Origin: Parasporobacterium sp.
Lineage (GTDB): Bacteria; Bacillota; Clostridia; Lachnospirales; Lachnospiraceae
Length of the DNA: 64,000 nt
NCBI GenBank assembly: GCA_017510065.1
Contig: JAFWOB010000100.1
Span: forward strand, 25,183 to 89,182
Direction of reading: 5' to 3'
Position 1 is the first letter of the stretch, and each line of letters begins with the position of its first letter. Below the pieces are notes generated by a model that searched no databases, was not told the DNA's origin, and saw nothing but the letters and a program-made list of their open reading frames with translations. Below, piece after piece: positions 1 to 64,000 of this stretch. The translations under genes were made by a program, and so were the position numbers.

Positions 1-954
1 AGAGATCAGGAAATAGATCGCTGCAAAGAAGATGGCGATCAGGATCCAGACCAGTACTTTCAGGAAGTCTGTGGGTAAGAACCTGGTCACAATAAATGGG
101 ATCACTCCTGCAAAGATCAGGATTCCGGCAGCGCAGATCAGATAATCCGTCTGTTTTTTCGGATAGAACAGGGAATAATACAGACTGGACTGGCAGATGG
201 CAGGAACTTTCGCTTCCTTGAATTTGGACTTGATCTCAGCATCGAGCACCTTGTTTTCATCAACCAGGGAAGAGTTTTCCCGTTTCATCCTCTCACTGAC
301 AGCCAGAGCCTTGGCATTCTTTTTCTGGGTCTCTGCTTCCTTGATCGCCTTTTCTGCTGTATTGATCCCTTCCTCAAATTCCTTTTCCAGATCAGCGCGC
401 GCTTTCTTGATTGTGGAAGTGATCTTTTCCTCCACACGCTTTTTCTGGACATCCAGTTCTTTCTTTTTCGCCTTAAGGGAACGTTCGGTCTCTTTGTATT
501 CCTGCTCCGTTTTCGCAAGATTGGAGATGGCTGCCTGGATCTGCTCCAACTCTTCTACGCCGCCTCCAAGGATTCCCAGTTCCTCCGGAGCCGGCTCTTC
601 TTCCAGTTCTTCCAGGAGTTCTTCCAGTCCTTCCTTGTCGGTTTCCTCCTGGGGTGCAGACGCGGTTTCTTCTCCTTCCGGCTCGAATACAGCTTCCACT
701 CCCGGCTCACCCGCAGGTTCTTCCTCAGCGGGTTCTTCCGGTTCCAACTTCAGTTCCGGGCCTTTCTCAAGGAACTGGTCCAGATGCGGCAGCTCATCCG
801 GTACCGGGTCGCTGTCCAGCACCAGCTCGATCTTGCTCTCCGGTTCGCTTTCCGGTTCCATGCTGTTGTCGAGCACCAGTTCAATATCGTTGTCTTTCAC
901 AACCTCGCCGCCTGCCATGTTTTCAGTGTCCACCTTGTTGTTTTCGTTACCCAT
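1..954 (-). CDS. Acidic coiled-coil membrane protein, 3'-truncated by window edge
   Basis: I do not recognise this gene. It starts at ATG 954 behind a strong AGGAGG site and runs open off the left edge, so about 318 residues are visible. Residues 1-130 are very acidic and Pro/Glu rich (ELVLDS and EPEE-type low-complexity). Residues 140-225 are charged and predicted to be coiled coil. A hydrophobic hairpin follows from about residue 265: LICAAGILIFAGVIPFIV, then a second segment ending in IAIFFAAIYFLIS. The layout suggests a cytoplasmic coiled coil tethered to the membrane near its C-terminus. It lies 11 bp after the sirtuin stop on the same strand, so the two are probably co-transcribed. The function is unknown. 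Confidence 0.7.
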   Translation of the reverse strand, partial: MGNENNKVDTENMAGGEVVKDNDIELVLDNSMEPESEPESKIELVLDSDPVPDELPHLDQFLEKGPELKLEPEEPAEEEPAGEPGVEAVFEPEGEETASAPQEETDKEGLEELLEELEEEPAPEELGILGGGVEELEQIQAAISNLAKTEQEYKETERSLKAKKKELDVQKKRVEEKITSTIKKARADLEKEFEEGINTAEKAIKEAETQKKNAKALAVSERMKRENSSLVDENKVLDAEIKSKFKEAKVPAICQSSLYYSLFYPKKQTDYLICAAGILIFAGVIPFIVTRFLPTDFLKVLVWILIAIFFAAIYFLIS

Positions 955-965
955 ACCTGTTCCTC

Positions 966-1688
966 CTATCCCAAACTGGAAAATACTTCCCCTATCTTTC
1001 CATTAATTACCAGATCCGCCGCCCTGTCTCTCGGAGTACTGCTCTTGTTGACCAGCACCAGTTTATGTCCCCGGTAGTAATCGATCAGGCCTGCTGCCGG
1101 ATACACTACCAGGCTGGTTCCTCCGATGATCAGGACATCCGCCCGGCTGATGGCACTTACTGCCCCGCCGATGATATCATTGTCAAGCCCCTCTTCATAC
1201 AGAACCACATCCGGCTTTATCATCCCGCCGCAGGCATCGCAGCGGGGGACGCCGTCTGCTTCCTTGATATACTCCGGTCCGAAGAATTTGCCGCATTTCA
1301 TGCAGTAATTGCGATGTACGGATCCGTGCAGTTCAAATACGGTCTTACTGCCGGCTGCCTGGTGCAGCCCATCGATGTTCTGCGTGACCACAGCCTGCAG
1401 TTTTCCCTGCTGCTCCCACTCGGCCAGTTTATAGTGGGCCGCATTGGGTTTCGCATCCAGGATCAGCATCTTGTCCTTATAGAAGCGGTAGAATTCTTCC
1501 GGATTTCTCATGAAAAATGTATGGCTCAGGATTGTCTCGGGGGGATAATCGTACTGTTGGTTATACAATCCGTCCACACTGCGGAAATCCGGGATATTGC
1601 TCTCTGTTGATACACCTGCTCCCCCAAAGAACACGATGTTCGAACTCCCGTCAATCCACTCTTTCAGTTTTCTGATCTCATCCGTCAA
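966..1688 (-). CDS. cobB: Sirtuin, NAD-dependent protein deacylase
   Basis: Sir2-family enzyme that removes acyl groups from lysines using NAD+, giving nicotinamide and O-acyl-ADP-ribose. Of 240 residues, GAGVSTESNIPDFRS (23-37) forms the NAD-binding loop and TQNIDGLH (102-109) is the second NAD motif. His121 is the catalytic base in ELHGS. Cys129, Cys132, Cys150 and Cys153 form the zinc ribbon. The length is normal for a bacterial sirtuin. Translation starts at TTG 1688, preceded by GGGGGTGAT; no in-frame ATG fits better. It is followed at 11 bp spacing by the coiled-coil membrane protein. Whether it acts as deacetylase or on longer acyl groups cannot be told from these motifs. Confidence 0.92.
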   Translation of the reverse strand: MTDEIRKLKEWIDGSSNIVFFGGAGVSTESNIPDFRSVDGLYNQQYDYPPETILSHTFFMRNPEEFYRFYKDKMLILDAKPNAAHYKLAEWEQQGKLQAVVTQNIDGLHQAAGSKTVFELHGSVHRNYCMKCGKFFGPEYIKEADGVPRCDACGGMIKPDVVLYEEGLDNDIIGGAVSAISRADVLIIGGTSLVVYPAAGLIDYYRGHKLVLVNKSSTPRDRAADLVINGKIGEVFSSLG

Positions 1689-1717
1689 CGTATATCACCC
1701 CCAATACAAAAATTGTT

Positions 1718-1747
1718 TTGCAATCCTTCCGACCTGTATGTTACAAT
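1718..1747 (+). promoter_or_regulatory. Promoter, possibly for a leaderless mRNA
   Basis: TTGCAA (1718-1723) and TACAAT (1742-1747) are separated by 18 bp. The expected start point, about seven bases past the -10 box, falls on or next to the A of ATG 1754. No ribosome binding site lies between them. Confidence 0.5.
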
Positions 1748-1753
1748 CCACCC

Positions 1754-2020
1754 ATGTTCAGACTATGGGGCAAACTTTACAGCAATCATAAGATGACCCG
1801 CGACCTTACGGTACAGGATCCTTCTGAAGATACCCGTACCCATAAGGTCTTTTCTGCTATCACTGAGATCTGTCTTTCGTTTGACCTGTCACAGCCGATC
1901 TGGCTGGATGCCAATATCAATGAATTCCGCAGGAGCTCCAGGACCCGCTTCACAAAAGACAATTTCATTGATGACTTTCCCTTTGACTACCTGGAGATCC
2001 AGATCATAGAAGAAGACTGA
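1754..2020 (+). CDS. Conserved-looking small cytoplasmic protein, function unknown
   Basis: An 88-residue charged protein with no signal peptide or membrane segment, beginning MFRLWGK and ending in the acidic run IQIIEED. It resembles short uncharacterised proteins of Clostridia, but I cannot assign a function. I chose ATG 1754 over the upstream TTG 1718 because a good promoter overlaps the extension. There is no Shine-Dalgarno sequence before ATG 1754, so translation may be leaderless. The gene diverges from the sirtuin and meets glucose-6-phosphate isomerase tail to tail with no gap: its TGA ends at 2020 and the pgi stop begins at 2021. Confidence 0.6.
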   Translation: MFRLWGKLYSNHKMTRDLTVQDPSEDTRTHKVFSAITEICLSFDLSQPIWLDANINEFRRSSRTRFTKDNFIDDFPFDYLEIQIIEED

Positions 2021-3334
2021 TCAGTTCTTATACTTGGCCAGCAGTTCCTTGATCGATTTCTTATAGGCTTCTACGCCCGGCTGATTGAAGGGATTGACTC
2101 CTTCGATGTAGGCGCTTACGCCGCAGACGAACTCAAAGAAATAGAACAGCTCTCCGAGGCTGAATTCACTCTTATCCGGAACTCCGATATAAACCTGGGG
2201 AACATCTCCTTCCATATGGGCAATGGCAACACCATTGACAGCTGTCTGGTTCAGCAGGCTTACCGGCTGTCCTTCCAGATATTTGAATCCGTCAAAGTCT
2301 TCCTCAAATGCCGGGATCGTAAGATCCTGGGGCTCTTTCTCCACGTTGATCACGGTCTCGAAAATATTGCGCTCGCCTTCCTGGATCATCTGGCCCATGG
2401 AATGCAGGTCAGAAGTAAAGTTCACGGAAGCCGGGAAGATACCGAAGTTCTCCTTGCCCTCACTTTCACCGAACAGCTGCTTCAGCCATTCGCCCAGCAG
2501 TCTCAGGTCCGGATCATAGTTGGCAAAGATCTCAATGTATTTATCCCAGTCATACAGCTGCTGCCTGAGGGCCGCATAGCACAGTGCCTCATTCAGTTCT
2601 TCCGGTTTTTCTGTCAGTTCTTCCCTCATGGAGGCAGCGCCTGCCATCAGCGCGTCAATGTCGCACCCGGCCGCTGCGATGGGAAGCAGTCCTACCGCAG
2701 TGAGTACAGAATACCTGCCGCCGATCTCATCCGGCACTACAAAGGTCTCATATCCCTCTTTGTCAGACAGGCCTTTCAGAGCTCCTCTTGCTTTGTCTGT
2801 CGTGGCATAGATCCTTCCGGCGGCTGCTTCTCTGCCGTATTTGTCTTCCAGCATTTTCTTGAAGATACGGAAGGAAATAGATGTTTCCATGGTAGTTCCG
2901 GATTTGGAGATTACGTTTACGGAAAAGTCACGGTCTCCGATGATCTCGATCACATCTTTAATGTATGCCGGAGACATATTGTTGCCGGTAAAATACACTT
3001 CTATATCATCTGCATCGGAACCTTTCAGCTTCAGGTTGTACATGGCGCCTTTCAGGAAATCCAGTGCAGCTGCCGCACCGAGATAGGAACCTCCGATGCC
3101 GCATACGATCAGGACTTTGGATTCCTGACGGATCTTTGCCGCTGCTTTCTTGATACGGGCGAATTCGTCTTTGTCATAATCAACCGGCAGATCCACCCAG
3201 CCTGTAAACTCTGCTCCCGGGCCTTTCTTTTCTGTCAGCGTCGAATAAGCGAGCAGCGCTTCATCTTCAAACTGTTCTGTTTCCTCTTCCGGCAGCCAGT
3301 CTACTCCGCCGAACCTGATGTTAAGATTCTTCAT
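2021..3334 (-). CDS. pgi: Glucose-6-phosphate isomerase
   Basis: Interconverts glucose-6-phosphate and fructose-6-phosphate in glycolysis and gluconeogenesis, in the cytoplasm. The 437-residue length matches the short Firmicutes form. GIGGSYLGA (from residue 79) and SKSGTT (143-148) are the sugar-phosphate-binding SIS motifs. GGRYSVLTAVGLLP and the C-terminal EAYKKSIKELL contain family signature residues, including the active-site lysine region. It starts at ATG 3334 after a GGAG site. The deaminase upstream ends 20 bp before it, so the two may be co-transcribed. Nothing in it looks unusual. Confidence 0.95.
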   Translation of the reverse strand: MKNLNIRFGGVDWLPEEETEQFEDEALLAYSTLTEKKGPGAEFTGWVDLPVDYDKDEFARIKKAAAKIRQESKVLIVCGIGGSYLGAAAALDFLKGAMYNLKLKGSDADDIEVYFTGNNMSPAYIKDVIEIIGDRDFSVNVISKSGTTMETSISFRIFKKMLEDKYGREAAAGRIYATTDKARGALKGLSDKEGYETFVVPDEIGGRYSVLTAVGLLPIAAAGCDIDALMAGAASMREELTEKPEELNEALCYAALRQQLYDWDKYIEIFANYDPDLRLLGEWLKQLFGESEGKENFGIFPASVNFTSDLHSMGQMIQEGERNIFETVINVEKEPQDLTIPAFEEDFDGFKYLEGQPVSLLNQTAVNGVAIAHMEGDVPQVYIGVPDKSEFSLGELFYFFEFVCGVSAYIEGVNPFNQPGVEAYKKSIKELLAKYKN

Positions 3335-3354
3335 GTTTTTATTCTCCTTACTTT

Positions 3355-4686
3355 TTATTGCATTCCTGTTCTTTTTGCGATCGCCTCGCAGTGTTCGTAA
3401 ATCTCCTGTTCGTTCAAAGTCAGAAGCTTTCCCTCCTCCATAACGATCCGGCCGTCTATCAGAACGGTTCTTACCTCAGATCCGTTTGCCGAATAGACAA
3501 GGGCACTCACCAGATCATTACGCGGCACGAACTGGGGAACCTGAAGATCCAGTATGATAAGGTCCGCCAGAGCGCCTTCTTCGATCACGCCCAGCTTCCC
3601 TTCCAGCCCGAGAGCTTTGGCTCCCGCTGTTGTCGCGAATCGCACCACGTCCTGTGCATCCACGCATTTTGCCTTTTTGGCAGCTCCTTTATAGACAAGG
3701 CCTGCCATATTCATCTCCTGAAACATGTTCTGAGTATTGTTGCTTCCGCTTCCGTCTGTTCCCAGACAGACATTGATCCCCGCCTGAAGGAACGCCTCTG
3801 CCGGGGCAAAACCGTTGCCCAGCTTCATGTTGCTCCTGGGATTGATCGCCGCGCTGACATGATGCTCTTTCATCAGCCGGATGTCCTCTTCCGTCACATT
3901 GACGCAATGAGCGGCGATCACCGGAAGATCAAATAACCCGCTGTCTGCCACATACTGCATGGGAGTAACCCCATACTGTTCCTTGATCGCAGAAGATTCC
4001 GCTTCACTTTCTGCGATATGGATCGTAGCACCCATCTTCTTTTCAAGTCCCAGATCCCGGATCCTCTTCAAAAGGTCCGGCATACACGAGTATGTCGCGT
4101 GCGGTCCCAGAAGAAAATGTACCCTCGGATGATCCCGATACAGTTCCAGTTCCGGAAGAAACTCCCCGAAGCGGCGCTTTGACCCTTCGTCAAATGCTTC
4201 TCCCACCATGCCCCGGCTGAGGTAGGCGCGGATTCCACTGTCATTGACCGCCGCAGACACAGCGCCTTCCGGTCCGGAAACAGCCCCTGTCCGGGTGCTG
4301 TGCATATACATGTCCACAAAGCAGGTGGTTCCGGTGCGGATCATTTCCACAATGGAAAGAAGAGAGGCCCAGTAGCTGTCTTCTATCGTCAGCTGATCTT
4401 CCACGTTCTGCACCTTTTCCAGCCATTCGAAGAACTCCAGATCATCTGCGTAATTCCGGAAAATGCTCATATAGGCATGGGTATGGGCATTGATCAGTCC
4501 GGGCATGACCAGCCGTCCGGAGGCATCGATCACTTTATCATATCCGGTTTCCGGGAGGGATTCTGTTGCCTCCCCTGTCAGTACCTGTTCGATTCTCTCT
4601 TCATTTACCACGATCTGCCCTGCTTCTGTACGGAACCCGTTCCCGTCCGGAAGCAGCAGAAGTCCGTTCCTGATCAATATCTTCAT
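3355..4686 (-). CDS. mtaD: 5-methylthioadenosine/S-adenosylhomocysteine deaminase
   Basis: Metal-dependent amidohydrolase that probably deaminates 5'-methylthioadenosine and S-adenosylhomocysteine, feeding methionine salvage. From ATG 4686 it has 443 residues. The first metal motif is PGLINAHTHAYM (His68, His70), followed by RNYADDLEFFEWL, which is characteristic of this TRZ/ATZ subfamily. HIAESEAE, AAHCVNV and GTDGSGSNN supply the remaining metal and catalytic His, Glu and Asp residues. A longer reading from 4737 would begin inside an AT-rich -10-like region, so 4686 is preferred although its ribosome site is weak. Substrate preference among MTA, SAH and related adenosines is inferred. Confidence 0.85.
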   Translation of the reverse strand: MKILIRNGLLLLPDGNGFRTEAGQIVVNEERIEQVLTGEATESLPETGYDKVIDASGRLVMPGLINAHTHAYMSIFRNYADDLEFFEWLEKVQNVEDQLTIEDSYWASLLSIVEMIRTGTTCFVDMYMHSTRTGAVSGPEGAVSAAVNDSGIRAYLSRGMVGEAFDEGSKRRFGEFLPELELYRDHPRVHFLLGPHATYSCMPDLLKRIRDLGLEKKMGATIHIAESEAESSAIKEQYGVTPMQYVADSGLFDLPVIAAHCVNVTEEDIRLMKEHHVSAAINPRSNMKLGNGFAPAEAFLQAGINVCLGTDGSGSNNTQNMFQEMNMAGLVYKGAAKKAKCVDAQDVVRFATTAGAKALGLEGKLGVIEEGALADLIILDLQVPQFVPRNDLVSALVYSANGSEVRTVLIDGRIVMEEGKLLTLNEQEIYEHCEAIAKRTGMQ

Positions 4687-4767
4687 AGATCTGTTCCGAT
4701 ACTCTCCCCACTTTAATTGTATATTAAAATATACCACTTTTTAGCCATGCGTTACAACATAAAAGTA

Positions 4768-4998
4768 GATTTTTCGTGAACTTGCAAAGATACCCCATCG
4801 AGCCTTCAGACCCGGAGCAATGAATAGGCGTGCCCGTAGAAGGACCTGGGGAAGAGGCATGAGTCTGTCGATGACTGCGCGAAGCGCAGGACAGCGCAAG
4901 CGAATGCCGATGAGCCTAGTCCTTCAAGGGTGATAGCCTCTGAACTTGCTCCGGGTCTGAGGGCCCGATGGGGTGTTTCTGCATGTTCACAAAAAATC
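4768..4998 (+). ncRNA. Large structured RNA with two candidate pseudoknots, raiA-motif-like
   Basis: The 231-bp stretch folds almost end to end. Paired arms: 4768-4786 with 4980-4998, 4793-4800 with 4966-4973, 4807-4820 with 4946-4959 (14 of 14), 4839-4845 with 4919-4925, 4856-4860 with 4904-4908, 4865-4869 with 4890-4894, and 4875-4880 with 4884-4889. TAGGC (4825-4829) can pair with GCCTA (4914-4918), and AGAGGC (4853-4858) with GCCTCT (4936-4941), giving pseudoknots. A GC-GCAA-GC tetraloop and purine-rich loops favour the + strand. It has no plausible ORF and no U-tract terminator. Size and complexity recall the raiA-motif noncoding RNA of Firmicutes, but I assign that class only tentatively. 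Confidence 0.65.
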
Positions 4999-5001
4999 CT
5001 C

Positions 5002-5030
5002 TGTTCATCTGAAAACAAAGAGGCTATAAT
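5002..5030 (+). promoter_or_regulatory. Promoter of the MurG-like gene
   Basis: TGTTCA (5002-5007), a 17-bp spacer and a perfect TATAAT (5025-5030). It lies just downstream of the structured RNA and 37 bp before ATG 5067. Confidence 0.6.
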
Positions 5031-5066
5031 GGGTGAGGCAATGATATGAGATAGGATGATAAAAAC

Positions 5067-6131
5067 ATGAAAAAAATACTTCTGACCGGCGGTGGGACTG
5101 CCGGACATGTAACGCCGAACCTGGCTCTGGTTCCTTATCTGAAGGAAGCAGGCTTTGAGATAGAATACATGGGTTCCTATGAAGGGATCGAAAAAGGACT
5201 GGTGGAAGCGGAAGGAATCCCCTATTACGGCATTTCTTCCGGCAAGCTTCGCCGCTATCTGGATGTTAAGAATCTGACGGATCCGGCCCGGATCCTGAAA
5301 GGACTTCACGAAGCCAGACGGTATATGAAGACTCGTCGGCCGGATGTGGTCTTCTCCAAAGGCGGCTTTGTTTCCGTTCCGGTGATCATGGCGGCTTCTG
5401 AGTACCGGATTCCGATCGTGATCCATGAATCTGACCTTTCTCCGGGATTGGCTAATAAACTGTCCATTCCCAGGGCGACCCGCATCTGCTTCAGTTTTCC
5501 GGAAACAGCCCGCTACCTTTCCAAAACCAAAGCAGTTCATACAGGGCTCCCTGTCCGGAAAGAACTGACCTCGGGTTCCAGTGAAACAGGACACAAGCTG
5601 TGCGGCTTTGCTCCGGGAAAACCGGTACTGTCTGTGATCGGCGGAAGCCTGGGCAGCCTGGTGGTAAATGACGCCGTTCGTTCTGCCCTTCCCGTACTGT
5701 TGGAAGATTTCAATATCATCCATATCTGCGGTAAAGGAAAAACAGACCCAGAACTGGATCATGTTCCGGGTTACTGCCAGTTTGAATATGTCAACGAGGA
5801 ACTGCCTCACCTGTTTGCCGCTTCCGACCTGATCATTTCCAGGGCCGGTGCCAACGTGATCAACGAACTGGCGGCTCTGCACAAACCTGCGATCCTGATC
5901 CCCCTGGGCACGAACGCAAGCCGGGGCGACCAGCTGCTGAATGCGGAATCCTTCGAACGACGCGGTTTTTCCGTCGTATTAAAGGAAGAACAGCTAAATG
6001 ACAAATCTCTGACAGAAGCCGTTCATAAAACATATCAGAACAGGCAGATCTACATCGATGCCATGGCAGCTGCCGGTCAGAACGATGCAGCCGCCAGGAT
6101 CACGCAGATCATCCTGTCCGTCCTGAAATAA
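5067..6131 (+). CDS. murG: MurG-type undecaprenyl-PP-MurNAc-pentapeptide GlcNAc transferase
   Basis: GT28-family enzyme expected to transfer GlcNAc from UDP-GlcNAc to lipid I, forming lipid II at the inner face of the membrane. The 354 residues fit MurG. GGGTAGHVTPNLAL (8-21) is the N-terminal glycine-rich motif, GGSLGS sits at the domain hinge, and ISRAGANVINELAAL followed by GDQLLNAESF forms the UDP-GlcNAc site. AGGATG eight bases before ATG 5067 sets the start. It stands alone rather than in a cell-division cluster, so it may be the main MurG displaced from that locus or a second copy. It ends facing the terminator of the exported protein. Confidence 0.88.
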   Translation: MKKILLTGGGTAGHVTPNLALVPYLKEAGFEIEYMGSYEGIEKGLVEAEGIPYYGISSGKLRRYLDVKNLTDPARILKGLHEARRYMKTRRPDVVFSKGGFVSVPVIMAASEYRIPIVIHESDLSPGLANKLSIPRATRICFSFPETARYLSKTKAVHTGLPVRKELTSGSSETGHKLCGFAPGKPVLSVIGGSLGSLVVNDAVRSALPVLLEDFNIIHICGKGKTDPELDHVPGYCQFEYVNEELPHLFAASDLIISRAGANVINELAALHKPAILIPLGTNASRGDQLLNAESFERRGFSVVLKEEQLNDKSLTEAVHKTYQNRQIYIDAMAAAGQNDAAARITQIILSVLK

Positions 6132-6144
6132 CCTTTCTGCTGCT

Positions 6145-6175
6145 ATAAAAAAGTCCGGGATTATTCTCCCGGACT
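6145..6175 (-). terminator. Intrinsic terminator overlapping the stop codon
   Basis: Nine-bp perfect stem (6152-6160 with 6167-6175) followed on the minus strand by six Ts. The TAA of the exported-protein gene (6161-6163) lies in the loop. It may also act weakly on murG transcripts. Confidence 0.85.
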
Positions 6176-6730
6176 GTATAAAGGTTCAATGACCTCTTCG
6201 TAATAATCTTCAAAGACTTCGGAAACTGCTTCCGCCTGGATCTGCTCCGGCTGATCCCGGCGGATTTTTTTCAGAACGCATTTCCGGACTCCATCCACAT
6301 CCCGGATCTGCGTCTGTGCTCTGTAGTCTGTTTTCGCCCCTCCCGACGTATAGGAAAATGCGATTTCCGGACCGTTTTCATTCTCAGAGATCTCCGTGAT
6401 CAGGATCTGCACGGGGCCTGCCGGGGTAACAGCCTGTGTTTCTCCCGGAAAATATCCTTCCTCAAAAGAAAGTTCCCGTCCGTTCCCGGTCTCTGTGAGG
6501 ATTCCACCGGAAAGTCCGGCATCTGCCGGTACAGGTTCGCCTGCCAGATATTCAAACACACCGCTGCCAGGAAGCTTTTTCAGAAGTTCCTCTGCCAGGG
6601 TGAGCTCTTCAGCTGCTGTATTTAATGCTGCCCCTGTCTGCACTTCCGGCTCTGCCGGTGCCGCAAAGGCAGTAATGTTAAATGCCATGATCATCACTGC
6701 AGTAAGCAGTAGTGCCAGTATCTTTTTCAT
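6161..6730 (-). CDS. Exported protein of unknown function
   Basis: 189 residues with a clear Sec signal peptide: MKK, then a hydrophobic core (ILALLLTAVMIMAFNITAF) and an AFA-AP cleavage site near residue 23. There is no lipobox cysteine, so it is probably secreted rather than a lipoprotein. The mature part is acidic and contains a beta-rich stretch (VQILITEISENENGPEIAFSYTSGG) and a basic patch, KCVLKKIRRDQ. I do not recognise a family. AGGAGGA eight bases before ATG 6730 fixes the start. The gene is transcribed alone and ends in a tight terminator whose loop contains the stop codon. Confidence 0.75.
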   Translation of the reverse strand: MKKILALLLTAVMIMAFNITAFAAPAEPEVQTGAALNTAAEELTLAEELLKKLPGSGVFEYLAGEPVPADAGLSGGILTETGNGRELSFEEGYFPGETQAVTPAGPVQILITEISENENGPEIAFSYTSGGAKTDYRAQTQIRDVDGVRKCVLKKIRRDQPEQIQAEAVSEVFEDYYEEVIEPLYSPGE

Positions 6731-6885
6731 GTTCTTCCTCCTGTATCATATCTTCCTCTGAAGGATCTTTATACTTCCTCTATTAAGTCCCCTTTTCAGA
6801 CGGAATGCTTCTTTTTTCTTCAGGTGAAAGAATTCTAACACATTTTTCTCCTCTTGCAAAGAAAACCGGGGAGGCTGCGGCAGGA

Positions 6886-6914
6886 TTGACTTTCAAAATT
6901 CTTCGCATTACACT
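6886..6914 (+). promoter_or_regulatory. Promoter of the alpha/beta hydrolase gene
   Basis: TTGACT (6886-6891), 17 bp, TACACT (6909-6914). ATG 6965 follows about 50 bp downstream. Confidence 0.65.
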
Positions 6915-6964
6915 GGGATTGATCAGGAGAAACAGGCAGCAGCCTGCAGCAAAGGAAAAGGGTT

Positions 6965-7888
6965 ATGAAACAGGATTTCTATTATCTTTCAAAAGACGGT
7001 AAAACACAGATCCATGCGATGGAATGGATCCCTGAAGAAAGGCCCCGGGCAATCCTTCAGATCTGCCACGGAATGGTGGAATATATCGGAAGATACGCAG
7101 ATTTTGCACAATATCTGGCGGAAAACGGTTTTTTTGTGACCGGCAATGACCACCTGGGGCATGGAGAATCCGTCGTATCTGATGATATGCACGGCTTTTT
7201 CGGAAAAGACAAAGGCAATGAATATGTGATCGGAGATATCCATGAGCTTCGCTGCAGGACAGCGGACAAGTTCCCTGATATTCCTTATTTCATGCTCGGA
7301 CACAGCATGGGATCCTTCCTGCTCCGGCAGTATATCGAAATGTATGGGGAGGGGCTGAACGGGGCCATCATCATGGGTACCGGAAGCCAGCCAGGCGCTG
7401 TTCTGAAAGCCGGCAAAATGCTCTGCAGTACCATGACCGCTTTCAGGGGAGAGATGTACCGGAGCGCTCTGATCAATAATATGGCCATAGGAAGCTATAA
7501 TAAGCGATTTGAACCTGCACGCACGACCCACGACTGGCTCACCAGAGATGAACAGATCGTTGACCAGTATCTGGCAAATCCCTGGTGTACCTTTATGTTC
7601 ACAGCCAATGCCTACTACCACATGTTCCGCGGGATTGAATATCTTCAGGATCCGGCGCATCTCGCCAAAGTCCCCAAAGACCTCCCGTTATTGGTAGTTT
7701 CCGGTGCGGAAGATCCGGTCGGAGATTTCGGCAAAGGGGTAGCGCAGGTATATGAAATATATAAAAATGCCGGCATCCGGGACCTTCAGATGAAGCTGTA
7801 CCCTTCAGACCGGCATGAGATCTTGAATGAACTTGACAGGCAGCAGGTCTATGAAGACCTGAAAAACTGGATGAAAGCGAGATTATAG
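6965..7888 (+). CDS. Alpha/beta hydrolase, lysophospholipase or monoacylglycerol lipase type
   Basis: Soluble serine hydrolase of the Hydrolase_4 (serine aminopeptidase S33) family, 307 residues. [20 protein letters not shown] and [10 protein letters not shown] match the cap-proximal motifs of monoacylglycerol lipases. GHSMGS carries the nucleophile Ser near residue 116. [11 protein letters not shown] and SDRHEILNE supply the acid and histidine. There is no signal peptide. AAAGG before ATG 6965 and the upstream promoter define the start. Its last six bases overlap the end of glycerol kinase on the other strand; a lipase converging on glycerol kinase is suggestive of lipid breakdown but is not evidence of co-regulation. 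Confidence 0.85.
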
Positions 7889-9388
7889 CGGCTGTTTCCG
7901 GCCGTCATGAGCCCACCCGATCGTACAGCTGACAGCCCGTTTCCATCCTTCAAGCTGCTCTTTTCTCTTATCCTGTTCGATCTTCGGTTCAAATACTCTG
8001 GCACATTTCCAGTTCTCCGCGATCTGGGAAATGTCCTTCCAGAAGCCGGTGGCAAGTCCGGCCAGATAAGCAGCTCCCAGGGCTGTAGTTTCGATGCATT
8101 CCGGACGCTTGATCTCCACATCGGAAATATCAGACTGGAACTGCATCAGGAAATTATTGGCACAGGCTCCGCCATCTACTTTCAGGGTTTTAATCTCCAA
8201 CCCGGAAGCACTTCTCATGAACTGCAGCAGATCATTGGTCTGATAAGCCAGGGATTCCACCGTTGCCCGGACGATATGCGCCTTGCCTGCGCCGCGGGTG
8301 ATCCCCACGATCGTTCCTCTGGCATAGGGCTCCCAGTAGGGCGCACCCATCCCGGAAAATGCCGGAACCACATATACGCCATTGGTATCTTCGATGGATT
8401 CACAGATGTATTCCGTATCAGACGCCTTATCGATCAGCCTGAGCTCATCTCTCAGCCACTGTATTGCCGCGCCGGCGATAAAGACCGATCCTTCCAAAAC
8501 ATACTGGACAGACCCGTCTGCCGTTGCCGCGATCGTAGCCAGAAGGCCGGTATCCGAGATCACCGGCTCGCTGCCGGTATTGAGCAGCATAAAGCCGCCG
8601 GTTCCATAGGTGTTCTTGACATCTCCCGGCGCAAAACCGCACTGGCCGAACAAAGCAGCCTGCTGGTCTCCCGCATCTCCTGCTACCGGGATCGGATCGC
8701 CGAATTTCGTTGTTTCCCCATAAATGCAGCTGGAGGGCTTTACTTCCGGAAGCATGGACTTCGGAATTCTGAAATAACTGAGGATCTCTTCATCCCAGCA
8801 AAGGTTCCGTATATCAAACAGCATAGTCCTGGAGGCATTGGTGTAATCCGTTACATGGACTTTTCCGTCTGTCAGATTCCAGATCAGCCAGGTATCCACC
8901 GTTCCAAACCGCAGCTGTCCTTTTTCTGCCTTTTCCCTGGCTCCCGGGACATTGTCCAGGATCCATTCAATCTTGCTGGCAGAAAAATACGCATCCGGAA
9001 TAAGGCCTGTCCTGCTGCGGATCAGTTCCTCCACCCCGTTTTTCCGCAGCTGCTCGATCCGGTCGGATGTCCTGCGGCATTGCCAGCAAATCCCGTTATA
9101 GATCGGATGCCCCGTTTCCGCATCCCACACAATCGTCGTTTCCCGCTGGTTTGTAATGCCTATGGCAGCGATCTGCTCACCGGTCACTCCAGCCCTCTGC
9201 ATGGCTTCTACCGTAACGCCCATCGTAGAATACCAGATCTCCATCGGGTCGTGCTCGACCCAGCCGGGATGGGGATAGATCTGCTCCAGTTCCTTCTGGA
9301 CCTGCCCGCAGATCTCACCGTGCTCATTAAACAAGATACACCGGGAACTTGTGGTCCCCTGATCCATGGCTATGACATACTTTTTCAT
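7883..9388 (-). CDS. glpK: Glycerol kinase
   Basis: FGGY-family kinase converting glycerol and ATP to glycerol-3-phosphate, in the cytoplasm. The 501 residues are the usual length. MDQGTTSSR (8-16) is the phosphate-binding start, GITNQRETT and [11 protein letters not shown] are FGGY substrate motifs, and [11 protein letters not shown] and the [15 protein letters not shown] region match the ATP-binding half. GGAGG before ATG 9388 and a TACAAT -10 box just upstream support the start. No facilitator or glycerol-phosphate dehydrogenase gene is adjacent, so it is a stand-alone unit here. Its stop overlaps the convergent hydrolase gene by six bases. Confidence 0.96.
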
Positions 9389-9448
9389 ACTACACCTCCG
9401 TCCGGGATCATACAGTCACATTGTACTTGAAACCATAGGTAAAGTAAA

Positions 9449-9474
9449 GAAAGGCGGCATAAGCCGCCTCTTTC
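9449..9474 (-). terminator. Intrinsic hairpin terminator, likely bidirectional
   Basis: GGCGGC-ATAA-GCCGCC (9453-9468) flanked by GAAA/TTTC, with T-rich sequence on the minus side. It lies between repeat array A and the glpK promoter, where it would end thi-operon read-through. Confidence 0.65.
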
Positions 9475-9519
9475 ATGTAGTCTGCCGTCACGTTAATGAC
9501 CCGGCTGCATTTCCATTTT

Positions 9520-9656
9520 CATGCAGATTTGCAAAATTTAGTTTTTCGCATGATAAATCTCTCCCTTTTTTCATGCATTTTTTCAAAAAATGTTTTTTCA
9601 CATGATAAATCTTGCCCTTTTTTCATGTGTTTTTTCGAAAAATGATTTTTTACATG
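9520..9656. repeat. Array A: three 52-bp phased inverted-repeat units
   Basis: Left half-sites CATGCA/CATGTG start at 9520, 9572 and 9624. Right half-sites containing CATG start at 9549, 9601 and 9653. The period is exactly 52 bp and the CATG-to-CATG offset exactly 29 bp in all three units, while the 25-bp interiors are divergent T/A-rich sequence. The 19-bp linkers also keep constant length. The array fills the gap between the thi operon's last gene and the terminator upstream of glpK. It contains no credible ORF. Confidence 0.85.
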
Positions 9657-9695
9657 ATCTAGGCGGCGACGTATTAACACCTGCATGCAGGTCTT

Positions 9696-10283
9696 TTAAA
9701 GCGGCTGCCGCACCAGTTCTTCCGGAACGCTGTAGCATCCGTCCCGGACCTCCGAGCAATACACGGCGCAGTTGCCGATATGCTTCGGCCAGTATGAGCC
9801 ATTCGAATCCGGTGTCAGATATTCCAGAGCGCCTTTCATGGCGATCGCGTGGGTGGACAGGAGAATATTCTTCTCCTGCGCTTCTTCGCAGATCTCCTGC
9901 AGGAACTCCCCCAGTCTGTTCACAACACTGGAAAGCTGCTCCATGCCTTCCGGTGCCGGGTTGTGGGCAAAATCGCTGAAGAACTCCACGATCTCCGGCG
10001 GAGGCGTTTTGAGGTCCATTCCTTCATAAGGGCCATAGTCCATCTCGATCAGCCGCTCATCCAGGATGACCGGAACGTTCTTTGCACAAAGCTGTGCTGT
10101 TTTTACAGCACGCTGCAAAGGGCTGGAGTACACTTTGTCAAATGTGATCCCCTGCTCCGCAAACCAGCGGCCAGCTTCCCGTGCCTGCCCGCAGCCTTCT
10201 TCGTTCAGGGGAAGGTCGCTCCTTCCCTGCAGGGCAAAAGCTTTGTTGAGCTGTGTCTGTCCGTGACGAATGATGTATAACAT
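9696..10283 (-). CDS. Histidine phosphatase (phosphoglycerate-mutase superfamily)
   Basis: Cytoplasmic phosphatase with the phosphohistidine motif RHGQT (His7) at the N-terminus, SSPLQRAVKTA as the second arginine motif, and a catalytic acid/His near EMDYGPYEGMD and LLSTHAIAM. The 195 residues from ATG 10283 are normal; the reading frame extends further upstream, but AAGGGG eight bases before ATG 10283 and the MLYIIRHG consensus start settle it. It lies 13 bp after the TatD-like gene as the last gene of the TPP-riboswitch operon. That context suggests action on a phosphorylated thiamin or pyrimidine intermediate, but many members of this family are promiscuous, so the substrate is inferred only. 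Confidence 0.82.
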   Translation of the reverse strand: MLYIIRHGQTQLNKAFALQGRSDLPLNEEGCGQAREAGRWFAEQGITFDKVYSSPLQRAVKTAQLCAKNVPVILDERLIEMDYGPYEGMDLKTPPPEIVEFFSDFAHNPAPEGMEQLSSVVNRLGEFLQEICEEAQEKNILLSTHAIAMKGALEYLTPDSNGSYWPKHIGNCAVYCSEVRDGCYSVPEELVRQPL

Positions 10284-10296
10284 AAGGGTCCCCTTG

Positions 10297-11103
10297 TTAA
10301 GACTGTAAGAATCCGATATAAGCCGTTTCGATCTGCCGGAGGGCTTCTTCTTCTGACATCCGGAAGCGCTTTGCATAGCACTCTGTCCCGGCGTGCAGCG
10401 TATGTGAGATCAGGTCAAAAGGAGCAGGCTCAGCCGCGTCTGTCTGCGGAACCGGAATGCCGGCTTCTTCATATGCCCACCTGATTGCTTCGATTCCGTC
10501 GGTTTCTGTCAGCAGATGATCCTGAGGAACCTGGGACAGCAGCAAGCTGTCCGCCTGAAAAGACGTATCCGGCCCAAGGGTAAAAAAGCAGCCCTGTTCC
10601 AGAAAGGCAGTCAGGCTTTTCTCATCTCCCGAGTACCAGTGCACCAGCACCGGGCAGGGAAAACCTCTGATGATCTCCGCAATCTGTGCTTCACAGTTTT
10701 TGGTATGCAGTACGACAGGCTTTTGAAGATCCGCCGCAATCAGCAGCTGGGCTTCGAAAACCATTTTCTGACGTTCCAGAGGGACATCACACCAGAGAGT
10801 ATCCATGCCGATCTCCCCGATCACGACACACTCCCGGTATAGATCCTGATATTTCCCGGGTTCATACTGATCCGCATACCAGGGATGGATGCCAAAGGAG
10901 ATCTCTTCACACGGCAGCATGGACCGCAGATACTCCCATTCTTCCGGCGTTCCGGCACTGAACACAGTCCGGATCCCGGCGGCTCTCCGATACCGGATCT
11001 CCGCTTCCGCCAGTCTGCGGTCTTGAAAACTGCAGATATGCGCATGGATATCGATAAATGAAGCTTCGGTCTTTGGTTTGCTGCATCGTCGCTCTTCCCG
11101 CAC
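10297..11103 (-). CDS. TatD-like metal-dependent hydrolase
   Basis: Amidohydrolase-superfamily TIM barrel of 268 residues. HAH (His20, His22) is the first metal motif, GEIGMD supplies the bridging Glu, LHTKN and VHWYSG give two more His ligands, and TETDG carries the catalytic Asp. The start is GTG 11103, seven bases after AGGAGG and three bases after the ATPase stop, so translation is probably coupled. TatD proteins are usually called DNases, but this one sits in a thiamin-precursor transport operon. The known deformylase/amidohydrolase step in salvage of formylaminopyrimidine makes an analogous role possible. That is inference from position, not from a diagnostic motif. Confidence 0.8.
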   Translation of the reverse strand: MREERRCSKPKTEASFIDIHAHICSFQDRRLAEAEIRYRRAAGIRTVFSAGTPEEWEYLRSMLPCEEISFGIHPWYADQYEPGKYQDLYRECVVIGEIGMDTLWCDVPLERQKMVFEAQLLIAADLQKPVVLHTKNCEAQIAEIIRGFPCPVLVHWYSGDEKSLTAFLEQGCFFTLGPDTSFQADSLLLSQVPQDHLLTETDGIEAIRWAYEEAGIPVPQTDAAEPAPFDLISHTLHAGTECYAKRFRMSEEEALRQIETAYIGFLQS

Positions 11104-11106
11104 CTG

Positions 11107-11844
11107 TCATCCTCCTGCGCTGATGAGGCCGTGGATCTGGCTTCTGAGGCTGCTTTGCCGAAACAGCCATTCCCGGTCTCTGCATGGTTCCGTAACCGCA
11201 ACTTCATCCCGGATCCCCTCGCCGGTCCTGCCGAAGACCAGGATGCGGTCCGAAAGATAGATCGCCTCATCCGTATCATGGGTGACCAGAAGAATGGTCT
11301 TATGAAGGCTCCGGCAAAGGTCCTTCAGCCAGTCCTGCATTTCCCCTCTGGTGATCACATCCAGCGCTCCGAAAGGCTCATCCAGCAGATAGATATCCGC
11401 TTCGCATAAGGCAGTTCTCAGAAATGCCGCCCTTTGCCGCATTCCGCCTGACAACTCATTGGGGTATTTCCCCTCGCACCCCTGCAGGCCGAACTGCTCC
11501 ATCAGCTGCCTGGCCCGGGGCAGGGTCTCTTTCTTTTTATGATGGATCTCGCTGTACAGACAGATATTGTCCAGGATCGTGCGCCAGGACAGAAGCAGGT
11601 CATTCTGGGGCATATAGGCAAAATGAGAAGATACGCCGCTGATCCTGTTTCCATCGATCCGGATCGTTCCCTCGTAATCTGTCCGTATGCCCGCAAGAAT
11701 ATTCAGCAGGGTGGATTTGCCGCAGCCCGAAGGCCCCAGCAGAGAGATGAACTCCCCTTCCCTGACGGAAAATGAAATATCCTTTAAAACACAGGGAAGA
11801 TCCGGCCCGTATGCATAATTGATATGTTCCACCTGCAGCTTCAT
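11107..11844 (-). CDS. ABC transporter ATPase, thiamin-precursor (ThiZ-like)
   Basis: ATP-binding subunit of an importer of the SsuB/TauB/ThiZ class, 245 residues. Walker A is GPSGCGKST, the Q-loop is YMPQND, the signature is LSGGMRQR, Walker B is DIYLLDEPFGALD, and the switch His is in VTHDTDEAI. It powers the adjacent permease and uses the adjacent binding protein. The gene starts 12 bp after the binding-protein stop. Family motifs alone would not separate sulfonate from pyrimidine importers; the TPP riboswitch and the NMT1-type binding protein point to a thiamin pyrimidine precursor. Confidence 0.9.
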   Translation of the reverse strand: MKLQVEHINYAYGPDLPCVLKDISFSVREGEFISLLGPSGCGKSTLLNILAGIRTDYEGTIRIDGNRISGVSSHFAYMPQNDLLLSWRTILDNICLYSEIHHKKKETLPRARQLMEQFGLQGCEGKYPNELSGGMRQRAAFLRTALCEADIYLLDEPFGALDVITRGEMQDWLKDLCRSLHKTILLVTHDTDEAIYLSDRILVFGRTGEGIRDEVAVTEPCRDREWLFRQSSLRSQIHGLISAGG

Positions 11845-11856
11845 GATCTCAGCGCT

Positions 11857-12855
11857 TTATTCCGCTTCCGGCAGGAAGGCATTGGTATAGCACGCATCTG
11901 CCGGGATCGTTTCTTCCAGGATACCGTATTCCACCATAAATTCCGTGTAATTATCCCAGACTTCATCCTTCATGACACCCCAGGCAGGAGCATCCGCGAT
12001 ATATTTATCCGCCAGGATTTCCTGAGAGATCCGGAGCATTTCCGCATCATAATCCGGCGCATACTGATGCAGGATCTCTGCCGCACTGTCAGGATCGGCA
12101 ATGCAGTCTTTATACCCTTTCTCGGTCGCTCTCAGGAAAGCGCGCACCATTTCAGGGTCTTCCTCAAGCGTCTTTGTATTTGCCACGATCACAGGCGTAT
12201 AGTAATCCAGCCGCTCATCTAGTTCATTACAGGGAACATAGTGAAGCTCTACGCCCGCCATCTCCGCTGCAACCTTATCCCAGGCTTCAAAAAACCACAT
12301 GATATCGCAGGCCCGTCCCAGGGATTCAAAGCCCAGCCCGTCTGCGATGACAAGATTCAATTTATCCGGATCAGCGTTGGCCTTCTCCATAACGGAACGG
12401 ATTACGGCGTTTTCTCCCGGTCCGCCCCATCCGGCATAGGTTTTCCCTTCCCAGTCGGCAGGCGTTTCGATCCCGCTGTCAGCCAGGGTCACAAACCCGG
12501 AGGTATTGTGCTGGATCAGGGTGGCAACGGTCATTAAGGGAAGCGGATCATCTGCAGCCAATGCCAGCGTCACATCTTCCTGGTAGGCGATCCCGAAGGT
12601 TCCCACGCCGTTGGCGATCAGGGAATTGGTAGCGCCTTCTGTCGGCTCAATGATCTCCACGTCCAGTCCTTCTTCCGCGTAGTATCCTTTGTTCAGGGCG
12701 ACATACATTCCGCTGTGATTGGTGTTGGGAATGTAGTCCAGGATCACGGTGACCTTTTTCATTCCACTGTCTTCTGCTGCCATGACAGCTGCTGCTCCGG
12801 TGCAGAACGATACGATCAACGCACAGGCCAATACGATTACAAGTGCTTTTTTCAT
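11857..12855 (-). CDS. NMT1/THI5-like substrate-binding protein (ThiY-like)
   Basis: Secreted or membrane-tethered binding protein for an ABC importer. From ATG 12855, which has AAAGGAG seven bases upstream, it has 332 residues: a Sec signal (MKKALVIVLACALIVSFC, then cleavage near AVMAAED), then VILDYIPNTNHSGMYVALNKGYYAEEGL, the hallmark opening of NMT1/THI5-like proteins. GVGTFGIAYQEDVTLA and the long C-terminal helices fit the family. A Cys at about residue 18 lies within the hydrophobic core, so lipidation is uncertain. With the riboswitch upstream, the likely ligand is a formylated aminomethylpyrimidine or HMP. The frame extends 129 bp further upstream without a start consensus. Confidence 0.88.
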   Translation of the reverse strand: MKKALVIVLACALIVSFCTGAAAVMAAEDSGMKKVTVILDYIPNTNHSGMYVALNKGYYAEEGLDVEIIEPTEGATNSLIANGVGTFGIAYQEDVTLALAADDPLPLMTVATLIQHNTSGFVTLADSGIETPADWEGKTYAGWGGPGENAVIRSVMEKANADPDKLNLVIADGLGFESLGRACDIMWFFEAWDKVAAEMAGVELHYVPCNELDERLDYYTPVIVANTKTLEEDPEMVRAFLRATEKGYKDCIADPDSAAEILHQYAPDYDAEMLRISQEILADKYIADAPAWGVMKDEVWDNYTEFMVEYGILEETIPADACYTNAFLPEAE

Positions 12856-12896
12856 TTGGTACTCCTTTCTATATAACGAAACGGATCCAGTTTCCC

Positions 12897-13697
12897 TCAA
12901 TTCAGAGGCCGGCGGATCCTGCCGTGTTTCTTTCTGATTTTGGATGTCAGTCCGGCCGCCTGCGGCAGGGCAATCCTTCCGCACAGTCTGACCAGGCCAT
13001 TCATCAGCAGGCTCAGGATAATGATCACTACCACGCTGGCAAATACCTTATCCAGCAAATAATTGTTCTTGGCCCTGATCAGGTAGTATCCAAGGCCGCT
13101 CCCTGACGCGATCCATTCTCCCACAACAGCACCGGAGATGCTGTAAGTTGCCGCCACTTTCAGTCCTGAAAGCAGCGCGATAAATGCTGCCGGCAGCTTC
13201 ACGATCCGATACAGCTGCAGCCGGCTGCCCCCATAGGTCCGGATCAGGTTGATATAGCTTTCATCCATCTGGGACAGTCCGTCACTGAAGCTGACCACCA
13301 CAGGGAAAAAGCACATCAGCACTACGGTCAGGATCTTCGGCCCCCAGCCAAATCCCATATAAATGATCAGGATCGGCGCCAGAACGATCACCGGGATGGT
13401 CTGAGTGACCACAAGGATCGGGTAAATGCTGCGCTTGAAAGCAGGAAACATGTCCATCAGGATCCCGACGATCACCGCCACGACAAATGAGATCGCCATT
13501 CCGATCAGTGCTTCCAGCACCGTCACTCCTGAATGATACAGAAGCGTCGGAAGATCCGCGATCATGGCGGAAAAGATCTTGGTGGGCGACGGCAGCAGAT
13601 ATACCGGAAGATCTGCGATCCGCACCACCAATTCCCATATAACCAGCAATGAAACGATCACGATTGCCGGTGATAATCTGGACAATACTTTTTTCAT
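12897..13697 (-). CDS. ABC transporter permease, thiamin-precursor (ThiX-like)
   Basis: Integral membrane subunit with about six helices, 266 residues. The conserved ATPase-contact loop is VAATYSISGAVVGEWIASGSGLGYYL, typical of SsuC/TauC/ThiX permeases. I start it at ATG 13697: the longer frame would begin at a TTG lying inside the riboswitch terminator region. No strong ribosome site precedes ATG 13697, which is notable for a riboswitch gene. It is the first gene of a five-gene operon: permease, binding protein, ATPase, TatD-like hydrolase, histidine phosphatase. Confidence 0.88.
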   Translation of the reverse strand: MKKVLSRLSPAIVIVSLLVIWELVVRIADLPVYLLPSPTKIFSAMIADLPTLLYHSGVTVLEALIGMAISFVVAVIVGILMDMFPAFKRSIYPILVVTQTIPVIVLAPILIIYMGFGWGPKILTVVLMCFFPVVVSFSDGLSQMDESYINLIRTYGGSRLQLYRIVKLPAAFIALLSGLKVAATYSISGAVVGEWIASGSGLGYYLIRAKNNYLLDKVFASVVVIIILSLLMNGLVRLCGRIALPQAAGLTSKIRKKHGRIRRPLN

Positions 13698-13700
13698 AGC

Positions 13701-13739
13701 AATAAAATAACCGTTATGCACATCCGGCGCATAACGGTT
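13701..13739 (-). terminator. Riboswitch expression platform terminator
   Basis: Perfect 11-bp stem (13709-13719 with 13729-13739; arms AACCGTTATGC and its complement) followed on the minus strand by ATTTTATT. It sits between the TPP aptamer and ATG 13697, so TPP probably acts by premature termination. Confidence 0.8.
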
Positions 13740-13754
13740 TTCCAACCTTTTATC

Positions 13755-13848
13755 AGACTTCCTACGCCGGCATTATCCGGATCAGGTTCAGGGTTTCATG
13801 GCTCTGGCCATGATCTCAGCCGACAGATCGTCAGCACCCCTGCCTCAC
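13755..13848 (-). promoter_or_regulatory. TPP riboswitch (THI element)
   Basis: On the minus strand the conserved aptamer elements appear in order: GGGGTGC, CTGAGATC, a variable hairpin (ATGGCCAGAGCCAT), ACCCTGAACCTGATC, GGATAATGCC and GCGTAGGAAG. These are the thi-box hallmarks. Binding of thiamin pyrophosphate is expected to switch off the downstream transport operon. Confidence 0.97.
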
Positions 13849-13867
13849 ATTATTAAGTTCAGGATTT

Positions 13868-13896
13868 ATTTTATTCCGGGTCCGAACTGCTGTCAA
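13868..13896 (-). promoter_or_regulatory. Promoter of the TPP-regulated operon
   Basis: TTGACA (13891-13896), 17 bp, TAAAAT (13868-13873) on the minus strand, placed so that transcription begins just before the aptamer. Confidence 0.85.
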
Positions 13897-13934
13897 GCAC
13901 AATGACCTGCATTTTTTGCAGTTCCTGCTTCCTG

Positions 13935-13978
13935 ATTCAGGCTTTTTTCTTTCCTTATTCAGGCTTTTTTCTTTCCTT
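13935..13978. repeat. Perfect 22-bp tandem duplication at a gene end
   Basis: Two identical 22-bp copies (13935-13956 and 13957-13978). The stop codon of the YczE-like gene lies within the right-hand copy; the second copy is in its 3' flank. Probably a slippage duplication. Confidence 0.8.
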
Positions 13979-14618
13979 CCAGGAACGGACGCGCAACGAG
14001 TATATTGAAGAATTCGATCAGCGGTCCCATAAAGAACGCAGTAATGATCGTTCCGACGCCAACCACGGTGAACACCCGGGAAATGCTGTAGCCGCCGATC
14101 AGGCACAAGCCGGCGCCGATCAGGACGCAGACCAGATCCGTGATGATCCGGCAATAGCGGAATTTCACCTTGCTCTGCCGCTCCGAGATTACGAGGGCTA
14201 CCGCGTCATATGTGGAAACACCCAGGTTTGCCGTAAAATAAAAAGCCGATGAAAGACACATCAGTACCACCCCCACCAAAAGCAGGATATAGCGTCCCAG
14301 CAGATTCGTCTCCGGGATGATCTTCGTCAGCATGTTCAGGCTGAAATCCGCTACATAGCCGATCAGGAACAGATTGATCACAGTGGCAATCCCAATCTTA
14401 TGGCGGTCAAAGATCAGGGCAAAGGCAAGAAGGATCACGTTGGCGATCACATACAGGGTACCGAAATTGATGGGGATCACCACATTCAGACCGCTCATCA
14501 GCGACTGAAACGGATCAACGCCCAGCTCCGCCCGTTTGAAGATCCCGACGCTGAGTCCGCAGACCAATACGCCGATCACACTCATCAGGACCCTCTTCCA
14601 GTTTATTTCAAAATGCAT
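13959..14618 (-). CDS. YczE/YyaS/YitT-family membrane protein
   Basis: A 219-residue integral membrane protein with five or six hydrophobic segments. GIFKRAELGVDPFQSLMSGL and FTANLGVSTYDAVALVISE are the repeated AxLGxxPxD-like motifs of the YczE/YitT group. The role of the family is not established; some members sit beside transporters or antibiotic genes. GGGAGG nine bases before ATG 14618 chooses this start over upstream in-frame codons, and its promoter (TTGTAC-17-TAAAAT) diverges from that of the double flavodoxin. The protein ends GKKKA, encoded within a tandemly duplicated 22-bp stretch. Confidence 0.8.
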   Translation of the reverse strand: MHFEINWKRVLMSVIGVLVCGLSVGIFKRAELGVDPFQSLMSGLNVVIPINFGTLYVIANVILLAFALIFDRHKIGIATVINLFLIGYVADFSLNMLTKIIPETNLLGRYILLLVGVVLMCLSSAFYFTANLGVSTYDAVALVISERQSKVKFRYCRIITDLVCVLIGAGLCLIGGYSISRVFTVVGVGTIITAFFMGPLIEFFNILVARPFLEGKKKA

Positions 14619-14646
14619 AAAAAGATACCTCCCGAAAAACAGGACG

Positions 14647-14675
14647 ATTTTAATATATCTTCTGCTTCTGTACAA
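14647..14675 (-). promoter_or_regulatory. Promoter of the YczE-like gene
   Basis: TTGTAC (14670-14675), 17 bp, TAAAAT (14647-14652) on the minus strand. Confidence 0.6.
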
Positions 14676-14696
14676 GTGAAATCTGCGCAATTCCGG

Positions 14697-14724
14697 TTGC
14701 ATTTTCGATCTGTTTCATTACAAT
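14697..14724 (+). promoter_or_regulatory. Promoter of the double-flavodoxin gene
   Basis: TTGCAT (14697-14702), 16 bp, TACAAT (14719-14724), followed by a GGGGAGG ribosome site and ATG 14802. Confidence 0.6.
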
Positions 14725-14801
14725 AGAGAGGTCCGTCCGGTCAGTTTTTCATATTTGCCGGCAGCGGAACAGATTTCAGGAAATACCGGGGAGGTTTTAT
14801 C

Positions 14802-16175
14802 ATGAATATACTGGTGATCAATGGTTCGCCTGCCGGGAAAGACAGCATCACGCTTCAGACAGTGCTTTATATACAGCAGTTTTTCCCCTCTGTTACATTT
14901 TCATTTCTGCACGCAGGCCGAAAGATCCGACAGATGGAGCAGGATTTTACAGAATGTGAAAAGGAGCTGCAGGGAGCGGATCTTCTGCTGTTTAGTTATC
15001 CTGTCTATACCTTTCTGGTACCGGCGCAGCTGCACCGTTTCATCGAACTGATCAAAGAGCACGACCTCGATCTCTCCGGCAAATATGCCACCCAGATCTC
15101 CACTTCCAAGCATTTTTATGACACTACTGCTCATCAATTTATCCGGGATAACTGCGAGGATCTTGGGCTTAAATATCTACAGGGTCTCTCCGCAGACATG
15201 GAGGATCTACTGCAGGAGAAAGGCCGGGAGGAAGCCCTTTCCTTTTTCCGGTTCGTACTGTGGAACATGGAGCATCATTTCTCAGAGCCCGCATTTTATC
15301 TGAAGCAGAACAGCATTCCGTCAGACACTGTCATGGCTGATGTTCCGGCACAAAGCAGCACAAAAAAGCCGGGCAAGATCGTTGTGGTCACTGATACGGA
15401 ACAGGAGAAGAAAAGCAGCCTGAATGCCATGATCGCCCGCTTTGAAGCCGTCATGGACCGGGAAGTGTCTTTGGTCAATCTGGCAAAGTTTCCTTTTGCC
15501 GGAGGCTGCATGGGATGTTTCCACTGTGCTTCGGACGGAACCTGCATTTACAAAGACGGGTTTGACCGATATCTGCGGGAGAATATCCAAAGTGCCGAGG
15601 CCATCGTATACGCATTTTCCATCAAAGACCATTCCATGGGATACCGCTTCAAGCTGTACGATGACCGGCAGTTCTGCAACGGGCACCGCACGGTGACCAT
15701 GGGAAAACCGGTGGGATATATGGTCAGCGGAGATCTGGACAGCGAGCCAAACCTCAGAACATTGATCGAAGCCCGGGCTCAGGTAGGCGGCAATTACCTG
15801 GCGGGAGTTGCAACAGATCAAAGAGATCCCGATGGCGGGATCGATCAGATGGCGCAGACTCTGTCCTATGCCATTGAAAACCGGTACCTGCCGCCGAAGA
15901 ATTTCTACGGTGTGGGAGGACTCAAGATCTTCCGGGACCTGATCTACCAGATGCAGGGCCTGATGCGGGAAGACCACCGGTTCTACAAAAAGCATGGATT
16001 CTATGATTTCCCGCAGAAACACAGAGGAAAGATTGCCGCCATGTATCTGGTGGGAGCCATGATGGGCAGCAAGTCCCTGAAAAAAAAGATCGGCAGCCGG
16101 ATGACGGAAGGCATGCTCATGCCATACCGCAGTGTCTTGAAAAAGACGGAAGGCAATCTGAAAAACAGGAGCTGA
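14802..16175 (+). CDS. Tandem flavodoxin-fold oxidoreductase
   Basis: 457 residues containing two flavodoxin-like FMN domains. Domain 1 (about 1-165) opens MNILVINGSPAGKDSIT and has the FSYPVYTFLVPAQLHRFIE loop of NAD(P)H-dependent FMN reductases. Domain 2 (about 190-350) opens KIVVVTDTEQEKKSSLNAMI and contains FAGGCMGCFHCASDGTCIYKD, a cysteine cluster like that of iron-sulfur flavoproteins. A basic C-terminal region (about 370-457) follows. There is no signal peptide. The electron acceptor is unknown. GGGGAGG precedes ATG 14802. It converges on cysK across repeat array B, and no neighbour indicates a pathway. Confidence 0.78.
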   Translation: MNILVINGSPAGKDSITLQTVLYIQQFFPSVTFSFLHAGRKIRQMEQDFTECEKELQGADLLLFSYPVYTFLVPAQLHRFIELIKEHDLDLSGKYATQISTSKHFYDTTAHQFIRDNCEDLGLKYLQGLSADMEDLLQEKGREEALSFFRFVLWNMEHHFSEPAFYLKQNSIPSDTVMADVPAQSSTKKPGKIVVVTDTEQEKKSSLNAMIARFEAVMDREVSLVNLAKFPFAGGCMGCFHCASDGTCIYKDGFDRYLRENIQSAEAIVYAFSIKDHSMGYRFKLYDDRQFCNGHRTVTMGKPVGYMVSGDLDSEPNLRTLIEARAQVGGNYLAGVATDQRDPDGGIDQMAQTLSYAIENRYLPPKNFYGVGGLKIFRDLIYQMQGLMREDHRFYKKHGFYDFPQKHRGKIAAMYLVGAMMGSKSLKKKIGSRMTEGMLMPYRSVLKKTEGNLKNRS

Positions 16176-16214
16176 CCGGTCCCATGATCCAACCTGCAGC
16201 GAATTTGGCGCCGT

Positions 16215-16410
16215 GCATGATTTTTCAGAAAATCCTGTAGCAAATACGGAGCTATGCATGTTTTTCAAAAATCCTCTGCAACGAAATGGAGGGTATGCAT
16301 GATTTTGACCCCTGTTTGGGGGTTGAAATCATGCATACCCTCAAATAAATTACAAAAAATCATGCATACCTTTGAAAACGTTGCAGGCATATTTCCAAAA
16401 TCATGCATAC
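16215..16410. repeat. Array B: mirrored ATGCATGAT repeats, about 41-bp period
   Basis: CATG cores start at 16216, 16257 and 16298 in forward orientation (TATGCATGATTTT) and at 16330, 16361 and 16402 in reverse (AAATCATGCATACC). Spacings are 41, 41, 32, 31 and 41. Three forward and three reverse copies mirror around a perfect hairpin near 16295-16340 (ACCCC/GGGGT inner stem). Flanks share a weaker CTGCAACG motif. The array fills the gap between two convergent genes, the double flavodoxin and cysK. Confidence 0.8.
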
Positions 16411-16450
16411 CTCTGTAAATGATGCAGCCAGCCTGGAATGACCGATATAT

Positions 16451-17383
16451 CTACTCCGTAAACAAGGCGGTGGAATAATACCGATCGCCGCTGTCCGGCA
16501 GCAAAGCTACGATGACTTTTCCTTTGTTTTCCGGCCTCTTCGCCAGTTCGATAGCGCCGTACAGAGCTGCTCCTGAGGAAATGCCGACCGAAATGCCTTC
16601 CTTCTTTGCCAGAAGTTTGGCTGCCGCAAATGCTTCCTCGTTGGGGGCCTTGATGATCTCATCATAGATTCCGGTGTTCAGTACTTCCGGAACAAAGCCG
16701 GCACCGATTCCCTGGATCTTATGAGAACCTGCTCTTCCTTCAGAAAGTACCGGGGAATCCTTGGGCTCCAGCGCCACGACCTTGACGGAAGGATTCTGCT
16801 CCTTCAGATATTCTCCGGTTCCGGTTACGGTGCCGCCGGTTCCGACGCCGGCAATAAAGATATCCACTTTTCCGTCTGTATCGTTCCAGATCTCCGGTCC
16901 GGTTGTGGCTTTATGGATCGCCGGATTCGCCGGGTTGACGAACTGGCCGGGGATAAAGCTGCCCGGGATCTGTTCCGCAAGCTCCTGCGCTTTCGCGATC
17001 GCGCCTTTCATGCCTTTCGCACCTTCCGTCAACACCAGCTCTGCTCCATAGGCTTTCAGGATGTTTCTTCTCTCCACGCTCATGGTCTCCGGCATTGTCA
17101 GGATGATCCGGTATCCCTTTGCAGCTGCGATCGCCGCCAGGCCGATCCCGGTATTGCCGCTTGTTGGTTCGATGATGACGGAACCTTCCTTCAGAAGTCC
17201 TTTTGCTTCCGCATCTTCGATCATAGCTTTCGCAATACGGTCTTTGACACTTCCTGCGGGATTAAAATATTCCAGCTTCACCAGGATGGTTGCCTCCAGT
17301 CCCAGTTCCTTTTCCAGATTCACTACCTCTACCAACGGAGTATTGCCGATCAGTCCCAGTGTTCCTTTGTAAATGTTTGCCAT
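16451..17383 (-). CDS. cysK: Cysteine synthase A
   Basis: PLP-dependent O-acetylserine sulfhydrylase making cysteine from O-acetylserine and sulfide, in the cytoplasm. 310 residues. [19 protein letters not shown] carries the PLP lysine, [12 protein letters not shown] the substrate-binding loop, [15 protein letters not shown] the phosphate-binding glycines, and GIGAGFVPE and GISSGAA complete the fold. AAGGGA before ATG 17383 sets the start. It lies 27 bp after metY on the same strand, so both genes share the metY promoter and attenuator. It ends facing repeat array B. Confidence 0.96.
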
Positions 17384-17410
17384 GGTTTGTCCCTTCTTTC
17401 TGTTCTATGA

Positions 17411-18697
17411 TTACTGTTTGCTTGCTGCAAAGCCTTTCTCCAGATCCGCGATGATGTCGTCAATATGCTCAGTCCCGATGGAAAGACGGATCGTATTCGG
17501 CTTGATCCCCTGATCCAGGAGTTCTTCCTCTGTAAGCTGTGAATGAGTGGTGGAGGCCGGGTGGATCACAAGACTCTTCACATCGGCCACATTGGCCAGC
17601 AGGGAGAAGATCTGCAGATGATCGATAAACTTCCAGGCTTCTTCCTGCCCTCCCTTGATCTCAAAGGTAAAGATCGATGCGCCTCCGTTCGGGAAATACC
17701 GCTCATACACCGCGTGGTCCGGATGATCCGGGAGTGATGGGTGGTTGATATGTTCGACCTGCGGATGATCTTTCAGATAATCGATCACTTTCTTCGTGTT
17801 TTCCGCGTGCCGCTCCAGCCGAAGCGAAAGGGTCTCCACTCCCTGCAGAAGAAGGAATGCGTTGAAGGGGGAGATACACGCTCCGGTATCCCTGAGCAGG
17901 ATGGCGCGGATGTATGTCACAAAGGCTGCCGGCCCTACGGCATCATAGAAGGAGACTCCGTGATAGCTCGGATTCGGTGCCGCAATGTTGGGATATTTCC
18001 CGCTTGCTTTCCAGTCAAACTTACCGGATTCGACGATGATGCCGCCCAGGGTGGTGCCGTGCCCGCCGATGAATTTGGTGGCAGAATGTACCACAATGTC
18101 CGCACCGTGTTCGATCGGCCGGATCAGATACGGGGTTCCGAAGGTATTGTCGATCACCAGGGGGAGGCCGTACCGATGGGCTATCTCCGCGATAGCGTCA
18201 ATATCCGGAATATCACTGTTGGGATTGCCCAGGGTTTCCAGATAGATCGCTCTGGTATTGTCCCGGATCGCATCTTCCACTTCCTGCAGATTATGGGCGT
18301 CTACAAATGTTGTTTCGATCCCGTATTGGGGGAGGGTATGGGACAGCAGATTGAAGCTGCCGCCGTAGATCGTCTTCTGTGCCACGATATGCCCGCCGTT
18401 TACCGCCAATGCCTCAATCGTGTAGGTGATCGCTGCAGCGCCGGATGCCAGCGCCAGGGCGGCACTGCCGCCTTCCAGGGCAGCCAGTCTCTTCTCCAGC
18501 ACATCCTGGGTGGAATTGGTCAACCGGCCGTAAATGTTGCCGGCGTCTGCCAGACCGAATCTGTCCGCGGCATGCTGGCTGTTGTGAAACACATAAGATG
18601 TGGTCTGGTAAATGGGGACTGCCCGAGCGTCCGTCGCCGGATCGGCAGATTCCTGTCCTACGTGCAGCTGCAGGGTCTCAAATTTGTATTCGCTCAT
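17411..18697 (-). CDS. metY: O-acetylhomoserine sulfhydrylase / aminocarboxypropyltransferase
   Basis: Cys/Met-metabolism PLP enzyme that adds sulfide or methanethiol to O-acetylhomoserine. From ATG 18697 it has 428 residues, typical of MetY. AVPIYQTTSYVF and NIYGRLTNST are N-terminal signatures, ETLGNPNSDIPDI and VIDNTFGTPYL flank the cofactor site, and HSATKFIGGHGTTLGG contains the PLP lysine. AAAGGAG precedes ATG 18697; an upstream extension of the frame reaches toward the attenuator and is not used. First gene of the metY-cysK operon, under a long leader with its own small ORF. Confidence 0.93.
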   Translation of the reverse strand: MSEYKFETLQLHVGQESADPATDARAVPIYQTTSYVFHNSQHAADRFGLADAGNIYGRLTNSTQDVLEKRLAALEGGSAALALASGAAAITYTIEALAVNGGHIVAQKTIYGGSFNLLSHTLPQYGIETTFVDAHNLQEVEDAIRDNTRAIYLETLGNPNSDIPDIDAIAEIAHRYGLPLVIDNTFGTPYLIRPIEHGADIVVHSATKFIGGHGTTLGGIIVESGKFDWKASGKYPNIAAPNPSYHGVSFYDAVGPAAFVTYIRAILLRDTGACISPFNAFLLLQGVETLSLRLERHAENTKKVIDYLKDHPQVEHINHPSLPDHPDHAVYERYFPNGGASIFTFEIKGGQEEAWKFIDHLQIFSLLANVADVKSLVIHPASTTHSQLTEEELLDQGIKPNTIRLSIGTEHIDDIIADLEKGFAASKQ

Positions 18698-18770
18698 AAT
18701 GTTCTCCTTTTCTTTTTTCGAATGTGTAAGGTATCGGTTCCTGCTTTTTGCTATGAACCGGACTTCACGC

Positions 18771-18808
18771 AAAAAGCCCGGAAACTTTATTTCTGAAAGC
18801 TCCCGGGC
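18771..18808 (-). terminator. metY attenuator terminator
   Basis: GC-rich stem (18801-18808 with 18776-18782, extended by CTTT/AAAG) followed by five Ts on the minus strand, ending 74 bp before metY. Its 5' arm (TGCCCGGGAG on the minus strand) is exactly complementary to minus-strand CTCCCGGGCA at 18904-18895 in the leader ORF, giving an alternative antiterminator. Confidence 0.85.
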
Positions 18809-18840
18809 AAGTTGCAGGAATCATGATGATGGCACATTCG

Positions 18841-18960
18841 TTATACACAAAGGAGGCGCAGAGTTGGAAGGCCGAACGCCTCAGCCACAGGAAATGCCCG
18901 GGAGATAGGCATTCGACAACACATGCAGGTTTTAGATTTGTAAGTCAACTCGTGGAACAT
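18841..18960 (-). CDS. Cysteine-rich leader peptide of metY-cysK
   Basis: A 39-codon ORF starting at ATG 18960 with AAAGGAG eight bases upstream and ending at TAA 18841. It begins MFHELTYKSK, then TCMCCRM (residues 11-17, three Cys and two Met codons), and ends LRLLCV. AATGCC/GGCATT pairing just after the Cys cluster can protect the antiterminator strand. A ribosome stalled at codons 12-15 would break that hairpin and free CTCCCGGGCA to block the terminator. The ribosome site (18961-18975) can also pair with 18849-18863 at the ORF's end (14 of 15). This arrangement fits a cysteine-starvation sensor; the mechanism is inferred. Confidence 0.8.
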   Translation of the reverse strand: MFHELTYKSKTCMCCRMPISRAFPVAEAFGLPTLRLLCV

Positions 18961-18989
18961 CTCTGCGTCTCCTTTCTGTAAATGTTGTG

Positions 18990-19021
18990 CCTACTATATA
19001 ACTATTCACCTACTATGTCAA
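18990..19021 (-). promoter_or_regulatory. metY promoter with CCTACTAT direct repeats
   Basis: TTGACA (19016-19021), 17 bp, TATAGT (18993-18998) on the minus strand. On the + strand CCTACTAT occurs at 18990 and 19009, and CCTACTAT...ATAGG forms an inverted repeat over the -35 box. It could be an Rrf2/CymR-type operator, but I cannot confirm the regulator. Confidence 0.8.
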
Positions 19022-19037
19022 TAGGTGTTTTCATTTT

Positions 19038-19063
19038 TTAAAAAGAGTCCGCATGGACTCTTT
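19038..19063 (-). terminator. Terminator of the aldo/keto reductase gene
   Basis: Nine-bp stem (19042-19050 with 19055-19063) followed on the minus strand by a T-rich tract, abutting the stop codon at 19064. Confidence 0.85.
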
Positions 19064-20206
19064 TCAGCACCCGAACAGTTCTGTTGTTTTTTCCATTCGC
19101 TCCGCAATCTTCACGCCGAAGGGACATCTGCTCTCACAGCTCTGGCATCCGATACAGGATGAGGCTGTGGCGTTAAGCGCCAGATAATGCTGCCGGACGC
19201 TTTCCGGTACTTTACTCTGCTGCACAGCCAGGTCATAGTATTTATTGACCATTGCGATATCGATCTCTGACGGACAGGGCTTACAATGGCCGCAGTAGGT
19301 ACACTGCCCCATATAAGAATGAAGCGGTGCGGAGGCTATGACAGATGCATAGTCCTTCTCTTCCTCCGATGCAGTTTCATAGGAAACCGCCTCATCCACC
19401 TGCTCTTTCGTATCATATCCACAGAGAATGGAAGAGACCCCTGGCCTTGTCAGCGCATAGTGGATACACTGTACCGGAGTAAAGGCTGTACCGAACGGCG
19501 AAGTCTTCGCATCGAACAGTCTGCCGCCGAAAAAGCCCTTCATCACCGTGATTCCGACCTCCCGCTCTTCAGACAGCCGGTACAAAGCTGCGCGTTCTTC
19601 ATCGATCCCGGAAAGTGATTCATCGTATTCCCCGAACATCGTGTCCAGGTCCTCCGTTGCCGGGTGCATATCAAATGCCGGATTGATGGAAAACAGGATC
19701 ATTTCAATAAACCCTGATTCCACTGCTTTCTTTGCGATCCGCGGATTGTGGGTGGACAGACCGATATGACGGATGATCCCTTTTTCATGAAGCTCATGAA
19801 CGTACCGGATATACTCGGTGTTCATGCACAGATCCCACTCCTCTTCCGAATCCACATAATGGATCATTCCCAGATCGATGTAATCGGTCTGCATCCTTTT
19901 CAGGATATCCTCAAATGCCGGAACCACATATTTCATTTCCCTGGACCTGACGTATTGTCCATCCTGCCAGGTGGAGCCGATATGTCCCTGAACGATCCAA
20001 TGCTCCCGGTTTCCTTTCATGGCCTTCCCTATGATATCCCGGGATTTCGGATCCGGCATCCAGCAATCAATAATGTTGATTCCCTGCTCTCCCGCATATC
20101 TCAGCAATTCAACAGATTCCGCCTCTTCATGCCTTTCCAGCCATTCTCCTCCGAAACCGATCTCACTGACAAGAAGTCCTGTTTTTCCCAGTTTTCTGTA
20201 CTTCAT
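19064..20206 (-). CDS. Aldo/keto reductase with C-terminal 4Fe-4S domain
   Basis: 380 residues from ATG 20206, which has a GGAGG site close upstream. Residues 1-270 form an aldo/keto reductase barrel: RKLGKTGLLVSEIGFGG at the start, DYIDLGMIHYVD and IRHIGLSTHNP in the barrel, and GITVMKGFFGG. The C-terminal part has CTYCGHCKPCPSEID and CIGCQSCESRCPFGV, two cysteine clusters typical of ferredoxin-type Fe-S sites. Such fusions are common in anaerobes; the substrate is unknown. It is a single-gene unit with its own terminator, divergent from the MATE gene. Confidence 0.88.
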   Translation of the reverse strand: MKYRKLGKTGLLVSEIGFGGEWLERHEEAESVELLRYAGEQGINIIDCWMPDPKSRDIIGKAMKGNREHWIVQGHIGSTWQDGQYVRSREMKYVVPAFEDILKRMQTDYIDLGMIHYVDSEEEWDLCMNTEYIRYVHELHEKGIIRHIGLSTHNPRIAKKAVESGFIEMILFSINPAFDMHPATEDLDTMFGEYDESLSGIDEERAALYRLSEEREVGITVMKGFFGGRLFDAKTSPFGTAFTPVQCIHYALTRPGVSSILCGYDTKEQVDEAVSYETASEEEKDYASVIASAPLHSYMGQCTYCGHCKPCPSEIDIAMVNKYYDLAVQQSKVPESVRQHYLALNATASSCIGCQSCESRCPFGVKIAERMEKTTELFGC

Positions 20207-20313
20207 CCTTCCTCCTTTACCGCAAGCTTCTTTCATGCGTCCTTTCTTTCAGAACGACCGTTTGCGACGTTATTATTATACTACTTTCAGGGCTTTCTTT
20301 TCCATAGAAGTAT

Positions 20314-20343
20314 TTGCATCCCATCTCTTCAGCATGCTATAAT
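20314..20343 (+). promoter_or_regulatory. Promoter of the MATE-ATPase fusion gene
   Basis: TTGCAT (20314-20319), 18 bp, TATAAT (20338-20343), then GGGAGGAAT before ATG 20376. Confidence 0.65.
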
Positions 20344-20375
20344 TTTTTATCATTTCTTTATGGGAGGAATGTAAG

Positions 20376-22187
20376 ATGAGACGACCATCTGCGGAAAAAG
20401 TACAACGATCACATGCCTCCGGGGAAGCAGCCGATGCTGTCATGACATCAAAACTGCTGTTCCGCCTTCTTCCGATCCAGATCCTGCTGGCTGCGATCGG
20501 ATCTGTCAACGGCATTGTGTCCAGTCTTTTTGCCAGCAATTCGGTCGGTGCTCAGGCAATGAGCGCCGTGGGACTGTACAATCCGATCAATCTGTTTATC
20601 GTGGCGATCAGCATGATGCTTGTAGGAGGAGCCTCCATTCTCTGCGGCAAATATATGGGCAGAAATGAGACGGACAAAGTCCAGAATGTTTTTTCCCTTA
20701 CCAGCCTCATTGCACTTGCGGTATCTGCGGTATTTACCCTGCTCATTCTGCTGCTGGGGATCTTTGACCTGAGCGGCTTTCTGACCGGTGATCCGGCGAT
20801 AAGAGGGCTTTTGAATCAGTACCTGATCGGACAGTCCATCGGTGTCATCCCGCTGGTCCTGGGAAGTCTTTTGTCTGCCTTTCTTTCTCTGGAAAACAGA
20901 ACCCGAAGGACCACCGCTGCCAGTCTCATCTATATTCTGGTCAATGTCCTGTTCAATTTCCTGTTTGTACAGCTTCTTCATATGGAAGCACTGGGCCTTT
21001 CCCTTGCTTCTTCCCTGGGATTATGGGTCTTCTTCCTGATCCAGGCTCAGCATTTTTTCAGCGGCAAGTCCTCTTTCCGGATCTCGTGGAAACATCTGCA
21101 CTGGAGGGAAACCGGCAGTATTGTCCGGATTGGCCTGCCGGGAGCGGCTAACAACGGATACCAGACCATCCGGGGACTGATCGTCAATATGCTGATCACC
21201 CAGTTTGTCGGCGCTGCAGGACTGTCTGCTTTTGCTGCCGCCAATACCTTACTGGGGCTTGCCTGGGCCATTCCCTCCGGAATGCTCAATGTTTCCCGCA
21301 TGCTGATCAGCATCAGCGTCGGAGAAGAAGACAGGCAGACGCTTGCGGACACCATGCGAAATGCTGTCCGCCGGTTTATCCCGCTGATGTGCCTGATCTG
21401 CGCTATTATCATCGCCCTTGCCGTTCCTCTGACCAGACTGTATTACCGGGATCCTGCGGAGCCTGTTTACATGATGACCGTCTGGGGATTCCGGATCCTG
21501 CCTCTTTGCATGCCCCTGGCAATCTTCCGGATGCATCTGAGCTGCTATGGCCAGACCATGGACCGGAACATTATGGTAAATGTGCTGGAGGCAGTTGACG
21601 GCTTCATTGCGGTCTGTGCCTTTACTGCAATACTGATCCCGGCGCTCGGGATGAACAGCGTGTATATCGCCAATGTGCTGGGCGGTGTCGTAGCTGTGTT
21701 GTATCTTCTGGGATACTCGATCATCCGTAACCGGAAATTCCCGAAAAATATGGAAGAGCTGATGGTGATCCCGCCGGACTTCGGGGTTCCGGCATCAGAA
21801 CGGATGGATCTGACCGTCCGAAGAATGGAAGAAGTGATCAATATTTCCCGGGAGGTCCAGGAATTCTGCCTGGAAAAAGGGATCGAAAAGAGGAGATCTT
21901 ATTTTGCTGGCCTCTTTATCGAAGAGATGGCAGGAAATGTGGTCTCCCACGGCTTTATCAAAGACCGGCGGTCACACTCGGCAGATCTCAGAGTGGTACA
22001 TAAAGACGGCATGATCATCCTGCGGATCAAGGACGACTGTATCCCCTTTGATCCGGCAGAGCGCCAAAAGATCTTCAACCCGGATGATATTGCGAAAAAC
22101 ATCGGTATCCGGATGGTTTACAGCATTGCCGACGACATCAGTTACCAGAATATCCTGGGATTAAACGTCCTGACGATCCGGATCTGA
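20376..22187 (+). CDS. MATE-family transporter fused to a GHKL/RsbW-like ATPase domain
   Basis: 603 residues in two parts. Residues about 25-455 are a twelve-helix MATE transporter (Na+ or H+ coupled efflux): MSAVGLYNPINLFIVAISM, the internal repeat FAAANTLLGLAWAIPSGM, and paired hydrophobic helices throughout. Residues about 470-603 are cytoplasmic and look like an anti-sigma-factor or histidine-kinase ATPase: FIEEMAGNVVSHGF is an N-box, IILRIKDDCIPFDP a G1-like box, and NIGIRMVYSIADDISYQN a G2-like region. No His-phosphorylation domain is present. The 3' neighbours are a two-gene ABC exporter on the same strand. Regulation of transport by ATP or protein binding is speculation. Confidence 0.83.
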   Translation: MRRPSAEKVQRSHASGEAADAVMTSKLLFRLLPIQILLAAIGSVNGIVSSLFASNSVGAQAMSAVGLYNPINLFIVAISMMLVGGASILCGKYMGRNETDKVQNVFSLTSLIALAVSAVFTLLILLLGIFDLSGFLTGDPAIRGLLNQYLIGQSIGVIPLVLGSLLSAFLSLENRTRRTTAASLIYILVNVLFNFLFVQLLHMEALGLSLASSLGLWVFFLIQAQHFFSGKSSFRISWKHLHWRETGSIVRIGLPGAANNGYQTIRGLIVNMLITQFVGAAGLSAFAAANTLLGLAWAIPSGMLNVSRMLISISVGEEDRQTLADTMRNAVRRFIPLMCLICAIIIALAVPLTRLYYRDPAEPVYMMTVWGFRILPLCMPLAIFRMHLSCYGQTMDRNIMVNVLEAVDGFIAVCAFTAILIPALGMNSVYIANVLGGVVAVLYLLGYSIIRNRKFPKNMEELMVIPPDFGVPASERMDLTVRRMEEVINISREVQEFCLEKGIEKRRSYFAGLFIEEMAGNVVSHGFIKDRRSHSADLRVVHKDGMIILRIKDDCIPFDPAERQKIFNPDDIAKNIGIRMVYSIADDISYQNILGLNVLTIRI

Positions 22188-22205
22188 CCATTCTTATAAT
22201 TACGG

Positions 22206-22240
22206 TTGACATCCCGCCTAGCAGTCAATAAGATAGGCGG
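22206..22240 (+). promoter_or_regulatory. Promoter with overlapping inverted repeat, ABC exporter
   Basis: TTGACA (22206-22211), 17 bp, TAAGAT (22229-22234). CCGCCTA (22214-22220) and TAGGCGG (22234-22240) form a perfect inverted repeat over the spacer and -10 box, a likely operator. The predicted start falls at about ATG 22242, so the mRNA may be leaderless. Confidence 0.6.
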
Positions 22241-22241
22241 T

Positions 22242-24077
22242 ATGGATCAACATTCGCCTGCGACAACAGAAAACAAAAAGAAAGGCACCTGGCGCCATCT
22301 GATGCGGTTCCTGAAAGGGAGCCTGCATCTGTTTGTGCTGGGAGTCTTTGCTTCTGCCGTCGTTTCCCTGGCAGACATGCTGACCCCGCAGATCCTTCGT
22401 ATGGCGATCGACAATGCCATCGGAGGACTGGAGCCGGATTATCCTGCATGGGTCATGCGGATCGTAGATGCATTCGGGGGATTTTCCCGTCTGGGACAGC
22501 AGCTTTGGATCATGGCACTGGCACTGATCGTGATCGCGCTTTTCCGGGCTGCATCGCAGTTTCTCATGGTAGTTTTCAATAGCAAGGGATCCGAACGGCT
22601 TGTCAAGACCATGCGCGACCGGGTATTCCGCCATATCGAACGGCTGCCCTTCTCATGGCATATGAAAAACCACACCGGTGACATCATTCAGCGGTGTACT
22701 TCTGATATTGACAAGATCCGGAATTTCGTAGCGGAACAGCTTTCCAACATTATCCGGATCGTTGTACTGCTGGTCTTCTCCATCTATTTTATGATGTCCA
22801 TGCATGTGGGCCTGACCCTGATCGCGATCTCGGTGATCCCGCTGATCCTAGGTTATGTAGTGATCTTTGGAAAGAAGCTTCATAAAGGATTCGAAGAATG
22901 CGAAGAAGCGGAAGGTGAAGTTTCCGCCATGGTGCAGGAAAACCTGTCGGGTGTACGGGTGGTCCGCGCCTTTGCCAGGGAACGGTACGAAAGGGACCGC
23001 TTTGAAAAACGCAACAATGAATATTGTAATCTCTGGGTGCGCATGGGCGTGGTGCTGGCCCGGTTCTTTACGGTACAGGACATTCTGACCATGACCCAGG
23101 CCATGCTGATCATCGTCGTCGGATCCATTCTCTGCGTGCATGGAAAAATGACTGCAGGAGACCTGGTGGCGTTCATCGCCTACAACGCTCTCCTGGCCTG
23201 GCCGATCCGAAGACTCGGCCGCATGCTGGTGGAAATGAGCAAAGCCGATGTGTCTATCGGAAGAATTGCCTATATCATGGATTCTCCGGTGGAAGAGGAA
23301 GCTCCTGATGCCCTGGAGATCCCGATGGATCAGGAAATCTGCTTTGAGCATGTGCATTTCGGTTATGAAAACTGCCCTGAGATCCTGCACGATATCAGTT
23401 TTACCGTAAAGCCTGGAACAACGCTTGGGATCCTGGGCGGCACCGGTTCCGGCAAATCTACTCTGATGCTGCTGCTGGATAAGATGTACGATCTGCCGGA
23501 GGAATGGGGCACGATCCGGATCGGCGGAGTGGATATCCGGAAGATAAAAACAGACTATCTGCGGCGCAATATTTCCATGGTCCTGCAGGAACCGTTCCTG
23601 TTCTCCCGCTCCATCGGGGAGAACATCGGGATCACCCGCCCGGGTATTACCCTGGAAGAGATCCGGGAAGCCGCCAGGGACGCCTGCCTGGATGAAAATG
23701 TCTCCGGTTTTGCCAAAGGCTATGATACCTTCGTCGGGGAACGGGGTGTTACCCTGTCCGGCGGGCAGAAACAGCGGACCGCCATCGCCAGGGCACTGGT
23801 AGGCAGAGCCCCCATCCTGATCTTTGATGACTCTTTATCTGCCGTAGATACCGAAACAGATGCAAAGATCCGCTCTTCTCTGGAGGCACGTTTCGGTTCC
23901 GCTACCATTATCATCATTTCCCACCGTCTGACCACGATCTCCAAGGCAGACCAGGTGATCATCCTGGAAAACGGAAGGATCAGCGAATCCGGAACGCCGG
24001 AGCAGCTGAAGCATTCCGGAGGACTGTACCAGAAAATCTATGAGATCCAATCCGGCATGGAGGCAGCTCATGAATAA
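22242..24077 (+). CDS. Heterodimeric ABC exporter, degenerate-site subunit
   Basis: 611 residues: six-helix exporter membrane domain (about 25-330), then an ATPase domain. Walker A GGTGSGKST (about 400), Q-loop VLQEPFLF, signature LSGGQKQR (about 505), Walker B ILIFDDSLSAVD (about 527). The catalytic Glu after Walker B is Asp, as in the BmrC/TM287-type partner of asymmetric multidrug exporters. I start at ATG 22242; the upstream TTG 22206 is part of the promoter. GGCGG lies only one base before the ATG, too close for a normal ribosome site. It overlaps its partner gene by eight bases. The substrate is unknown. Confidence 0.88.
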   Translation: MDQHSPATTENKKKGTWRHLMRFLKGSLHLFVLGVFASAVVSLADMLTPQILRMAIDNAIGGLEPDYPAWVMRIVDAFGGFSRLGQQLWIMALALIVIALFRAASQFLMVVFNSKGSERLVKTMRDRVFRHIERLPFSWHMKNHTGDIIQRCTSDIDKIRNFVAEQLSNIIRIVVLLVFSIYFMMSMHVGLTLIAISVIPLILGYVVIFGKKLHKGFEECEEAEGEVSAMVQENLSGVRVVRAFARERYERDRFEKRNNEYCNLWVRMGVVLARFFTVQDILTMTQAMLIIVVGSILCVHGKMTAGDLVAFIAYNALLAWPIRRLGRMLVEMSKADVSIGRIAYIMDSPVEEEAPDALEIPMDQEICFEHVHFGYENCPEILHDISFTVKPGTTLGILGGTGSGKSTLMLLLDKMYDLPEEWGTIRIGGVDIRKIKTDYLRRNISMVLQEPFLFSRSIGENIGITRPGITLEEIREAARDACLDENVSGFAKGYDTFVGERGVTLSGGQKQRTAIARALVGRAPILIFDDSLSAVDTETDAKIRSSLEARFGSATIIIISHRLTTISKADQVIILENGRISESGTPEQLKHSGGLYQKIYEIQSGMEAAHE

Positions 24078-25884
24078 AACGACTGAAACAACTTCATCCC
24101 GCCTGTTCCTGTTCGGACTTCCGAAGATGGCCCCGCTGTTCCGCCGCTACCGCAGGGATATGTTCGTGATCATCTTTACGATCATCATCTTTACGGCGGC
24201 TGATCTGGCAGCACCGGTTTTCCAGCGTTATGCGCTCAACCATTTTGTAGGAGGAGGTACCCTCGATACCATCGCCTGGTTTCTGGCGGCATACATAGGA
24301 GTGATTGCGATCTTTGCCGTTTCCGGATATATCAATACCAAGGTCTGTCTGGCTACGGAAGTGCGGATGGACCGGGATATGCGCAACAAGGCTTTTTCCC
24401 ATCTGCAGCAGCTGTCCTTTGACTATTTCAGCCAGAACAGCGTAGGCTATATCCACGCCCGGGTCATGAGTGACACTTCCCGGATCGGCGAGACGATCAC
24501 CTGGAATCTGGCTGACACAGTCTTTTTCCTGATCGAGATCGTGGGATCCATTGCCGTCATGCTGTACTACAACGCCCGGCTGACTTTGCTGGTACTGATC
24601 ATTGTCCCGGTCATTTCCCTGCTCTATGCCCTGTTTCAGGGTAAGCTCTTCCGGCTTCATAAAGAAGTCCGTGAGATCAATTCCCGGATCACCGGCAATT
24701 TCAACGAAGGGATCACCGGCGCCAGGACCGTAAAATCCCTGGTGATCGAAGATAAGATCTACGAGGATTTTAAAAAGGAAACCAGCAATATGTTCCGCAC
24801 CTCCATGCGTTCTGCCAGGCTGAAAGGGCTGTTAAATGCCGTCACCACCCTGGCCACTTCCGCCGCCCTGGCCATCGTCCTGTGGAAAGGCGGCATCATT
24901 GCGCAGGAAGAGGTGGGAACATTCTCCCTGTTCATGAGCTATGCCCGGGGACTGATGGACCCTGTGAATATCCTGGTAGAAAGCCTTTCCCTGTTCATTC
25001 AGGGCAAGGTCAATATCGAGCGTTACACAAAGCTGGTGGAAACCACGCCGGGCGTGAAAGATACGGAAGCAGTCATCGAACAGTACGGAGACTGCTTTGA
25101 TCCCAAAAAAGAAAACTGGGAAGAGATCCGGGGCGATATCGAATTCGACCATGTGGATTTCATGTATCCGGATGGGGATGAATATGTGCTGAAAGATTTC
25201 TGCCTGAAGATCCCCTTCGGGACCAATCTGGCCATCGTGGGAGAAACTGGTGCCGGCAAATCCACCCTGGCCAACCTGGTCTGCCGGTTCTATGAACCGA
25301 CTGCCGGCCGGGTCCTGATCGACGGCCGGGATGCCAGGGAGCGTTCCCAGCTTTGGCTTCACAGCGCATTGGGCTATGTCCTTCAGACACCCCAGCTGTT
25401 CACCGGTACCATCCGGGAAAACCTGCAGTATGGAAACCCATTAGCCACGGAAGAAGAGATCATGCAGGCCATTGACCTGGTCTCTGCCCGCAGCGTCCTG
25501 GAAAAACTGGAAAAAGGACTGGATACCAATGTCGGTGAAGGCGGAGACCTTCTCTCCACCGGCGAAAAACAGCTGTTTTCCTTCGCCCGGGCGATCCTGG
25601 CGGATCCCCGCATCCTGATCCTTGATGAAGCAACTGCGTCCGTAGATACCATCACGGAACAGAAGATCCAGTCTGCCATCGACAAAGTCATCAAAGGCAG
25701 GACCTCCATCGTGATCGCTCACCGGCTTTCCACGGTGAAAGGAGCCGACCTGATCCTGGTCGTGGAGAACGGCAGGATCGTGGAACAGGGGCGGCATGAG
25801 GACCTCCTGGCACGGAAAGGGGCCTACTACCGGCTGTGGATGCGGCAGTTCGAAGAAGAATCTGCCCTGCAGCTGCTCTCCTGA
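24070..25884 (+). CDS. Heterodimeric ABC exporter, catalytic-site subunit
   Basis: 604 residues from ATG 24070 (GGAGG seven bases upstream), overlapping the previous gene by eight bases, so translation is coupled. Six membrane helices in the first 330 residues are followed by Walker A GETGAGKST (about 390), a weakened signature LSTGEKQ (about 494) and canonical Walker B LILDEATASVD with the catalytic Glu (about 515). The complementary defects in the two subunits leave one complete and one degenerate nucleotide site, as in BmrC/BmrD. Likely exports drugs, lipids or peptides; no substrate gene is adjacent except the MATE fusion upstream. Confidence 0.9.
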   Translation: MNKTTETTSSRLFLFGLPKMAPLFRRYRRDMFVIIFTIIIFTAADLAAPVFQRYALNHFVGGGTLDTIAWFLAAYIGVIAIFAVSGYINTKVCLATEVRMDRDMRNKAFSHLQQLSFDYFSQNSVGYIHARVMSDTSRIGETITWNLADTVFFLIEIVGSIAVMLYYNARLTLLVLIIVPVISLLYALFQGKLFRLHKEVREINSRITGNFNEGITGARTVKSLVIEDKIYEDFKKETSNMFRTSMRSARLKGLLNAVTTLATSAALAIVLWKGGIIAQEEVGTFSLFMSYARGLMDPVNILVESLSLFIQGKVNIERYTKLVETTPGVKDTEAVIEQYGDCFDPKKENWEEIRGDIEFDHVDFMYPDGDEYVLKDFCLKIPFGTNLAIVGETGAGKSTLANLVCRFYEPTAGRVLIDGRDARERSQLWLHSALGYVLQTPQLFTGTIRENLQYGNPLATEEEIMQAIDLVSARSVLEKLEKGLDTNVGEGGDLLSTGEKQLFSFARAILADPRILILDEATASVDTITEQKIQSAIDKVIKGRTSIVIAHRLSTVKGADLILVVENGRIVEQGRHEDLLARKGAYYRLWMRQFEEESALQLLS

Positions 25885-25942
25885 TATTCTCAATTCAGAC
25901 ATTAGGCAAAAACAAGGAGGGCTTTGCCAATAATCATATATC

Positions 25943-25980
25943 AAAAAATGCATCGACCATACGATCGATGCATTTTTATT
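25943..25980. terminator. Bidirectional terminator
   Basis: AATGCATCGA and TCGATGCATT form a 10-bp stem flanked by A-run and T-run, between the convergent ABC exporter and cyclase genes. Confidence 0.9.
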
Positions 25981-26011
25981 GATTCTAAGTGTTTTCCGGA
26001 ACTGATACTGA

Positions 26012-26770
26012 TTATTCCGTGATCGCCCAGACTCTTGCCGGAAGGCCTGTTGCATTCTCGATCCTCGGATAGGAAACGATGATCACGGCTCCTGCCGGCT
26101 GAACCTGATCCAGGTTGCAAAGTACTTCGACCTGCAGCTTTTCCTGATTCAGTACGTATCTTTCGCAGACCAGATCGCCTGCTGCCGCACATACTGCAGA
26201 AGCATCCGTATCCAGTGCCTCGTGGCCGTTGGCTGCTGCATTGCGGGTCTCATAGATATACTGCAGTGCTTCCAGAGACCAGCCCGGGAAGTTTTCAGAG
26301 CCGTCCTCGGCAATGCCGGAGAGGGCATTCATATCCGGCCATTTCTTGGACCAGTCTGTCCGAAGGGCTACAAATGCTCCGTCAGGAATATCTCCATACT
26401 TTTTTTCGTAATTCTTGATATCCTCTACGGTCACTGCATAATGCACATCCTTTTTGACCTGCTCCGTGATATCGATCACGCAGAGCGGGAAGATCAAGTC
26501 ATGTACGTCATACTGTTCGGAATTCTGTTTGCCCTTGATAAAGTGGCCAGGGAAATCAATATGCGTACCAAACTGCCCCGGAAACCGGAAAGACTGGATC
26601 AGGCATTCCAACATGGGGTTGCCCCAGTCAAATATGGTCTTTGACAGTTCTACCGTGCCTGCAGGAATTCCGGACCAGCAGGGGCTGTCATTATTGAGCG
26701 GGTGAGACAGTTCGACCCATTTATAATTTTTCGCAGCCTTGAGGGCTTCCCATAACTTATACTCCGCCAT
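26012..26770 (-). CDS. Cyclase-family metal hydrolase (kynurenine formamidase-like)
   Basis: 252 residues of the putative-cyclase family (PF04199). The signature FGTHIDFPGHF (near residue 67) matches the HxGTHxDxPxH metal motif, with Phe or Gln replacing the first His. WVELSHPLNNDSPCW at the N-terminus and ALDTDASAV also fit. Members hydrolyse N-formylkynurenine, isatin or similar cyclic amides. It is the last gene after the Liv-type importer, 39 bp past livJ, and has AAAGGAG before ATG 26770. That context suggests it acts on the imported compound, which may then be an amide or aromatic rather than a plain amino acid. Confidence 0.82.
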   Translation of the reverse strand: MAEYKLWEALKAAKNYKWVELSHPLNNDSPCWSGIPAGTVELSKTIFDWGNPMLECLIQSFRFPGQFGTHIDFPGHFIKGKQNSEQYDVHDLIFPLCVIDITEQVKKDVHYAVTVEDIKNYEKKYGDIPDGAFVALRTDWSKKWPDMNALSGIAEDGSENFPGWSLEALQYIYETRNAAANGHEALDTDASAVCAAAGDLVCERYVLNQEKLQVEVLCNLDQVQPAGAVIIVSYPRIENATGLPARVWAITE

Positions 26771-26809
26771 AATACTGTTCTCCTTTCCCTTTACCTGACC
26801 ATCCGGTTC

Positions 26810-27994
26810 TTATTCCGCATCCATGTCCGGAAGGACGTGTGTTACGTTCAGGCTTTCTCCATCCTTGAACTCGTTGATGAACACTGTCTTGGTCGGAACA
26901 TTGCCGTCTGCGTAGCTGATAGTTCCTGTAAGGCCTTCAAAATCAGTAACCTGTGCGATCGCGTTGCGGATGCTTGCCGGTGAATAATCACCATTTGCAT
27001 AATTCTCAACAGCGTATTTCAGCAGGTAAGCTGCATCATAAGCAAGAGCTGCAAATGCGTTCTGCGGATCTTCGTTGTATTTCTCCCTGTAAGCTGCGAT
27101 GAACTCATCAGTAGAAGGATCTGCATAGTTAACATGTGTGCTGAAGTAGGTGTTATTGGAAGCTTCCCCTGCGATCTGCGCAACAGAAAGGTCATCCAGG
27201 CCGTCGCCGGACAGGCATGTGCAGTCGATGCCTGCTTCTCTCAGCTGCTTCAGAATGATCGGCCCTTCATCTGTGAAACATCCCAGGAAAACAGCGTCCG
27301 GTGTTTCGCCCAGTGCCAGGATCTGGTTGACGATGGAAGAGAAATCCATATTGGTGTTGTCATCATACTCAGCGCCGAAGTCACCTTCAGACAGAAGTGT
27401 TCCGCCCAGCTCTACAAAATGCTGCTGGAAGAACTTGGACAGCGCCAGTGTGAATTCGTCTGTATTGTTGGTCATAACATAAACAGTACGGATGCCAAGT
27501 TCATTATATGCATATTCAGCCATTGCGGATGCCTGTACGTTATCGCCGTAAGGGACCAGGAAAGCGGTGTCGCCGACACGCTCCTGTGTATAAGGCAGTG
27601 TGGAAACGGTGGCCAGTGACGGGATACCGTACTCCTGTGCGATGGTTCCGCATGCAATATCTGTGTTGGGGTCGTTCATACCAACCAGAACATCTACGCC
27701 GTCCTGCTCGATCAGTTTGATCGTCAGGCTGGTTGCGGTAGCCAGATCAGAAGTGGTGTCATAAGAGACATATTCGACTTCATGTCCGTCAATACCGCCG
27801 GCCGCATTGATCTGATCCAGAGCCAGTTCGAAGCCTTTGGAACCGGCTACGTCATAGCTGTCAAACCATCCGGTAAGAGCAAACAGTCCGCCCACTTTGA
27901 TGTGGTCTTCGCCGGCATGTGCGATACCTGCGAACAATGTTGCTGCCAGAGCGCCAATCACAATGGCACTGAGAAATCTGTTTCTTCTTTTCAT
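26810..27994 (-). CDS. livJ: Branched-chain amino acid/amide ABC substrate-binding protein
   Basis: 394-residue periplasmic-binding-protein type I (Peripla_BP_6). It has a Sec signal (MKRRNRFLSAIVIG...GIAHA-GED) without a lipobox cysteine. KVGGLFALTGWFDSYDVAGSKGFELA is the family opening, interrupted here only for brevity; INAAGGIDGHEVEYVSYD, VLVGMNDPNTDIA and the LAYDAAYLLKYAVE region follow. GAAGGAG before ATG 27994 sets the start. Unlike the usual order, the binding protein follows the ATPases and permeases. The ligand cannot be read from sequence. Confidence 0.9.
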   Translation of the reverse strand: MKRRNRFLSAIVIGALAATLFAGIAHAGEDHIKVGGLFALTGWFDSYDVAGSKGFELALDQINAAGGIDGHEVEYVSYDTTSDLATATSLTIKLIEQDGVDVLVGMNDPNTDIACGTIAQEYGIPSLATVSTLPYTQERVGDTAFLVPYGDNVQASAMAEYAYNELGIRTVYVMTNNTDEFTLALSKFFQQHFVELGGTLLSEGDFGAEYDDNTNMDFSSIVNQILALGETPDAVFLGCFTDEGPIILKQLREAGIDCTCLSGDGLDDLSVAQIAGEASNNTYFSTHVNYADPSTDEFIAAYREKYNEDPQNAFAALAYDAAYLLKYAVENYANGDYSPASIRNAIAQVTDFEGLTGTISYADGNVPTKTVFINEFKDGESLNVTHVLPDMDAE

Positions 27995-28030
27995 TGTTGT
28001 TCTCCTTCATTTGTTTTTATAACAACAGCT

Positions 28031-29140
28031 TCAGCTGTCATGTACTTTTTTTCGTCGGAATGCGTGAGCAAAATCCTTATAGGTCTGTTTTCGGAACAAG
28101 CCCGTATAAGTACTCCTGCTGAACAGACTTCCTACCAGATATTCGCTGCTGCCGGTGACACCCTGTTTCCGGAAGATGATCATCACGATAAACAAAACGC
28201 TCATGACGATATTGGTCAGACCGTTGATCTGCGGAACATTGATCCCGAAGATCGTAAAGCCGGTGCTGAAGTTTGCCAGAAACTGTGGCAGGAATGTTAA
28301 CACTGCAGCACCCGGAATAGCACCGGACAATGAGGCCATACCGCCCAGAACGGACATCTCCAGGATGTTGAATGTCTTATCAAAATAAAACAGCGATGGT
28401 GCGATGGTTCTTTGCAGATGTGCCCACAAACAGCCGCCGACTGCTGCAAAAAAGGCGCTGACCATAAAGGACATCAGCCGGATCGACCTCTCGTTGATGC
28501 CAAGGGAAGCCGCTGCGTCCTCGTCGTCCCGAAGCGCGATCATGGACCTTCCGAAAGCGGAGGTACGGAACCGGTACAGGATGAACAAAGACAATAACGC
28601 TACGATCACAGTGACCAGCAGCGTGGAATGCTTGCTCATACCACTCAGACCTCTGGATCCGTTGGTCAGATTGTTGGCATTGTCCAGGACGCTCTTGATC
28701 ACGATAACCATCCCCAGGGTAATAACCGCCAGATAATGCCCCTTTGCCCGCAGGATCGCAAACCCGATGAGTCCCGCAATGATCATAGTGATACAGGCTG
28801 CTACGATCATTGCCGCCCAGAAAGGCAGCTGGATCTTGGTCAGCCATTCCGGCATGTTGGTGACCATGGCATTTTTCATGGTCTCAGAAAGAGTCAGGAT
28901 GGAACTGATATAGGCACCAAGTGCCATAAACCCTGCCTGTCCCAGGGAAAAGATTCCCGTGATCCCGTTGGTCAGGTTCAGACTGGCAGCCAGGATGATA
29001 TTGATAAAGAACAGGATAAATACCGATTCGTAATAGTTGCCTGCCACAAAATGCACGAGCAGAAGGATGATAACGGGAAGCAGCACCACAACCAGGAACC
29101 GGAACAATGAATTGTCTACAAATCTTGTACTTTTCTTCAT
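28031..29140 (-). CDS. livM: Liv-type ABC transporter permease 2
   Basis: 369-residue LivM-family permease with about nine hydrophobic helices. AASLNLTNGITGIFSLGQAG is the family signature near the N-terminus, and ALRDDEDAAASLGINERSI is the conserved cytoplasmic loop that contacts the ATPase. GGAG precedes ATG 29140, three bases after the livH stop. It pairs with LivH in the membrane. The C-terminal tail beyond about residue 330 is positively charged and a little longer than usual (SRSTYTGLFRKQTYKDF). Confidence 0.92.
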   Translation of the reverse strand: MKKSTRFVDNSLFRFLVVVLLPVIILLLVHFVAGNYYESVFILFFINIILAASLNLTNGITGIFSLGQAGFMALGAYISSILTLSETMKNAMVTNMPEWLTKIQLPFWAAMIVAACITMIIAGLIGFAILRAKGHYLAVITLGMVIVIKSVLDNANNLTNGSRGLSGMSKHSTLLVTVIVALLSLFILYRFRTSAFGRSMIALRDDEDAAASLGINERSIRLMSFMVSAFFAAVGGCLWAHLQRTIAPSLFYFDKTFNILEMSVLGGMASLSGAIPGAAVLTFLPQFLANFSTGFTIFGINVPQINGLTNIVMSVLFIVMIIFRKQGVTGSSEYLVGSLFSRSTYTGLFRKQTYKDFAHAFRRKKVHDS

Positions 29141-29142
29141 GT

Positions 29143-30030
29143 TCAGCTCCTTTTCCAGTTATTGCTGCCGAACAGTCCGTTCGGGCGGACCAGCAGCACC
29201 AGTATCAGCACGATAAAGGTAAAGGTCGTCTGGAAAGACGCCACTCCACCGGGCAGATAGCCGCTGAAAAAGATCTCCAGCACGGCCATGATATATCCTC
29301 CCGCCACAGCTCCTGTAAGACTTCCGAGTCCTCCCAGCACGGCTGCGATAAATGCTTTTACGCCAAGCATAAATCCCATGTCATTGCTGAAGGAAGTATA
29401 TTTACCGGAATACAAGATCCCGGCAACTGCTGCCAGAACAGACCCTATGATAAATGCCACGGTAATGATCCGGTTTCTGTCGATGCCTACCAGATCAGCT
29501 GCTTCCGGATTGTCCGCAACTGCACGCATAGCCTTTCCCACCGAGGTCTTCTGGATGATCAGTACCACTACAATCGTCAGGATTACCGTGCATGCAAAGG
29601 TCACCACATCGATCACAGACACAGTAACGCCAAGGAATTTAAAGGTTTTTGAGAAAAACGCCGGGATGATCAGAGCCTTCGCGCTGGAATTAAAGATTGC
29701 CTGGCACAGTGCCTCCAGAAAGATAGAGACAGCCAGCGAGGTGATGATCTGTGTAGATTCTCCCGCATTCCGGATTGGCCGGTATGCGATCTTTTCGATA
29801 AAAATACCAAACAGTACGGTAATGATGATCGCCAGGATAACAGCAAATCCAAAGGGAATCCCTGCATTCATCAGCACCCACAAAGAGAAGGTGGCGATCA
29901 TCAGAAGTTCTCCATGGGCAAAATTGATCATACCCATGATACTGTAGACGATCGAGTAACCGATCGCCACCAGAGCATAGATACTGCCCAGTTTGATTGC
30001 ACTTATTAATTGTGCAGTGAAGAAACCCAT
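29143..30030 (-). CDS. livH: Liv-type ABC transporter permease 1
   Basis: 295-residue LivH-family permease. GSIYALVAIGYSIVYSIMGM and NFAHGELLMIATF are the classical LivH opening, and MRAVADNPEAADLVGIDRN is the ATPase-contact loop. GGAGGAAAGGAAAC precedes ATG 30030. The start lies 25 bp inside the end of livF, indicating coupled translation. It forms the pore with LivM. Confidence 0.94.
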   Translation of the reverse strand: MGFFTAQLISAIKLGSIYALVAIGYSIVYSIMGMINFAHGELLMIATFSLWVLMNAGIPFGFAVILAIIITVLFGIFIEKIAYRPIRNAGESTQIITSLAVSIFLEALCQAIFNSSAKALIIPAFFSKTFKFLGVTVSVIDVVTFACTVILTIVVVLIIQKTSVGKAMRAVADNPEAADLVGIDRNRIITVAFIIGSVLAAVAGILYSGKYTSFSNDMGFMLGVKAFIAAVLGGLGSLTGAVAGGYIMAVLEIFFSGYLPGGVASFQTTFTFIVLILVLLVRPNGLFGSNNWKRS

Positions 30031-30740
30031 GTTTCCTTTCCTCCCAGATAGATCCGTTTCACCTCTTCGTTTTCCGCCACTTCTTCGCTGGGGCCTTCCA
30101 TTACGATCGCTCCGCTTTCCATGATATAGGTCCGGCTGGAGATTGCCATGGCATCCAGGGCATTCTGTTCCACCAGCAGGATCGTCATGCCGTTTTGCTG
30201 CAGTGTCTGAATGACTTCAAACACCTGCTCCACAACGATCGGAGCCAGTCCCAGTGAGGGCTCATCAAGAAGCAGAAGTTTGGCTCCCGTCACCAGCCCC
30301 CGGCCGATCGCCAGCATCTGCTGTTCACCGCCGGACAGGCTTCCGGCTTTCTGATGGATACGTTCCTTTAAGATGGGAAACATATCAAATACATAATCCA
30401 TCCGTTCCTTCAGCACTTTGCGGTCTTTGGTGAGATATCCGCCCAGCTGCAGGTTTTCTCCCACACTCAGCTTGCTGAAGACCTGTCTTCCTTCCGGCAC
30501 ATGTACGATACCGGCTGAAACGATCTGAGTCGGGCTCATGCCCAGTATTTCCTTCCCGTTAAACAGGATCGATCCGGATTTCGCTTTAATAAGTCCTGAG
30601 ATTGCCTTCATGGTAGAGGTCTTCCCTGCTCCGTTAGAGCCGATCAGGGACACGATCTCCCCTTCCCGGATCTCGAAGGAAATCTCCCGGACTGCATTGA
30701 TCTTTTTATAACTGATGCTCAGATTACTGACTTTTAGCAT
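30006..30740 (-). CDS. livF: Liv-type ABC transporter ATPase 2
   Basis: 244 residues from ATG 30740 (GGAAA six bases upstream). Walker A GSNGAGKTS, signature LSGGEQQM, Walker B LLLLDEPSLGLAP and switch LLVEQN identify the LivF subfamily; VEQNALDAMAISSRTYIMESG is split by one insertion of variable residues relative to the norm. The frame extends 126 bp upstream into livG without a start consensus, so the short start is used. It overlaps livG by 17 bp and livH by 25 bp. Confidence 0.93.
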   Translation of the reverse strand: MLKVSNLSISYKKINAVREISFEIREGEIVSLIGSNGAGKTSTMKAISGLIKAKSGSILFNGKEILGMSPTQIVSAGIVHVPEGRQVFSKLSVGENLQLGGYLTKDRKVLKERMDYVFDMFPILKERIHQKAGSLSGGEQQMLAIGRGLVTGAKLLLLDEPSLGLAPIVVEQVFEVIQTLQQNGMTILLVEQNALDAMAISSRTYIMESGAIVMEGPSEEVAENEEVKRIYLGGKETWVSSLHN

Positions 30741-31530
30741 GTTGTTTCCTTTTATTACGTACAGATCCGCCCAGGTACGCGGAAATAACTTCCTCGGATT
30801 CATAGATCTGCCGCGGAGTTCCCTCCGCGATGATCGTACCGGACGCCATAACGTAGATATATTCACAAAGGTTCATGACAACCTTCATATCATGCTCGAT
30901 CAAAAGGATCGTCATCTCCGGATTATCCTTATGGATTCCCCGGATGTCATTCACGAGCTGCAGACTCTCCTGCGGATTCATTCCTGCTGCCGGCTCATCC
31001 AGCAGAAGGAGCTTCGGCTGGATCGCCAGGCACCTGGCAATCTCCAGACGACGCTGCAGTCCATAGGGCAGATTGTCTGCCTGCATCTCCGCATACTGAT
31101 CGATCCCCATCGTTCTGAGAGCTTCGTATGCTCTTTCGGAAAACTGCTTCTCTTCCCTTCTGTAGCGGGGCAGATAGGTCAGCATTTCCACAAGATTATA
31201 TTTCCGGCTGATCTGGCTGGCCGTGATGGCATTGTCCAGGACAGTCTGATCGCCGAACAGACGAAGGTTCTGGAAGGTTCTTGCGATCCCTGCCTTCGCG
31301 TGATGGGCAGCGTCCAGGCGCTCGATATGTTCTCCCTGGAACAGGATCTCTCCATCCGTAGGTCTCAGGTTGCCGGAGATCATATTGACGACAGTACTCT
31401 TACCGGCGCCGTTTGTTCCGATCAGCCCGTAGATCCTGCCTTGTTCCAGATCCATATTGATATGGTCAACCGCCAGGACTCCCTTAAACTGCTGGGTCAG
31501 CCCTTTGACCTGAAGTATTTTATCAGACAT
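30724..31530 (-). CDS. livG: Liv-type ABC transporter ATPase 1
   Basis: 268 residues. Walker A GTNGAGKST, the LivG-specific RTFQNLRLF, signature YGLQRRLEIAR, Walker B LLLLDEPAAGMNP and switch LLIEHDMKVVM. ATG 31530 has GAGGGAA close upstream and is chosen over GTG 31542. It is the first gene of livG-F-H-M-J-cyclase, transcribed from a strong promoter at 31635-31663. Confidence 0.94.
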   Translation of the reverse strand: MSDKILQVKGLTQQFKGVLAVDHINMDLEQGRIYGLIGTNGAGKSTVVNMISGNLRPTDGEILFQGEHIERLDAAHHAKAGIARTFQNLRLFGDQTVLDNAITASQISRKYNLVEMLTYLPRYRREEKQFSERAYEALRTMGIDQYAEMQADNLPYGLQRRLEIARCLAIQPKLLLLDEPAAGMNPQESLQLVNDIRGIHKDNPEMTILLIEHDMKVVMNLCEYIYVMASGTIIAEGTPRQIYESEEVISAYLGGSVRNKRKQHAKSQ

Positions 31531-31634
31531 CTGTTCCCTCACGAATGATGCTGGCTGCCTGCAAGAGCGGGTATTATAAAATACAACCTGCAGGTCGTCA
31601 GAATATGATCATTCCGCAATGCGGATATTTTACT

Positions 31635-31663
31635 ATGATAAAGCGAAATACAAGAGTTGTCAA
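31635..31663 (-). promoter_or_regulatory. Promoter of the Liv operon
   Basis: TTGACA (31658-31663), 17 bp, TATCAT (31635-31640) on the minus strand. A TCCGCAATGCGGA palindrome lies just downstream (31613-31625) and could be an operator. Confidence 0.8.
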
Positions 31664-31727
31664 ATAGCAATTCGCATGAATTTACCGCATATTTCATATG
31701 ATGCATTGTAGAAAAAAACTGTGCTGA

Positions 31728-33272
31728 TCAGGGACTTCGTTTCGTCAGGCCCTCCCCGGTCAGTTCATAAAGAGTATCACAAACCTCTGCCATAAATTTT
31801 CTGTCGTGGGATACACTGATGATCGCGCCTGGAAAGCCGCGCAGCGCCTGACGGACAACAGGCCCGGAAAGTGGTGACAGATTGCGTGTCGGCTCATCCA
31901 GGATCAGCACATTTGCATCAGACATGCTGAGCTTCAGAAGGATCAGTTTTGCTTTTTGCCCGCCGGACAGTTCAGAGATCCTGTGATCCATTTCCTCTGC
32001 AGTATATTTCATGGAGCCGAGATAAGAACGGATCCTGGTCTGCTCTTCTTTATCGCCGACCGTGCTTAAAAACTCCATAGGCGTCTTCTGCTCATCGATC
32101 AGGTCTGAGTAGTCCTGCGGCATATACATGGCACGGATATCCTCACGCTGCAGCAGATACTCAGCGATGATTCTGATCAACGTGCTTTTGCCGGTGCCGT
32201 TGTCTCCGGTTATGCAGATCTTTTCATTTCCTCGGATAAACAGGCGGACATTGGCTGCCAGTTCTCTTGTTCCGTCCGGACTCAGCAGTCTTTCCACCGT
32301 TAGATCCAGTACTGTCTTGCCGGAAGGGATGCCTGCTCTGTTTTGATCAAAACGAATATACATGGGCTCTTCAAGATCCGGTACTTCCACTCTTTCTTCC
32401 TGCTCCCGCTCATATCGGTGCTGCAATGATTTGACCGCATGCATTTTCTTTTTCAAGAGCCTTCCTCCATGCGGGTCCTGCCGTGAGGTATTGTTCTGGT
32501 CACGGGCAACCTTTTCATAGATCCTTCGGAACTTTTCTTCCCGGATCTTTTGTTGTCGCCGCTGGTTGAATGCCAGCATTTCCTGATTCCGGAAGTTTGC
32601 CCGGCGCATGGAAACATATTCCGCAAACGGCATGTACATGACCGTACATCTGCTGATGGTATTTCTTCTGAGCCTCTCGATGTGGATCACTACATTGGCT
32701 GTCCGCTCGATCAGCACTTCATCATGAGAGATATACAGAACGATGCCTGGAAAATCCAGGGTGAACCGCTCCAGCCACCTCAGCGTTTTCAGATCAATAT
32801 CATTGGATGGTTCATCCAGCAGCAAAGCAGTCGGCTCCTCCAGAAGAAGACGCAGGAGCTGGATCTTGATCTTTTCGCCTCCCGACAGGGAGCCCATTCG
32901 CTGATCACTGTACAGCAGGTCGGCCCCGACGGACAGCTGCGCAGCCAGTCGGTTCAGTGTTTTAGGCGTTTGTTCCCAGAAAGAACCGCATTCCGAAAAG
33001 AAATCATAAACAGACTTTTCCTTCTCTTCCTCTGACAGCTCCTGCGGCAGATAAGCCAGCCTTTCATTTGTCATAATGCGCTCACCGGAACACTCTGCGT
33101 AACCTTCGGTCATTTCCGGATCGAAGATCCATTTAAGCAGCGTGCTCTTTCCGTTGCCTTCCTCTCCAATGATCACGGCTTTATCGCCGGGATTTAAAAC
33201 AAATGAAAAATCTTCAATAAGGGGTTTAAGGTCCTTTGTATGGACCATTGAAAGATTCCTGATCTGAAGCAT
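31728..33272 (-). CDS. ABC-F ATPase, probable antibiotic ribosome-protection protein
   Basis: 514 residues with two ATPase domains and no membrane segment. First: Walker A GEEGNGKST, LSGGEKIKI, ALLLDEPSNDID. Second: GDNGTGKST, LSGGQKAKL, VLILDEPTRNLSP. The linker contains the basic stretch NNTSRQDPHGGRLLKKKMHA, typical of VmlR/Lsa/CplR-like proteins that dislodge lincosamides, streptogramin A and pleuromutilins from the ribosome. ATG 33272 follows AAGGAGG at eight bases. The leader ORF plus attenuator upstream is the standard layout for drug-inducible expression. Exact drug spectrum is inferred, not shown. Confidence 0.85.
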   Translation of the reverse strand: MLQIRNLSMVHTKDLKPLIEDFSFVLNPGDKAVIIGEEGNGKSTLLKWIFDPEMTEGYAECSGERIMTNERLAYLPQELSEEEKEKSVYDFFSECGSFWEQTPKTLNRLAAQLSVGADLLYSDQRMGSLSGGEKIKIQLLRLLLEEPTALLLDEPSNDIDLKTLRWLERFTLDFPGIVLYISHDEVLIERTANVVIHIERLRRNTISRCTVMYMPFAEYVSMRRANFRNQEMLAFNQRRQQKIREEKFRRIYEKVARDQNNTSRQDPHGGRLLKKKMHAVKSLQHRYEREQEERVEVPDLEEPMYIRFDQNRAGIPSGKTVLDLTVERLLSPDGTRELAANVRLFIRGNEKICITGDNGTGKSTLIRIIAEYLLQREDIRAMYMPQDYSDLIDEQKTPMEFLSTVGDKEEQTRIRSYLGSMKYTAEEMDHRISELSGGQKAKLILLKLSMSDANVLILDEPTRNLSPLSGPVVRQALRGFPGAIISVSHDRKFMAEVCDTLYELTGEGLTKRSP

Positions 33273-33285
33273 AACCAATTCCTCC

Positions 33286-33408
33286 TTATACTAAAAGAGC
33301 CTGCTTCATACCGAAGCAGGCCGTACAAACAGAAGAATCCAGATATGCCGAAAAACGCACAGCAATACCGGGAAAATCCGGAATGAATACGATAACCCGA
33401 TTCGGCAT
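33286..33408 (-). CDS. Leader peptide of the ABC-F gene
   Basis: A 40-codon ORF from ATG 33408 to TAA 33286. It begins MPNRVIVFIPDFPGIAV, runs through the attenuator stem and ends CFGMKQALLV, with its stop directly before the AGGAGG of the ABC-F gene. AAAGG lies 11 bases upstream. The sequence recalls, from memory, leaders in front of tet(W)/tet(O)-class ribosomal protection genes. ATGCCGAA at its start can pair with TTCGGCAT mid-way, offering alternative folds when ribosomes stall. Confidence 0.65.
   Translation of the reverse strand: MPNRVIVFIPDFPGIAVRFSAYLDSSVCTACFGMKQALLV
33293..33321 (-). terminator. Attenuator terminator before the ABC-F gene
   Basis: Perfect 9-bp stem GCCTGCTTC/GAAGCAGGC (33299-33321) followed on the minus strand by TCTTTT, ending 20 bp before the start codon and inside the leader ORF. 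Confidence 0.85.
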
Positions 33409-33636
33409 ACACAAACAGACCTTTGCAGGCCACTGTAGCTGTCTTGCGTAAACCAAATGGAATTATCTGATAATCATTCCCTCACCTGTACGCGGATCCG
33501 CGCCTTTCTTATAAAATCAGGAAAATCATAGCATGGTATCACGGAATACGCAACCAGGAAGGTTTTGTTTCAGCAGGTGATCTGCTGTGACGCTGCAGGC
33601 TTTTGTCCCGGTCTGATGCCGGATGCGGGACCTTTT

Positions 33637-33877
33637 CATGCGTTTTTTCAAAAATGCTCGTTTTGCATGATGATTTTAAGCTCATTTTCATGCGTTTTTA
33701 TTAAAACTCGAATTTCACATGATAAATTGAATGCTTTTTTCATGCGTTTTGGAAGAATCGTTGATTTCACATGAAAATGCAGGACTTTTTTTCATGCGAA
33801 ATTAAAATATTTAAAATTCCGCATGATTATCAAGGCAAAATAATCATGCGAAAATCAAAAAACTTTATTTCTGCATG
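33637..33877. repeat. Array C: five 52-bp phased inverted-repeat units
   Basis: Left CATGCG half-sites start at 33637, 33689, 33741, 33793 and 33845; right CATG half-sites at 33666, 33718, 33770, 33822 and 33874. The period is 52 bp four times out of four and the offset 29 bp five times out of five, although the interiors share little beyond AT-richness (compare units 1 and 4). Linkers are 19 bp. The geometry is identical to array A. It lies between the sugar-binding-protein operon end and the ABC-F promoter. Confidence 0.9.
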
Positions 33878-33980
33878 ATATTAGCTGTCACAGTCCGTCG
33901 CTCGGCGTTGCCCCGCCATGGAAGCAATAAATGCGAAAACAGCACCCAGGGTGCTGTTTCGCTATAGGAGGAGACATTCA

Positions 33981-34055
33981 ATGAAAAAAATTATCTGGAA
34001 AGCAGGATGCCCTGCCTGGTTTGTCGGTTTTGTTGTTTTGTTAATTGAAATATAG
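33981..34055 (+). CDS. Putative 24-residue hydrophobic peptide
   Basis: ATG 33981 follows AGGAGG at nine bases, a strong ribosome site. The peptide begins MKKIIWKAGCPAW and ends in a hydrophobic stretch (FVGFVVLLIEI), so it could insert in the membrane. A GC-rich hairpin (AACAGCACCC/GGGTGCTGTT, 33938-33958) sits just upstream. It is the only + strand coding candidate here, converges on the sugar-binding-protein gene, and could be a small membrane peptide or toxin. It may also be fortuitous. Confidence 0.4.
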   Translation: MKKIIWKAGCPAWFVGFVVLLIEI

Positions 34056-34120
34056 CAGAACAGGCATCAAGAAAGGCATCAATGATCAGGCTTTTGTTTG
34101 CATAAAGATCAGGGAACCAT

Positions 34121-35584
34121 TCAGGGAACCTTTTTCGTCTGCAGGTATTCCTGCAGCTGTTCATTATTCGCTGCGATGATCTCATCGATGCCGGCTTCCT
34201 GAAGCGCTGCAACCAGGGCATCCATTTCTGCATCCACATCCTGTGCCATCCCGACATTCAGGATCGGCAGATATTCATCCAGGATTCTTGCGATATTTCT
34301 TGCCTCTACAGAAAACGCCTCTGCATCAAAACTATAGCCAAAAGAAAGTGACGTTCTGGCATTCGTTTCCCACGCAGCCAGCTCTTCATAATAATCATCT
34401 GTCAGGGGCTCTTTTACATAGACCATCATCGGATCCCCAAATCTGGAAAAACCTGACCCATATCTGCTGCCGTCTTCATTGGCGGTGCCTGCTGTCGTGA
34501 TCACATGAGATGCCCCGGGAACTTTTACATAATCCACACCTTCGATACCATAGTTCAGAAGATTAGCCAGGTCTGCATTTTCATAGATCAGATTGATAAA
34601 GTCCATCGCTGCTTCCGGGTTCTGACAGGTAGATGCAATTCCCAGCATAAACTCATGAACACTGCTGTTAGTGACCATGGGATCTGAAAGCAGAACGATA
34701 TCCCGATCCGGAGAGGCCCCTCCCAACTGGTCAGCTGTGACATTCGTTGGAATCCCAAACAACCTTCGTTCATTAAACAACCGGATGATCGATACCTCAT
34801 TCAGCATCTGGTTCTCAGGCAGATATCCTGCTTCAAACCATCTGCGGATGGTTCGATAGTACTCCCGCAGTTCTTCTGAATCATAAATATTGGTGATCCG
34901 GGAATTATCCGCAGGATCCAGGATTGCTCCGTAATTTGCCGCCTCTCCAAACGCTTCAAACGGACAGAAAAACTGATAGGACAGTTCTGCACTCAGTCCC
35001 AGCGAAGTCAGGTATACATCCTTATTTTTCAGAACTTTCCCGGCATTCTCCAGTTCCTGCAAAGTCATACCGTTATGCATTTCGATACCATTCTCTTCCG
35101 CTATCTTTTTATTAAACAGAAATCCTGTACATCGGGCAGCATATGGATACTGCGAGATGGCATAGGTAACACCGCCGATCTTCTGGGCATCGGAGACTTT
35201 TTCCGTCGCCTTCAACACCGCAGGCCCCCGTTCTAAAAGCAGCTCATCCAAAGGCAGCAGATAACCGTCTGATACCATAGTCATGATATCATGAGTCAGC
35301 CCTACATTGACGATATCGATCTTCTCTCCTCCGGCAATAGCATATGCGGTCTCCGATGGAAGATCGCCGATGAAGACCGGAGTGATATGGACCTTCACGC
35401 CAATGGCCGGAATGCTGATCTCATTGATGGCTTCTTCCACATCCTGTATGCCGGTCTGCTCGGTATTGAAGACAGTATATTGAAGATATACCTCACAAGA
35501 CTCTCCCGCCTGTTCTGCACGGGAAAAGCACGTCATTGCAAAAACCAGTGATAAAATACTCAAAAGAAGAATTGCTTTTTTCAT
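34121..35584 (-). CDS. Extracellular solute-binding protein, sugar type
   Basis: 487-residue family-1 binding protein with a Sec signal (MKKAILLLSILSLVFAMTCF, SRA-EQ cleavage near residue 23). TPVFIGDLPSETAYAIAGG and KIDIVNVGLTHDIMTMVSDG fit the LplA/LipO-type proteins that serve YesM/YesN-linked oligosaccharide importers. The C-terminus (SLSFGYSFDAEAFSVEARNI) resembles the DUF3502 region of that group. No ABC permease or ATPase gene lies nearby, so it must borrow a transporter elsewhere or the operon has lost it. It starts 12 bp after the SGNH-like gene. Confidence 0.82.
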   Translation of the reverse strand: MKKAILLLSILSLVFAMTCFSRAEQAGESCEVYLQYTVFNTEQTGIQDVEEAINEISIPAIGVKVHITPVFIGDLPSETAYAIAGGEKIDIVNVGLTHDIMTMVSDGYLLPLDELLLERGPAVLKATEKVSDAQKIGGVTYAISQYPYAARCTGFLFNKKIAEENGIEMHNGMTLQELENAGKVLKNKDVYLTSLGLSAELSYQFFCPFEAFGEAANYGAILDPADNSRITNIYDSEELREYYRTIRRWFEAGYLPENQMLNEVSIIRLFNERRLFGIPTNVTADQLGGASPDRDIVLLSDPMVTNSSVHEFMLGIASTCQNPEAAMDFINLIYENADLANLLNYGIEGVDYVKVPGASHVITTAGTANEDGSRYGSGFSRFGDPMMVYVKEPLTDDYYEELAAWETNARTSLSFGYSFDAEAFSVEARNIARILDEYLPILNVGMAQDVDAEMDALVAALQEAGIDEIIAANNEQLQEYLQTKKVP

Positions 35585-35596
35585 GATTTAAACCTA

Positions 35597-36673
35597 CTAT
35601 CTGTTTCTGCGGTCGAACTGGGGGAAAATGGAAAACCATTCATCGGCACAAAGGTCATAGGATGCATAGGAAGGATCGCCCCTATGGTCTTCCAGGTGAT
35701 AAAGCTCTGACAGATCTTCTCCCAAAGCCCGGGTAAATACGGCACTTCCCCAGATATTCAAATGCTGCCAGTCCGCACAGTCTGTTGAATAATTGATCTT
35801 CGGACGATGTTCCGGAAGATTGTAATTGATCCCGGTCACCCCATACTGCTGCGCGATCTCAAAGGCGCTGCAGTAAAAATGATGGTCATGCGCATAATCC
35901 GCATTCGGGTAACCGATCAGCATGACCGGAACATCCTGCTTATTACATAATTCCAGGATCTTTTCGAAAAATTCCTGTTCGTGTGCATTCACGTTCCGGG
36001 CAGTGTTAAAGGTGAAATCCATCTCCGGCGTGATATGTGAGGTCAGGGCATTTTTCTCAATAAAGCCTTTCCATCCGGCGTTCACATTCCACCCATCGGA
36101 TGTGATGATAAAATCCTGCCCTGTCACGCCTTCATAGTTCGTGTGAATCTGCGTATACGCAAGCGCGTAGCCCCAGAATTCTTCCGGTTCCACACATTCC
36201 GCAATACATTTCCATCGATTTACTGGATCCAAGATCCCGTAAGAACAAAGGACCGTACGGTTCCGGCTCACCTTGTCTTCCTGATAGGTGATCGCCTTCA
36301 GATCCAGCAGCACCACCTTTGGCTTATGATATCGCAGCGCTTCCAACAGATAATAATAAGTACTCCAGTAAGGCTGCTCTGCCGAAGCCAGATCAAAACA
36401 GGAGATCCCATACTCAGCCCACAGGATATTCGTGTTCAGATCTGTATATGTCAGACTGGAGCCGACCGCCAATACATCCACCGTTTCCGGATCTGTCCTG
36501 TAATACTGCAGAAGACTGCAGATCCCGTATGGATATTTAGGCGTCAGCACATAAATCCCGTAGGTCAGCAACATCATGGCAATCGCCGCAAACACAATCA
36601 GCCTCAGCCAAAACCATCTCCTCCGTCGAAACTCTCCGATATGTACTTGTCCGCTTTCCTGTTGCTTAATCAT
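35597..36673 (-). CDS. Membrane-anchored SGNH-hydrolase-like protein
   Basis: 358 residues from ATG 36673. A basic patch (RRRRWFWLR) precedes one transmembrane helix (LIVFAAIAMMLLTYGIYVL, about 25-43); the rest should lie outside. VLAVGSSLTYTDLN has the Ser block of SGNH/DltD/AlgX-like enzymes, and DWQHLNIWGSAVFTRALG carries a plausible Asp-x-x-His catalytic pair at the C-terminus. Such proteins acylate or deacylate cell-surface glycans. It lies between the GH43-like gene and the binding protein, with a GC-rich hairpin in the upstream gap. Substrate unknown. Confidence 0.72.
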   Translation of the reverse strand: MIKQQESGQVHIGEFRRRRWFWLRLIVFAAIAMMLLTYGIYVLTPKYPYGICSLLQYYRTDPETVDVLAVGSSLTYTDLNTNILWAEYGISCFDLASAEQPYWSTYYYLLEALRYHKPKVVLLDLKAITYQEDKVSRNRTVLCSYGILDPVNRWKCIAECVEPEEFWGYALAYTQIHTNYEGVTGQDFIITSDGWNVNAGWKGFIEKNALTSHITPEMDFTFNTARNVNAHEQEFFEKILELCNKQDVPVMLIGYPNADYAHDHHFYCSAFEIAQQYGVTGINYNLPEHRPKINYSTDCADWQHLNIWGSAVFTRALGEDLSELYHLEDHRGDPSYASYDLCADEWFSIFPQFDRRNR

Positions 36674-36698
36674 ACCATACCTATCCTGAAAAGCTACA

Positions 36699-36722
36699 GA
36701 GGGCTGCATTTACGCAGCCCTC
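36699..36722 (-). terminator. Intercistronic hairpin between GH43-like and SGNH-like genes
   Basis: Perfect 9-bp stem GAGGGCTGC/GCAGCCCTC (36699-36722), followed on the minus strand by TGTAGCTTTTC. Weak T-tract, so it may cause partial termination or protect mRNA ends. Confidence 0.55.
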
Positions 36723-36752
36723 CATAACGAAGGATTATTCACGGGTTCTTTA

Positions 36753-38480
36753 TTATTTTACCGGTTTTGCAATATTGTTGCCGAATACAGTGATCTCGCA
36801 CAGTGCCGGATAGATTGCTTCATCCCAGTTGGTGAATGTGATCCTTACAAACTGTCCCAGCACAGGCTCTTCCAGTTTGATATACGGATGGACCAGATCA
36901 TTTCCTTCTGACTCATAAACAGTCGTCCAGTTTTCAGCATTTTCTGCTTCCAGAGGATTGGTGGTTCCGTTATAGACTTCGATCTTGTAGTCGATGACAC
37001 ATTTGTCATTCAGAGTTGCGCTCTTGTCAACATTGATCTCTTTCAGCCACAGGCGGAACGCATCGATGTTGAAATTGCCCTTGAAGGACATCAGGAACCA
37101 GGGGTTCTCATCCTCTGCAGCCGGCTGCCACCAGGTGAAGTTGGACTCGTCAATAGCATAGAACGGATGACGGCCTTCAGAGTAACTGGATACGGCATAT
37201 CCCTGTCTTGCAGAAAGGATATCATCGCCCACTTCATTGCCTTCTGCCGGATTTGCCAGCACGCCGGGTACATACTGCGGAGCTTCGGACAGATGCGGAA
37301 CGACCAGGTTGCCTTCTTCATCGATCATGGCCGGATCGCAGCCGAGACGTCTTTCCATATCGCCTTCATAACCGACGTTGACTGTGTAGAAGCACCAGAG
37401 AGTATCAGCAGGACCTGCAACGATGGAGCCATGTCCGCCGCCTCTTACTACACCGGTCATAGCATCAAAGCTGTTGATAATTTCTTTTTCCTGCAGTTCG
37501 AATCCTTCCAGCGGTCCCTCGGTGGACTGATAGCAGCCCATGGTGTAGGAATCATACTGTGTGCCTGCGGTTGCCCAGGTCAGATAGTATTTGCCGTCGA
37601 TCTTGATCATGAAGGAACCTTCCGGGAATCCGTTTTCATAGTTTTCATGATTCTGGCCGAAGTTCTGCCATCTGTAATTGTTATCGTATTCAATGATGAT
37701 CTTGGGTTCGGTGATCAGTTCTGTCGGGTTTTCAACATTGAGTTCTGCACCTTCAATATACGGACCCATGCCCCAGTACAGATACATTCTTCCGTCATCG
37801 TCCACGAAGATATCCACGTCGTTGTGCGCTGCAATGACGTTGCCATCTTCAATGTTGTCTGCAAAGCTCTTTCCATTGTAGGTGAAGTCGCCCAGGTCGG
37901 TGAAAGGACCTTCCGGAGAGGTTGCTTCATACAGATCAGAGCTGTTCCATGCCAGATAGAAATGATCAACGCCTTCGTCGTCGGTCCTTACTGCTACTAC
38001 CGGAGCCGTAAAGCGCAGCGGTTCTCCGTCCTGGTCTACCAGCTGAACATAACGCCAGTTCACAAAATCTTCGGATACCCACAGGGAGCTGTTTGTTCCA
38101 TACAGATACCAGGTATCATTGTAGTATAATCCTGTCGGATCTGCGGAAGCACGGGTATCGTTTTCAGCAATATATGTTGATGTTCCGCGGAAAAGATCCT
38201 GGAAACGGATATGGGTGATGCTTTCTACCGGATTGTTCGGGATCGCTTCGTTACCAATCATCTGTCCGATGGAGAACGGATTGTCCGGGATCATGCCTTT
38301 GTCGCTGGCGCCGGAACGCTGATAATCCAGCGGAAGCGGGTTAATATAAGTTTGTGCTTCTGCCTTATCGACCAGGAACTCCTGTCCTGACAGAATTTCC
38401 TGTGCCAGGTCTGCACGGGCAGTGACTGCAAGTCCAAAAACCATAGCCAGTGCCAGAATGACTGTGATTGCTTTTTTCAT
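36753..38480 (-). CDS. Secreted GH43-like glycoside hydrolase with C-terminal discoidin-type domain
   Basis: 575 residues with a Sec signal (MKKAITVILALAMVFGLAVT, ARA-DL). ASADPTGLYYNDTWYLYGT and the blade motifs SLWVSEDFVNW, FYLAWNSSDLYEA, HNDVDIFVDDDGRMYLYWG and PEGSFMIKIDGKYYLTWAT match five-bladed GH43 enzymes of arabinan/xylan breakdown. The last ~150 residues (YAVSSYSEGRHPFYAIDES, then FVRITFTNWDEAIYPALCE) form an F5/8-type carbohydrate-binding domain. AAAGGAG precedes ATG 38480. Exact substrate (arabinan, xylan or galactan) cannot be decided. It follows the two-component genes after a terminator. Confidence 0.85.
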   Translation of the reverse strand: MKKAITVILALAMVFGLAVTARADLAQEILSGQEFLVDKAEAQTYINPLPLDYQRSGASDKGMIPDNPFSIGQMIGNEAIPNNPVESITHIRFQDLFRGTSTYIAENDTRASADPTGLYYNDTWYLYGTNSSLWVSEDFVNWRYVQLVDQDGEPLRFTAPVVAVRTDDEGVDHFYLAWNSSDLYEATSPEGPFTDLGDFTYNGKSFADNIEDGNVIAAHNDVDIFVDDDGRMYLYWGMGPYIEGAELNVENPTELITEPKIIIEYDNNYRWQNFGQNHENYENGFPEGSFMIKIDGKYYLTWATAGTQYDSYTMGCYQSTEGPLEGFELQEKEIINSFDAMTGVVRGGGHGSIVAGPADTLWCFYTVNVGYEGDMERRLGCDPAMIDEEGNLVVPHLSEAPQYVPGVLANPAEGNEVGDDILSARQGYAVSSYSEGRHPFYAIDESNFTWWQPAAEDENPWFLMSFKGNFNIDAFRLWLKEINVDKSATLNDKCVIDYKIEVYNGTTNPLEAENAENWTTVYESEGNDLVHPYIKLEEPVLGQFVRITFTNWDEAIYPALCEITVFGNNIAKPVK

Positions 38481-38544
38481 GTGTTACTCCTTTCCTTTCA
38501 GTGGTATGCGACAGGGGACGCATATGTATTACTGTTGTGGAAAT

Positions 38545-38581
38545 AGTAAAACAGAAAAAGGATCGCCGCTAATACGATCCT
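38545..38581 (-). terminator. Terminator after the response regulator gene
   Basis: AGGATCG/CGATCCT stem (38559-38581) followed on the minus strand by TTTTCTGTTTT. Separates the two-component genes from the GH43-like gene. Confidence 0.85.
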
Positions 38582-38613
38582 GTAGGTAAATTGTTCTGAA
38601 AATGACTATTGTG

Positions 38614-39414
38614 CTATTGTCTTTTGCCTTTTCTGTATTCCGAAGGGGACATTCCTTCATTTCGCCGGAACAGCTTACTGAAATAGGAAAAATTGTCATA
38701 TCCCGCCGCCAGGGCCACCTCCGTGATCGGGAGATTGGTTTCCTCCAGCATCTGTCTGGCAGATGACAGCCTGCAGTCCGTGATATATTCGAGTACAGAC
38801 TTTCCTGTTTCTTTTTTAAACAATCGCATGAAATACTGGGGGTTCAGATGCACAGCTAAGGCGATCTCTCCGATACTCATATTGGTTCCCAGATGTTCCC
38901 GGATGTAATGGACAGCTCCCTGGATCGTATCCGACAGGATCCTGTCAGAAGCAGGAGCGGATTCCGGCTCCTCATTCTCCGGTAAAGCATTGTTCCTTAA
39001 TGAGCGGTTGCTGCTCTCAATGCCCTGTGCCCTGGCATGCCGGTTTTTTATCCTTTCTGCTGCTTCCTGCAGAATCCGATCCATTTCTTCATAATCCACC
39101 GGTTTCAGCACATAGTCCATGCTTCCCATTGTCAGGGCTTTACGGACATATTCGTATTCCGGATGGCAGCTCACAAATACGCACTCCGTATCCGGGCAGT
39201 AAGTCCTGACCCACTCATACAACTCCAGTCCGCTTCCACCCGGCATTTCCACATCACACAGCATCAGGTCCATGGGATTTTCTTCCATGACCCGGATCGC
39301 CTGCCGCATGGATTGCGCTGTAAATACCTCATCGATTCCATATTTCTCCCAGTGGATCCTTCTCTGCATCGCTGCAAGCGCTACTGCCTCATCGTCAATG
39401 ATGATTGCTTTCAT
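38614..39414 (-). CDS. YesN-type response regulator, AraC family
   Basis: 266 residues. Receiver domain 1-120 with IIIDDEA and phosphoacceptor Asp54 (LMLCDVEMPGG), plus Lys in VLKPVD. C-terminal AraC HTH pair (about 165-264): YIREHLGTNMSIGEIALAVHL and VALAAGYDNFSYFSKLFRR with MSPSEYR. GGAGGAG precedes ATG 39414, 26 bp after the kinase stop. Activates, in related systems, polysaccharide-use genes; the GH43-like operon immediately downstream is the likely target. Confidence 0.92.
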   Translation of the reverse strand: MKAIIIDDEAVALAAMQRRIHWEKYGIDEVFTAQSMRQAIRVMEENPMDLMLCDVEMPGGSGLELYEWVRTYCPDTECVFVSCHPEYEYVRKALTMGSMDYVLKPVDYEEMDRILQEAAERIKNRHARAQGIESSNRSLRNNALPENEEPESAPASDRILSDTIQGAVHYIREHLGTNMSIGEIALAVHLNPQYFMRLFKKETGKSVLEYITDCRLSSARQMLEETNLPITEVALAAGYDNFSYFSKLFRRNEGMSPSEYRKGKRQ

Positions 39415-39440
39415 CCGTTTTATCTCCTCCGCAATCTTTC

Positions 39441-41210
39441 TTATCCTGTGTATTCATCGTTCTCCTGATCTTGTGAATACTTCACAGGAAAAAACAGCCG
39501 GATCTGTGTTCCTTCGTCCGCATTCCATCGTCCGATCTCAAACCTGGCCTCCTCCCCGAAAAACAGCTCAAGCCTCTCGATCGTATTTTGAATCCCGGTT
39601 CCAAGCCCTTCCTGACGGACTTTTGTTTCCTGGAAATTTCGAATCAGTTCCAGTGTTTCATCCGAGATCCCGCAGCCGGTATCCCGGATAAGGATTTCCA
39701 CATCTCCTTCTGCCAGTCCGGCGGTTATCAGGATGTCGATCGGTGCATCATCACGCAGGGCGTATTTGATCACATTTTCCACCAGATTCTGGATCATCAG
39801 AGGCGGCATCACGGCATCTTCAACCTCTTTATCGGTCCGGAGAACACAGCTGTTGATCCTTTCTCCGTAACGGATCTTCTGGATCTCCAGATAATTCGAT
39901 ATATGATCCATCTCGTCCTTCACTCTGACATAGGGACGATTGGCATTTACTATAAACTGGAAATACTTGGAAAGACACAGTACCATCTTCTGTATCAGCT
40001 CATACTCTTCCGGTTCATAGCTGTAAATGATGTTCATGGCATTCAGGATAAAATGAGGCTGTATCTGCTGGCTCAGATACTGAAGACGGATATCCTGACG
40101 TTCCAGTTCCTTTTCATAAACATTGATCTTCAGGTCTTTTACGCTGTCCATCATCTCATTGAAATTGCGGTTCAGAAGATCGAATTCATAAGTCCCGGTT
40201 CTCTGATCGATCCTGAAATCCAGATTTCCATCATCGACAGAATGGATCGCATCGATCAGAATATTGACAGGTTTCACCAGCCATTTATTGAAAGCCAGGA
40301 ACAGAAGGGGAATGCAAAGCAGGAAAATGATACTAATGATAAACAGGATCCTCATATATCCCGGAAGCATCTGATCCAGCATCGCCCTGGATACCAGATC
40401 CACCAGTACAAGATCACTGGAAGAAGATTTTGCATAAAGAACAATATAACGTTCTCCATTCACCATAACATTCTGATCCTCGGAAAAAACCGGCACATCC
40501 GCCAGTTCCTGTCTCGCTGAAAGGATCCCATCCCCTGCCCTGGCAAAGACAGCAATATTGGAAGAGGTATCCAGCTGGATCATTTCCAGCAGACGGTCCA
40601 GTTCGAAACTGGCACCATAAAAAGTATTCCGATAGGGAAATACCCCTAATAACAGGGTTGGATTATTATCAGAAACAAACCACCCACGCTGATCCTGACC
40701 CTGCTCAAAATGCTCCATTTCAGTCAGAAACATTTCTTTATCGGATTGATTCAAAGTCGCTTTTCCGGAAACAAAAAAACCGGCGTCCGGAAAGCTTACG
40801 ACTACATTATCCGCCCAGATGTATTCGGACAGGATATCGGCAAATACACTATTCAGCCGCAGATAAGTGTGCATGGAAGCAACATCTGATGAATCTGCTG
40901 ATGCTTTCATGAGTCTGGCATAATCCTCGTTTTCCCGCGATACGGTATAGAGGCGGCGGCTTAGATTCTGCAGATAGAGATCCAACTGGTTCATGTTCAG
41001 GTTCAGAGCTTCCTGGATATCTCCCGAGACCTGGTTTTCAGCCATCCGGATCGCGCGTCCGCTCATGATCATGGTCAGGATACATACCGGAACGATCAGC
41101 AGAAACATGATCAGCGCCAGTCTGAACACAGCTGATCTCATGATCAGCTGCATCTGTCGAAGATTGGACTTGATGTTTCTCTTTCTTCCCTTTTTCCGAA
41201 TGATTGTCAT
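39441..41210 (-). CDS. YesM-type sensor histidine kinase
   Basis: 589-residue membrane kinase. Two transmembrane helices (about 30-50 and 295-315) flank an extracellular sensor (dCache-like); a HAMP segment (WLVKPVNILIDAIHSVDDGN) follows. His_kinase box YLSQQIQPHFILNAMN with His386, then an ATPase domain with MPPLMIQNLVENVIKYAL (N-box) and IRDTGCGISDE (G1). No clear ribosome site precedes ATG 41210, but the promoter at 41257-41286 fits. It probably senses a plant or host oligosaccharide and phosphorylates the adjacent YesN-type regulator. Confidence 0.92.
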   Translation of the reverse strand: MTIIRKKGRKRNIKSNLRQMQLIMRSAVFRLALIMFLLIVPVCILTMIMSGRAIRMAENQVSGDIQEALNLNMNQLDLYLQNLSRRLYTVSRENEDYARLMKASADSSDVASMHTYLRLNSVFADILSEYIWADNVVVSFPDAGFFVSGKATLNQSDKEMFLTEMEHFEQGQDQRGWFVSDNNPTLLLGVFPYRNTFYGASFELDRLLEMIQLDTSSNIAVFARAGDGILSARQELADVPVFSEDQNVMVNGERYIVLYAKSSSSDLVLVDLVSRAMLDQMLPGYMRILFIISIIFLLCIPLLFLAFNKWLVKPVNILIDAIHSVDDGNLDFRIDQRTGTYEFDLLNRNFNEMMDSVKDLKINVYEKELERQDIRLQYLSQQIQPHFILNAMNIIYSYEPEEYELIQKMVLCLSKYFQFIVNANRPYVRVKDEMDHISNYLEIQKIRYGERINSCVLRTDKEVEDAVMPPLMIQNLVENVIKYALRDDAPIDILITAGLAEGDVEILIRDTGCGISDETLELIRNFQETKVRQEGLGTGIQNTIERLELFFGEEARFEIGRWNADEGTQIRLFFPVKYSQDQENDEYTG

Positions 41211-41256
41211 GGTTTTCTGTCTGCACGGATTGTTTGCTTTTTATAAGTGCGTTCAG

Positions 41257-41286
41257 AGTCTACTCAAAATAAGTGTAGTTTGTCAA
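41257..41286 (-). promoter_or_regulatory. Promoter of the sensor kinase gene
   Basis: TTGACA (41281-41286), 18 bp, TAGACT (41257-41262) on the minus strand. Array D begins 14 bp upstream of the -35 box. Confidence 0.7.
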
Positions 41287-41299
41287 TGGGCTTGCTCGC

Positions 41300-41627
41300 T
41301 GTTCTCAGATCAGCTTTTTTTCGGTTCTGAGAACACTCCCTGTTCTTAATTCCGGGTTTTTTCTATATGGAGAATACAACGTGTTCTTGCATCGAATTAT
41401 TTCCATTTTTAAGAACTGGTCAGGTATTCTTTATTTTTATTTTTGCCTCGAAAAAGAATATAAACTATTCTTTTCTGAGCTTTTGCCGGAATTTAAGAAT
41501 ACTCAGGCTGTTCTCAAATATTTTAAAATCCGGTTTTGAGTACACTTCATATTCTCAATATACAAAAACAGCCAAAAAAGAACGCCTCTCGTTCTCAAAA
41601 TGCAGAAATGACTGAAATAAGAATAGT
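41300..41627. repeat. Array D: eight phased TTCT/AGAA inverted-repeat units
   Basis: TTCT left half-sites (in TRTTCTYA) start at 41302, 41343, 41384, 41427, 41468, 41511, 41552 and 41592. Right half-sites AGAA (AGTA in unit 6) start at 41330, 41371, 41412, 41455, 41496, 41539, 41579 and 41620. The internal offset is 28 bp in seven units and 27 in one; the period is 40-43 bp. Unit 1 is a perfect 10-bp-arm palindrome (41300-41309 with 41326-41335). Interiors are divergent. It occupies the gap between tRNA-Ser and the sensor kinase promoter. Confidence 0.9.
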
Positions 41628-41675
41628 GGGAACTCGTCTAAATGCTGGCTTCACCAACATAATGCTTCCCAGACA

Positions 41676-41711
41676 GAAGAAAAGCCTGCAAACAGCGAAT
41701 TTGCAGGCTTT
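41676..41711 (-). terminator. tRNA-Ser terminator
   Basis: Perfect 12-bp stem (41681-41692 with 41700-41711; AAAGCCTGCAAA and complement) followed on the minus strand by TTCT, 29 bp after the tRNA. Confidence 0.85.
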
Positions 41712-41739
41712 CTTGATCGGATCTCACTCCGGATATAAG

Positions 41740-41825
41740 CGGAGAGGGTGGGATTCGAACCCACGCGCCCTTGCGGACAAACGGTTTTCAAGACCGCCTC
41801 GTTATGACCACTTCGATACCTCTCC
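41740..41825 (-). tRNA. tRNA-Ser, anticodon UGA
   Basis: 86 nt on the minus strand. The 7-bp acceptor stem GGAGAGG/CCTCTCC, discriminator G, anticodon loop CTTGAAA with TGA, a long variable arm (TTTGTCCGCAAGGGCG) and T-arm GTGGGTTCGAATCCCAC all fit serine tRNA. CCA is not encoded. It reads UCA and probably other UCN codons. Confidence 0.97.
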
Positions 41826-41913
41826 GTATTCAGTTAACTGCCGTTTACACGGCGAGAAATATTGTATCATTTCGACTGCTGAAATGTCAATAATCTTTTG
41901 CTTACATAAACCA

Positions 41914-41958
41914 CTGCCATCCAAAAAATCGGCTGATTTCCGATATTTTGGATGGCAG
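41914..41958 (-). terminator. Long hairpin after the dehydrogenase gene
   Basis: 19-bp nearly perfect stem (41914-41932 with 41940-41958, one mismatch), 27 bp beyond the stop of the Ldh-family gene. The minus-strand flank is TGGTTTATG, so it is an imperfect intrinsic terminator or an mRNA-stabilising hairpin. Confidence 0.6.
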
Positions 41959-41984
41959 ACTGTCTGCAAAACAGCTTACAAGCT

Positions 41985-43097
41985 TTAGTCTTCGAACGGG
42001 AACTTGTAAGGCAGGTTGTGCTTGTCTCTCAGGGCGATCAGCTCTTTCTGAACCGCTTCTCCTACCGGAACGCCTTTATCCTTTCTCTCCAGCCAGACCA
42101 GGTACTCCTTTTCACCGGCAGTATAAATGCGGTCATAGCCGGGAGCTTTCTGACTGTTTCGAAGGGCACGGCAAATGTCGCCGGCGATTTTCCGGAAGGT
42201 TTCTCTTCCTACAAATGCATCCGGGTCAACCACGAAGAAGAAATGTCCCAGACCGTACATTCTCGGCTTTCCGTCCTCATCCACACCAGTCAGGGCTTTC
42301 ATGAAATTGCCGCCGGCCAGGGCTGCCGAAAGGATTTCCACAACTGCCGCATAACCATAGCCTTTGTAGCCGCACATCTCATCCCCGGGGCCGCCGCCCA
42401 AAGGTGCCAGGGCAGCTGTTCCGTCCACCAGCATCTTCAGGATCTCCTGGGAATCTGTCACAGTGCTGCCGTCATGCGTCACCACCATGCCAGCCGGCGT
42501 TTCCTTGCCGGTTCTCGCATAATACTCGATCTTTCCTCTCTGTACGATAGAAGTTGCGCAGTCAATGCAGAACGGGAACTCTTCATCAGTGGGAAGTGCG
42601 AAGGTCAGCGGATTGGTTCCCATCATATTCTCCACGCCGAAAGTAGGAGCAATCGAGGGGCGGGCGTTGGTACCGGTGATTCCGATCATGCCTTCCTTAC
42701 TTGCCATGGTGGTCCAGTAACCGGCAATACCGTAGTGAGTGGAATTGCGGATTGCGCCGCCGGCCATGCCGTAGGTCTTTGCCTTTTCGATCAGCATGGT
42801 CATCATCTTATGGCTTGCCACCATTCCCATGCCGTCATGGGCATCCATCACGACTGTGGTCGGAGTCTCCTTGATAATCTCTATTTCCGTTTTGGGAAGC
42901 AGTGTCCCTTTTACGATCCGATCGATATAGATCGGTTTGAACCGGTTGCAGCCGTGGCTTTCAATACCCCTGCGGTCCGATTCCAGGAGCACGTCCGTGC
43001 AGATCCTGGCATCCTCTTCCGGCACACCGTATTCCTTGAATACGTCTGTCATGAAAGACCCCATCAGGTCCCATGGTACATAAGGTCTGGTTTCCAT
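41985..43097 (-). CDS. Ldh-family malate/lactate-type dehydrogenase
   Basis: 370-residue NAD(P)-dependent oxidoreductase of the Ldh_2 family (malate, L-lactate, ureidoglycolate or sulfolactate dehydrogenases), not the Rossmann MDH/LDH type. SDRRGIESHGCNRF contains the catalytic His region, NSTHYGIAGYWT and NPLTFALPT are cofactor-loop signatures, and GGGPGDEMCGYKGYGYA lies in the substrate region. GGAGGAG precedes ATG 43097; an upstream frame extension is not used. It follows ispD by 37 bp at the end of the housekeeping run. The 2-hydroxyacid it oxidises is undetermined. Confidence 0.88.
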   Translation of the reverse strand: METRPYVPWDLMGSFMTDVFKEYGVPEEDARICTDVLLESDRRGIESHGCNRFKPIYIDRIVKGTLLPKTEIEIIKETPTTVVMDAHDGMGMVASHKMMTMLIEKAKTYGMAGGAIRNSTHYGIAGYWTTMASKEGMIGITGTNARPSIAPTFGVENMMGTNPLTFALPTDEEFPFCIDCATSIVQRGKIEYYARTGKETPAGMVVTHDGSTVTDSQEILKMLVDGTAALAPLGGGPGDEMCGYKGYGYAAVVEILSAALAGGNFMKALTGVDEDGKPRMYGLGHFFFVVDPDAFVGRETFRKIAGDICRALRNSQKAPGYDRIYTAGEKEYLVWLERKDKGVPVGEAVQKELIALRDKHNLPYKFPFED

Positions 43098-43134
43098 AAT
43101 CTCTCCTCCGCTTTTGCAATGCATCTATGCTTAT

Positions 43135-43860
43135 TTATTGTTTCCCGGAATCAGCAGAAAGCATGCTCTCTGCACGTATCATATCATCTGCAGCTGTGAT
43201 TTTAAAGTTCTGAGTCCCCGCATTTACCAGACGGACACTTCGTTCAGGATAAACCATCTGGTATACCATGGCATCATCTGTAATACCGGTCAGATTTTCC
43301 GGATCAGCGTTTCCGATGATCTCTTCATATGCCCGGAAGATCTCTTTTGTCCAAAACGCCTGTGGCGTCTGAGCTGCCCAGGTCCTTTGCCGGTCAGTAG
43401 TAGAGACAATACATCCCTTCTCATCGGCAATCTTGATGGTATCCGTGCAGGGAACCGCGGCTATGGCTGCACCATGCTCCTTCACGCACCGGATGATCTC
43501 GTTGATCGTTTCCGGCCGGATAAAAGGCCTGGCGCCATCGTGAATCAGAACCATTTCCGGAATATCACACTCTGCACTCATGAGATGCCGGAGACCCAGC
43601 AGCACGGAATCATACCTTTGTGCTCCTCCCAGGATCACATCCGTTACTTTTTGGAATCCGCTGTCAAGGACAATCTTTCTGCACCGCCCGATATGCTCCT
43701 GCGCCGCAACGATCACGATCTCATCCACATCGCTCTTTTCGAAGGCACTTAAAGCATGCGCAAGGATGCTTTTCCCGCCGATCTCCATATACTGTTTGGG
43801 AATGTCCGAGCCAAACCGAAGGCCCCTGCCTCCTGACAGGACAATGGCGGCTGTTTTCAT
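43135..43860 (-). CDS. ispD: 2-C-methyl-D-erythritol 4-phosphate cytidylyltransferase
   Basis: 241 residues. Catalyses CTP + MEP to CDP-ME in non-mevalonate isoprenoid synthesis. LSGGRGLRFGSDIPKQYMEI is the nucleotide-binding N-terminus with the catalytic Arg and Lys, IHDGARPF the metal-binding Asp region, and RQRTWAAQTPQAF the C-terminal signature. A related activity (TarI, ribitol-5-phosphate) shares these motifs, but no tar genes are adjacent. GGAGA precedes ATG 43860, 51 bp after tsaD. Confidence 0.85.
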   Translation of the reverse strand: MKTAAIVLSGGRGLRFGSDIPKQYMEIGGKSILAHALSAFEKSDVDEIVIVAAQEHIGRCRKIVLDSGFQKVTDVILGGAQRYDSVLLGLRHLMSAECDIPEMVLIHDGARPFIRPETINEIIRCVKEHGAAIAAVPCTDTIKIADEKGCIVSTTDRQRTWAAQTPQAFWTKEIFRAYEEIIGNADPENLTGITDDAMVYQMVYPERSVRLVNAGTQNFKITAADDMIRAESMLSADSGKQ

Positions 43861-43911
43861 AGACCGTCTCCTTCCCTGTAATACCGTTTCAGGAATGCTG
43901 TATTCATAATG

Positions 43912-44952
43912 CTACATCCGCAGCCCCGGTACCGCATTCAGATCCAGGCCTGCCAGATTGCCATTGATATATTCATAATACCCTGCCACAGCGATCATGG
44001 CAGCATTGTCCGTACAGAAGATGGGAGACGGACAATAGAAATTCACGCCTTCCTGTTCGCAGGCTTCCTTAAGCGCACCCCGCAAAGCCTGGTTGGACGC
44101 AACGCCTCCCGCCATGGCAAAATCCCGGATCCCGAATTCATCAATCGCCATCAGGACTCGCTCCCGAAGAGAATCGATCACAGCAGCCTGAAAAGAAGCT
44201 GCCACATCAGCCTGCAGTTTTTCATCGATTTCCATGCCTTTCATCTTGCAGGAATTGATGGTGTTGAGCACGGCACTCTTTACGCCGGAAAAGCTGAAAT
44301 CATAAGGATTCTCATCAATCTTGGCCCGGGGGAACGCAAAAGCCTCCGGATCGCCGCTGCAGGCAGCTTTTTCCACCTTGGGACCTCCCGGATAACCAAG
44401 GCCGATAGCCCGGGCGATCTTGTCATAAGCTTCTCCGGCCGCATCATCCCTGGTTCTTCCGATGATCTCATAATCCGTATAATCCGTTGCCTTCACCAGA
44501 TGGGTATGACCTCCGGAAGCGACCAGACAGAGGAAAGGCGGCTTTAACTGCGGATGCTCGATATAATTGGCGCAGACATGTCCTTTGATATGATTGACCC
44601 CCACCAGGGAAATGTCTTTGGCCCAGGCGATCGCCTTGGCTTCCGACACGCCTACCAGAAGGGCGCCTACCAGACCGGGGCCATAGGTAACAGCCACCGC
44701 ATCCAGGTCATCCAGTGTAATCTGTGCATCTGCCAGAGCCTTTTTGATCACCTGATTGATCTTCGCGATATGCATCCTGGAAGCGATCTCCGGTACAACG
44801 CCTCCGTACAGGGTATGAAGGTCGATCTGGGAATAGATCACATTGCTCAGGATCTGCGTTCCATTTACAGAAACGGCTGCCGCCGTTTCATCGCAGCTGG
44901 ACTCGATGCCCAGGATCACAATATCTTTCTCTCTATTTAAAACCTGTTTCAT
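43912..44952 (-). CDS. tsaD: tRNA t6A threonylcarbamoyltransferase TsaD
   Basis: 346-residue Kae1/TsaD ATPase that transfers threonylcarbamoyl from TC-AMP to A37 of ANN-decoding tRNAs. GIESSCDETAAAV opens the protein; HIKGHVCANYIEH carries two metal-binding His, and CLVASGGHTHLV and MAGGVASNQALR are further signatures. It overlaps the RNase Z stop by four bases (ATGA). It works with TsaB and TsaE, both encoded just upstream. Confidence 0.96.
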   Translation of the reverse strand: MKQVLNREKDIVILGIESSCDETAAAVSVNGTQILSNVIYSQIDLHTLYGGVVPEIASRMHIAKINQVIKKALADAQITLDDLDAVAVTYGPGLVGALLVGVSEAKAIAWAKDISLVGVNHIKGHVCANYIEHPQLKPPFLCLVASGGHTHLVKATDYTDYEIIGRTRDDAAGEAYDKIARAIGLGYPGGPKVEKAACSGDPEAFAFPRAKIDENPYDFSFSGVKSAVLNTINSCKMKGMEIDEKLQADVAASFQAAVIDSLRERVLMAIDEFGIRDFAMAGGVASNQALRGALKEACEQEGVNFYCPSPIFCTDNAAMIAVAGYYEYINGNLAGLDLNAVPGLRM

Positions 44953-45866
44953 GTTTCTTCCTCTTCAAAGGTCAGGGTAATACTCTTTAGATCCTTTCCC
45001 GGTTCTGTGATCTCGCAGATCTTATGTACCTCGTCCATATACTCTGCCGGCTTTACCAGAGACGGGCTGAAATGCGTGAGCCACATCCGGGCAGGCTGTG
45101 CCTGTGCCCCCAGCTGTGCCGCTTCATAAAAGGTCATGTGGTATTTTTTCTCTGCGTCTTCCTGCTTATCCCGGTCACCGTACATGCCTTCGCAGATGAA
45201 CAGATCCGCTCCCTGCGCCTTTTCCGCGATCACGGGAACCGGTCTTGTGTCTGTGCAGTATGTCACCTTAAGACCTTTGCGCGGCGGTCCCATGACCATA
45301 TCCGGCGTGTACGTTACGCCTTCGTATTCCACCTCTTCCCCGCTCTGCAGGATTCCCCACATCCGGACCGGGATGGGAAGGGCTTTTGCTCTTTCCGCAT
45401 CAAATTTGCCTGCCCGGTCGATCACCAGGTTATAACCATAGCAGGGAACCCGATGCTTAACCTTAAAGGCCTCCAGACGAAACCCCGGGAACTCGAAGGT
45501 CTGTTCCGTTCCTTCAATCTCCATATAAACGATCTCGAAAGGAAGTTCCGGAGCGATCACCCGCAGGGATTCACAAACTCTTTTCAGGCCCTTCGGCCCG
45601 ATGATCGTCAGAGGTTCCGTACGGTCCGCATTTCCCATGGTAAGAAGAAGGCCGGGAAGGCCCCCGATATGGTCTCCGTGAAAATGAGTGAATGCGATCA
45701 GGTCAATAGGTTTGAATGACCATCCCTTTTCCTTGATGGCGACCTGCGTCGCCTCTCCACAGTCTATTAAAATGTTTGTTCCGTTATAACGCGCCATCAT
45801 GGATGTCAGATGACGCCTGGGCAGGGGCATCATGCCCCCTGTCCCGAGCAGACATACATCAAGCAT
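44949..45866 (-). CDS. rnz: Ribonuclease Z (tRNA 3' endonuclease)
   Basis: 305 residues from ATG 45866 (AAAGGAAAC upstream), a zinc metallo-beta-lactamase that trims tRNA 3' trailers, as expected for a genome with CCA-less tRNAs. MLDVCLLGTGGMMPLPRRHL opens the protein and FTHFHGDHIGGLPGLL is the metal motif; TYCTDTRPV and LTHFSP supply other ligands. The open frame upstream runs 216 bp into rimI without a start consensus. The gene overlaps rimI by eight bases and tsaD by four. Confidence 0.9.
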   Translation of the reverse strand: MLDVCLLGTGGMMPLPRRHLTSMMARYNGTNILIDCGEATQVAIKEKGWSFKPIDLIAFTHFHGDHIGGLPGLLLTMGNADRTEPLTIIGPKGLKRVCESLRVIAPELPFEIVYMEIEGTEQTFEFPGFRLEAFKVKHRVPCYGYNLVIDRAGKFDAERAKALPIPVRMWGILQSGEEVEYEGVTYTPDMVMGPPRKGLKVTYCTDTRPVPVIAEKAQGADLFICEGMYGDRDKQEDAEKKYHMTFYEAAQLGAQAQPARMWLTHFSPSLVKPAEYMDEVHKICEITEPGKDLKSITLTFEEEET

Positions 45867-46404
45867 GTTTGTTTCCTTTATCTTCCTGCAGCTGTCTGAT
45901 ATATAGCAGCGCATCCTCGGTAGGATTGCGGTAAAAACCGGGGCGTTTTCCCGTCCGTTCAAATCCTTCCTTTTCATAAAACCGGATGGCGGGGATATTG
46001 CTCTCCCGTACCTCCAGATTGATGGAGGCAACGCCCCTCTGCGCTGCCAGTTCGTACAGAATGTCCAACAGTTCGGTAGCAATCCCCATCTGGCGGTATT
46101 CCTTCCTGACGCCGATACTTACCAGGTTTCCTTCATCTGCCGCACACAGCAAAGCCGCATATCCTGCCACTTTCCGAGGCAGTTCATCCGGCGTTTTCGC
46201 AGAATGCCCGGGTACTTCCCCGGATAATTGTTCCTGCTTTCCCCTATAGGGTTCTTTCGTTCTGGCTACAATAAAGATGGTATTGCCGGCCTCTGCGTAA
46301 TGCCCGATACTGGCTTCCGACCAGGAAGTGGAGAAAAACTCCTGCTCCATCTCAGAGATCTGGGCAATATCATCATAGGCCATTTGAAAATAAGACAGCT
46401 CCAT
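45859..46404 (-). CDS. rimI: Ribosomal protein S18-alanine N-acetyltransferase
   Basis: 181-residue GNAT acetyltransferase. NLVSIGVRKEYRQMGIATELL is the acetyl-CoA-binding motif A, INLEVRESNIPAIRFYEKEGF motif B, and RPGFYRNPTEDALLY the RimI tail (each given in part). A 30-residue insertion (about 48-78, KEPYRGKQEQLSGEVPGHSA) between the first strands is longer than usual. It shares one base with the tsaB stop and is part of tsaE-tsaB-rimI-rnz-tsaD, a common gene order. Confidence 0.88.
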   Translation of the reverse strand: MELSYFQMAYDDIAQISEMEQEFFSTSWSEASIGHYAEAGNTIFIVARTKEPYRGKQEQLSGEVPGHSAKTPDELPRKVAGYAALLCAADEGNLVSIGVRKEYRQMGIATELLDILYELAAQRGVASINLEVRESNIPAIRFYEKEGFERTGKRPGFYRNPTEDALLYIRQLQEDKGNKHA

Positions 46405-47138
46405 TACTTTTTCTTTTCCGCCGCTTCCCGTTCCGCCTGGCTGGGACGCAGATAATCAGGTGCTTCCTCATCCGGATCCGTGATCAGGCCTTCAAAGTAA
46501 TAGACCATACCCACGATTCCCACTGAGTCTGCCCGCTGCAGGTTCAGTTCATCAGGCGCCAGCGCATAATTGAAATCCGCCAGCTCATCGATGGTGTTTT
46601 CGTATTTTTCCACTCCGTCGCCCAGGAAGACCACCAAAGGAGGATTCCCGTCCAGACTGGTCAGCTCGTTCAGGTAATCCATGAGTTCCGTGATGCTGAT
46701 CGCGCAGCTGTCCTTGAACACAGAGAAGTCGATCATCTGGTCCGGACGGATCACAAAGGTGAAGACTCCGGTATAGACCTGGTCTCTTCTCGCATCCATA
46801 ATGGGTACAATGATATTGCCGCTGCCCAGGAAATTGTAAGCCATGGCATGCAGTGTCGGTACATGGATAAGGGGTTTCTTAAGCGCCATCCCCAGGGCTT
46901 TTGCCGTTGCGCTTCCGATCCTGAGTCCGGTAAAGGAACCCGGGCCGCCGCTTACAGCGATTGCATCAATCTCCTCTTTACGGATCCCGGCACTCAGAAA
47001 CGTCCTGGATACCAGAGGCATCAGCGTCTCCGAATGAGTCACCTTAAACGGTCCCTGCTCCATGGCAAGGATCTTGCCGTCTTCCAGAATGGCTGCCGAA
47101 GCCTGGGCTCCGGAACTTTCAATTGCTAAAATTCTCAT
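46404..47138 (-). CDS. tsaB: tRNA t6A biosynthesis protein TsaB
   Basis: 244-residue inactive Kae1 homologue that scaffolds TsaD and TsaE. RILAIESSGAQASAAIL and GGPGSFTGLRIGSATAKALG are diagnostic. GGAGATCAT precedes ATG 47138. Its Lys-rich C-terminus (AEREAAEKKK) is a normal feature. It ends one base into rimI. Confidence 0.93.
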   Translation of the reverse strand: MRILAIESSGAQASAAILEDGKILAMEQGPFKVTHSETLMPLVSRTFLSAGIRKEEIDAIAVSGGPGSFTGLRIGSATAKALGMALKKPLIHVPTLHAMAYNFLGSGNIIVPIMDARRDQVYTGVFTFVIRPDQMIDFSVFKDSCAISITELMDYLNELTSLDGNPPLVVFLGDGVEKYENTIDELADFNYALAPDELNLQRADSVGIVGMVYYFEGLITDPDEEAPDYLRPSQAEREAAEKKK

Positions 47139-47168
47139 ATATGATCTCCATTCCCGTTTCTTACGGGA

Positions 47169-47597
47169 TCATTCCTTATCATCAATGGTGATCAGCCGGT
47201 AATCAAATCCCCGGTCCAAATCTTTTTCGATCCGGATATGGATCGTGTTTTCAGGCAGGATCTCTTCGATCATGCTGCCCCATTCGATCAGGCAGACGCC
47301 GTCGCCGAAGGCATATTCATCAAACCCGATCTCTTCCATTTCATCCGGATCCGCGATCCGGTAAACATCAAAATGATACAGGGGAAGCCGTCCTTCTTCA
47401 TAAACCTGAAGGATGGTAAACGTCGGTGAGCACACAGGCGTATTAATGGCGAGACCCTTTGCGAATCCCGCCGTAAACACAGTTTTACCTGTTCCCAGTT
47501 CCCCGTCCAGGCTGTAGACATCCCCACGGGATGCACAGCAGCCCATTTTATATCCCAGCGAATACGTTTCCTTTTCGCTTTCTGACTCGTAGGTCAT
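47169..47597 (-). CDS. tsaE: tRNA t6A biosynthesis ATPase TsaE
   Basis: 142-residue P-loop protein needed for multi-turnover t6A synthesis. Walker A GELGTGKTVF (about 31-40), SPTFTILQVYEEG and HFDVYRIADPDEMEEIGFDE are TsaE signatures, and CLIEWGSMIEEILPE the end motif. GGAGGAG precedes ATG 47597. First of the t6A run, 27 bp after hom. Confidence 0.94.
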   Translation of the reverse strand: MTYESESEKETYSLGYKMGCCASRGDVYSLDGELGTGKTVFTAGFAKGLAINTPVCSPTFTILQVYEEGRLPLYHFDVYRIADPDEMEEIGFDEYAFGDGVCLIEWGSMIEEILPENTIHIRIEKDLDRGFDYRLITIDDKE

Positions 47598-47624
47598 CCT
47601 GCTCCTCCACTTTTCGATCCGATG

Positions 47625-48803
47625 TTATCTGAGCTTGATAAATGCCGCTTCCGAAACTGCCGCTATCTCAGCACCGGTCATTTCGCCGGTCAGGAAAGCT
47701 TTGTATTCGGGATAATCCGGAAGGCTCAGTTCCTCTTCCACCGGGAAGGAAACTTCCGCATCTTTCGGAAGCCTTACAAAGTAGCGGGAAGTTGCTTTTG
47801 AGATGTCTCCCAGCACCATTTTCTCCGGTTCCATGACGATCTTAATGTTCTCGTCCAGATGCTTCGCCTCCACGATAATATCCGATACTACTGCAGAAGC
47901 TGTGGGAAGGGAACCTGCTCCGGCTCCGTAGAACATCACATTGCCCAGCATGTTGCCTGTAACCATAATGGCATTCATCACGTCTTCCACTGCGTAGAGC
48001 GGATGCTCAGGACCGATCATGGCCGGCGCCACTTCCGCATAAACGGTACCGTTCTGCTTGAAGCTGCTGCCGAAGAGCTTGATCTTCTTTCCCAGTGCTT
48101 TGGCAAATGCAATATCCGCGGAAGTAATGCCGGTGATACCGGTGCAGCTGATCTCTTCAAAATCCACAAAACGGCCGTATGCCAGTGAGGTCAGGATCGC
48201 AATCTTCCTGCAGGGATCATATCCTTCGATATCTGCTGTCGGATCCGCTTCCGCATAACCAAGAGCCTGGGCTTCCTTCAGGGTCGGCTCAAAGGCACTG
48301 CCCTCATTGTACATCTTGGTCAGGATAAAATTGGTAGTGCCGTTCAGGATACCGGAGATCTCCAGGATATCATCGGCAGTAATGCAGCGAAGGAGTGGAC
48401 GGATGATCGGAATGCCTCCGCCTACAGAAGCTTCAAACATAAAATTCACCCGGTTTTCCCTGGCGATACGGATCAGTTCCGGGCCATAGGCTGCTACCAG
48501 GGCTTTGTTGGAAGTTACCACACTCTTGCCCCTCTCCAGGCAGGTCTTCACAAAATCATAGGCCGGACGGGTGCCTCCCATGACTTCTACTACAATATCA
48601 ACGCTGTCATCGTCTGCGATATCATTAAAATCATGAGTCAGGATCTTCTCAATCGCGGAACCCGGAAACTCCCTCAGATCCAGTACACGGGTCACACGGA
48701 TCTCGTCTCCTGTGTGTTCTTTAACGATTTCTTTATTCTTAGCCAATACTTCCACAACGCCGGATCCGATCGTACCGTATCCTAAAACCGCTACATTTAC
48801 CAT
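47625..48803 (-). CDS. hom: Homoserine dehydrogenase, short form without ACT domain
   Basis: 392 residues. Reduces aspartate semialdehyde to homoserine for threonine and methionine synthesis. NVAVLGYGTIGSGVVEVL is the NAD(P) motif; SNKALVAAYG, EASVGGGIPIIRPL and GILNGTTNFILTKM are diagnostic substrate motifs. It ends soon after the catalytic fold (VSEAAFIKLR), without the ~80-residue ACT regulatory domain seen in many bacteria, so feedback by threonine through that domain is absent. GAGGGA precedes ATG 48803. A long hairpin (48846-48920) lies upstream. Confidence 0.93.
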   Translation of the reverse strand: MVNVAVLGYGTIGSGVVEVLAKNKEIVKEHTGDEIRVTRVLDLREFPGSAIEKILTHDFNDIADDDSVDIVVEVMGGTRPAYDFVKTCLERGKSVVTSNKALVAAYGPELIRIARENRVNFMFEASVGGGIPIIRPLLRCITADDILEISGILNGTTNFILTKMYNEGSAFEPTLKEAQALGYAEADPTADIEGYDPCRKIAILTSLAYGRFVDFEEISCTGITGITSADIAFAKALGKKIKLFGSSFKQNGTVYAEVAPAMIGPEHPLYAVEDVMNAIMVTGNMLGNVMFYGAGAGSLPTASAVVSDIIVEAKHLDENIKIVMEPEKMVLGDISKATSRYFVRLPKDAEVSFPVEEELSLPDYPEYKAFLTGEMTGAEIAAVSEAAFIKLR

Positions 48804-48845
48804 AGTTGTCCCTCACTTCTTTTTACGCTTTATTGTGAAACAATC

Positions 48846-48920
48846 GCTGGTCGGTCATCCGCAGACAGACTGGAAAGTGAATAGAATCTGAACTTTCCGG
48901 GCTGTCTGCGGACGACCAGC
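48846..48920. repeat. Long imperfect hairpin between prfB and hom
   Basis: About 30 bp of stem: 48846-48853 plus 48858-48878 pair with 48891-48920, with a 4-nt bulge (GTCA) and two mismatches. Neither side has a strong T-tract. It could be a stable 3' end for prfB, a leader structure for hom, or a small mobile repeat. Confidence 0.75.
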
Positions 48921-48925
48921 CGCCA

Positions 48926-50029
48926 TTATTTCGCAATAAACTTTAAATACTCATTCATGAAGACGTCGATATCACCGTCCAGAACAGCGCCGACATTGCC
49001 GACTTCACAGTTAGTCCGATGATCCTTGACCATCGTGTAAGGCTGCATGACATAGGAACGGATCTGGTTGCCCCAGCCGATCTCGGTCACATCACCCCGG
49101 ATATCTGCCAGGTTCTTTGCCTGCTCTTCCTTCTTCAGAAGATACAGTTTGGACTTCAGCATCTGCATAGCCTTGTCCTTGTTCTGGAACTGGCTTCTCT
49201 CGTTCTGGCACTGTACCACGATCCCGGTGGGGATATGGGTGATCCGGATAGCAGAAGAGGTCTTGTTGATGTGCTGTCCGCCGGCTCCGGAGGAACGGTA
49301 GGTATCGATGCGGATATCCTCATCCGCTACTTCTACATCCAGGTTTTCCTCGATATCCGGCATCACATCGCAGCTGACGAAAGACGTCTGCCTCTTTCCA
49401 GCTGCGTTAAAGGGAGAGATCCGCACCAGACGGTGGACGCCTCTCTCTGATTTCAGATACCCATAGGCATTGAGCCCCGAGATCTGGACCGTAACAGACT
49501 TAATTCCGGCTTCATCACCGTCCAGATAATCCAGCACTTCGATGGCATATTTATGACGTTCGGCCCAGCGGGTATACATCCGGTACAGCATGCCTGCCCA
49601 GTCGCAGCTCTCCGTGCCGCCGGCTCCGGCATGCAACGTCAATATTGCATCCATATGGTCGAATTCTCCGGATAAAAGGGTCGCGACTTTATAGGCGTCG
49701 ATATTCTTGACAAAGGAGGCGAATTCCGATTCGATCTCTGCTTCCAGATCGCCGTCGTTTTCCTCAATGGCCATATCGATCAGGGTCAGCAGATCATCAT
49801 ACTGCGTCTTGACCTTATCGAAACTGTTCAGTTCCTCCTTCAGCGCTTTCATCTCTTTCATGAGACCCCCGGATTTTTCTCCGTCAGTCCAGAAATCAGG
49901 ATCGTTCATCTGCTCTTCGATCTGTGCGATCCTCGCGTTTTTTTCTTCCCGTCCCAGAGCGCCCTCCAGATCCTTCATCTGGGGAGCATACTGCTGCAGG
50001 TCGTATTTGTATTGATCTAATAATACCAT
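48926..50029 (-). CDS. prfB: Peptide chain release factor 2
   Basis: 367 residues. Recognises UGA and UAA stop codons and triggers peptide release. SGAGGQHINKTSSAIRI has the catalytic GGQ; the SPF-type anticodon-mimic is in VRISPFNAAGKRQTSF. The frame is unbroken from ATG 50029 (AAGGAG upstream), so the usual programmed +1 frameshift at about codon 25 is absent here. It follows secA by 15 bp, the common secA-prfB order. Confidence 0.95.
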   Translation of the reverse strand: MVLLDQYKYDLQQYAPQMKDLEGALGREEKNARIAQIEEQMNDPDFWTDGEKSGGLMKEMKALKEELNSFDKVKTQYDDLLTLIDMAIEENDGDLEAEIESEFASFVKNIDAYKVATLLSGEFDHMDAILTLHAGAGGTESCDWAGMLYRMYTRWAERHKYAIEVLDYLDGDEAGIKSVTVQISGLNAYGYLKSERGVHRLVRISPFNAAGKRQTSFVSCDVMPDIEENLDVEVADEDIRIDTYRSSGAGGQHINKTSSAIRITHIPTGIVVQCQNERSQFQNKDKAMQMLKSKLYLLKKEEQAKNLADIRGDVTEIGWGNQIRSYVMQPYTMVKDHRTNCEVGNVGAVLDGDIDVFMNEYLKFIAK

Positions 50030-50044
50030 TCCTGTCTCCTTGGC

Positions 50045-52759
50045 TTATGATTTGCGTCCGCAGCACTGTTTGTATTTCTTGCCGCTTCCGCACGGACATG
50101 GATCGTTGGGATAGATCTTGTCGCTGTCCCTCTTCTTTGGCGCCTTGGCAAGAGAATCATCTTTGTTGGTTGCCAGCGGCTTTGCGACCTGCTCCCGTTC
50201 CACTTTCTGCTCCAGACGGATGCTGAACATGGTCCTGACGGTATCCTCCTGGATGCCGGCGATCATGTCATCAAACATCTCAAAGCCCTGCATCTTGTAT
50301 TCTACCAGCGGATCTTTCTGGCCATAGGCCGCAAGTCCGATGCCCTGACGGAGCTGTTCCATATCATCGATATGATTCATCCAGTGGCGGTCAATAACTC
50401 TCAGAAGCACCACACGCTCCACTTCTCTTAAGTGCTCTTCTACCGGGAATTCCGCTTCTTTCTTTTCATACAGCTCATGGCTGTAGGCAAGCATCTCTTT
50501 GTTGAAATCCGCTTTGGAATAGGATCCGCCAGCATTTACCAAATGCGGCAGCCGTACCACGACTTCCTGTAAAGGAGCTGTGCTGTCCGGATTGAGGGCT
50601 CTTTGCATTGCCAGTTCCGCCTGTTTTCTGGCGGCTTCCCTTTTGATCCGTTCCTCGGCAGCTTTCGCCTCTTCGGTACCGGCGATCTCCACCGGTCCTG
50701 AAGTATGGAAGATCGGCAGGAACATCTCATTGAATCCCAGCATATCCCATTCTTCCGGTGCGGTTCCTTCCGTAATCGCTGCCCCGACGAAGCGCTCCAC
50801 ATCTGCGTCGATCATTTCGTAGATAGACTTTCTCATGGACTCGCCGTTCAGGACTCTCTCTCTTTCGGCATAGATCAGCTCTCTCTGCTCGTTCATGACC
50901 TGGTCATACTCCAGCAGGTTCTTTCTGATACCGAAGTTGTTGTTTTCAATCTTGGTCTGGGCTCTCTCAATGGCGTTGGAAAGCATCTTATGCTGGATCT
51001 CTTCGCCGTCTGCAACGCCCAGGGTATTAAAGACGCTCATCAGACGCTCGGAACCGAACAGGCGCATCAGGTCGTCCTCCAGGGAAATGTAGAATTTGGA
51101 CTCACCCGGATCTCCCTGTCTTCCACTACGTCCACGGAGCTGGTTGTCGATACGTCTTGACTCATGCCGCTCCGTTCCTATGATCTTCAGACCGCCTGCT
51201 GCCTTGGCTTCCGGATCCAGCTTGATATCCGTACCACGGCCTGCCATGTTGGTAGCAATGGTAACAGCACCGTGCTGCCCTGCTTCCGCTACGATCTGGG
51301 CTTCCATTTCATGGAACTTGGCATTCAGCACGTTATGCTTGATGCCTTTTTTCTTCAGCATCGAGGAAAGCAGTTCAGATGTTTCGATGGTAATGGTACC
51401 CACCAGAACAGGCTGTCCCTTGGCATGAGCTTCCACGATCGCGTCGATGACGGCGCGGAATTTTTCTTTCTGTGTCTTATAAACCGCATCCTCATGGTCC
51501 TTGCGGATCACGGGAACGTTGGTCGGTATTTCCACAACATCCATACCGTAGATGTTCTGGAACTCATTTTCTTCGGTCTTGGCGGTACCGGTCATGCCGG
51601 ATTTCTTTTTATATTTATTAAAGAAGTTCTGGAAGGTGATGGTCGCAAGGGTCTTGCTCTCTCTCTTGACCTTCACATGTTCCTTAGCTTCGATCGCCTG
51701 ATGCAGGCCGTCGGAATAGCGCCGGCCCGGCATGATACGACCGGTGAATTCATCGACGATCAGTATCTGATCATCCTTCACGACGTACTGCTGGTCGCGG
51801 AACATCAGGTTATGCGCTCTCAGGGCCAGGATGATATGGTGCTGGATCTCCAGATTCTCCGGATCGGCCAGGTTGTCGATCTTGAAGAATTCCTCAACCT
51901 TGCGCACACCTTCCGCAGTCAGGTTGACAACTTTTTCCTTCTCGTTGACAACGAAATCGCCCGATTCCTTGACGTCTTCATGCATGATGATGTCCATCTT
52001 GGAAAGCTCCGTTGCCTGTCCTTTGACCATCTGTTTTGCCAGGATATCTGCCAGTTCATACAGTTTGGTGGATTTGGCAGACTGCCCGCTGATGATCAAT
52101 GGCGTTCTTGCTTCGTCGATCAGGACGGAGTCCACCTCGTCCACGATGGCGAATTCCAGGCCCCGCTGCACCTTCTTTTCTTTATGGACCACCATATTGT
52201 CCCTCAGGTAGTCAAATCCCAATTCATTGTTGGTGATGTAGGTAATGTCACAGTTATATGCCTGCTGACGCTCTTCGGTACTCATGGAGTTCAGGACGCA
52301 TCCGACGGTAAGCCCCAGGAACCGATGGACCTGACCCATCCATTCCGCGTCACGGTTTGCCAGGTAATCATTGACCGTAACGATATGAACACCTTTGCCT
52401 GTGAGAGCATTGAGGTAAGCCGGAAGAAGACAGGTCTGGGTCTTTCCTTCACCGGTCTTCATCTCTGCGATACGGCCCTGATGAAGGACGATGCCGCCCA
52501 TCAGCTGTACCGGATAATGCTCTGTCTGAAGGACTCTTCTGGTCGCTTCCCTGACAACGGCATATGCTTCTACCAGCAGAGAGTCCAGGGATTCCCCGTT
52601 CTGGTATCTTTGTTTGAATTCCTCTGTCTTTTCTCTGAGCTGGTCATCTGTCATCTTCTCCATCTGTGGTCTCAGAGCGATAATCCCATCCACCAGAGGC
52701 TTGATTCTTTTGATCTCCCTCGAGGAACTGTCTCCGAATATCTTATTTAAAAAACTCAT
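50045..52759 (-). CDS. secA: Protein translocase ATPase SecA
   Basis: 904 residues. Motor that drives unfolded preproteins through Sec[13 protein letters not shown] is Walker [21 protein letters not shown] the DEAD-like Walker B region, AGRGTDIKL and [18 protein letters not shown] the second helicase motifs. It ends with the zinc-binding SEC-C motif [14 protein letters not shown], which contacts SecB-like partners or ribosomes. A TC-rich hairpin in the leader (52807-52835) precedes it. Length is slightly longer than Bacillus SecA because of an insertion before the tail. Confidence 0.97.
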
Positions 52760-52806
52760 TGATTTCTCCTATGCTGCTTATTATTAATACAGAAAAACTA
52801 CTTTTA

Positions 52807-52835
52807 CAGAGCGAGAAAGCCTGTTTCTCACTCTG
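52807..52835 (-). terminator. Leader hairpin of secA
   Basis: CAGAGcGAGAAA/TTTCTCaCTCTG stem (52807-52835) with one mismatch, 48 bp before secA, followed by GTAAAAGTAGTTTTTC on the minus strand. Could be a weak attenuator. Confidence 0.45.
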
Positions 52836-52921
52836 CCGGTAATTCCGTATATTAATGTAGATTATATTTTATTCGTTCTTCTTGTGCAACCATAAAATCC
52901 CAACTCTGACGTTTTCATACT

Positions 52922-52952
52922 GCAAAAAGCAGGAGGCTCGAAAGCCTCCTGC
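52922..52952 (-). terminator. Terminator of the hibernation-factor gene
   Basis: Perfect 10-bp stem GCAGGAGGCT/AGCCTCCTGC (52929-52952) followed on the minus strand by five Ts. Confidence 0.9.
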
Positions 52953-52979
52953 AGGATCTTAACACTTTGTCCGGACTCT

Positions 52980-53513
52980 TTAATACTCCGGCTCGATGAT
53001 ACCGTAGGTATCGTTCTTACGTTTATAGACCACATTGACCTGATCGGTTTCCGCATTGGTGAATACGAAGAAATCATGCCCCAGCAGATCCATCTGCATA
53101 CAGGCTTCTTCCGGATCCATCGGCTTGAATGCAAAGTGTTTTCTCTTGACGATCCTGATCTCGGACTCGTCTTCTGCTGAATCCGCATCCAGATATTCTT
53201 CCGCAAAGGATGCACCGGCAGTCTGATAACGGTCAATGATCTTTCTGCGATATTTTTTGAGCTGAACTTCAATGGCGCGCACAGCCAGGTCGATTGAAAC
53301 ATACATGTCGGAATTTTCACTCTCGGCACGGATTACATCGCCTTTTACGGGAATGGTGATCTCCACTTTCTGGCGGCTCTTTTCCATACTCATCGTCACC
53401 TGGGCAACGACATCCGGAGCAAAATACCTGCCAAGTTTTGTGATCTTCTCCTCCACTGCCGTCTTGATGCTTTCCGTAATCTCAAGATTTCTTCCTGAAA
53501 TATTGCACTTCAT
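52980..53513 (-). CDS. hpf: Ribosome hibernation promoting factor, long form
   Basis: 177 residues from ATG 53513. N-terminal S30AE domain (MKCNISGRNLEITESIKTAV) binds the decoding centre; C-terminal domain (VKRKHFAFKPMDPEEACMQM, then VVYKRKNDTYGIIEPEY) dimerises to form 100S ribosomes. The promoter is TTGCTA-17-TATCAT (53549-53577). It is followed by its own terminator before secA. Confidence 0.95.
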   Translation of the reverse strand: MKCNISGRNLEITESIKTAVEEKITKLGRYFAPDVVAQVTMSMEKSRQKVEITIPVKGDVIRAESENSDMYVSIDLAVRAIEVQLKKYRRKIIDRYQTAGASFAEEYLDADSAEDESEIRIVKRKHFAFKPMDPEEACMQMDLLGHDFFVFTNAETDQVNVVYKRKNDTYGIIEPEY

Positions 53514-53548
53514 GTATTTCACACCCCTTTCATACATTTAGTTCTTGT

Positions 53549-53577
53549 ATGATAGCACAAAAAAGCCGTGATAGCAA
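53549..53577 (-). promoter_or_regulatory. Promoter of the hibernation-factor gene
   Basis: TTGCTA (53572-53577), 17 bp, TATCAT (53549-53554) on the minus strand. Confidence 0.65.
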
Positions 53578-53600
53578 TGAGGCATGTATCGGTTCCGGGC

Positions 53601-54437
53601 CTAATACTCCCGGAGATGAAAATGCTCTCTCACCTCAGCCGGCGTGGCAATGGATTGATTGGATAACTCGATCAGTTTTTTCGTCCTTTCCACAAAGTCA
53701 ACATTTTTCTCTGCTTTCACGCCGGCGTCCAGATAAACGTTATCTTCAAACCCCACGCGGACATTTCCACCCAGTGCCAGTGTACTCAGCAGAATAGGAA
53801 GATGTCCTCTTCCGCCGATACCGAATGCGGACCAGGAGGCGTTCTCAGGAAGCAGATTTTTCATCAGGACCAGATTGTCCACCGTTGCCGGCATTCCGTT
53901 ATTCATGCCTAGAACAAACTGAAAATGAGCAGGCTCATCGATATATCCCTGGTCAATGAGTTTTCTGGCGGTATAGATCATGGAAAGATCCATTACTTCC
54001 AGTTCCGGTTTAATATGCAGTTCCTGCATTCTGCGGCTGCCGTCCTCCAGGAACTTCAGACTGTTATGAAAAACAAAATCTCCTGCCACATTCATGGAAC
54101 CCACATCCAGGGTAGCCATATCAGGAAGCAGATCCAGCGGCCTGATCCGGTCTTCATTTGACACCCCGAACCCGCCTGCCGTAGTCATATTTATGACGAT
54201 GTCACATTTATCCCGGATCCTTTCGATCGCTTCTTTGAATTTTTCATAGGACATGCAGGCTTTCTCCTGATCGTCCCTCACATGCAGATGCACGATGCTG
54301 GCTCCTGCTTTCCAGCACTCATACGCATCCTCCGCGATCTGCTTCGGCGTCATGGGGATATTGGGAGCCTGCGTGCGGGTGGTGGATGATCCGGTAGGAG
54401 CAACTGTCAGAATTACTTTGTTTTTAATATTCGGCAT
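53601..54437 (-). CDS. Beta-keto acid cleavage enzyme (BKACE/Kce family)
   Basis: 278 residues of the DUF849 family. Zn-dependent enzymes of this family condense a beta-keto acid with acetyl-CoA and release acetoacetate plus a new acyl-CoA (first known as 3-keto-5-aminohexanoate cleavage enzyme). ILTVAPTGSSTT and GASIVHLHVRDD carry the metal-binding His pair, INMTTAGGFG and FGIGGRGHLPI other active-site loops. Last gene of the TRAP-fed catabolic operon, 19 bp after the small membrane protein. Which beta-keto acid it cleaves is not readable from sequence; the adjacent CoA-transferase would activate the acetoacetate. Confidence 0.88.
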   Translation of the reverse strand: MPNIKNKVILTVAPTGSSTTRTQAPNIPMTPKQIAEDAYECWKAGASIVHLHVRDDQEKACMSYEKFKEAIERIRDKCDIVINMTTAGGFGVSNEDRIRPLDLLPDMATLDVGSMNVAGDFVFHNSLKFLEDGSRRMQELHIKPELEVMDLSMIYTARKLIDQGYIDEPAHFQFVLGMNNGMPATVDNLVLMKNLLPENASWSAFGIGGRGHLPILLSTLALGGNVRVGFEDNVYLDAGVKAEKNVDFVERTKKLIELSNQSIATPAEVREHFHLREY

Positions 54438-54456
54438 CTTCGTCCGCCTTTCTGTT

Positions 54457-54765
54457 TTATGAATCCATATACTTTTTCTTCAGCAGATAAAAAGCAGCTG
54501 CCATTACAATGATCAGGATAATATCACCGATGAGAAGGGCAAGGGGCGATCCCGCTCCCAGCATCAGCCCGGCCAGCACCAGAAGGATCACTCCGAAGCC
54601 GGTCTCGACCTTTCCCACATTTTCTGTGTATTCCCCAATCCTGCTGACATGGTCTTTGATGGTTCCCGTCAGCTCATTGGGATCTTTCTTTCTCATGATA
54701 CTGATCCCTCTGGTCAGAACGATCCCGCCCACGATCACATTGATCATAAATAGAACCGTCAACAT
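54457..54765 (-). CDS. Small membrane protein of the catabolic operon
   Basis: 102 residues from ATG 54765, overlapping the CoA-transferase B stop by seven bases. It has an N-terminal helix (MLTVLFMINVIVGGIVLTRG), a charged middle (MRKKDPNELTGTIKDHVSRI) and a C-terminal hydrophobic hairpin (FGVILLVLAGLMLGA, then LALLIGDIILIIVMAAAFYL). No family recognised. GTG 54774 is a possible alternative start. Position in the operon suggests an accessory membrane role, perhaps with transport. Confidence 0.6.
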   Translation of the reverse strand: MLTVLFMINVIVGGIVLTRGISIMRKKDPNELTGTIKDHVSRIGEYTENVGKVETGFGVILLVLAGLMLGAGSPLALLIGDIILIIVMAAAFYLLKKKYMDS

Positions 54766-55433
54766 ATAGACCACTCATCTTCCATTTCCGCTATGTTCTC
54801 CGGAATGATCAAACGGGTATCCGTAATCTCCTGCACGTATTTTGCAGAATACCCCTTTGCGAGTTTGATCAGTTTGAGACCTTCCGGTACCGTTTCCAGA
54901 ACACAGTATTCTGTTACGATATAGTTCACTTCATTTTTACAGGTCAATGGGTACGTGCATTCTTCCATGATCTTGGATCTTCCGTCTCTGCTACAGTGTT
55001 CCATGGCAACGATCACACATTTGGCGCCAATACACAGATCCATGGCACCGCCCATGCCCTTCAGGGCTTTCCCCGGTACGTCCCAGTTGGCCATACTTCC
55101 ATGGCGGTCAACCTGCATGGCCCCCAGAATGGTGGCATCGATAAATCCTCCCCGGATCATACCGAAGGCCGTCTGGCTGTCAAAGCAGAACCCGTCTTTT
55201 TTCAGGGAAGCGTAGGAAGTATCCGGTGCGATCAGCGTCCGGATGATCTTCTCAGGATCCGTCACTTTAGGCCCTGCCCCGATGGTGCCGCATTCCGACT
55301 GGATCATGATCTCGCTGTCCCGGTCGATATATTCCGTGATCAGGAATGGAATCCCTGCCCCGAGATTCACCAGATCCCCCTTTTTTAACAGGGGCACCAC
55401 ATTTTTCGCGATAAAATGTCTCTTATCTGTCAT
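54759..55433 (-). CDS. 3-oxoacid CoA-transferase subunit B
   Basis: 224-residue beta subunit of a heteromeric family I CoA-transferase. NLGAGIPFLITEYI and MIQSECGTIGAG are the diagnostic motifs; the Glu in QSEC corresponds to the residue that forms the CoA thioester intermediate. AAGGAGGGG precedes ATG 55433. Overlaps subunit A by eleven bases. Together the subunits move CoA between acetoacetate or a related 3-oxoacid and acetate/succinate/acyl-CoA donors. Confidence 0.92.
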   Translation of the reverse strand: MTDKRHFIAKNVVPLLKKGDLVNLGAGIPFLITEYIDRDSEIMIQSECGTIGAGPKVTDPEKIIRTLIAPDTSYASLKKDGFCFDSQTAFGMIRGGFIDATILGAMQVDRHGSMANWDVPGKALKGMGGAMDLCIGAKCVIVAMEHCSRDGRSKIMEECTYPLTCKNEVNYIVTEYCVLETVPEGLKLIKLAKGYSAKYVQEITDTRLIIPENIAEMEDEWSIC

Positions 55434-56130
55434 AATATGCCCCTCCTTTTGGAATGGGAACGATCATGTCCACAAAGATTCCCGGAACCATGATCTCACA
55501 GTCTTTCATGGCTCCGATCTCCACAATGTCTTCCTCCGGCACTTCCACAATGGTAAAATCGGCAGCTCCCGGGATCACCGTGTTGTAGTTCCTGCTGTTG
55601 TAGGAAAACATCAGATTGCCGAAGGTATCTGCTTTTTCCGCCCTTAAGATCGCCACATCAGTCCGGATCGGAAGTTCCAGAAGGTAATCCCTGCCATTGA
55701 TATGAAGGATCTGTTTTCCTTCTGCCACAACGGTACCGACGCCGGTAGGCGTCAGAACGCCTCCCAACCCATAGGCACCGGCGCGTACCCGTTCCACATA
55801 GGTGCCCTGCGGCATGGCTTCCACCTCCATGACTCCTTCATTGGCCAGCTGTCCCACCAGGGGATTGTTTGCCGCATGAGTCAGTTTCAGATGTTTGATC
55901 CTTTTTTCTTCCAGCAGCTTTGAGAAGCCTATGTTAAAGGGTGCGGAAGCCGGAGCAACGCCCGATGTGATCACCGTCAGATCCCGGCAGTCGGTTTCAT
56001 ACAGCCATTCATACAGCATGGTGGGGAAGCCCGCCGGGCCGAATCCTCCGGCCAGCAGGGACATTCCGGAATAAAAATGCGCTGTTGCTTCTTTCCGGGA
56101 CGCTACTTTATTGTGTGATATTTTTCCCAT
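55423..56130 (-). CDS. 3-oxoacid CoA-transferase subunit A
   Basis: 235-residue alpha subunit. MSLLAGGFGPAGFPTMLYEW is the CoA-binding glycine-rich opening and FNIGFSKLLEEKRIKHLKL, GTYVERVRAGAYGLGGVLTP are family signatures. AGGAGA precedes ATG 56130, 12 bp after the aldolase stop. Gene order A then B is standard. Substrate assignment as acetoacetate-like is from family and from the neighbouring BKACE gene. Confidence 0.92.
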   Translation of the reverse strand: MGKISHNKVASRKEATAHFYSGMSLLAGGFGPAGFPTMLYEWLYETDCRDLTVITSGVAPASAPFNIGFSKLLEEKRIKHLKLTHAANNPLVGQLANEGVMEVEAMPQGTYVERVRAGAYGLGGVLTPTGVGTVVAEGKQILHINGRDYLLELPIRTDVAILRAEKADTFGNLMFSYNSRNYNTVIPGAADFTIVEVPEEDIVEIGAMKDCEIMVPGIFVDMIVPIPKGGAYYDR

Positions 56131-56142
56131 GTTCTCTCCTGA

Positions 56143-56928
56143 TCAGCCTCTTAACGGCGCAAAGATCTCCTCGTTGATCTGTCTGCATGCCTTGGCAAGA
56201 ATGCCTCTGTCATTGGAATAGGCAAGATAGCGGACACCCAGATCATAATATTTCTTCATTGCCTGGGGGCTTCCGCAGAGCATTCCCATGATCTTCCCGC
56301 CGGCAAGCCCTCTTTTTACGATATCAGCTATTTTCGCTTCCACTTCCGGATCTGTCAGTTTCCCGGGTTTTCCCATGGAAAGACTCAGGTCCCCGGGTCC
56401 TACAAACAGAACATCGATTTCAGGGATCTGACACAGTTCCTCCACTTTATCGGCCATTTCCACACATTCCACCTGAACGACCCTCAGAGTTCCCTCCTTG
56501 ATCGTCTGCATATATGGTTTTTCTTCTGACCATAAGGTGAAATGACCAGCCCTGACCGCCGGATTGGGGCTTCTCTTTCCGGCAGGGAACAAAGCAGCTT
56601 CTTCGATACAGTCCGCTGCATCCTGCACACAGGTAATACTCGGGATCTGTACTCCCGTTGCCCCGCTTTCCAGAGCATGATGCACGTAATTCGGATCCGG
56701 TCCGTTGGTTCGTACGATGCTGGCAAGGCCGCTGACCTGGCAGCCCCGTATCACATCTTCAATGCTTTTGAAATGAAACGCACTGTGCTCCCCGTCGATA
56801 ATGGCAAAATCAAAGCCGCTGTATCCCAGGATCTCTGCCACATTCGGGTCATCGCTTTTCAGAAATGTTCCGAATACTGCCTCTCCTGCCAGCAATCTCT
56901 CTTTCAGAGCAAATGGATTCTTGATCAT
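56143..56928 (-). CDS. HpcH/HpaI-family class II aldolase
   Basis: 261 residues. Metal-dependent retro-aldol enzymes of this family cleave 2-keto-4-hydroxy acids (for example 2-keto-3-deoxy-glucarate, 4-hydroxy-2-oxo-heptanedioate). FGTFLKSDDPNVAEILGYSG and FAIIDGEHSAF open the fold; VQVECVEM contributes the metal-binding Glu and DVLFVGPGDLSLSMG the metal Asp. GAGGAG before ATG 56928 overlaps the cupin stop. Would give pyruvate and an aldehyde from the imported compound; specificity unknown. Confidence 0.88.
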   Translation of the reverse strand: MIKNPFALKERLLAGEAVFGTFLKSDDPNVAEILGYSGFDFAIIDGEHSAFHFKSIEDVIRGCQVSGLASIVRTNGPDPNYVHHALESGATGVQIPSITCVQDAADCIEEAALFPAGKRSPNPAVRAGHFTLWSEEKPYMQTIKEGTLRVVQVECVEMADKVEELCQIPEIDVLFVGPGDLSLSMGKPGKLTDPEVEAKIADIVKRGLAGGKIMGMLCGSPQAMKKYYDLGVRYLAYSNDRGILAKACRQINEEIFAPLRG

Positions 56929-56934
56929 AGTTTC

Positions 56935-57366
56935 TTACTCCTCTACTACCTCATCGGTAATTCCCTTGTCCCAGTTCTTGTGTCCTAGATCACAGATACG
57001 CGGAGTCTGTTTCCGATCTGAACGTTTGGGAGAAAAGATATCAAAATCGATCACATACATGTTGCCCTCTGCCTCGATCCCATGCTCGGCATTTGGCGGA
57101 ATGACCATAAAGCACCCTGCATCCAGTTCATAATCAATGCCGTCGCACCAGAATTTACATTTGCCTTCCGGTACGAACACGATCTGCTCATATTCATGTC
57201 TGTGAAGTCCCACTTCATGCGGCTGGCGGATCTGGCACCACTGAAGAGTCACATTCGGAGATGCCTGGATCACCTGCATACGGCCGTTCTGCTTGCCTTC
57301 CATGAATTTGTGCTCTTTCAGATCGTATAATACGGGTTTCTGAGGTACATATTTTTCTTCTGACAT
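56935..57366 (-). CDS. Cupin-domain protein
   Basis: 143 residues, single cupin barrel. GLHRHEYEQIVFVPEGKCKF is motif 1 with HxH and Glu metal ligands; PPNAEHGIEAEGNM is motif 2 with the third His. Could be an isomerase, dioxygenase or ligand-binding protein; in an anaerobe a lyase or isomerase role is more plausible than oxygen chemistry. AGGAGG precedes ATG 57366, and the gene is packed between the amidohydrolase and aldolase. Confidence 0.82.
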   Translation of the reverse strand: MSEEKYVPQKPVLYDLKEHKFMEGKQNGRMQVIQASPNVTLQWCQIRQPHEVGLHRHEYEQIVFVPEGKCKFWCDGIDYELDAGCFMVIPPNAEHGIEAEGNMYVIDFDIFSPKRSDRKQTPRICDLGHKNWDKGITDEVVEE

Positions 57367-57391
57367 AATAAGAATCCTCCTTGTACAATGA

Positions 57392-58294
57392 TTATTCCTG
57401 GTTCATGATCCTGGCTGGGTTCTCCTTGCACAGCATGGTCAAAACCTTTTCATCAAAGCCAAGCCAATCATGTAACAGATTTAAATATTTCAAAAGGCCA
57501 TCCACCGGATGCGGGGAAATGGACTGCCCGAAATCGGTATCCACAAACATTTTTTCCAGCGGAACACCTGCATCCAGATACTGATTCCAGATATAAATAG
57601 AATTGAAACGGGTATCATCATCCCAGATTACCTGACCGAATTCACAGGCCGTCTTTTCGATCCAGGCGCCCATTTTCGCCCACCTGGCTATGACATCCAG
57701 CGGCGCGTTGATCTGAAAGCTGGGATGATTGACAACGATATTTTTAACGCCAAGTTCCAATGCTGTGGGAATCAGCACGTCACTTTCCTGCCAGGAGATA
57801 TGACCGGTAGAGATCGTAAGGTCCCCTTTTTCTGCTGCATATTTCAGGATCTCCAGACACTCCGGCACCACTTTCCCGTCCGACCCCAGTACATCGATCG
57901 GTTCCTCCATCGCTACCGTCACCATGTCTCCGGAACCGGTAAACTTCTTGCCTTTGTGTCCGTCAATATGAAGGCGGGATGATACCGTAGGCATGTAGAC
58001 CATACGGGTTCCCATGTTGTAAGCCGCGTCCACTGCTTCCAGATTGAAGCCTCCGATGGAATTGTTGCAGGCGATAGAGCTGAAGGCTTTACAGGATCCG
58101 TCTCCCAGATGTTTTTCTACCATAAGACATCCGTGTGCAGAAGGAACATAATGATCCTTTACCAGATATCCTTTATACCCTGCCTCCATGGCTGCTTTCA
58201 TCATGTCTGCCGCATCCACCAGACGGTTTGCAACAGAGGGACCTGCATGAATATGAAGATCATATGCGCCTTTTAAAAATGATTTATCCAACAT
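57392..58294 (-). CDS. Amidohydrolase-like TIM-barrel protein (DUF6282 type)
   Basis: 300 residues. YDLHIHAGPSVANRL gives the HxH first-strand metal motif of the amidohydrolase superfamily; LVKDHY has a candidate bridging Lys, STGHISW and VNHPSF two His ligands, and VDTDFGQSISPHP the catalytic Asp. It resembles the DUF6282 family, whose substrate is not established. AAAGG precedes ATG 58294, five bases after the flavoprotein stop. It probably performs a hydrolytic or decarboxylating step on the TRAP-imported compound. Confidence 0.8.
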   Translation of the reverse strand: MLDKSFLKGAYDLHIHAGPSVANRLVDAADMMKAAMEAGYKGYLVKDHYVPSAHGCLMVEKHLGDGSCKAFSSIACNNSIGGFNLEAVDAAYNMGTRMVYMPTVSSRLHIDGHKGKKFTGSGDMVTVAMEEPIDVLGSDGKVVPECLEILKYAAEKGDLTISTGHISWQESDVLIPTALELGVKNIVVNHPSFQINAPLDVIARWAKMGAWIEKTACEFGQVIWDDDTRFNSIYIWNQYLDAGVPLEKMFVDTDFGQSISPHPVDGLLKYLNLLHDWLGFDEKVLTMLCKENPARIMNQE

Positions 58295-58299
58295 AATAC

Positions 58300-59211
58300 T
58301 TACCTTTCCGGCTTAATAAAGATACCGCCAAAATCTTCCAGTTCTTTTATTTTTTCCTTAATCAGCTCTTTGTTTTCGGCCGCAAGTTTATGGCTTGCGC
58401 CGATTCCTCCGCGATGATCGTTTTCCCCCCATACGGTAAAACGGTTACGCTCCATGATATCTGCATCCCAAAGGATCCGGATCTTACCATCTTCTACGGC
58501 AAGCTCACCCTTTGCCGCACAGTAGGGACAGCGGACACTGGTTGCTCCGGTCATTTCCAGCAGACTGATATGGCACACCGGGCAGATGCCTTCATCCCCC
58601 TCATACCCGAATGCTTCTCCCCGCTCTCTCTTAAGCAGTGCTTCCCCTACTCTTCTTCCGAGAAGCTTCGCCCGCTCCAACAGGTCTTCCCGGCAGCCGA
58701 CCATACCCGGAGCCGTATTGTGTCCCGCGATCAGCCGGTCCACTACCTGTGCGCTTTTACTGAGATTGCAAAGGATCAGATTCACAATGGGTTCGGTAAA
58801 ATCGATCCAGTCGGAACCACCTACAGATATCACAGCCCCTACCTTCGGATTGCTCCGGCAGGCCTGTTGGAAATCCTTGCCCACTCCCAGGGCTCTGTTG
58901 ACCAGATTGACCATGGCTCCGGAAGGGATCATGTCATAAACAGGCGCAGTAACCAGAAAACCGTCTGCTTCACGGATATGTTCCTTCAGAAATCCCAGAT
59001 CGTCATCCTGATAGACACAGTCCCCATTCCCGCCGGTGGTCAGCCCTCTCATGCAGGTTTCACACCCGGAACAGAACCGCAGGTTGATATCCTTCATCCG
59101 GATCACTTCCACTTCCGCGCCGGAAACAGCCTTCGCCTCCTTGAGCGCGGTTTTCAGAAGCAGTTCGTTATTACCATTGGCTCTGCCGCCGCTGATAGCC
59201 AGTATTTTCAT
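58300..59211 (-). CDS. NADPH-dependent FMN reductase-like flavoprotein with zinc ribbon
   Basis: 303 residues. Flavodoxin-fold N-terminal domain: MKILAISGGRANGNNELLL, then FCSGCETCMRG, the cysteine motif of iron-sulfur flavoproteins, and VTAPVYDMIPSGAMVNLVNR. A C-terminal CPVCHISLLEMTG...RCPYC cluster (about 222-240) looks like a zinc ribbon and is not usual for the family. AAAGGAC precedes ATG 59211. Likely a reductase in the pathway, passing electrons to or from the substrate. Confidence 0.82.
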   Translation of the reverse strand: MKILAISGGRANGNNELLLKTALKEAKAVSGAEVEVIRMKDINLRFCSGCETCMRGLTTGGNGDCVYQDDDLGFLKEHIREADGFLVTAPVYDMIPSGAMVNLVNRALGVGKDFQQACRSNPKVGAVISVGGSDWIDFTEPIVNLILCNLSKSAQVVDRLIAGHNTAPGMVGCREDLLERAKLLGRRVGEALLKRERGEAFGYEGDEGICPVCHISLLEMTGATSVRCPYCAAKGELAVEDGKIRILWDADIMERNRFTVWGENDHRGGIGASHKLAAENKELIKEKIKELEDFGGIFIKPER

Positions 59212-59229
59212 ATGATTTGTCCTTTCTCA

Positions 59230-60528
59230 TCAAGACATATAGCCGAATACCCTGGGAAGCAGAAGAACCACATCCGGCAGATAGGCTAATATAAATGTTG
59301 TAGCAAACGACGCGATCACAAAGGGCCAGATATTTTTCACCAAAGGTTTAAATCCGACCCCCGACACATTACAGGTGATAAACAGTACCTGCCCTACAGG
59401 CGGGGTGATCATACCGATCGTGATCATCAGGGAGAAAATGATCCCGAAATGCACCACATCCATCCCGATCGCCTGGATCAGGGGGAACATGACCGGAATA
59501 AAGATCAGGGTTGCGGAAGACATATCCAGCACACAGCCTACCAGCACCAGGATAAACAGGATCAGTAAAATGATCAGATACTTGTTGGTCGTCAGAGATG
59601 TGATCGCTGAAATGATCTTGGTGGGAATATTGTCCTTGGCCATGGTCCACGCCAGCAGATTGCCGAAGGCGATGATCATGAAAATGGCGCCCGTGGAGAT
59701 CGCCGACCGGAACATCATTTCCGGAATCTTCTTAAAGTTCAGTTCCCGGTAGATGAGGCTGGCAATAAACGCAGCCACGACCGCCACTGCACCTGCTTCC
59801 ACCGCAGTACAGAAACCGGTCAGCACGCCGCCGATGATAATGGTAGGCACCAGAAGCGCAGGAATAGCCTTGAGGAAGGAGAGCAGGAATTTTTTCCAAC
59901 TGAATTTTCCTTCCGGTTTTTTAATATCCTTTCCGATCTTTCCATTCTTTCTCGTGGTGATAAACACCGTAATACAGTAGGCCAGCGCCAGGATCACGCC
60001 CGGTATGATGCCTGCAATAAACATATATTTGATCGAAACTTCCGTCAGATAACAATAGAAGATGAACATGGTGCTGGGCGGTATGATGGGTCCCAGAACA
60101 GAAGCGCCTGAGATCAGGGCTCCTGAAAAGGATCTGGGGTAACCGTCCTTTTCCAGTTCTCCCGGAAGGATCTGATTAAGCAATGCTGCATTGGCCTGGG
60201 CTGATCCCAGGATTGCTGCCAGAATTGCAGAAAGAGCGATGGTACAATAGGCAAGCCCTCCTCTCACATGGCCCAGGAAAGATCTCAGAAACTCCAGCAG
60301 CCTTTTGGTGATACCGCCGCCGTTCATGATCTCCCCCGCCATAATAAAGAAGGGAATGCAGGATATACTGATAATATTAACAGCATTGAACATACGCCCG
60401 ATAATGATGCCGAAATAGGAAGAATTTCCCATCATAGCAATATGGGCAACACCGAACATTCCCAACGCTATGGCGATGGGCATGCCGATACATAAGAGAA
60501 CGGCAAAAACCAGGATTGCTACGATCAT
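59230..60528 (-). CDS. dctM: TRAP transporter large permease
   Basis: 432-residue DctM with about twelve helices. PIAIALGMFGVAHIAMMG and FFIMAGEIMNGGGITKRL are family motifs; STMFIFYCYLTEVSIKYMFIA and MITIGMITPPVGQVLFI others (each shortened). It overlaps dctQ by four bases (ATGA). Uses a Na+ gradient to import a carboxylate delivered by DctP. Confidence 0.95.
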   Translation of the reverse strand: MIVAILVFAVLLCIGMPIAIALGMFGVAHIAMMGNSSYFGIIIGRMFNAVNIISISCIPFFIMAGEIMNGGGITKRLLEFLRSFLGHVRGGLAYCTIALSAILAAILGSAQANAALLNQILPGELEKDGYPRSFSGALISGASVLGPIIPPSTMFIFYCYLTEVSIKYMFIAGIIPGVILALAYCITVFITTRKNGKIGKDIKKPEGKFSWKKFLLSFLKAIPALLVPTIIIGGVLTGFCTAVEAGAVAVVAAFIASLIYRELNFKKIPEMMFRSAISTGAIFMIIAFGNLLAWTMAKDNIPTKIISAITSLTTNKYLIILLILFILVLVGCVLDMSSATLIFIPVMFPLIQAIGMDVVHFGIIFSLMITIGMITPPVGQVLFITCNVSGVGFKPLVKNIWPFVIASFATTFILAYLPDVVLLLPRVFGYMS

Positions 60529-61049
60529 GATGTCATTACCCCCTCTTTTTTGTCAGAATTCATGTTTTTCAGATTAATGATATTGCCGATGACTTTTTCC
60601 ACGGTAAACAATGTCATGCATAGAAAACCGATGGGAATCCCAAGATAAATCCAGCGGATGGAAATCCCGCCGAGCTCAATGCTCTTCTGGTTGACGATGG
60701 AAGGTTTGAAAAAAGTTTCCGTTCCCATCTTGGTCAGCCAGAACGCAAATGCCAGAATCAGAATGTTTACAATGATCTCCATGATGAGTTTTTTCTTCGC
60801 TCCCAGTTTCTGGACCACGAGATCAAAACTGACCAGCTGTCCTTTCCGGAAAGCAGCTGCGCCTCCCAGGAACGTACACCAGACGATCATATATCTGACC
60901 AGCACCTCAGACCACAAAAAGGTCTGAGAAAAAAAGTATCTTCGAATAACTTCCACAAATGTCAGCAATGTCATGAAAATCAGCAGCGCAGCTACAAAGT
61001 ATTTTAGGATTGTAAATACACAATCACAGATTTTCGATAATATTTTCAT
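60525..61049 (-). CDS. dctQ: TRAP transporter small permease
   Basis: 174-residue DctQ with four helices. FVEVIRRYFFSQTFLWSEVL and TFLGGAAAFRKGQLVSFDL are the small-subunit signatures. GGAAGGTGAG precedes ATG 61049. A terminator lies between it and dctP upstream, so the permeases are probably made at lower level than the binding protein. Confidence 0.93.
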   Translation of the reverse strand: MKILSKICDCVFTILKYFVAALLIFMTLLTFVEVIRRYFFSQTFLWSEVLVRYMIVWCTFLGGAAAFRKGQLVSFDLVVQKLGAKKKLIMEIIVNILILAFAFWLTKMGTETFFKPSIVNQKSIELGGISIRWIYLGIPIGFLCMTLFTVEKVIGNIINLKNMNSDKKEGVMTS

Positions 61050-61070
61050 AACTCACCTTCCCGCTGTAAG

Positions 61071-61108
61071 AAAAAAGCATACCGGATGGTTTTTGCCATC
61101 CGGTATGC
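61071..61108 (-). terminator. Intra-operon terminator after dctP
   Basis: Perfect 13-bp stem (61077-61089 with 61096-61108) followed on the minus strand by six Ts. Partial read-through would lower expression of dctQM and the downstream catabolic genes relative to dctP. Confidence 0.9.
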
Positions 61109-61123
61109 AGCTGAATAATCTCT

Positions 61124-62164
61124 TTATTCTGCTTCTTTCATAGCTTCAACGGCAACAACGAAATCCTTCATAAGCGGATCTGCATCCTCTCCGGTATATT
61201 TATCGATAACCGGCTGAACGGCTTCTACCCAGGCATCAAAATCTGTCAGTTCGCTGACCACAACGCCGTTTTCTTCCAGGCCTTTCTTGCAGAATGCATC
61301 GCCCTGGACGACTGTCTCGCTGAAGAATTTCTCCATGCACTCATCCATAACGCCTGTCATGAAGTCCCAGTAGCCTTCCGGAAGGGAATCTACAAAGTCT
61401 TTATTGAAGACATTGAAGGACGGATACGGATACATACCGATTTCAGTCCAGTTGGTAAGAACTTCGAAATGGTTCTGGAAATAAGCGGAACCGTAGTTCA
61501 CGTCTTCACCGGTAACCTGGCCGTTCTTTAATGCGGAGTATACTTCCGTATAGTCTACCGGGGTAGGATTGCAGCCTAACAGCTGAAGAGCTTCTGTCAA
61601 CATAGCTGAGGAAGCAGTACGGATCTTCTCACCCTGGATGTCTGCCAGGCTGGTGACCGGTTTGCTCACCATACCGATATGACGCATACCGGAGTCGATG
61701 GCGCCGTAGATATAAACGGAACCGATCATTTCTTCTGTCTGCGCAACAATGGCTTTCCATTCCGGTGAATTCAGAGCCTTCCACTCCAGATCATAGCTGG
61801 TGATCAGGAACGGCAGCTGGAAGATCTCACAATTGGGATTGTAAGACTGATAGGTGGCGATACCTGCCGTGCAGGCTTCGATCTGTCCGTCGACCGTCTG
61901 CTGGAAGGTCTCATACTGGTTGCCCAGAGCAGCGCCGGGCTGATAATCTACGGTGATCATTCCGCCTGATTCGGTCTGGATCCTGTCGATCCATTCTTCT
62001 ACCATAGAAGCGTCGGTGGAACCTGCTTTGCCTGCAGAAGCAAAGGTAAAGGATACCGGGGTATCAAAAACAACATCGGCGGTTTCTGCAGCGAATGCCG
62101 GGGTGATTGCAGCAACCATGACTGCTGCCAGAATGACTGCCATCATTTTTCCAAATAGTTTCAT
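61124..62164 (-). CDS. dctP: TRAP transporter substrate-binding protein
   Basis: 346 residues with a Sec signal (MKLFGKMMAVILAAVMVAAI, AFA-AE). FTFASAGKAGSTDASMVEEW, then GGMITVDYQPGAALGNQYET, IRTASSAMLTEALQLLGCNP and EVYSALKNGQVTGEDVNY match DctP; the Arg in KIRTAS contacts the ligand carboxylate in the family. AAGGAGG precedes ATG 62164. It is followed by a strong terminator. Confidence 0.93.
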   Translation of the reverse strand: MKLFGKMMAVILAAVMVAAITPAFAAETADVVFDTPVSFTFASAGKAGSTDASMVEEWIDRIQTESGGMITVDYQPGAALGNQYETFQQTVDGQIEACTAGIATYQSYNPNCEIFQLPFLITSYDLEWKALNSPEWKAIVAQTEEMIGSVYIYGAIDSGMRHIGMVSKPVTSLADIQGEKIRTASSAMLTEALQLLGCNPTPVDYTEVYSALKNGQVTGEDVNYGSAYFQNHFEVLTNWTEIGMYPYPSFNVFNKDFVDSLPEGYWDFMTGVMDECMEKFFSETVVQGDAFCKKGLEENGVVVSELTDFDAWVEAVQPVIDKYTGEDADPLMKDFVVAVEAMKEAE

Positions 62165-62213
62165 TGTAATCCTCCTTATGTATGATTTTATTTATAAAGC
62201 GTCCTGCTTTACT

Positions 62214-62894
62214 CTATTGAATGGGTGACATGGGCATGGCTTCCCAGATACTGCTGTCGAAATCCCGCAGACAGGAAGACAGCTGTTTGAATGCCCGGCT
62301 GTAGGCCGGATCTTTCCTTAATGCCTGAATGGTATCTGTTCTTTGCTGCAGGGACTTGTAAGCCCGCATCTCAAAGATGCATTCCGGACCGGAATCGCTG
62401 GTAAAATAGCCCAGAGTGTAAGGAACGATTTTATCAGCCAGGGGATAAAGGGTATTCCGGATCATTTCCAATGCGTCCTCTATGTATCCGGGCTTTACAT
62501 AATAAGTATTCCATTCGATCATTCGCTTCCCAACAGCTTCATCCTGGAACACAGGGTTCTGCGGATCACGGTCCTGAATGGGAGAAAAATCTGTGGGAAT
62601 GATGCAGATACTTCTCTGGATCCGGATGCAGGTGTCTGCGCCGCCCTCTCCGTTGGTGAAGGCCTGCTTGTCCATGCCGGACAGGTAATTCCGTCTGCAT
62701 TCATCCCGGTGATCATGATCTTCATAGGCGAACAGCTGGATCGTGGTATTGACTTCCCCGTTGGATCTGGTAAACAGCCCCATGTTAAACCCAAGATACT
62801 TTGCTGTGATGGCATATCCCGACTCCTGATAGATCTTCAGAAATCTCCGAAACTGATCCGGCTTATGGGTATAGGTTCTCATATCAATGACCAT
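62214..62894 (-). CDS. NIPSNAP-family protein
   Basis: 226 residues with two ferredoxin-like (dimeric alpha-beta barrel) halves: MVIDMRTYTHKPDQFRRFLK at the start and ERIM-like repeats in MIEWNTYYVKPGYIEDAL. NIPSNAP proteins are small-molecule-binding proteins of uncertain role, often in catabolic or tailoring clusters. AGGAGG precedes ATG 62894. First gene of the twelve-gene operon, directly opposite the GntR operator region. Confidence 0.8.
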   Translation of the reverse strand: MVIDMRTYTHKPDQFRRFLKIYQESGYAITAKYLGFNMGLFTRSNGEVNTTIQLFAYEDHDHRDECRRNYLSGMDKQAFTNGEGGADTCIRIQRSICIIPTDFSPIQDRDPQNPVFQDEAVGKRMIEWNTYYVKPGYIEDALEMIRNTLYPLADKIVPYTLGYFTSDSGPECIFEMRAYKSLQQRTDTIQALRKDPAYSRAFKQLSSCLRDFDSSIWEAMPMSPIQ

Positions 62895-62924
62895 TTTGTC
62901 CTCCTGTTCCTATCTGGCCGCTCC

Positions 62925-62955
62925 AATAAATCAAATATTGCATATTTGATTTATT
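62925..62955. promoter_or_regulatory. Operator palindrome for the GntR/FCD regulator
   Basis: Perfect inverted repeat with 14-bp arms (aataaatcaaatat, 62925-62938, and complement, 62942-62955) around TGC. A second, weaker ATCAAAT/ATTTGAT pair lies at 63038-63071, just before the gntR ribosome site. The main palindrome overlaps the gntR -35 box and sits 30 bp before the NIPSNAP gene start. Confidence 0.8.
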
Positions 62956-62966
62956 AACTATATAAT
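62938..62966 (+). promoter_or_regulatory. Promoter of the GntR regulator gene
   Basis: TTGCAT (62938-62943), 17 bp, TATAAT (62961-62966). The -35 box lies in the palindrome, implying autoregulation. Confidence 0.8.
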
Positions 62967-63084
62967 CTGCTTATTAAAAATGCTATGCATGAGGAAGCCA
63001 AAAATCTTCCTGATTGTTGGTTTATTTTTAAAAATAAAATCAAATCGTTATTTTTTTAAGAAAATTTGATTAGGAGGATGCCGA

Positions 63085-63870
63085 ATGAAAGAAGCACTCT
63101 CTAAAAATGAATTTGCTTACCGCAGACTGAAAGAAGAGATCACCTCAGGCTTTTTTGCTCCCGGAGAGAAACTGGTGGTGAGTTCCATCTGCAAAAGATA
63201 TCAGGTCTCTCCTATGCCTGTCCGGAACGCCATCAACAAACTGCAGTCTGAAGGGTTTGTCGCCGTTACTCCTATGTGCGGTGCCCGTGTTCATGTATGG
63301 AATTATGATTCTTTCTGCAGTCTGATGCAGATTTCCACGGTTTTGGAAAAAACAGCCTCAAGGCTGGCCGCTTATTATATAACAGACGAGGTACTGGAGG
63401 AACTGAAAGCCATCTGCAGGAAAATGGAATCGGCCGGAATGTCACGGAATTACCAGCTCTATGAACAGTATAATCATTCCTTCCATTTTCTGATCTACCG
63501 GCAGTGCCGCAATGACGACCTGTTTGAGCAGATCCGGGAGCTGCACGAGAAAACCTACCCCTATACTTCAATCTCTTTTCATACTGCAGGCAGGATCCAG
63601 CTGTCCATGGCCCAGCATAAAGAATGGCTGATTGCTCTGGAAAACCATGACGCCGCATCCAGCGAAGCAATCTGCAACCTGCAGCGTGTCCAGTCCTACA
63701 GCAACTTCCTGACTTACCTGGAGAGTTGTCTGGAACATCTGGATAATGCGGAGGCGAACTATTATATATATGGATTCGGGAGTAATTTTACCAATATGTC
63801 CATAGAAGAGATCAGAAACAAACTGGTCTCTTACCGGGAGGCCATGGATATTCTGAGAACAATCGAGTAG
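63085..63870 (+). CDS. GntR-family regulator, FCD (FadR) subfamily
   Basis: 261 residues. GntR winged helix at about 8-75 (YRRLKEEITSGFFAPGEKLV, SPMPVRNAINKLQSEGFV), then an all-helical FCD ligand domain (about 85-225; HSFHFLIYRQCRND and AQHKEWLIALENHD contain the likely metal-binding His). AGGAGG precedes ATG 63085. It diverges from the catabolic operon over a palindromic operator, so it probably represses that operon until a pathway metabolite binds. The stop codon coincides with the end of an antisense group II intron, so the last few residues may not be native. Confidence 0.88.
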   Translation: MKEALSKNEFAYRRLKEEITSGFFAPGEKLVVSSICKRYQVSPMPVRNAINKLQSEGFVAVTPMCGARVHVWNYDSFCSLMQISTVLEKTASRLAAYYITDEVLEELKAICRKMESAGMSRNYQLYEQYNHSFHFLIYRQCRNDDLFEQIRELHEKTYPYTSISFHTAGRIQLSMAQHKEWLIALENHDAASSEAICNLQRVQSYSNFLTYLESCLEHLDNAEANYYIYGFGSNFTNMSIEEIRNKLVSYREAMDILRTIE

Positions 63871-64000
63871 GAGGAAATTCCTCTTCTGAGTGAGGAATTT
63901 CCGACCTCTCACACCACCGTACGTACCGTTCGGTATACGGCGGTTCAACCAATTTAACAAACGACACACCTCTCGGTGTAGTAGTCGACCATTGAGACTA
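63867..64000 (-). mobile_element. Group II intron, 3' end (domains V and VI), runs off the window
   Basis: On the minus strand, domain V reads as a hairpin at 63946-63911 (ACCGCCGTATACC-GAAC-GGTACGTACGGTGGT, split here to show its loop), followed by GTGTGAGAGGTCGG and domain VI, an 11-bp perfect stem (63873-63883 with 63892-63902). These are the conserved last ~80 nt of bacterial group II introns. The predicted 3' boundary (ending AC) falls near 63867, at the gntR stop. The maturase and the 5' end lie beyond the window. Confidence 0.82.

Follow-up and report, generated by a model that had tools for sequence, protein, structure and literature searches.

On the minus strand of the window (the whole 64,000-nucleotide stretch of DNA that we analyzed), a leader of 226 nt precedes two adjacent genes, metY and cysK, which the initial annotation had named as the regulated genes and which curated NCBIfam models identify with scores above their cut-offs (Table 1). 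The genes are 27 nt apart, and no terminator-like site was found in this gap when we looked for one. As described in the initial annotation, the leader contains a short open reading frame (ORF) with a strong Shine-Dalgarno (SD) sequence (AGGAGACG) and a run of Cys codons; these are codons 12, 14 and 15, with Met as codon 13, and a further Cys stands at codon 38. Among the 416 ATG-initiated ORFs of 20–60 codons within the window, it is the only one that encodes CxCC. The two pairings claimed for this RNA were also confirmed: the putative antiterminator strand CTCCCGGGCA is complementary at 10 of 10 positions to TGCCCGGGAG, which overlaps the 5′ arm of the terminator, and the SD region can pair with the end of the ORF at 14 of 15 positions. 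The leader has a fold z-score of −6.4, with none of 200 shuffles equally good. A perfect inverted repeat of at least 10 nt with arms at least 30 nt apart appeared in 6 of 500 dinucleotide shuffles, so the repeat alone is only moderately unlikely. Elsewhere in the window, Rfam places an ordinary TPP riboswitch (69 bits, 13742-13851, minus strand) upstream of ORFs that by eye resemble an ABC permease and a binding protein.

Table 1. Features of the metY-cysK leader and the genes downstream, in window coordinates
Feature	Position	Strand	Support
Operator-like motif CCTATTGACATAGTAGG, overlapping the -35 box	19009..19025	-	
Promoter: -35 box TTGACA and -10 box TATAGT, 17-nt spacer	19021-19016 and 18998-18993	-	Promoter scan
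Leader SD region AGGAGACGCAGAG, 5′ arm of helix P1	18961..18973	-	P1 co-evolution, 123 listed leaders
Leader ORF, 39 codons plus TAA, peptide MFHELTYKSKTCMCCRMPISRAFPVAEAFGLPTLRLLCV	18841..18960	-	Homologous leaders in relatives
Candidate sensor codons TGC ATG TGT TGT (Cys-Met-Cys-Cys, codons 12-15)	18916..18927	-	
5′ arm of predicted protector helix P2, CGAATGCCT	18907..18915	-	Pair probability 0.996, window leader
Antiterminator 5′ strand CTCCCGGGCA, on Ile-Ser-Arg-Ala codons	18895..18904	-	Covariation
3′ arm of P2, AGGCGTTCG	18873..18881	-	
Anti-SD, 3′ arm of P1, CTCTGCGCCTCCT	18851..18863	-	Fold and co-evolution
Shared arm TGCCCGGGAG, which either meets the antiterminator strand or pairs as part of the terminator 5′ arm	18800..18809	-	Covariation
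Intrinsic terminator, 13-bp stem (18808-18776) plus U run, −19.5 kcal/mol	18771..18808	-	
metY (O-acetylhomoserine sulfhydrylase family), regulated gene	17411..18697	-	NCBIfam TIGR01326, 627 bits, cut-off 495
cysK (cysteine synthase A), second gene	16451..17383	-	NCBIfam TIGR01139, 453 bits, cut-off 351

Searching with the leader peptide, we found a second, diverged leader in the source genome (52% identity over 29 residues), located on contig C154 before the substrate-binding gene of an amino-acid ABC transporter, together with leader copies in relatives; neither peptide of the source genome has a match in Pfam or NCBIfam. A profile built from four peptides matched 34 of 397 genomes in the source family at an E-value no higher than 0.01, and a 27-peptide profile matched 13 of 391 genomes at the class level and 4 of 398 at the phylum level. 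These counts are slightly overstated, because non-leader matches occur among the E-value matches. Upon inspection of 30 profile-matched loci, the leader core was present in 28 and absent in L043 and L044; the early loci L003 (E 1.1e-4), L006, L015 and L016 look unrelated by eye, and the class-level match in genome G182 (L059), judged by eye not to be a leader, lacks the remaining parts of one. Two of the phylum-level genomes lie outside the class and carry full leaders before metY. A DNA pattern consisting of two Cys codons, CGAATG and CTCCCGGGCA, applied to one genome per species, yielded at least 119 stretches. From 166 fuzzy core matches we kept at least 152 distinct leaders (33 in profile-found and 119 in pattern-found loci), which we refer to as the listed type I leaders. 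The 14 matches removed, with five or more substitutions, were opposite-strand or spurious, and L061 and L083, with five substitutions each, were retained because their context and compensating changes fitted. The shared arm was not recognized in L035, L037 and L041 of the 33 profile-found leaders, nor in L112, L130 and L146. A set of 123 leaders omits 29 of the 152, either because the shared arm was absent or distant, because no SD could be called, or because of an unusual start, contig ends or Ns; a redundancy filter applied to 136 listed leaders returned all 136.

The listed records are mostly rumen and gut metagenome-assembled genomes labeled Lachnospiraceae, Ruminococcaceae, Saccharofermentans, Clostridiales or Clostridia, and the leaders form a widespread family that seems to be undescribed in Clostridia. 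One leader, L126, is from Clostridium porci, a cultured commensal. Leaders L114 and L149 lie on contigs labeled Eggerthellaceae and Succinivibrio, possibly by transfer or binning error. In L081 (6801-6955, minus strand, counted on the reverse complement), tandem leader cores 127 nt apart precede a MetY-like gene, the first peptide containing Ns.

The leader searches ignored the downstream gene, and a first gene could be called for 144 of the 152 listed leaders (the other eight had none callable). To class these genes, we compared them by BLAST with representatives of the set, and NCBIfam models supplied the names of ten representatives. MetY accounted for 80, MetQ/NLPA for 23, family-3 substrate-binding proteins for 19 and amino-acid permeases for 8; the others were cystathionine gamma-lyase/synthase-like (4), MetY-like (3), iron alcohol dehydrogenase (2) and unclassified (2), with a 3-sulfopropanediol dehydratase-like fragment, an ABC ATPase and a LysR protein found once each. 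Sulfur families (MetY, MetY-like, MetQ, lyase/synthase and dehydratase) thus make up 111 of the 144 listed first genes. Parts of cystine-like importers, comprising the binding proteins and permeases, make up 27, their specificity being putative: for the family-3 binding proteins a cystine model is among the best matches, well under its cut-off. In L032, the gene behind the leader is a fragment of a glycyl radical enzyme; its best model, (2S)-3-sulfopropanediol dehydratase, scores under the cut-off, and at this locus the use of sulfonates may be linked to the supply of cysteine.

For the codons themselves, we used a Cys-blind pattern consisting only of the SD, antiterminator and shared arm. In the 397 genomes it found 13 leaders in 12 genomes, all 13 with one to four Cys codons among the last few codons before CGAATG (or CTGATG), and the reversed control found no sites in the same genomes. 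The spacing from Cys codons to antiterminator was constant in 12 of these 13, L193 having 21 extra nt. The Cys run varies in make-up (C, CC, CCC, CCCC, CMCC, CWCC and CCMCMC) and the synonymous TGC is used for 31 of 330 Cys codons in the listed leaders, as expected of a codon run. Its position is kept as well, the first core codon being codon 13-15 in 112 of the 138 listed leaders with a called SD. Immediately before the Cys pair, Met occupies the codon in 98 of the 152 listed leaders, whereas 32 have Cys there and 9 have Trp; one codon further upstream, Met is found in 66 of 152. Outside the core, Met makes up 9.7% of residues, start codons included. The codon immediately before the pair differs with the target. 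It is Met in 22 of 23 MetQ leaders, Cys in 12 and Met in 3 of 19 family-3 binding-protein leaders, and Met in 51 and Cys in 14 of 80 MetY leaders; Fisher tests against the MetY leaders gave 0.003 for MetQ and 0.0002 for the binding proteins, and among hand-sorted Lachnospiraceae leaders Cys stood there in 0 of 4 MetQ versus 8 of 11 binding-protein cases (p 0.026), an association that is suggestive only, because the statistics ignore kinship. Since Met is enriched beside Cys and the codons differ with the target, both sulfur amino acids may be read.

A Cys codon also occurs among the last three codons of 77 of 150 listed peptides, often as Arg-Cys-stop. In 59 of 65 cases the P1 arm would lie under a ribosome stalled at the C-terminal Cys, a count that has no control and concerns an arm near the ORF end anyway. 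As an explanation for this Cys, pairing between the 5′ UTR and CGATGTT at the ORF end was rejected, a leader's own sequence being no better than swapped ones (p 0.2); pairing between the 5′ UTR and the Met-Cys codons was rejected likewise (p 0.96).

Pairing of the antiterminator with the shared arm was evaluated in the 30 profile-found leaders with a recognized arm, since the DNA pattern fixes one strand in the others. In these, 292 of 300 positions pair, and the mean of 9.73 pairs per leader compares with 9.23 for swapped partners, a value as high being reached in none of 10,000 permutations (kinship ignored). Both sides have changed at antiterminator positions 1, 6, 7, 8 and 10, as in CTCCCAGGCA/TGCCTGGGAG, CTCTCAGACA/TGTCTGGGAG and GGGTG/CGCCC; pairing is poor in L005 (6/10) and L061 (7/10), and one further leader has 9/10. 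For 136 listed leaders, RNAalifold recovered the antiterminator/shared-arm helix as the consensus; the covariation term was close to zero, because the search that found the majority of them had fixed one strand. An extension of the antiterminator by ATGGC/GCCAT is weak (p 0.021), both parts occurring in 67 of 123 listed leaders. Pairing of CGAATG with the CATTCG that lies upstream of the metY start in the window recurred in 3 of 133 listed leaders against 1.0 expected, and we took it as chance.

Helix P1 has co-evolved as well: across the 123 listed leaders, the SD region pairs with its own ORF end at −13.97 kcal/mol versus −11.70 kcal/mol with the ends of other leaders (p 1.3e-10), and its own end is the better partner in 76%. 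P1 is predicted to be present before the shared arm emerges with a mean of 0.55, versus 0.33 when that region is shuffled. For P2 the mean in the listed leaders is 0.37 versus 0.15 for shuffled sequences, and co-evolution of its arms was looked for in the 123 listed leaders and not found. The initial annotation had assigned the protector role to a local hairpin of AATGCC (18913-18908) and GGCATT (18898-18893). Both elements exist; the hairpin itself was rejected, with a predicted probability of 0.004 versus 0.996 for CGAATGCCT/AGGCGTTCG in the window leader and a mean of 0.00 in the 123 listed leaders.

Folding of the window leader up to the end of the shared arm gave P1 and P2 with an antiterminator probability of about 0 in the absence of a ribosome, and an antiterminator probability of 0.99 with a ribosome on Cys 15. 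At equilibrium, the full-length RNA favors the terminator in both states, even when stalled (0.90 versus 0.001 for the antiterminator), and in this model the antiterminator would therefore have to form first; timing matters. In 84 of the 123 listed leaders, by comparison, the antiterminator is favored even without a ribosome, and for transcripts that end with the shared arm the family mean rises from 0.88 without a ribosome to 0.98 when one is stalled. P2 is therefore not a general protector, and the off state probably needs P1, forming first, together with a translating or terminating ribosome positioned between the two strands.

Overall, we interpret the leader as a ribosome-mediated transcription attenuator before metY-cysK that responds to a shortage of Cys-tRNA, a reading to which we assign a probability of about 0.78. 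RNA polymerase would transcribe the leader while a ribosome translates the ORF. When charged tRNA-Cys is scarce, the ribosome would halt within the Cys run (codons 12, 14 and 15). If its A site held codon 14 or 15, and if its leading edge is placed 12 nt beyond the first A-site base, that edge would lie about 2-5 nt before CTCCCGGGCA, so that P2 could not form and the antiterminator strand would be free. This strand would then pair with the newly made TGCCCGGGAG, no terminator would form, and metY-cysK would be transcribed. With plentiful cysteine, the ribosome would reach the stop codon, which in the listed leaders stands a median of 30 nt upstream of the shared arm, and the terminator would form; if no ribosome is loaded, P1 would trap the antiterminator strand and the terminator would likewise form. 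We infer translation, the stall, the Cys-tRNA signal and the direction of regulation from this arrangement. The support comes from the sequences: the ORF, the conservation of its codons, the mutually exclusive and covarying antiterminator and terminator, the co-evolution of P1 and the sulfur targets. The folding of the window leader up to the shared arm and the second leader copy in the source genome also speak for it. Counting against it are the advantage of the full-length terminator at equilibrium, the antiterminator favored without a ribosome in most of the 123 listed leaders, the preponderance of Met over Cys just before the Cys pair, the type II leaders described below, and the small share of inspected metY genes (5 of 30) that have this leader. 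As in trp-type attenuators, a short ORF that has an SD and repeated codons for an amino acid which the targets synthesize or import is combined with a conserved antiterminator and an intrinsic terminator that exclude each other. The initial annotation had proposed this same attenuator and had named a lack of peptide conservation in related leaders as one outcome that would refute it; we found the peptide conserved. Its interpretation is supported, because the core, the Cys codons, the covariation, the spacing between Cys codons and antiterminator and the sulfur context hold across the family.

Among 51 metY matches in 60 genomes of the source family, we inspected 30 and found a type I leader at 5, a peptide of another type at 3, a distinct leader at L223 and one that we did not class; the remaining 20 upstream regions had no recognized leader. 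A profile of the second peptide type (type II) matched in 17 of 299 genomes. Type II leaders lie at L236-L251, L253 and L254, of which L236, L238 and L237 coincide with the sites in L215, L218 and L221, respectively. The type II peptide, FExLxRxN[FY]RxGRM, lies mostly upstream of metY and nearly always keeps CGA ATG. In L241, L244, L247 and L250 the stop codon follows GRM immediately, without a Cys run, so the Cys codons are not the sole conserved feature; elsewhere a tail follows that mostly contains Cys. Usually no terminator is visible by eye, and the type II peptide may be one that arrests the ribosome. Two loci, L240 and L253, are hybrids that combine a type II peptide with an antiterminator and terminator of type I style. 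The unrelated-looking leader at L223, also upstream of metY, reads MMMCCMDGMMCM; by eye, it is followed by a different terminator of its own and offers a candidate antiterminator. Within MFTQNKTSKNNMMMCCMDGMMCM..., ten Met/Cys codons fall in a cluster of twelve, and the candidate antiterminator is CAAGTGCTTC/GAGGCACTT.

Type II leaders bear on an alternative that we consider unlikely for the metY-cysK leader, namely nascent-peptide arrest, in which (C)(C/G)RM in the exit tunnel would stop the ribosome, perhaps with a sulfur metabolite, in place of Cys-tRNA shortage. It would account for the Arg-Met encoded by CGA ATG after the Cys run, with Arg present in 149 of the listed leaders and Met in all 152, two residues that the search profile and pattern favor, and for conservation of LxRxN[FY]RxGRM in type II despite synonymous codon differences, with four of these peptides stopping right after. 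In type I, however, the peptide sequence ahead of the Cys run differs between leaders, as does the count of Cys, CGAATG also contributes to P2 in the window leader, and by geometry a ribosome halted two codons further on would mask roughly the first 4 nt of the antiterminator. The strong nucleotide conservation of CGAATG and CTCCCGGGCA and the stable fold would also suit a ligand-binding riboswitch or protein-bound RNA in which the ORF is incidental. We regard this as the least probable explanation: the leaders preserve their SD, their reading frame and the distance from start to Cys codons, the best-conserved nucleotides of the listed leaders fall in the promoter, the SD and start codon, the Cys/CGAATG codons and the antiterminator and terminator, and the window leader has no match in Rfam 15 at the gathering score, with two weak microRNA matches below it.

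With up to four mismatches, the operator-like motif CCTATTGACATAGTAGG at the -35 box occurs in 103 of 123 listed leaders and in 0 of 123 shuffled regions, and exact copies stand at both leaders of the source genome. A copy with two mismatches precedes a glutamate-cysteine ligase-like gene and one with three precedes a cysteine desulfurase gene (L184 and L190, on contigs C71 and C154); for the desulfurase the best model, NifS, is just under its cut-off and an IscS subfamily model is over its own. Another two-mismatch copy, L185, has no cysteine-type neighbor gene. Inexact-motif searching of the source genome gave 9 matches versus 21 for the reversed control; as the motif is no commoner than the control beyond the exact copies, the extra sites rest on position and gene context, and together with the cysteine genes they make up a candidate cysteine regulon that does not exceed the control count. 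In clostridia, cysteine repression by CymR is described, with CymR and IscR sites alike (PMC3828012), and the source genome has one gene for an Rrf2 protein, which the IscR and CymR models match below their cut-offs. These observations raise the very improbable alternative that a CymR/IscR-type Rrf2 repressor at the -35 motif exerts all control, the terminator merely lowering expression. It leaves the covarying antiterminator and the Cys codons at fixed spacing unexplained, 20 of the 123 listed leaders have no motif, and the excess of control matches counts against it as well.

A broader proposal is that the leaders are a joint gauge of Met-tRNA and Cys-tRNA, Met-rich before methionine-type and Cys-rich before cystine-type importers, and that they share a common origin with type II, whose nascent peptide may be the sensor. 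We hold this combination to be possible but somewhat doubtful. If the attenuator reading is true, a widespread codon-reading switch for cysteine would mean that these gut and rumen bacteria have solved the problem differently. With at least 152 leaders, the family gives direct, testable predictions on cysteine and methionine sensing and spans a natural gradation from leaders with Cys codons to leaders with a conserved peptide, and a leader could by itself mark sulfur genes and importers.

Attenuators of the trp and his type combine a codon-run sensor with a mutually exclusive antiterminator and terminator. The clostridial leader shares both elements and differs in its Cys/Met codons and in having its own SD pair with the ORF end, in a helix that crosses the antiterminator helix. 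Leaders of his genes occur in bacilli (PMC2965389). The initial annotation had regarded a cysteine/methionine version in Clostridia as undescribed, and this part of the claim held: in the literature that we searched, with little subscription and preprint coverage, no clostridial cysteine leader turned up before metY or before genes for sulfur transporters. For Rhodobacterales, however, an attenuator that senses cysteine and uses an intrinsic terminator was already predicted. According to that report (PMC8632094), the uORFC-8-2 motif, a cysS leader, has a tandem pair of Cys codons, as a rule at positions 14 and 15, and a U run that fits an intrinsic terminator, and ribosome-mediated attenuation through a shortage of charged tRNA-Cys was proposed. 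As described there, it resembles the clostridial leader in its Cys-codon uORF, terminator and proposed attenuation, and differs in phylum, in its target cysS and in having its Cys codons inside the first stem; none of the 142 classified among the 144 listed first genes in our set is of the cysS class.

Cys-codon leader ORFs before cysteine genes are likewise known from Actinobacteria. Mycobacterial polycysteine leader ORFs (Canestrari 2020) are leaderless and cysteine-responsive according to the title of that paper, and cited for translation attenuation (PMC13236596); among actinobacterial cys/cbs leaders with Cys-codon ORFs, those of Mycobacterium place their Cys runs close to the stop codon and lack a conserved terminator hairpin (PMC1262725). 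On these accounts, the mycobacterial leaders are unlike the clostridial one in being leaderless, in using translation attenuation, in the position of their Cys runs by the stop and in having no conserved terminator hairpin. For clostridia, the sulfur controls described in two reports are T-boxes, S-boxes and (predicted) CymR (PMC2940859, PMC3828012). The SAM riboswitch model (RF00162) had no match in the source genome at an E-value of 0.001 or better, and the T-box covariance model (RF00230) had none at the window leader; two T-boxes found in the source genome precede genes best matched by models of a 2-isopropylmalate synthase (under its cut-off) and a TrpB-like enzyme. The cysteine-specific T-box of clostridia causes premature termination at cysteine genes according to Cys-tRNA charging (PMC2940859). 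The T-box reads the tRNA by RNA alone, whereas the clostridial leader carries an ORF; early termination governed by Cys-tRNA charging would be common to both.
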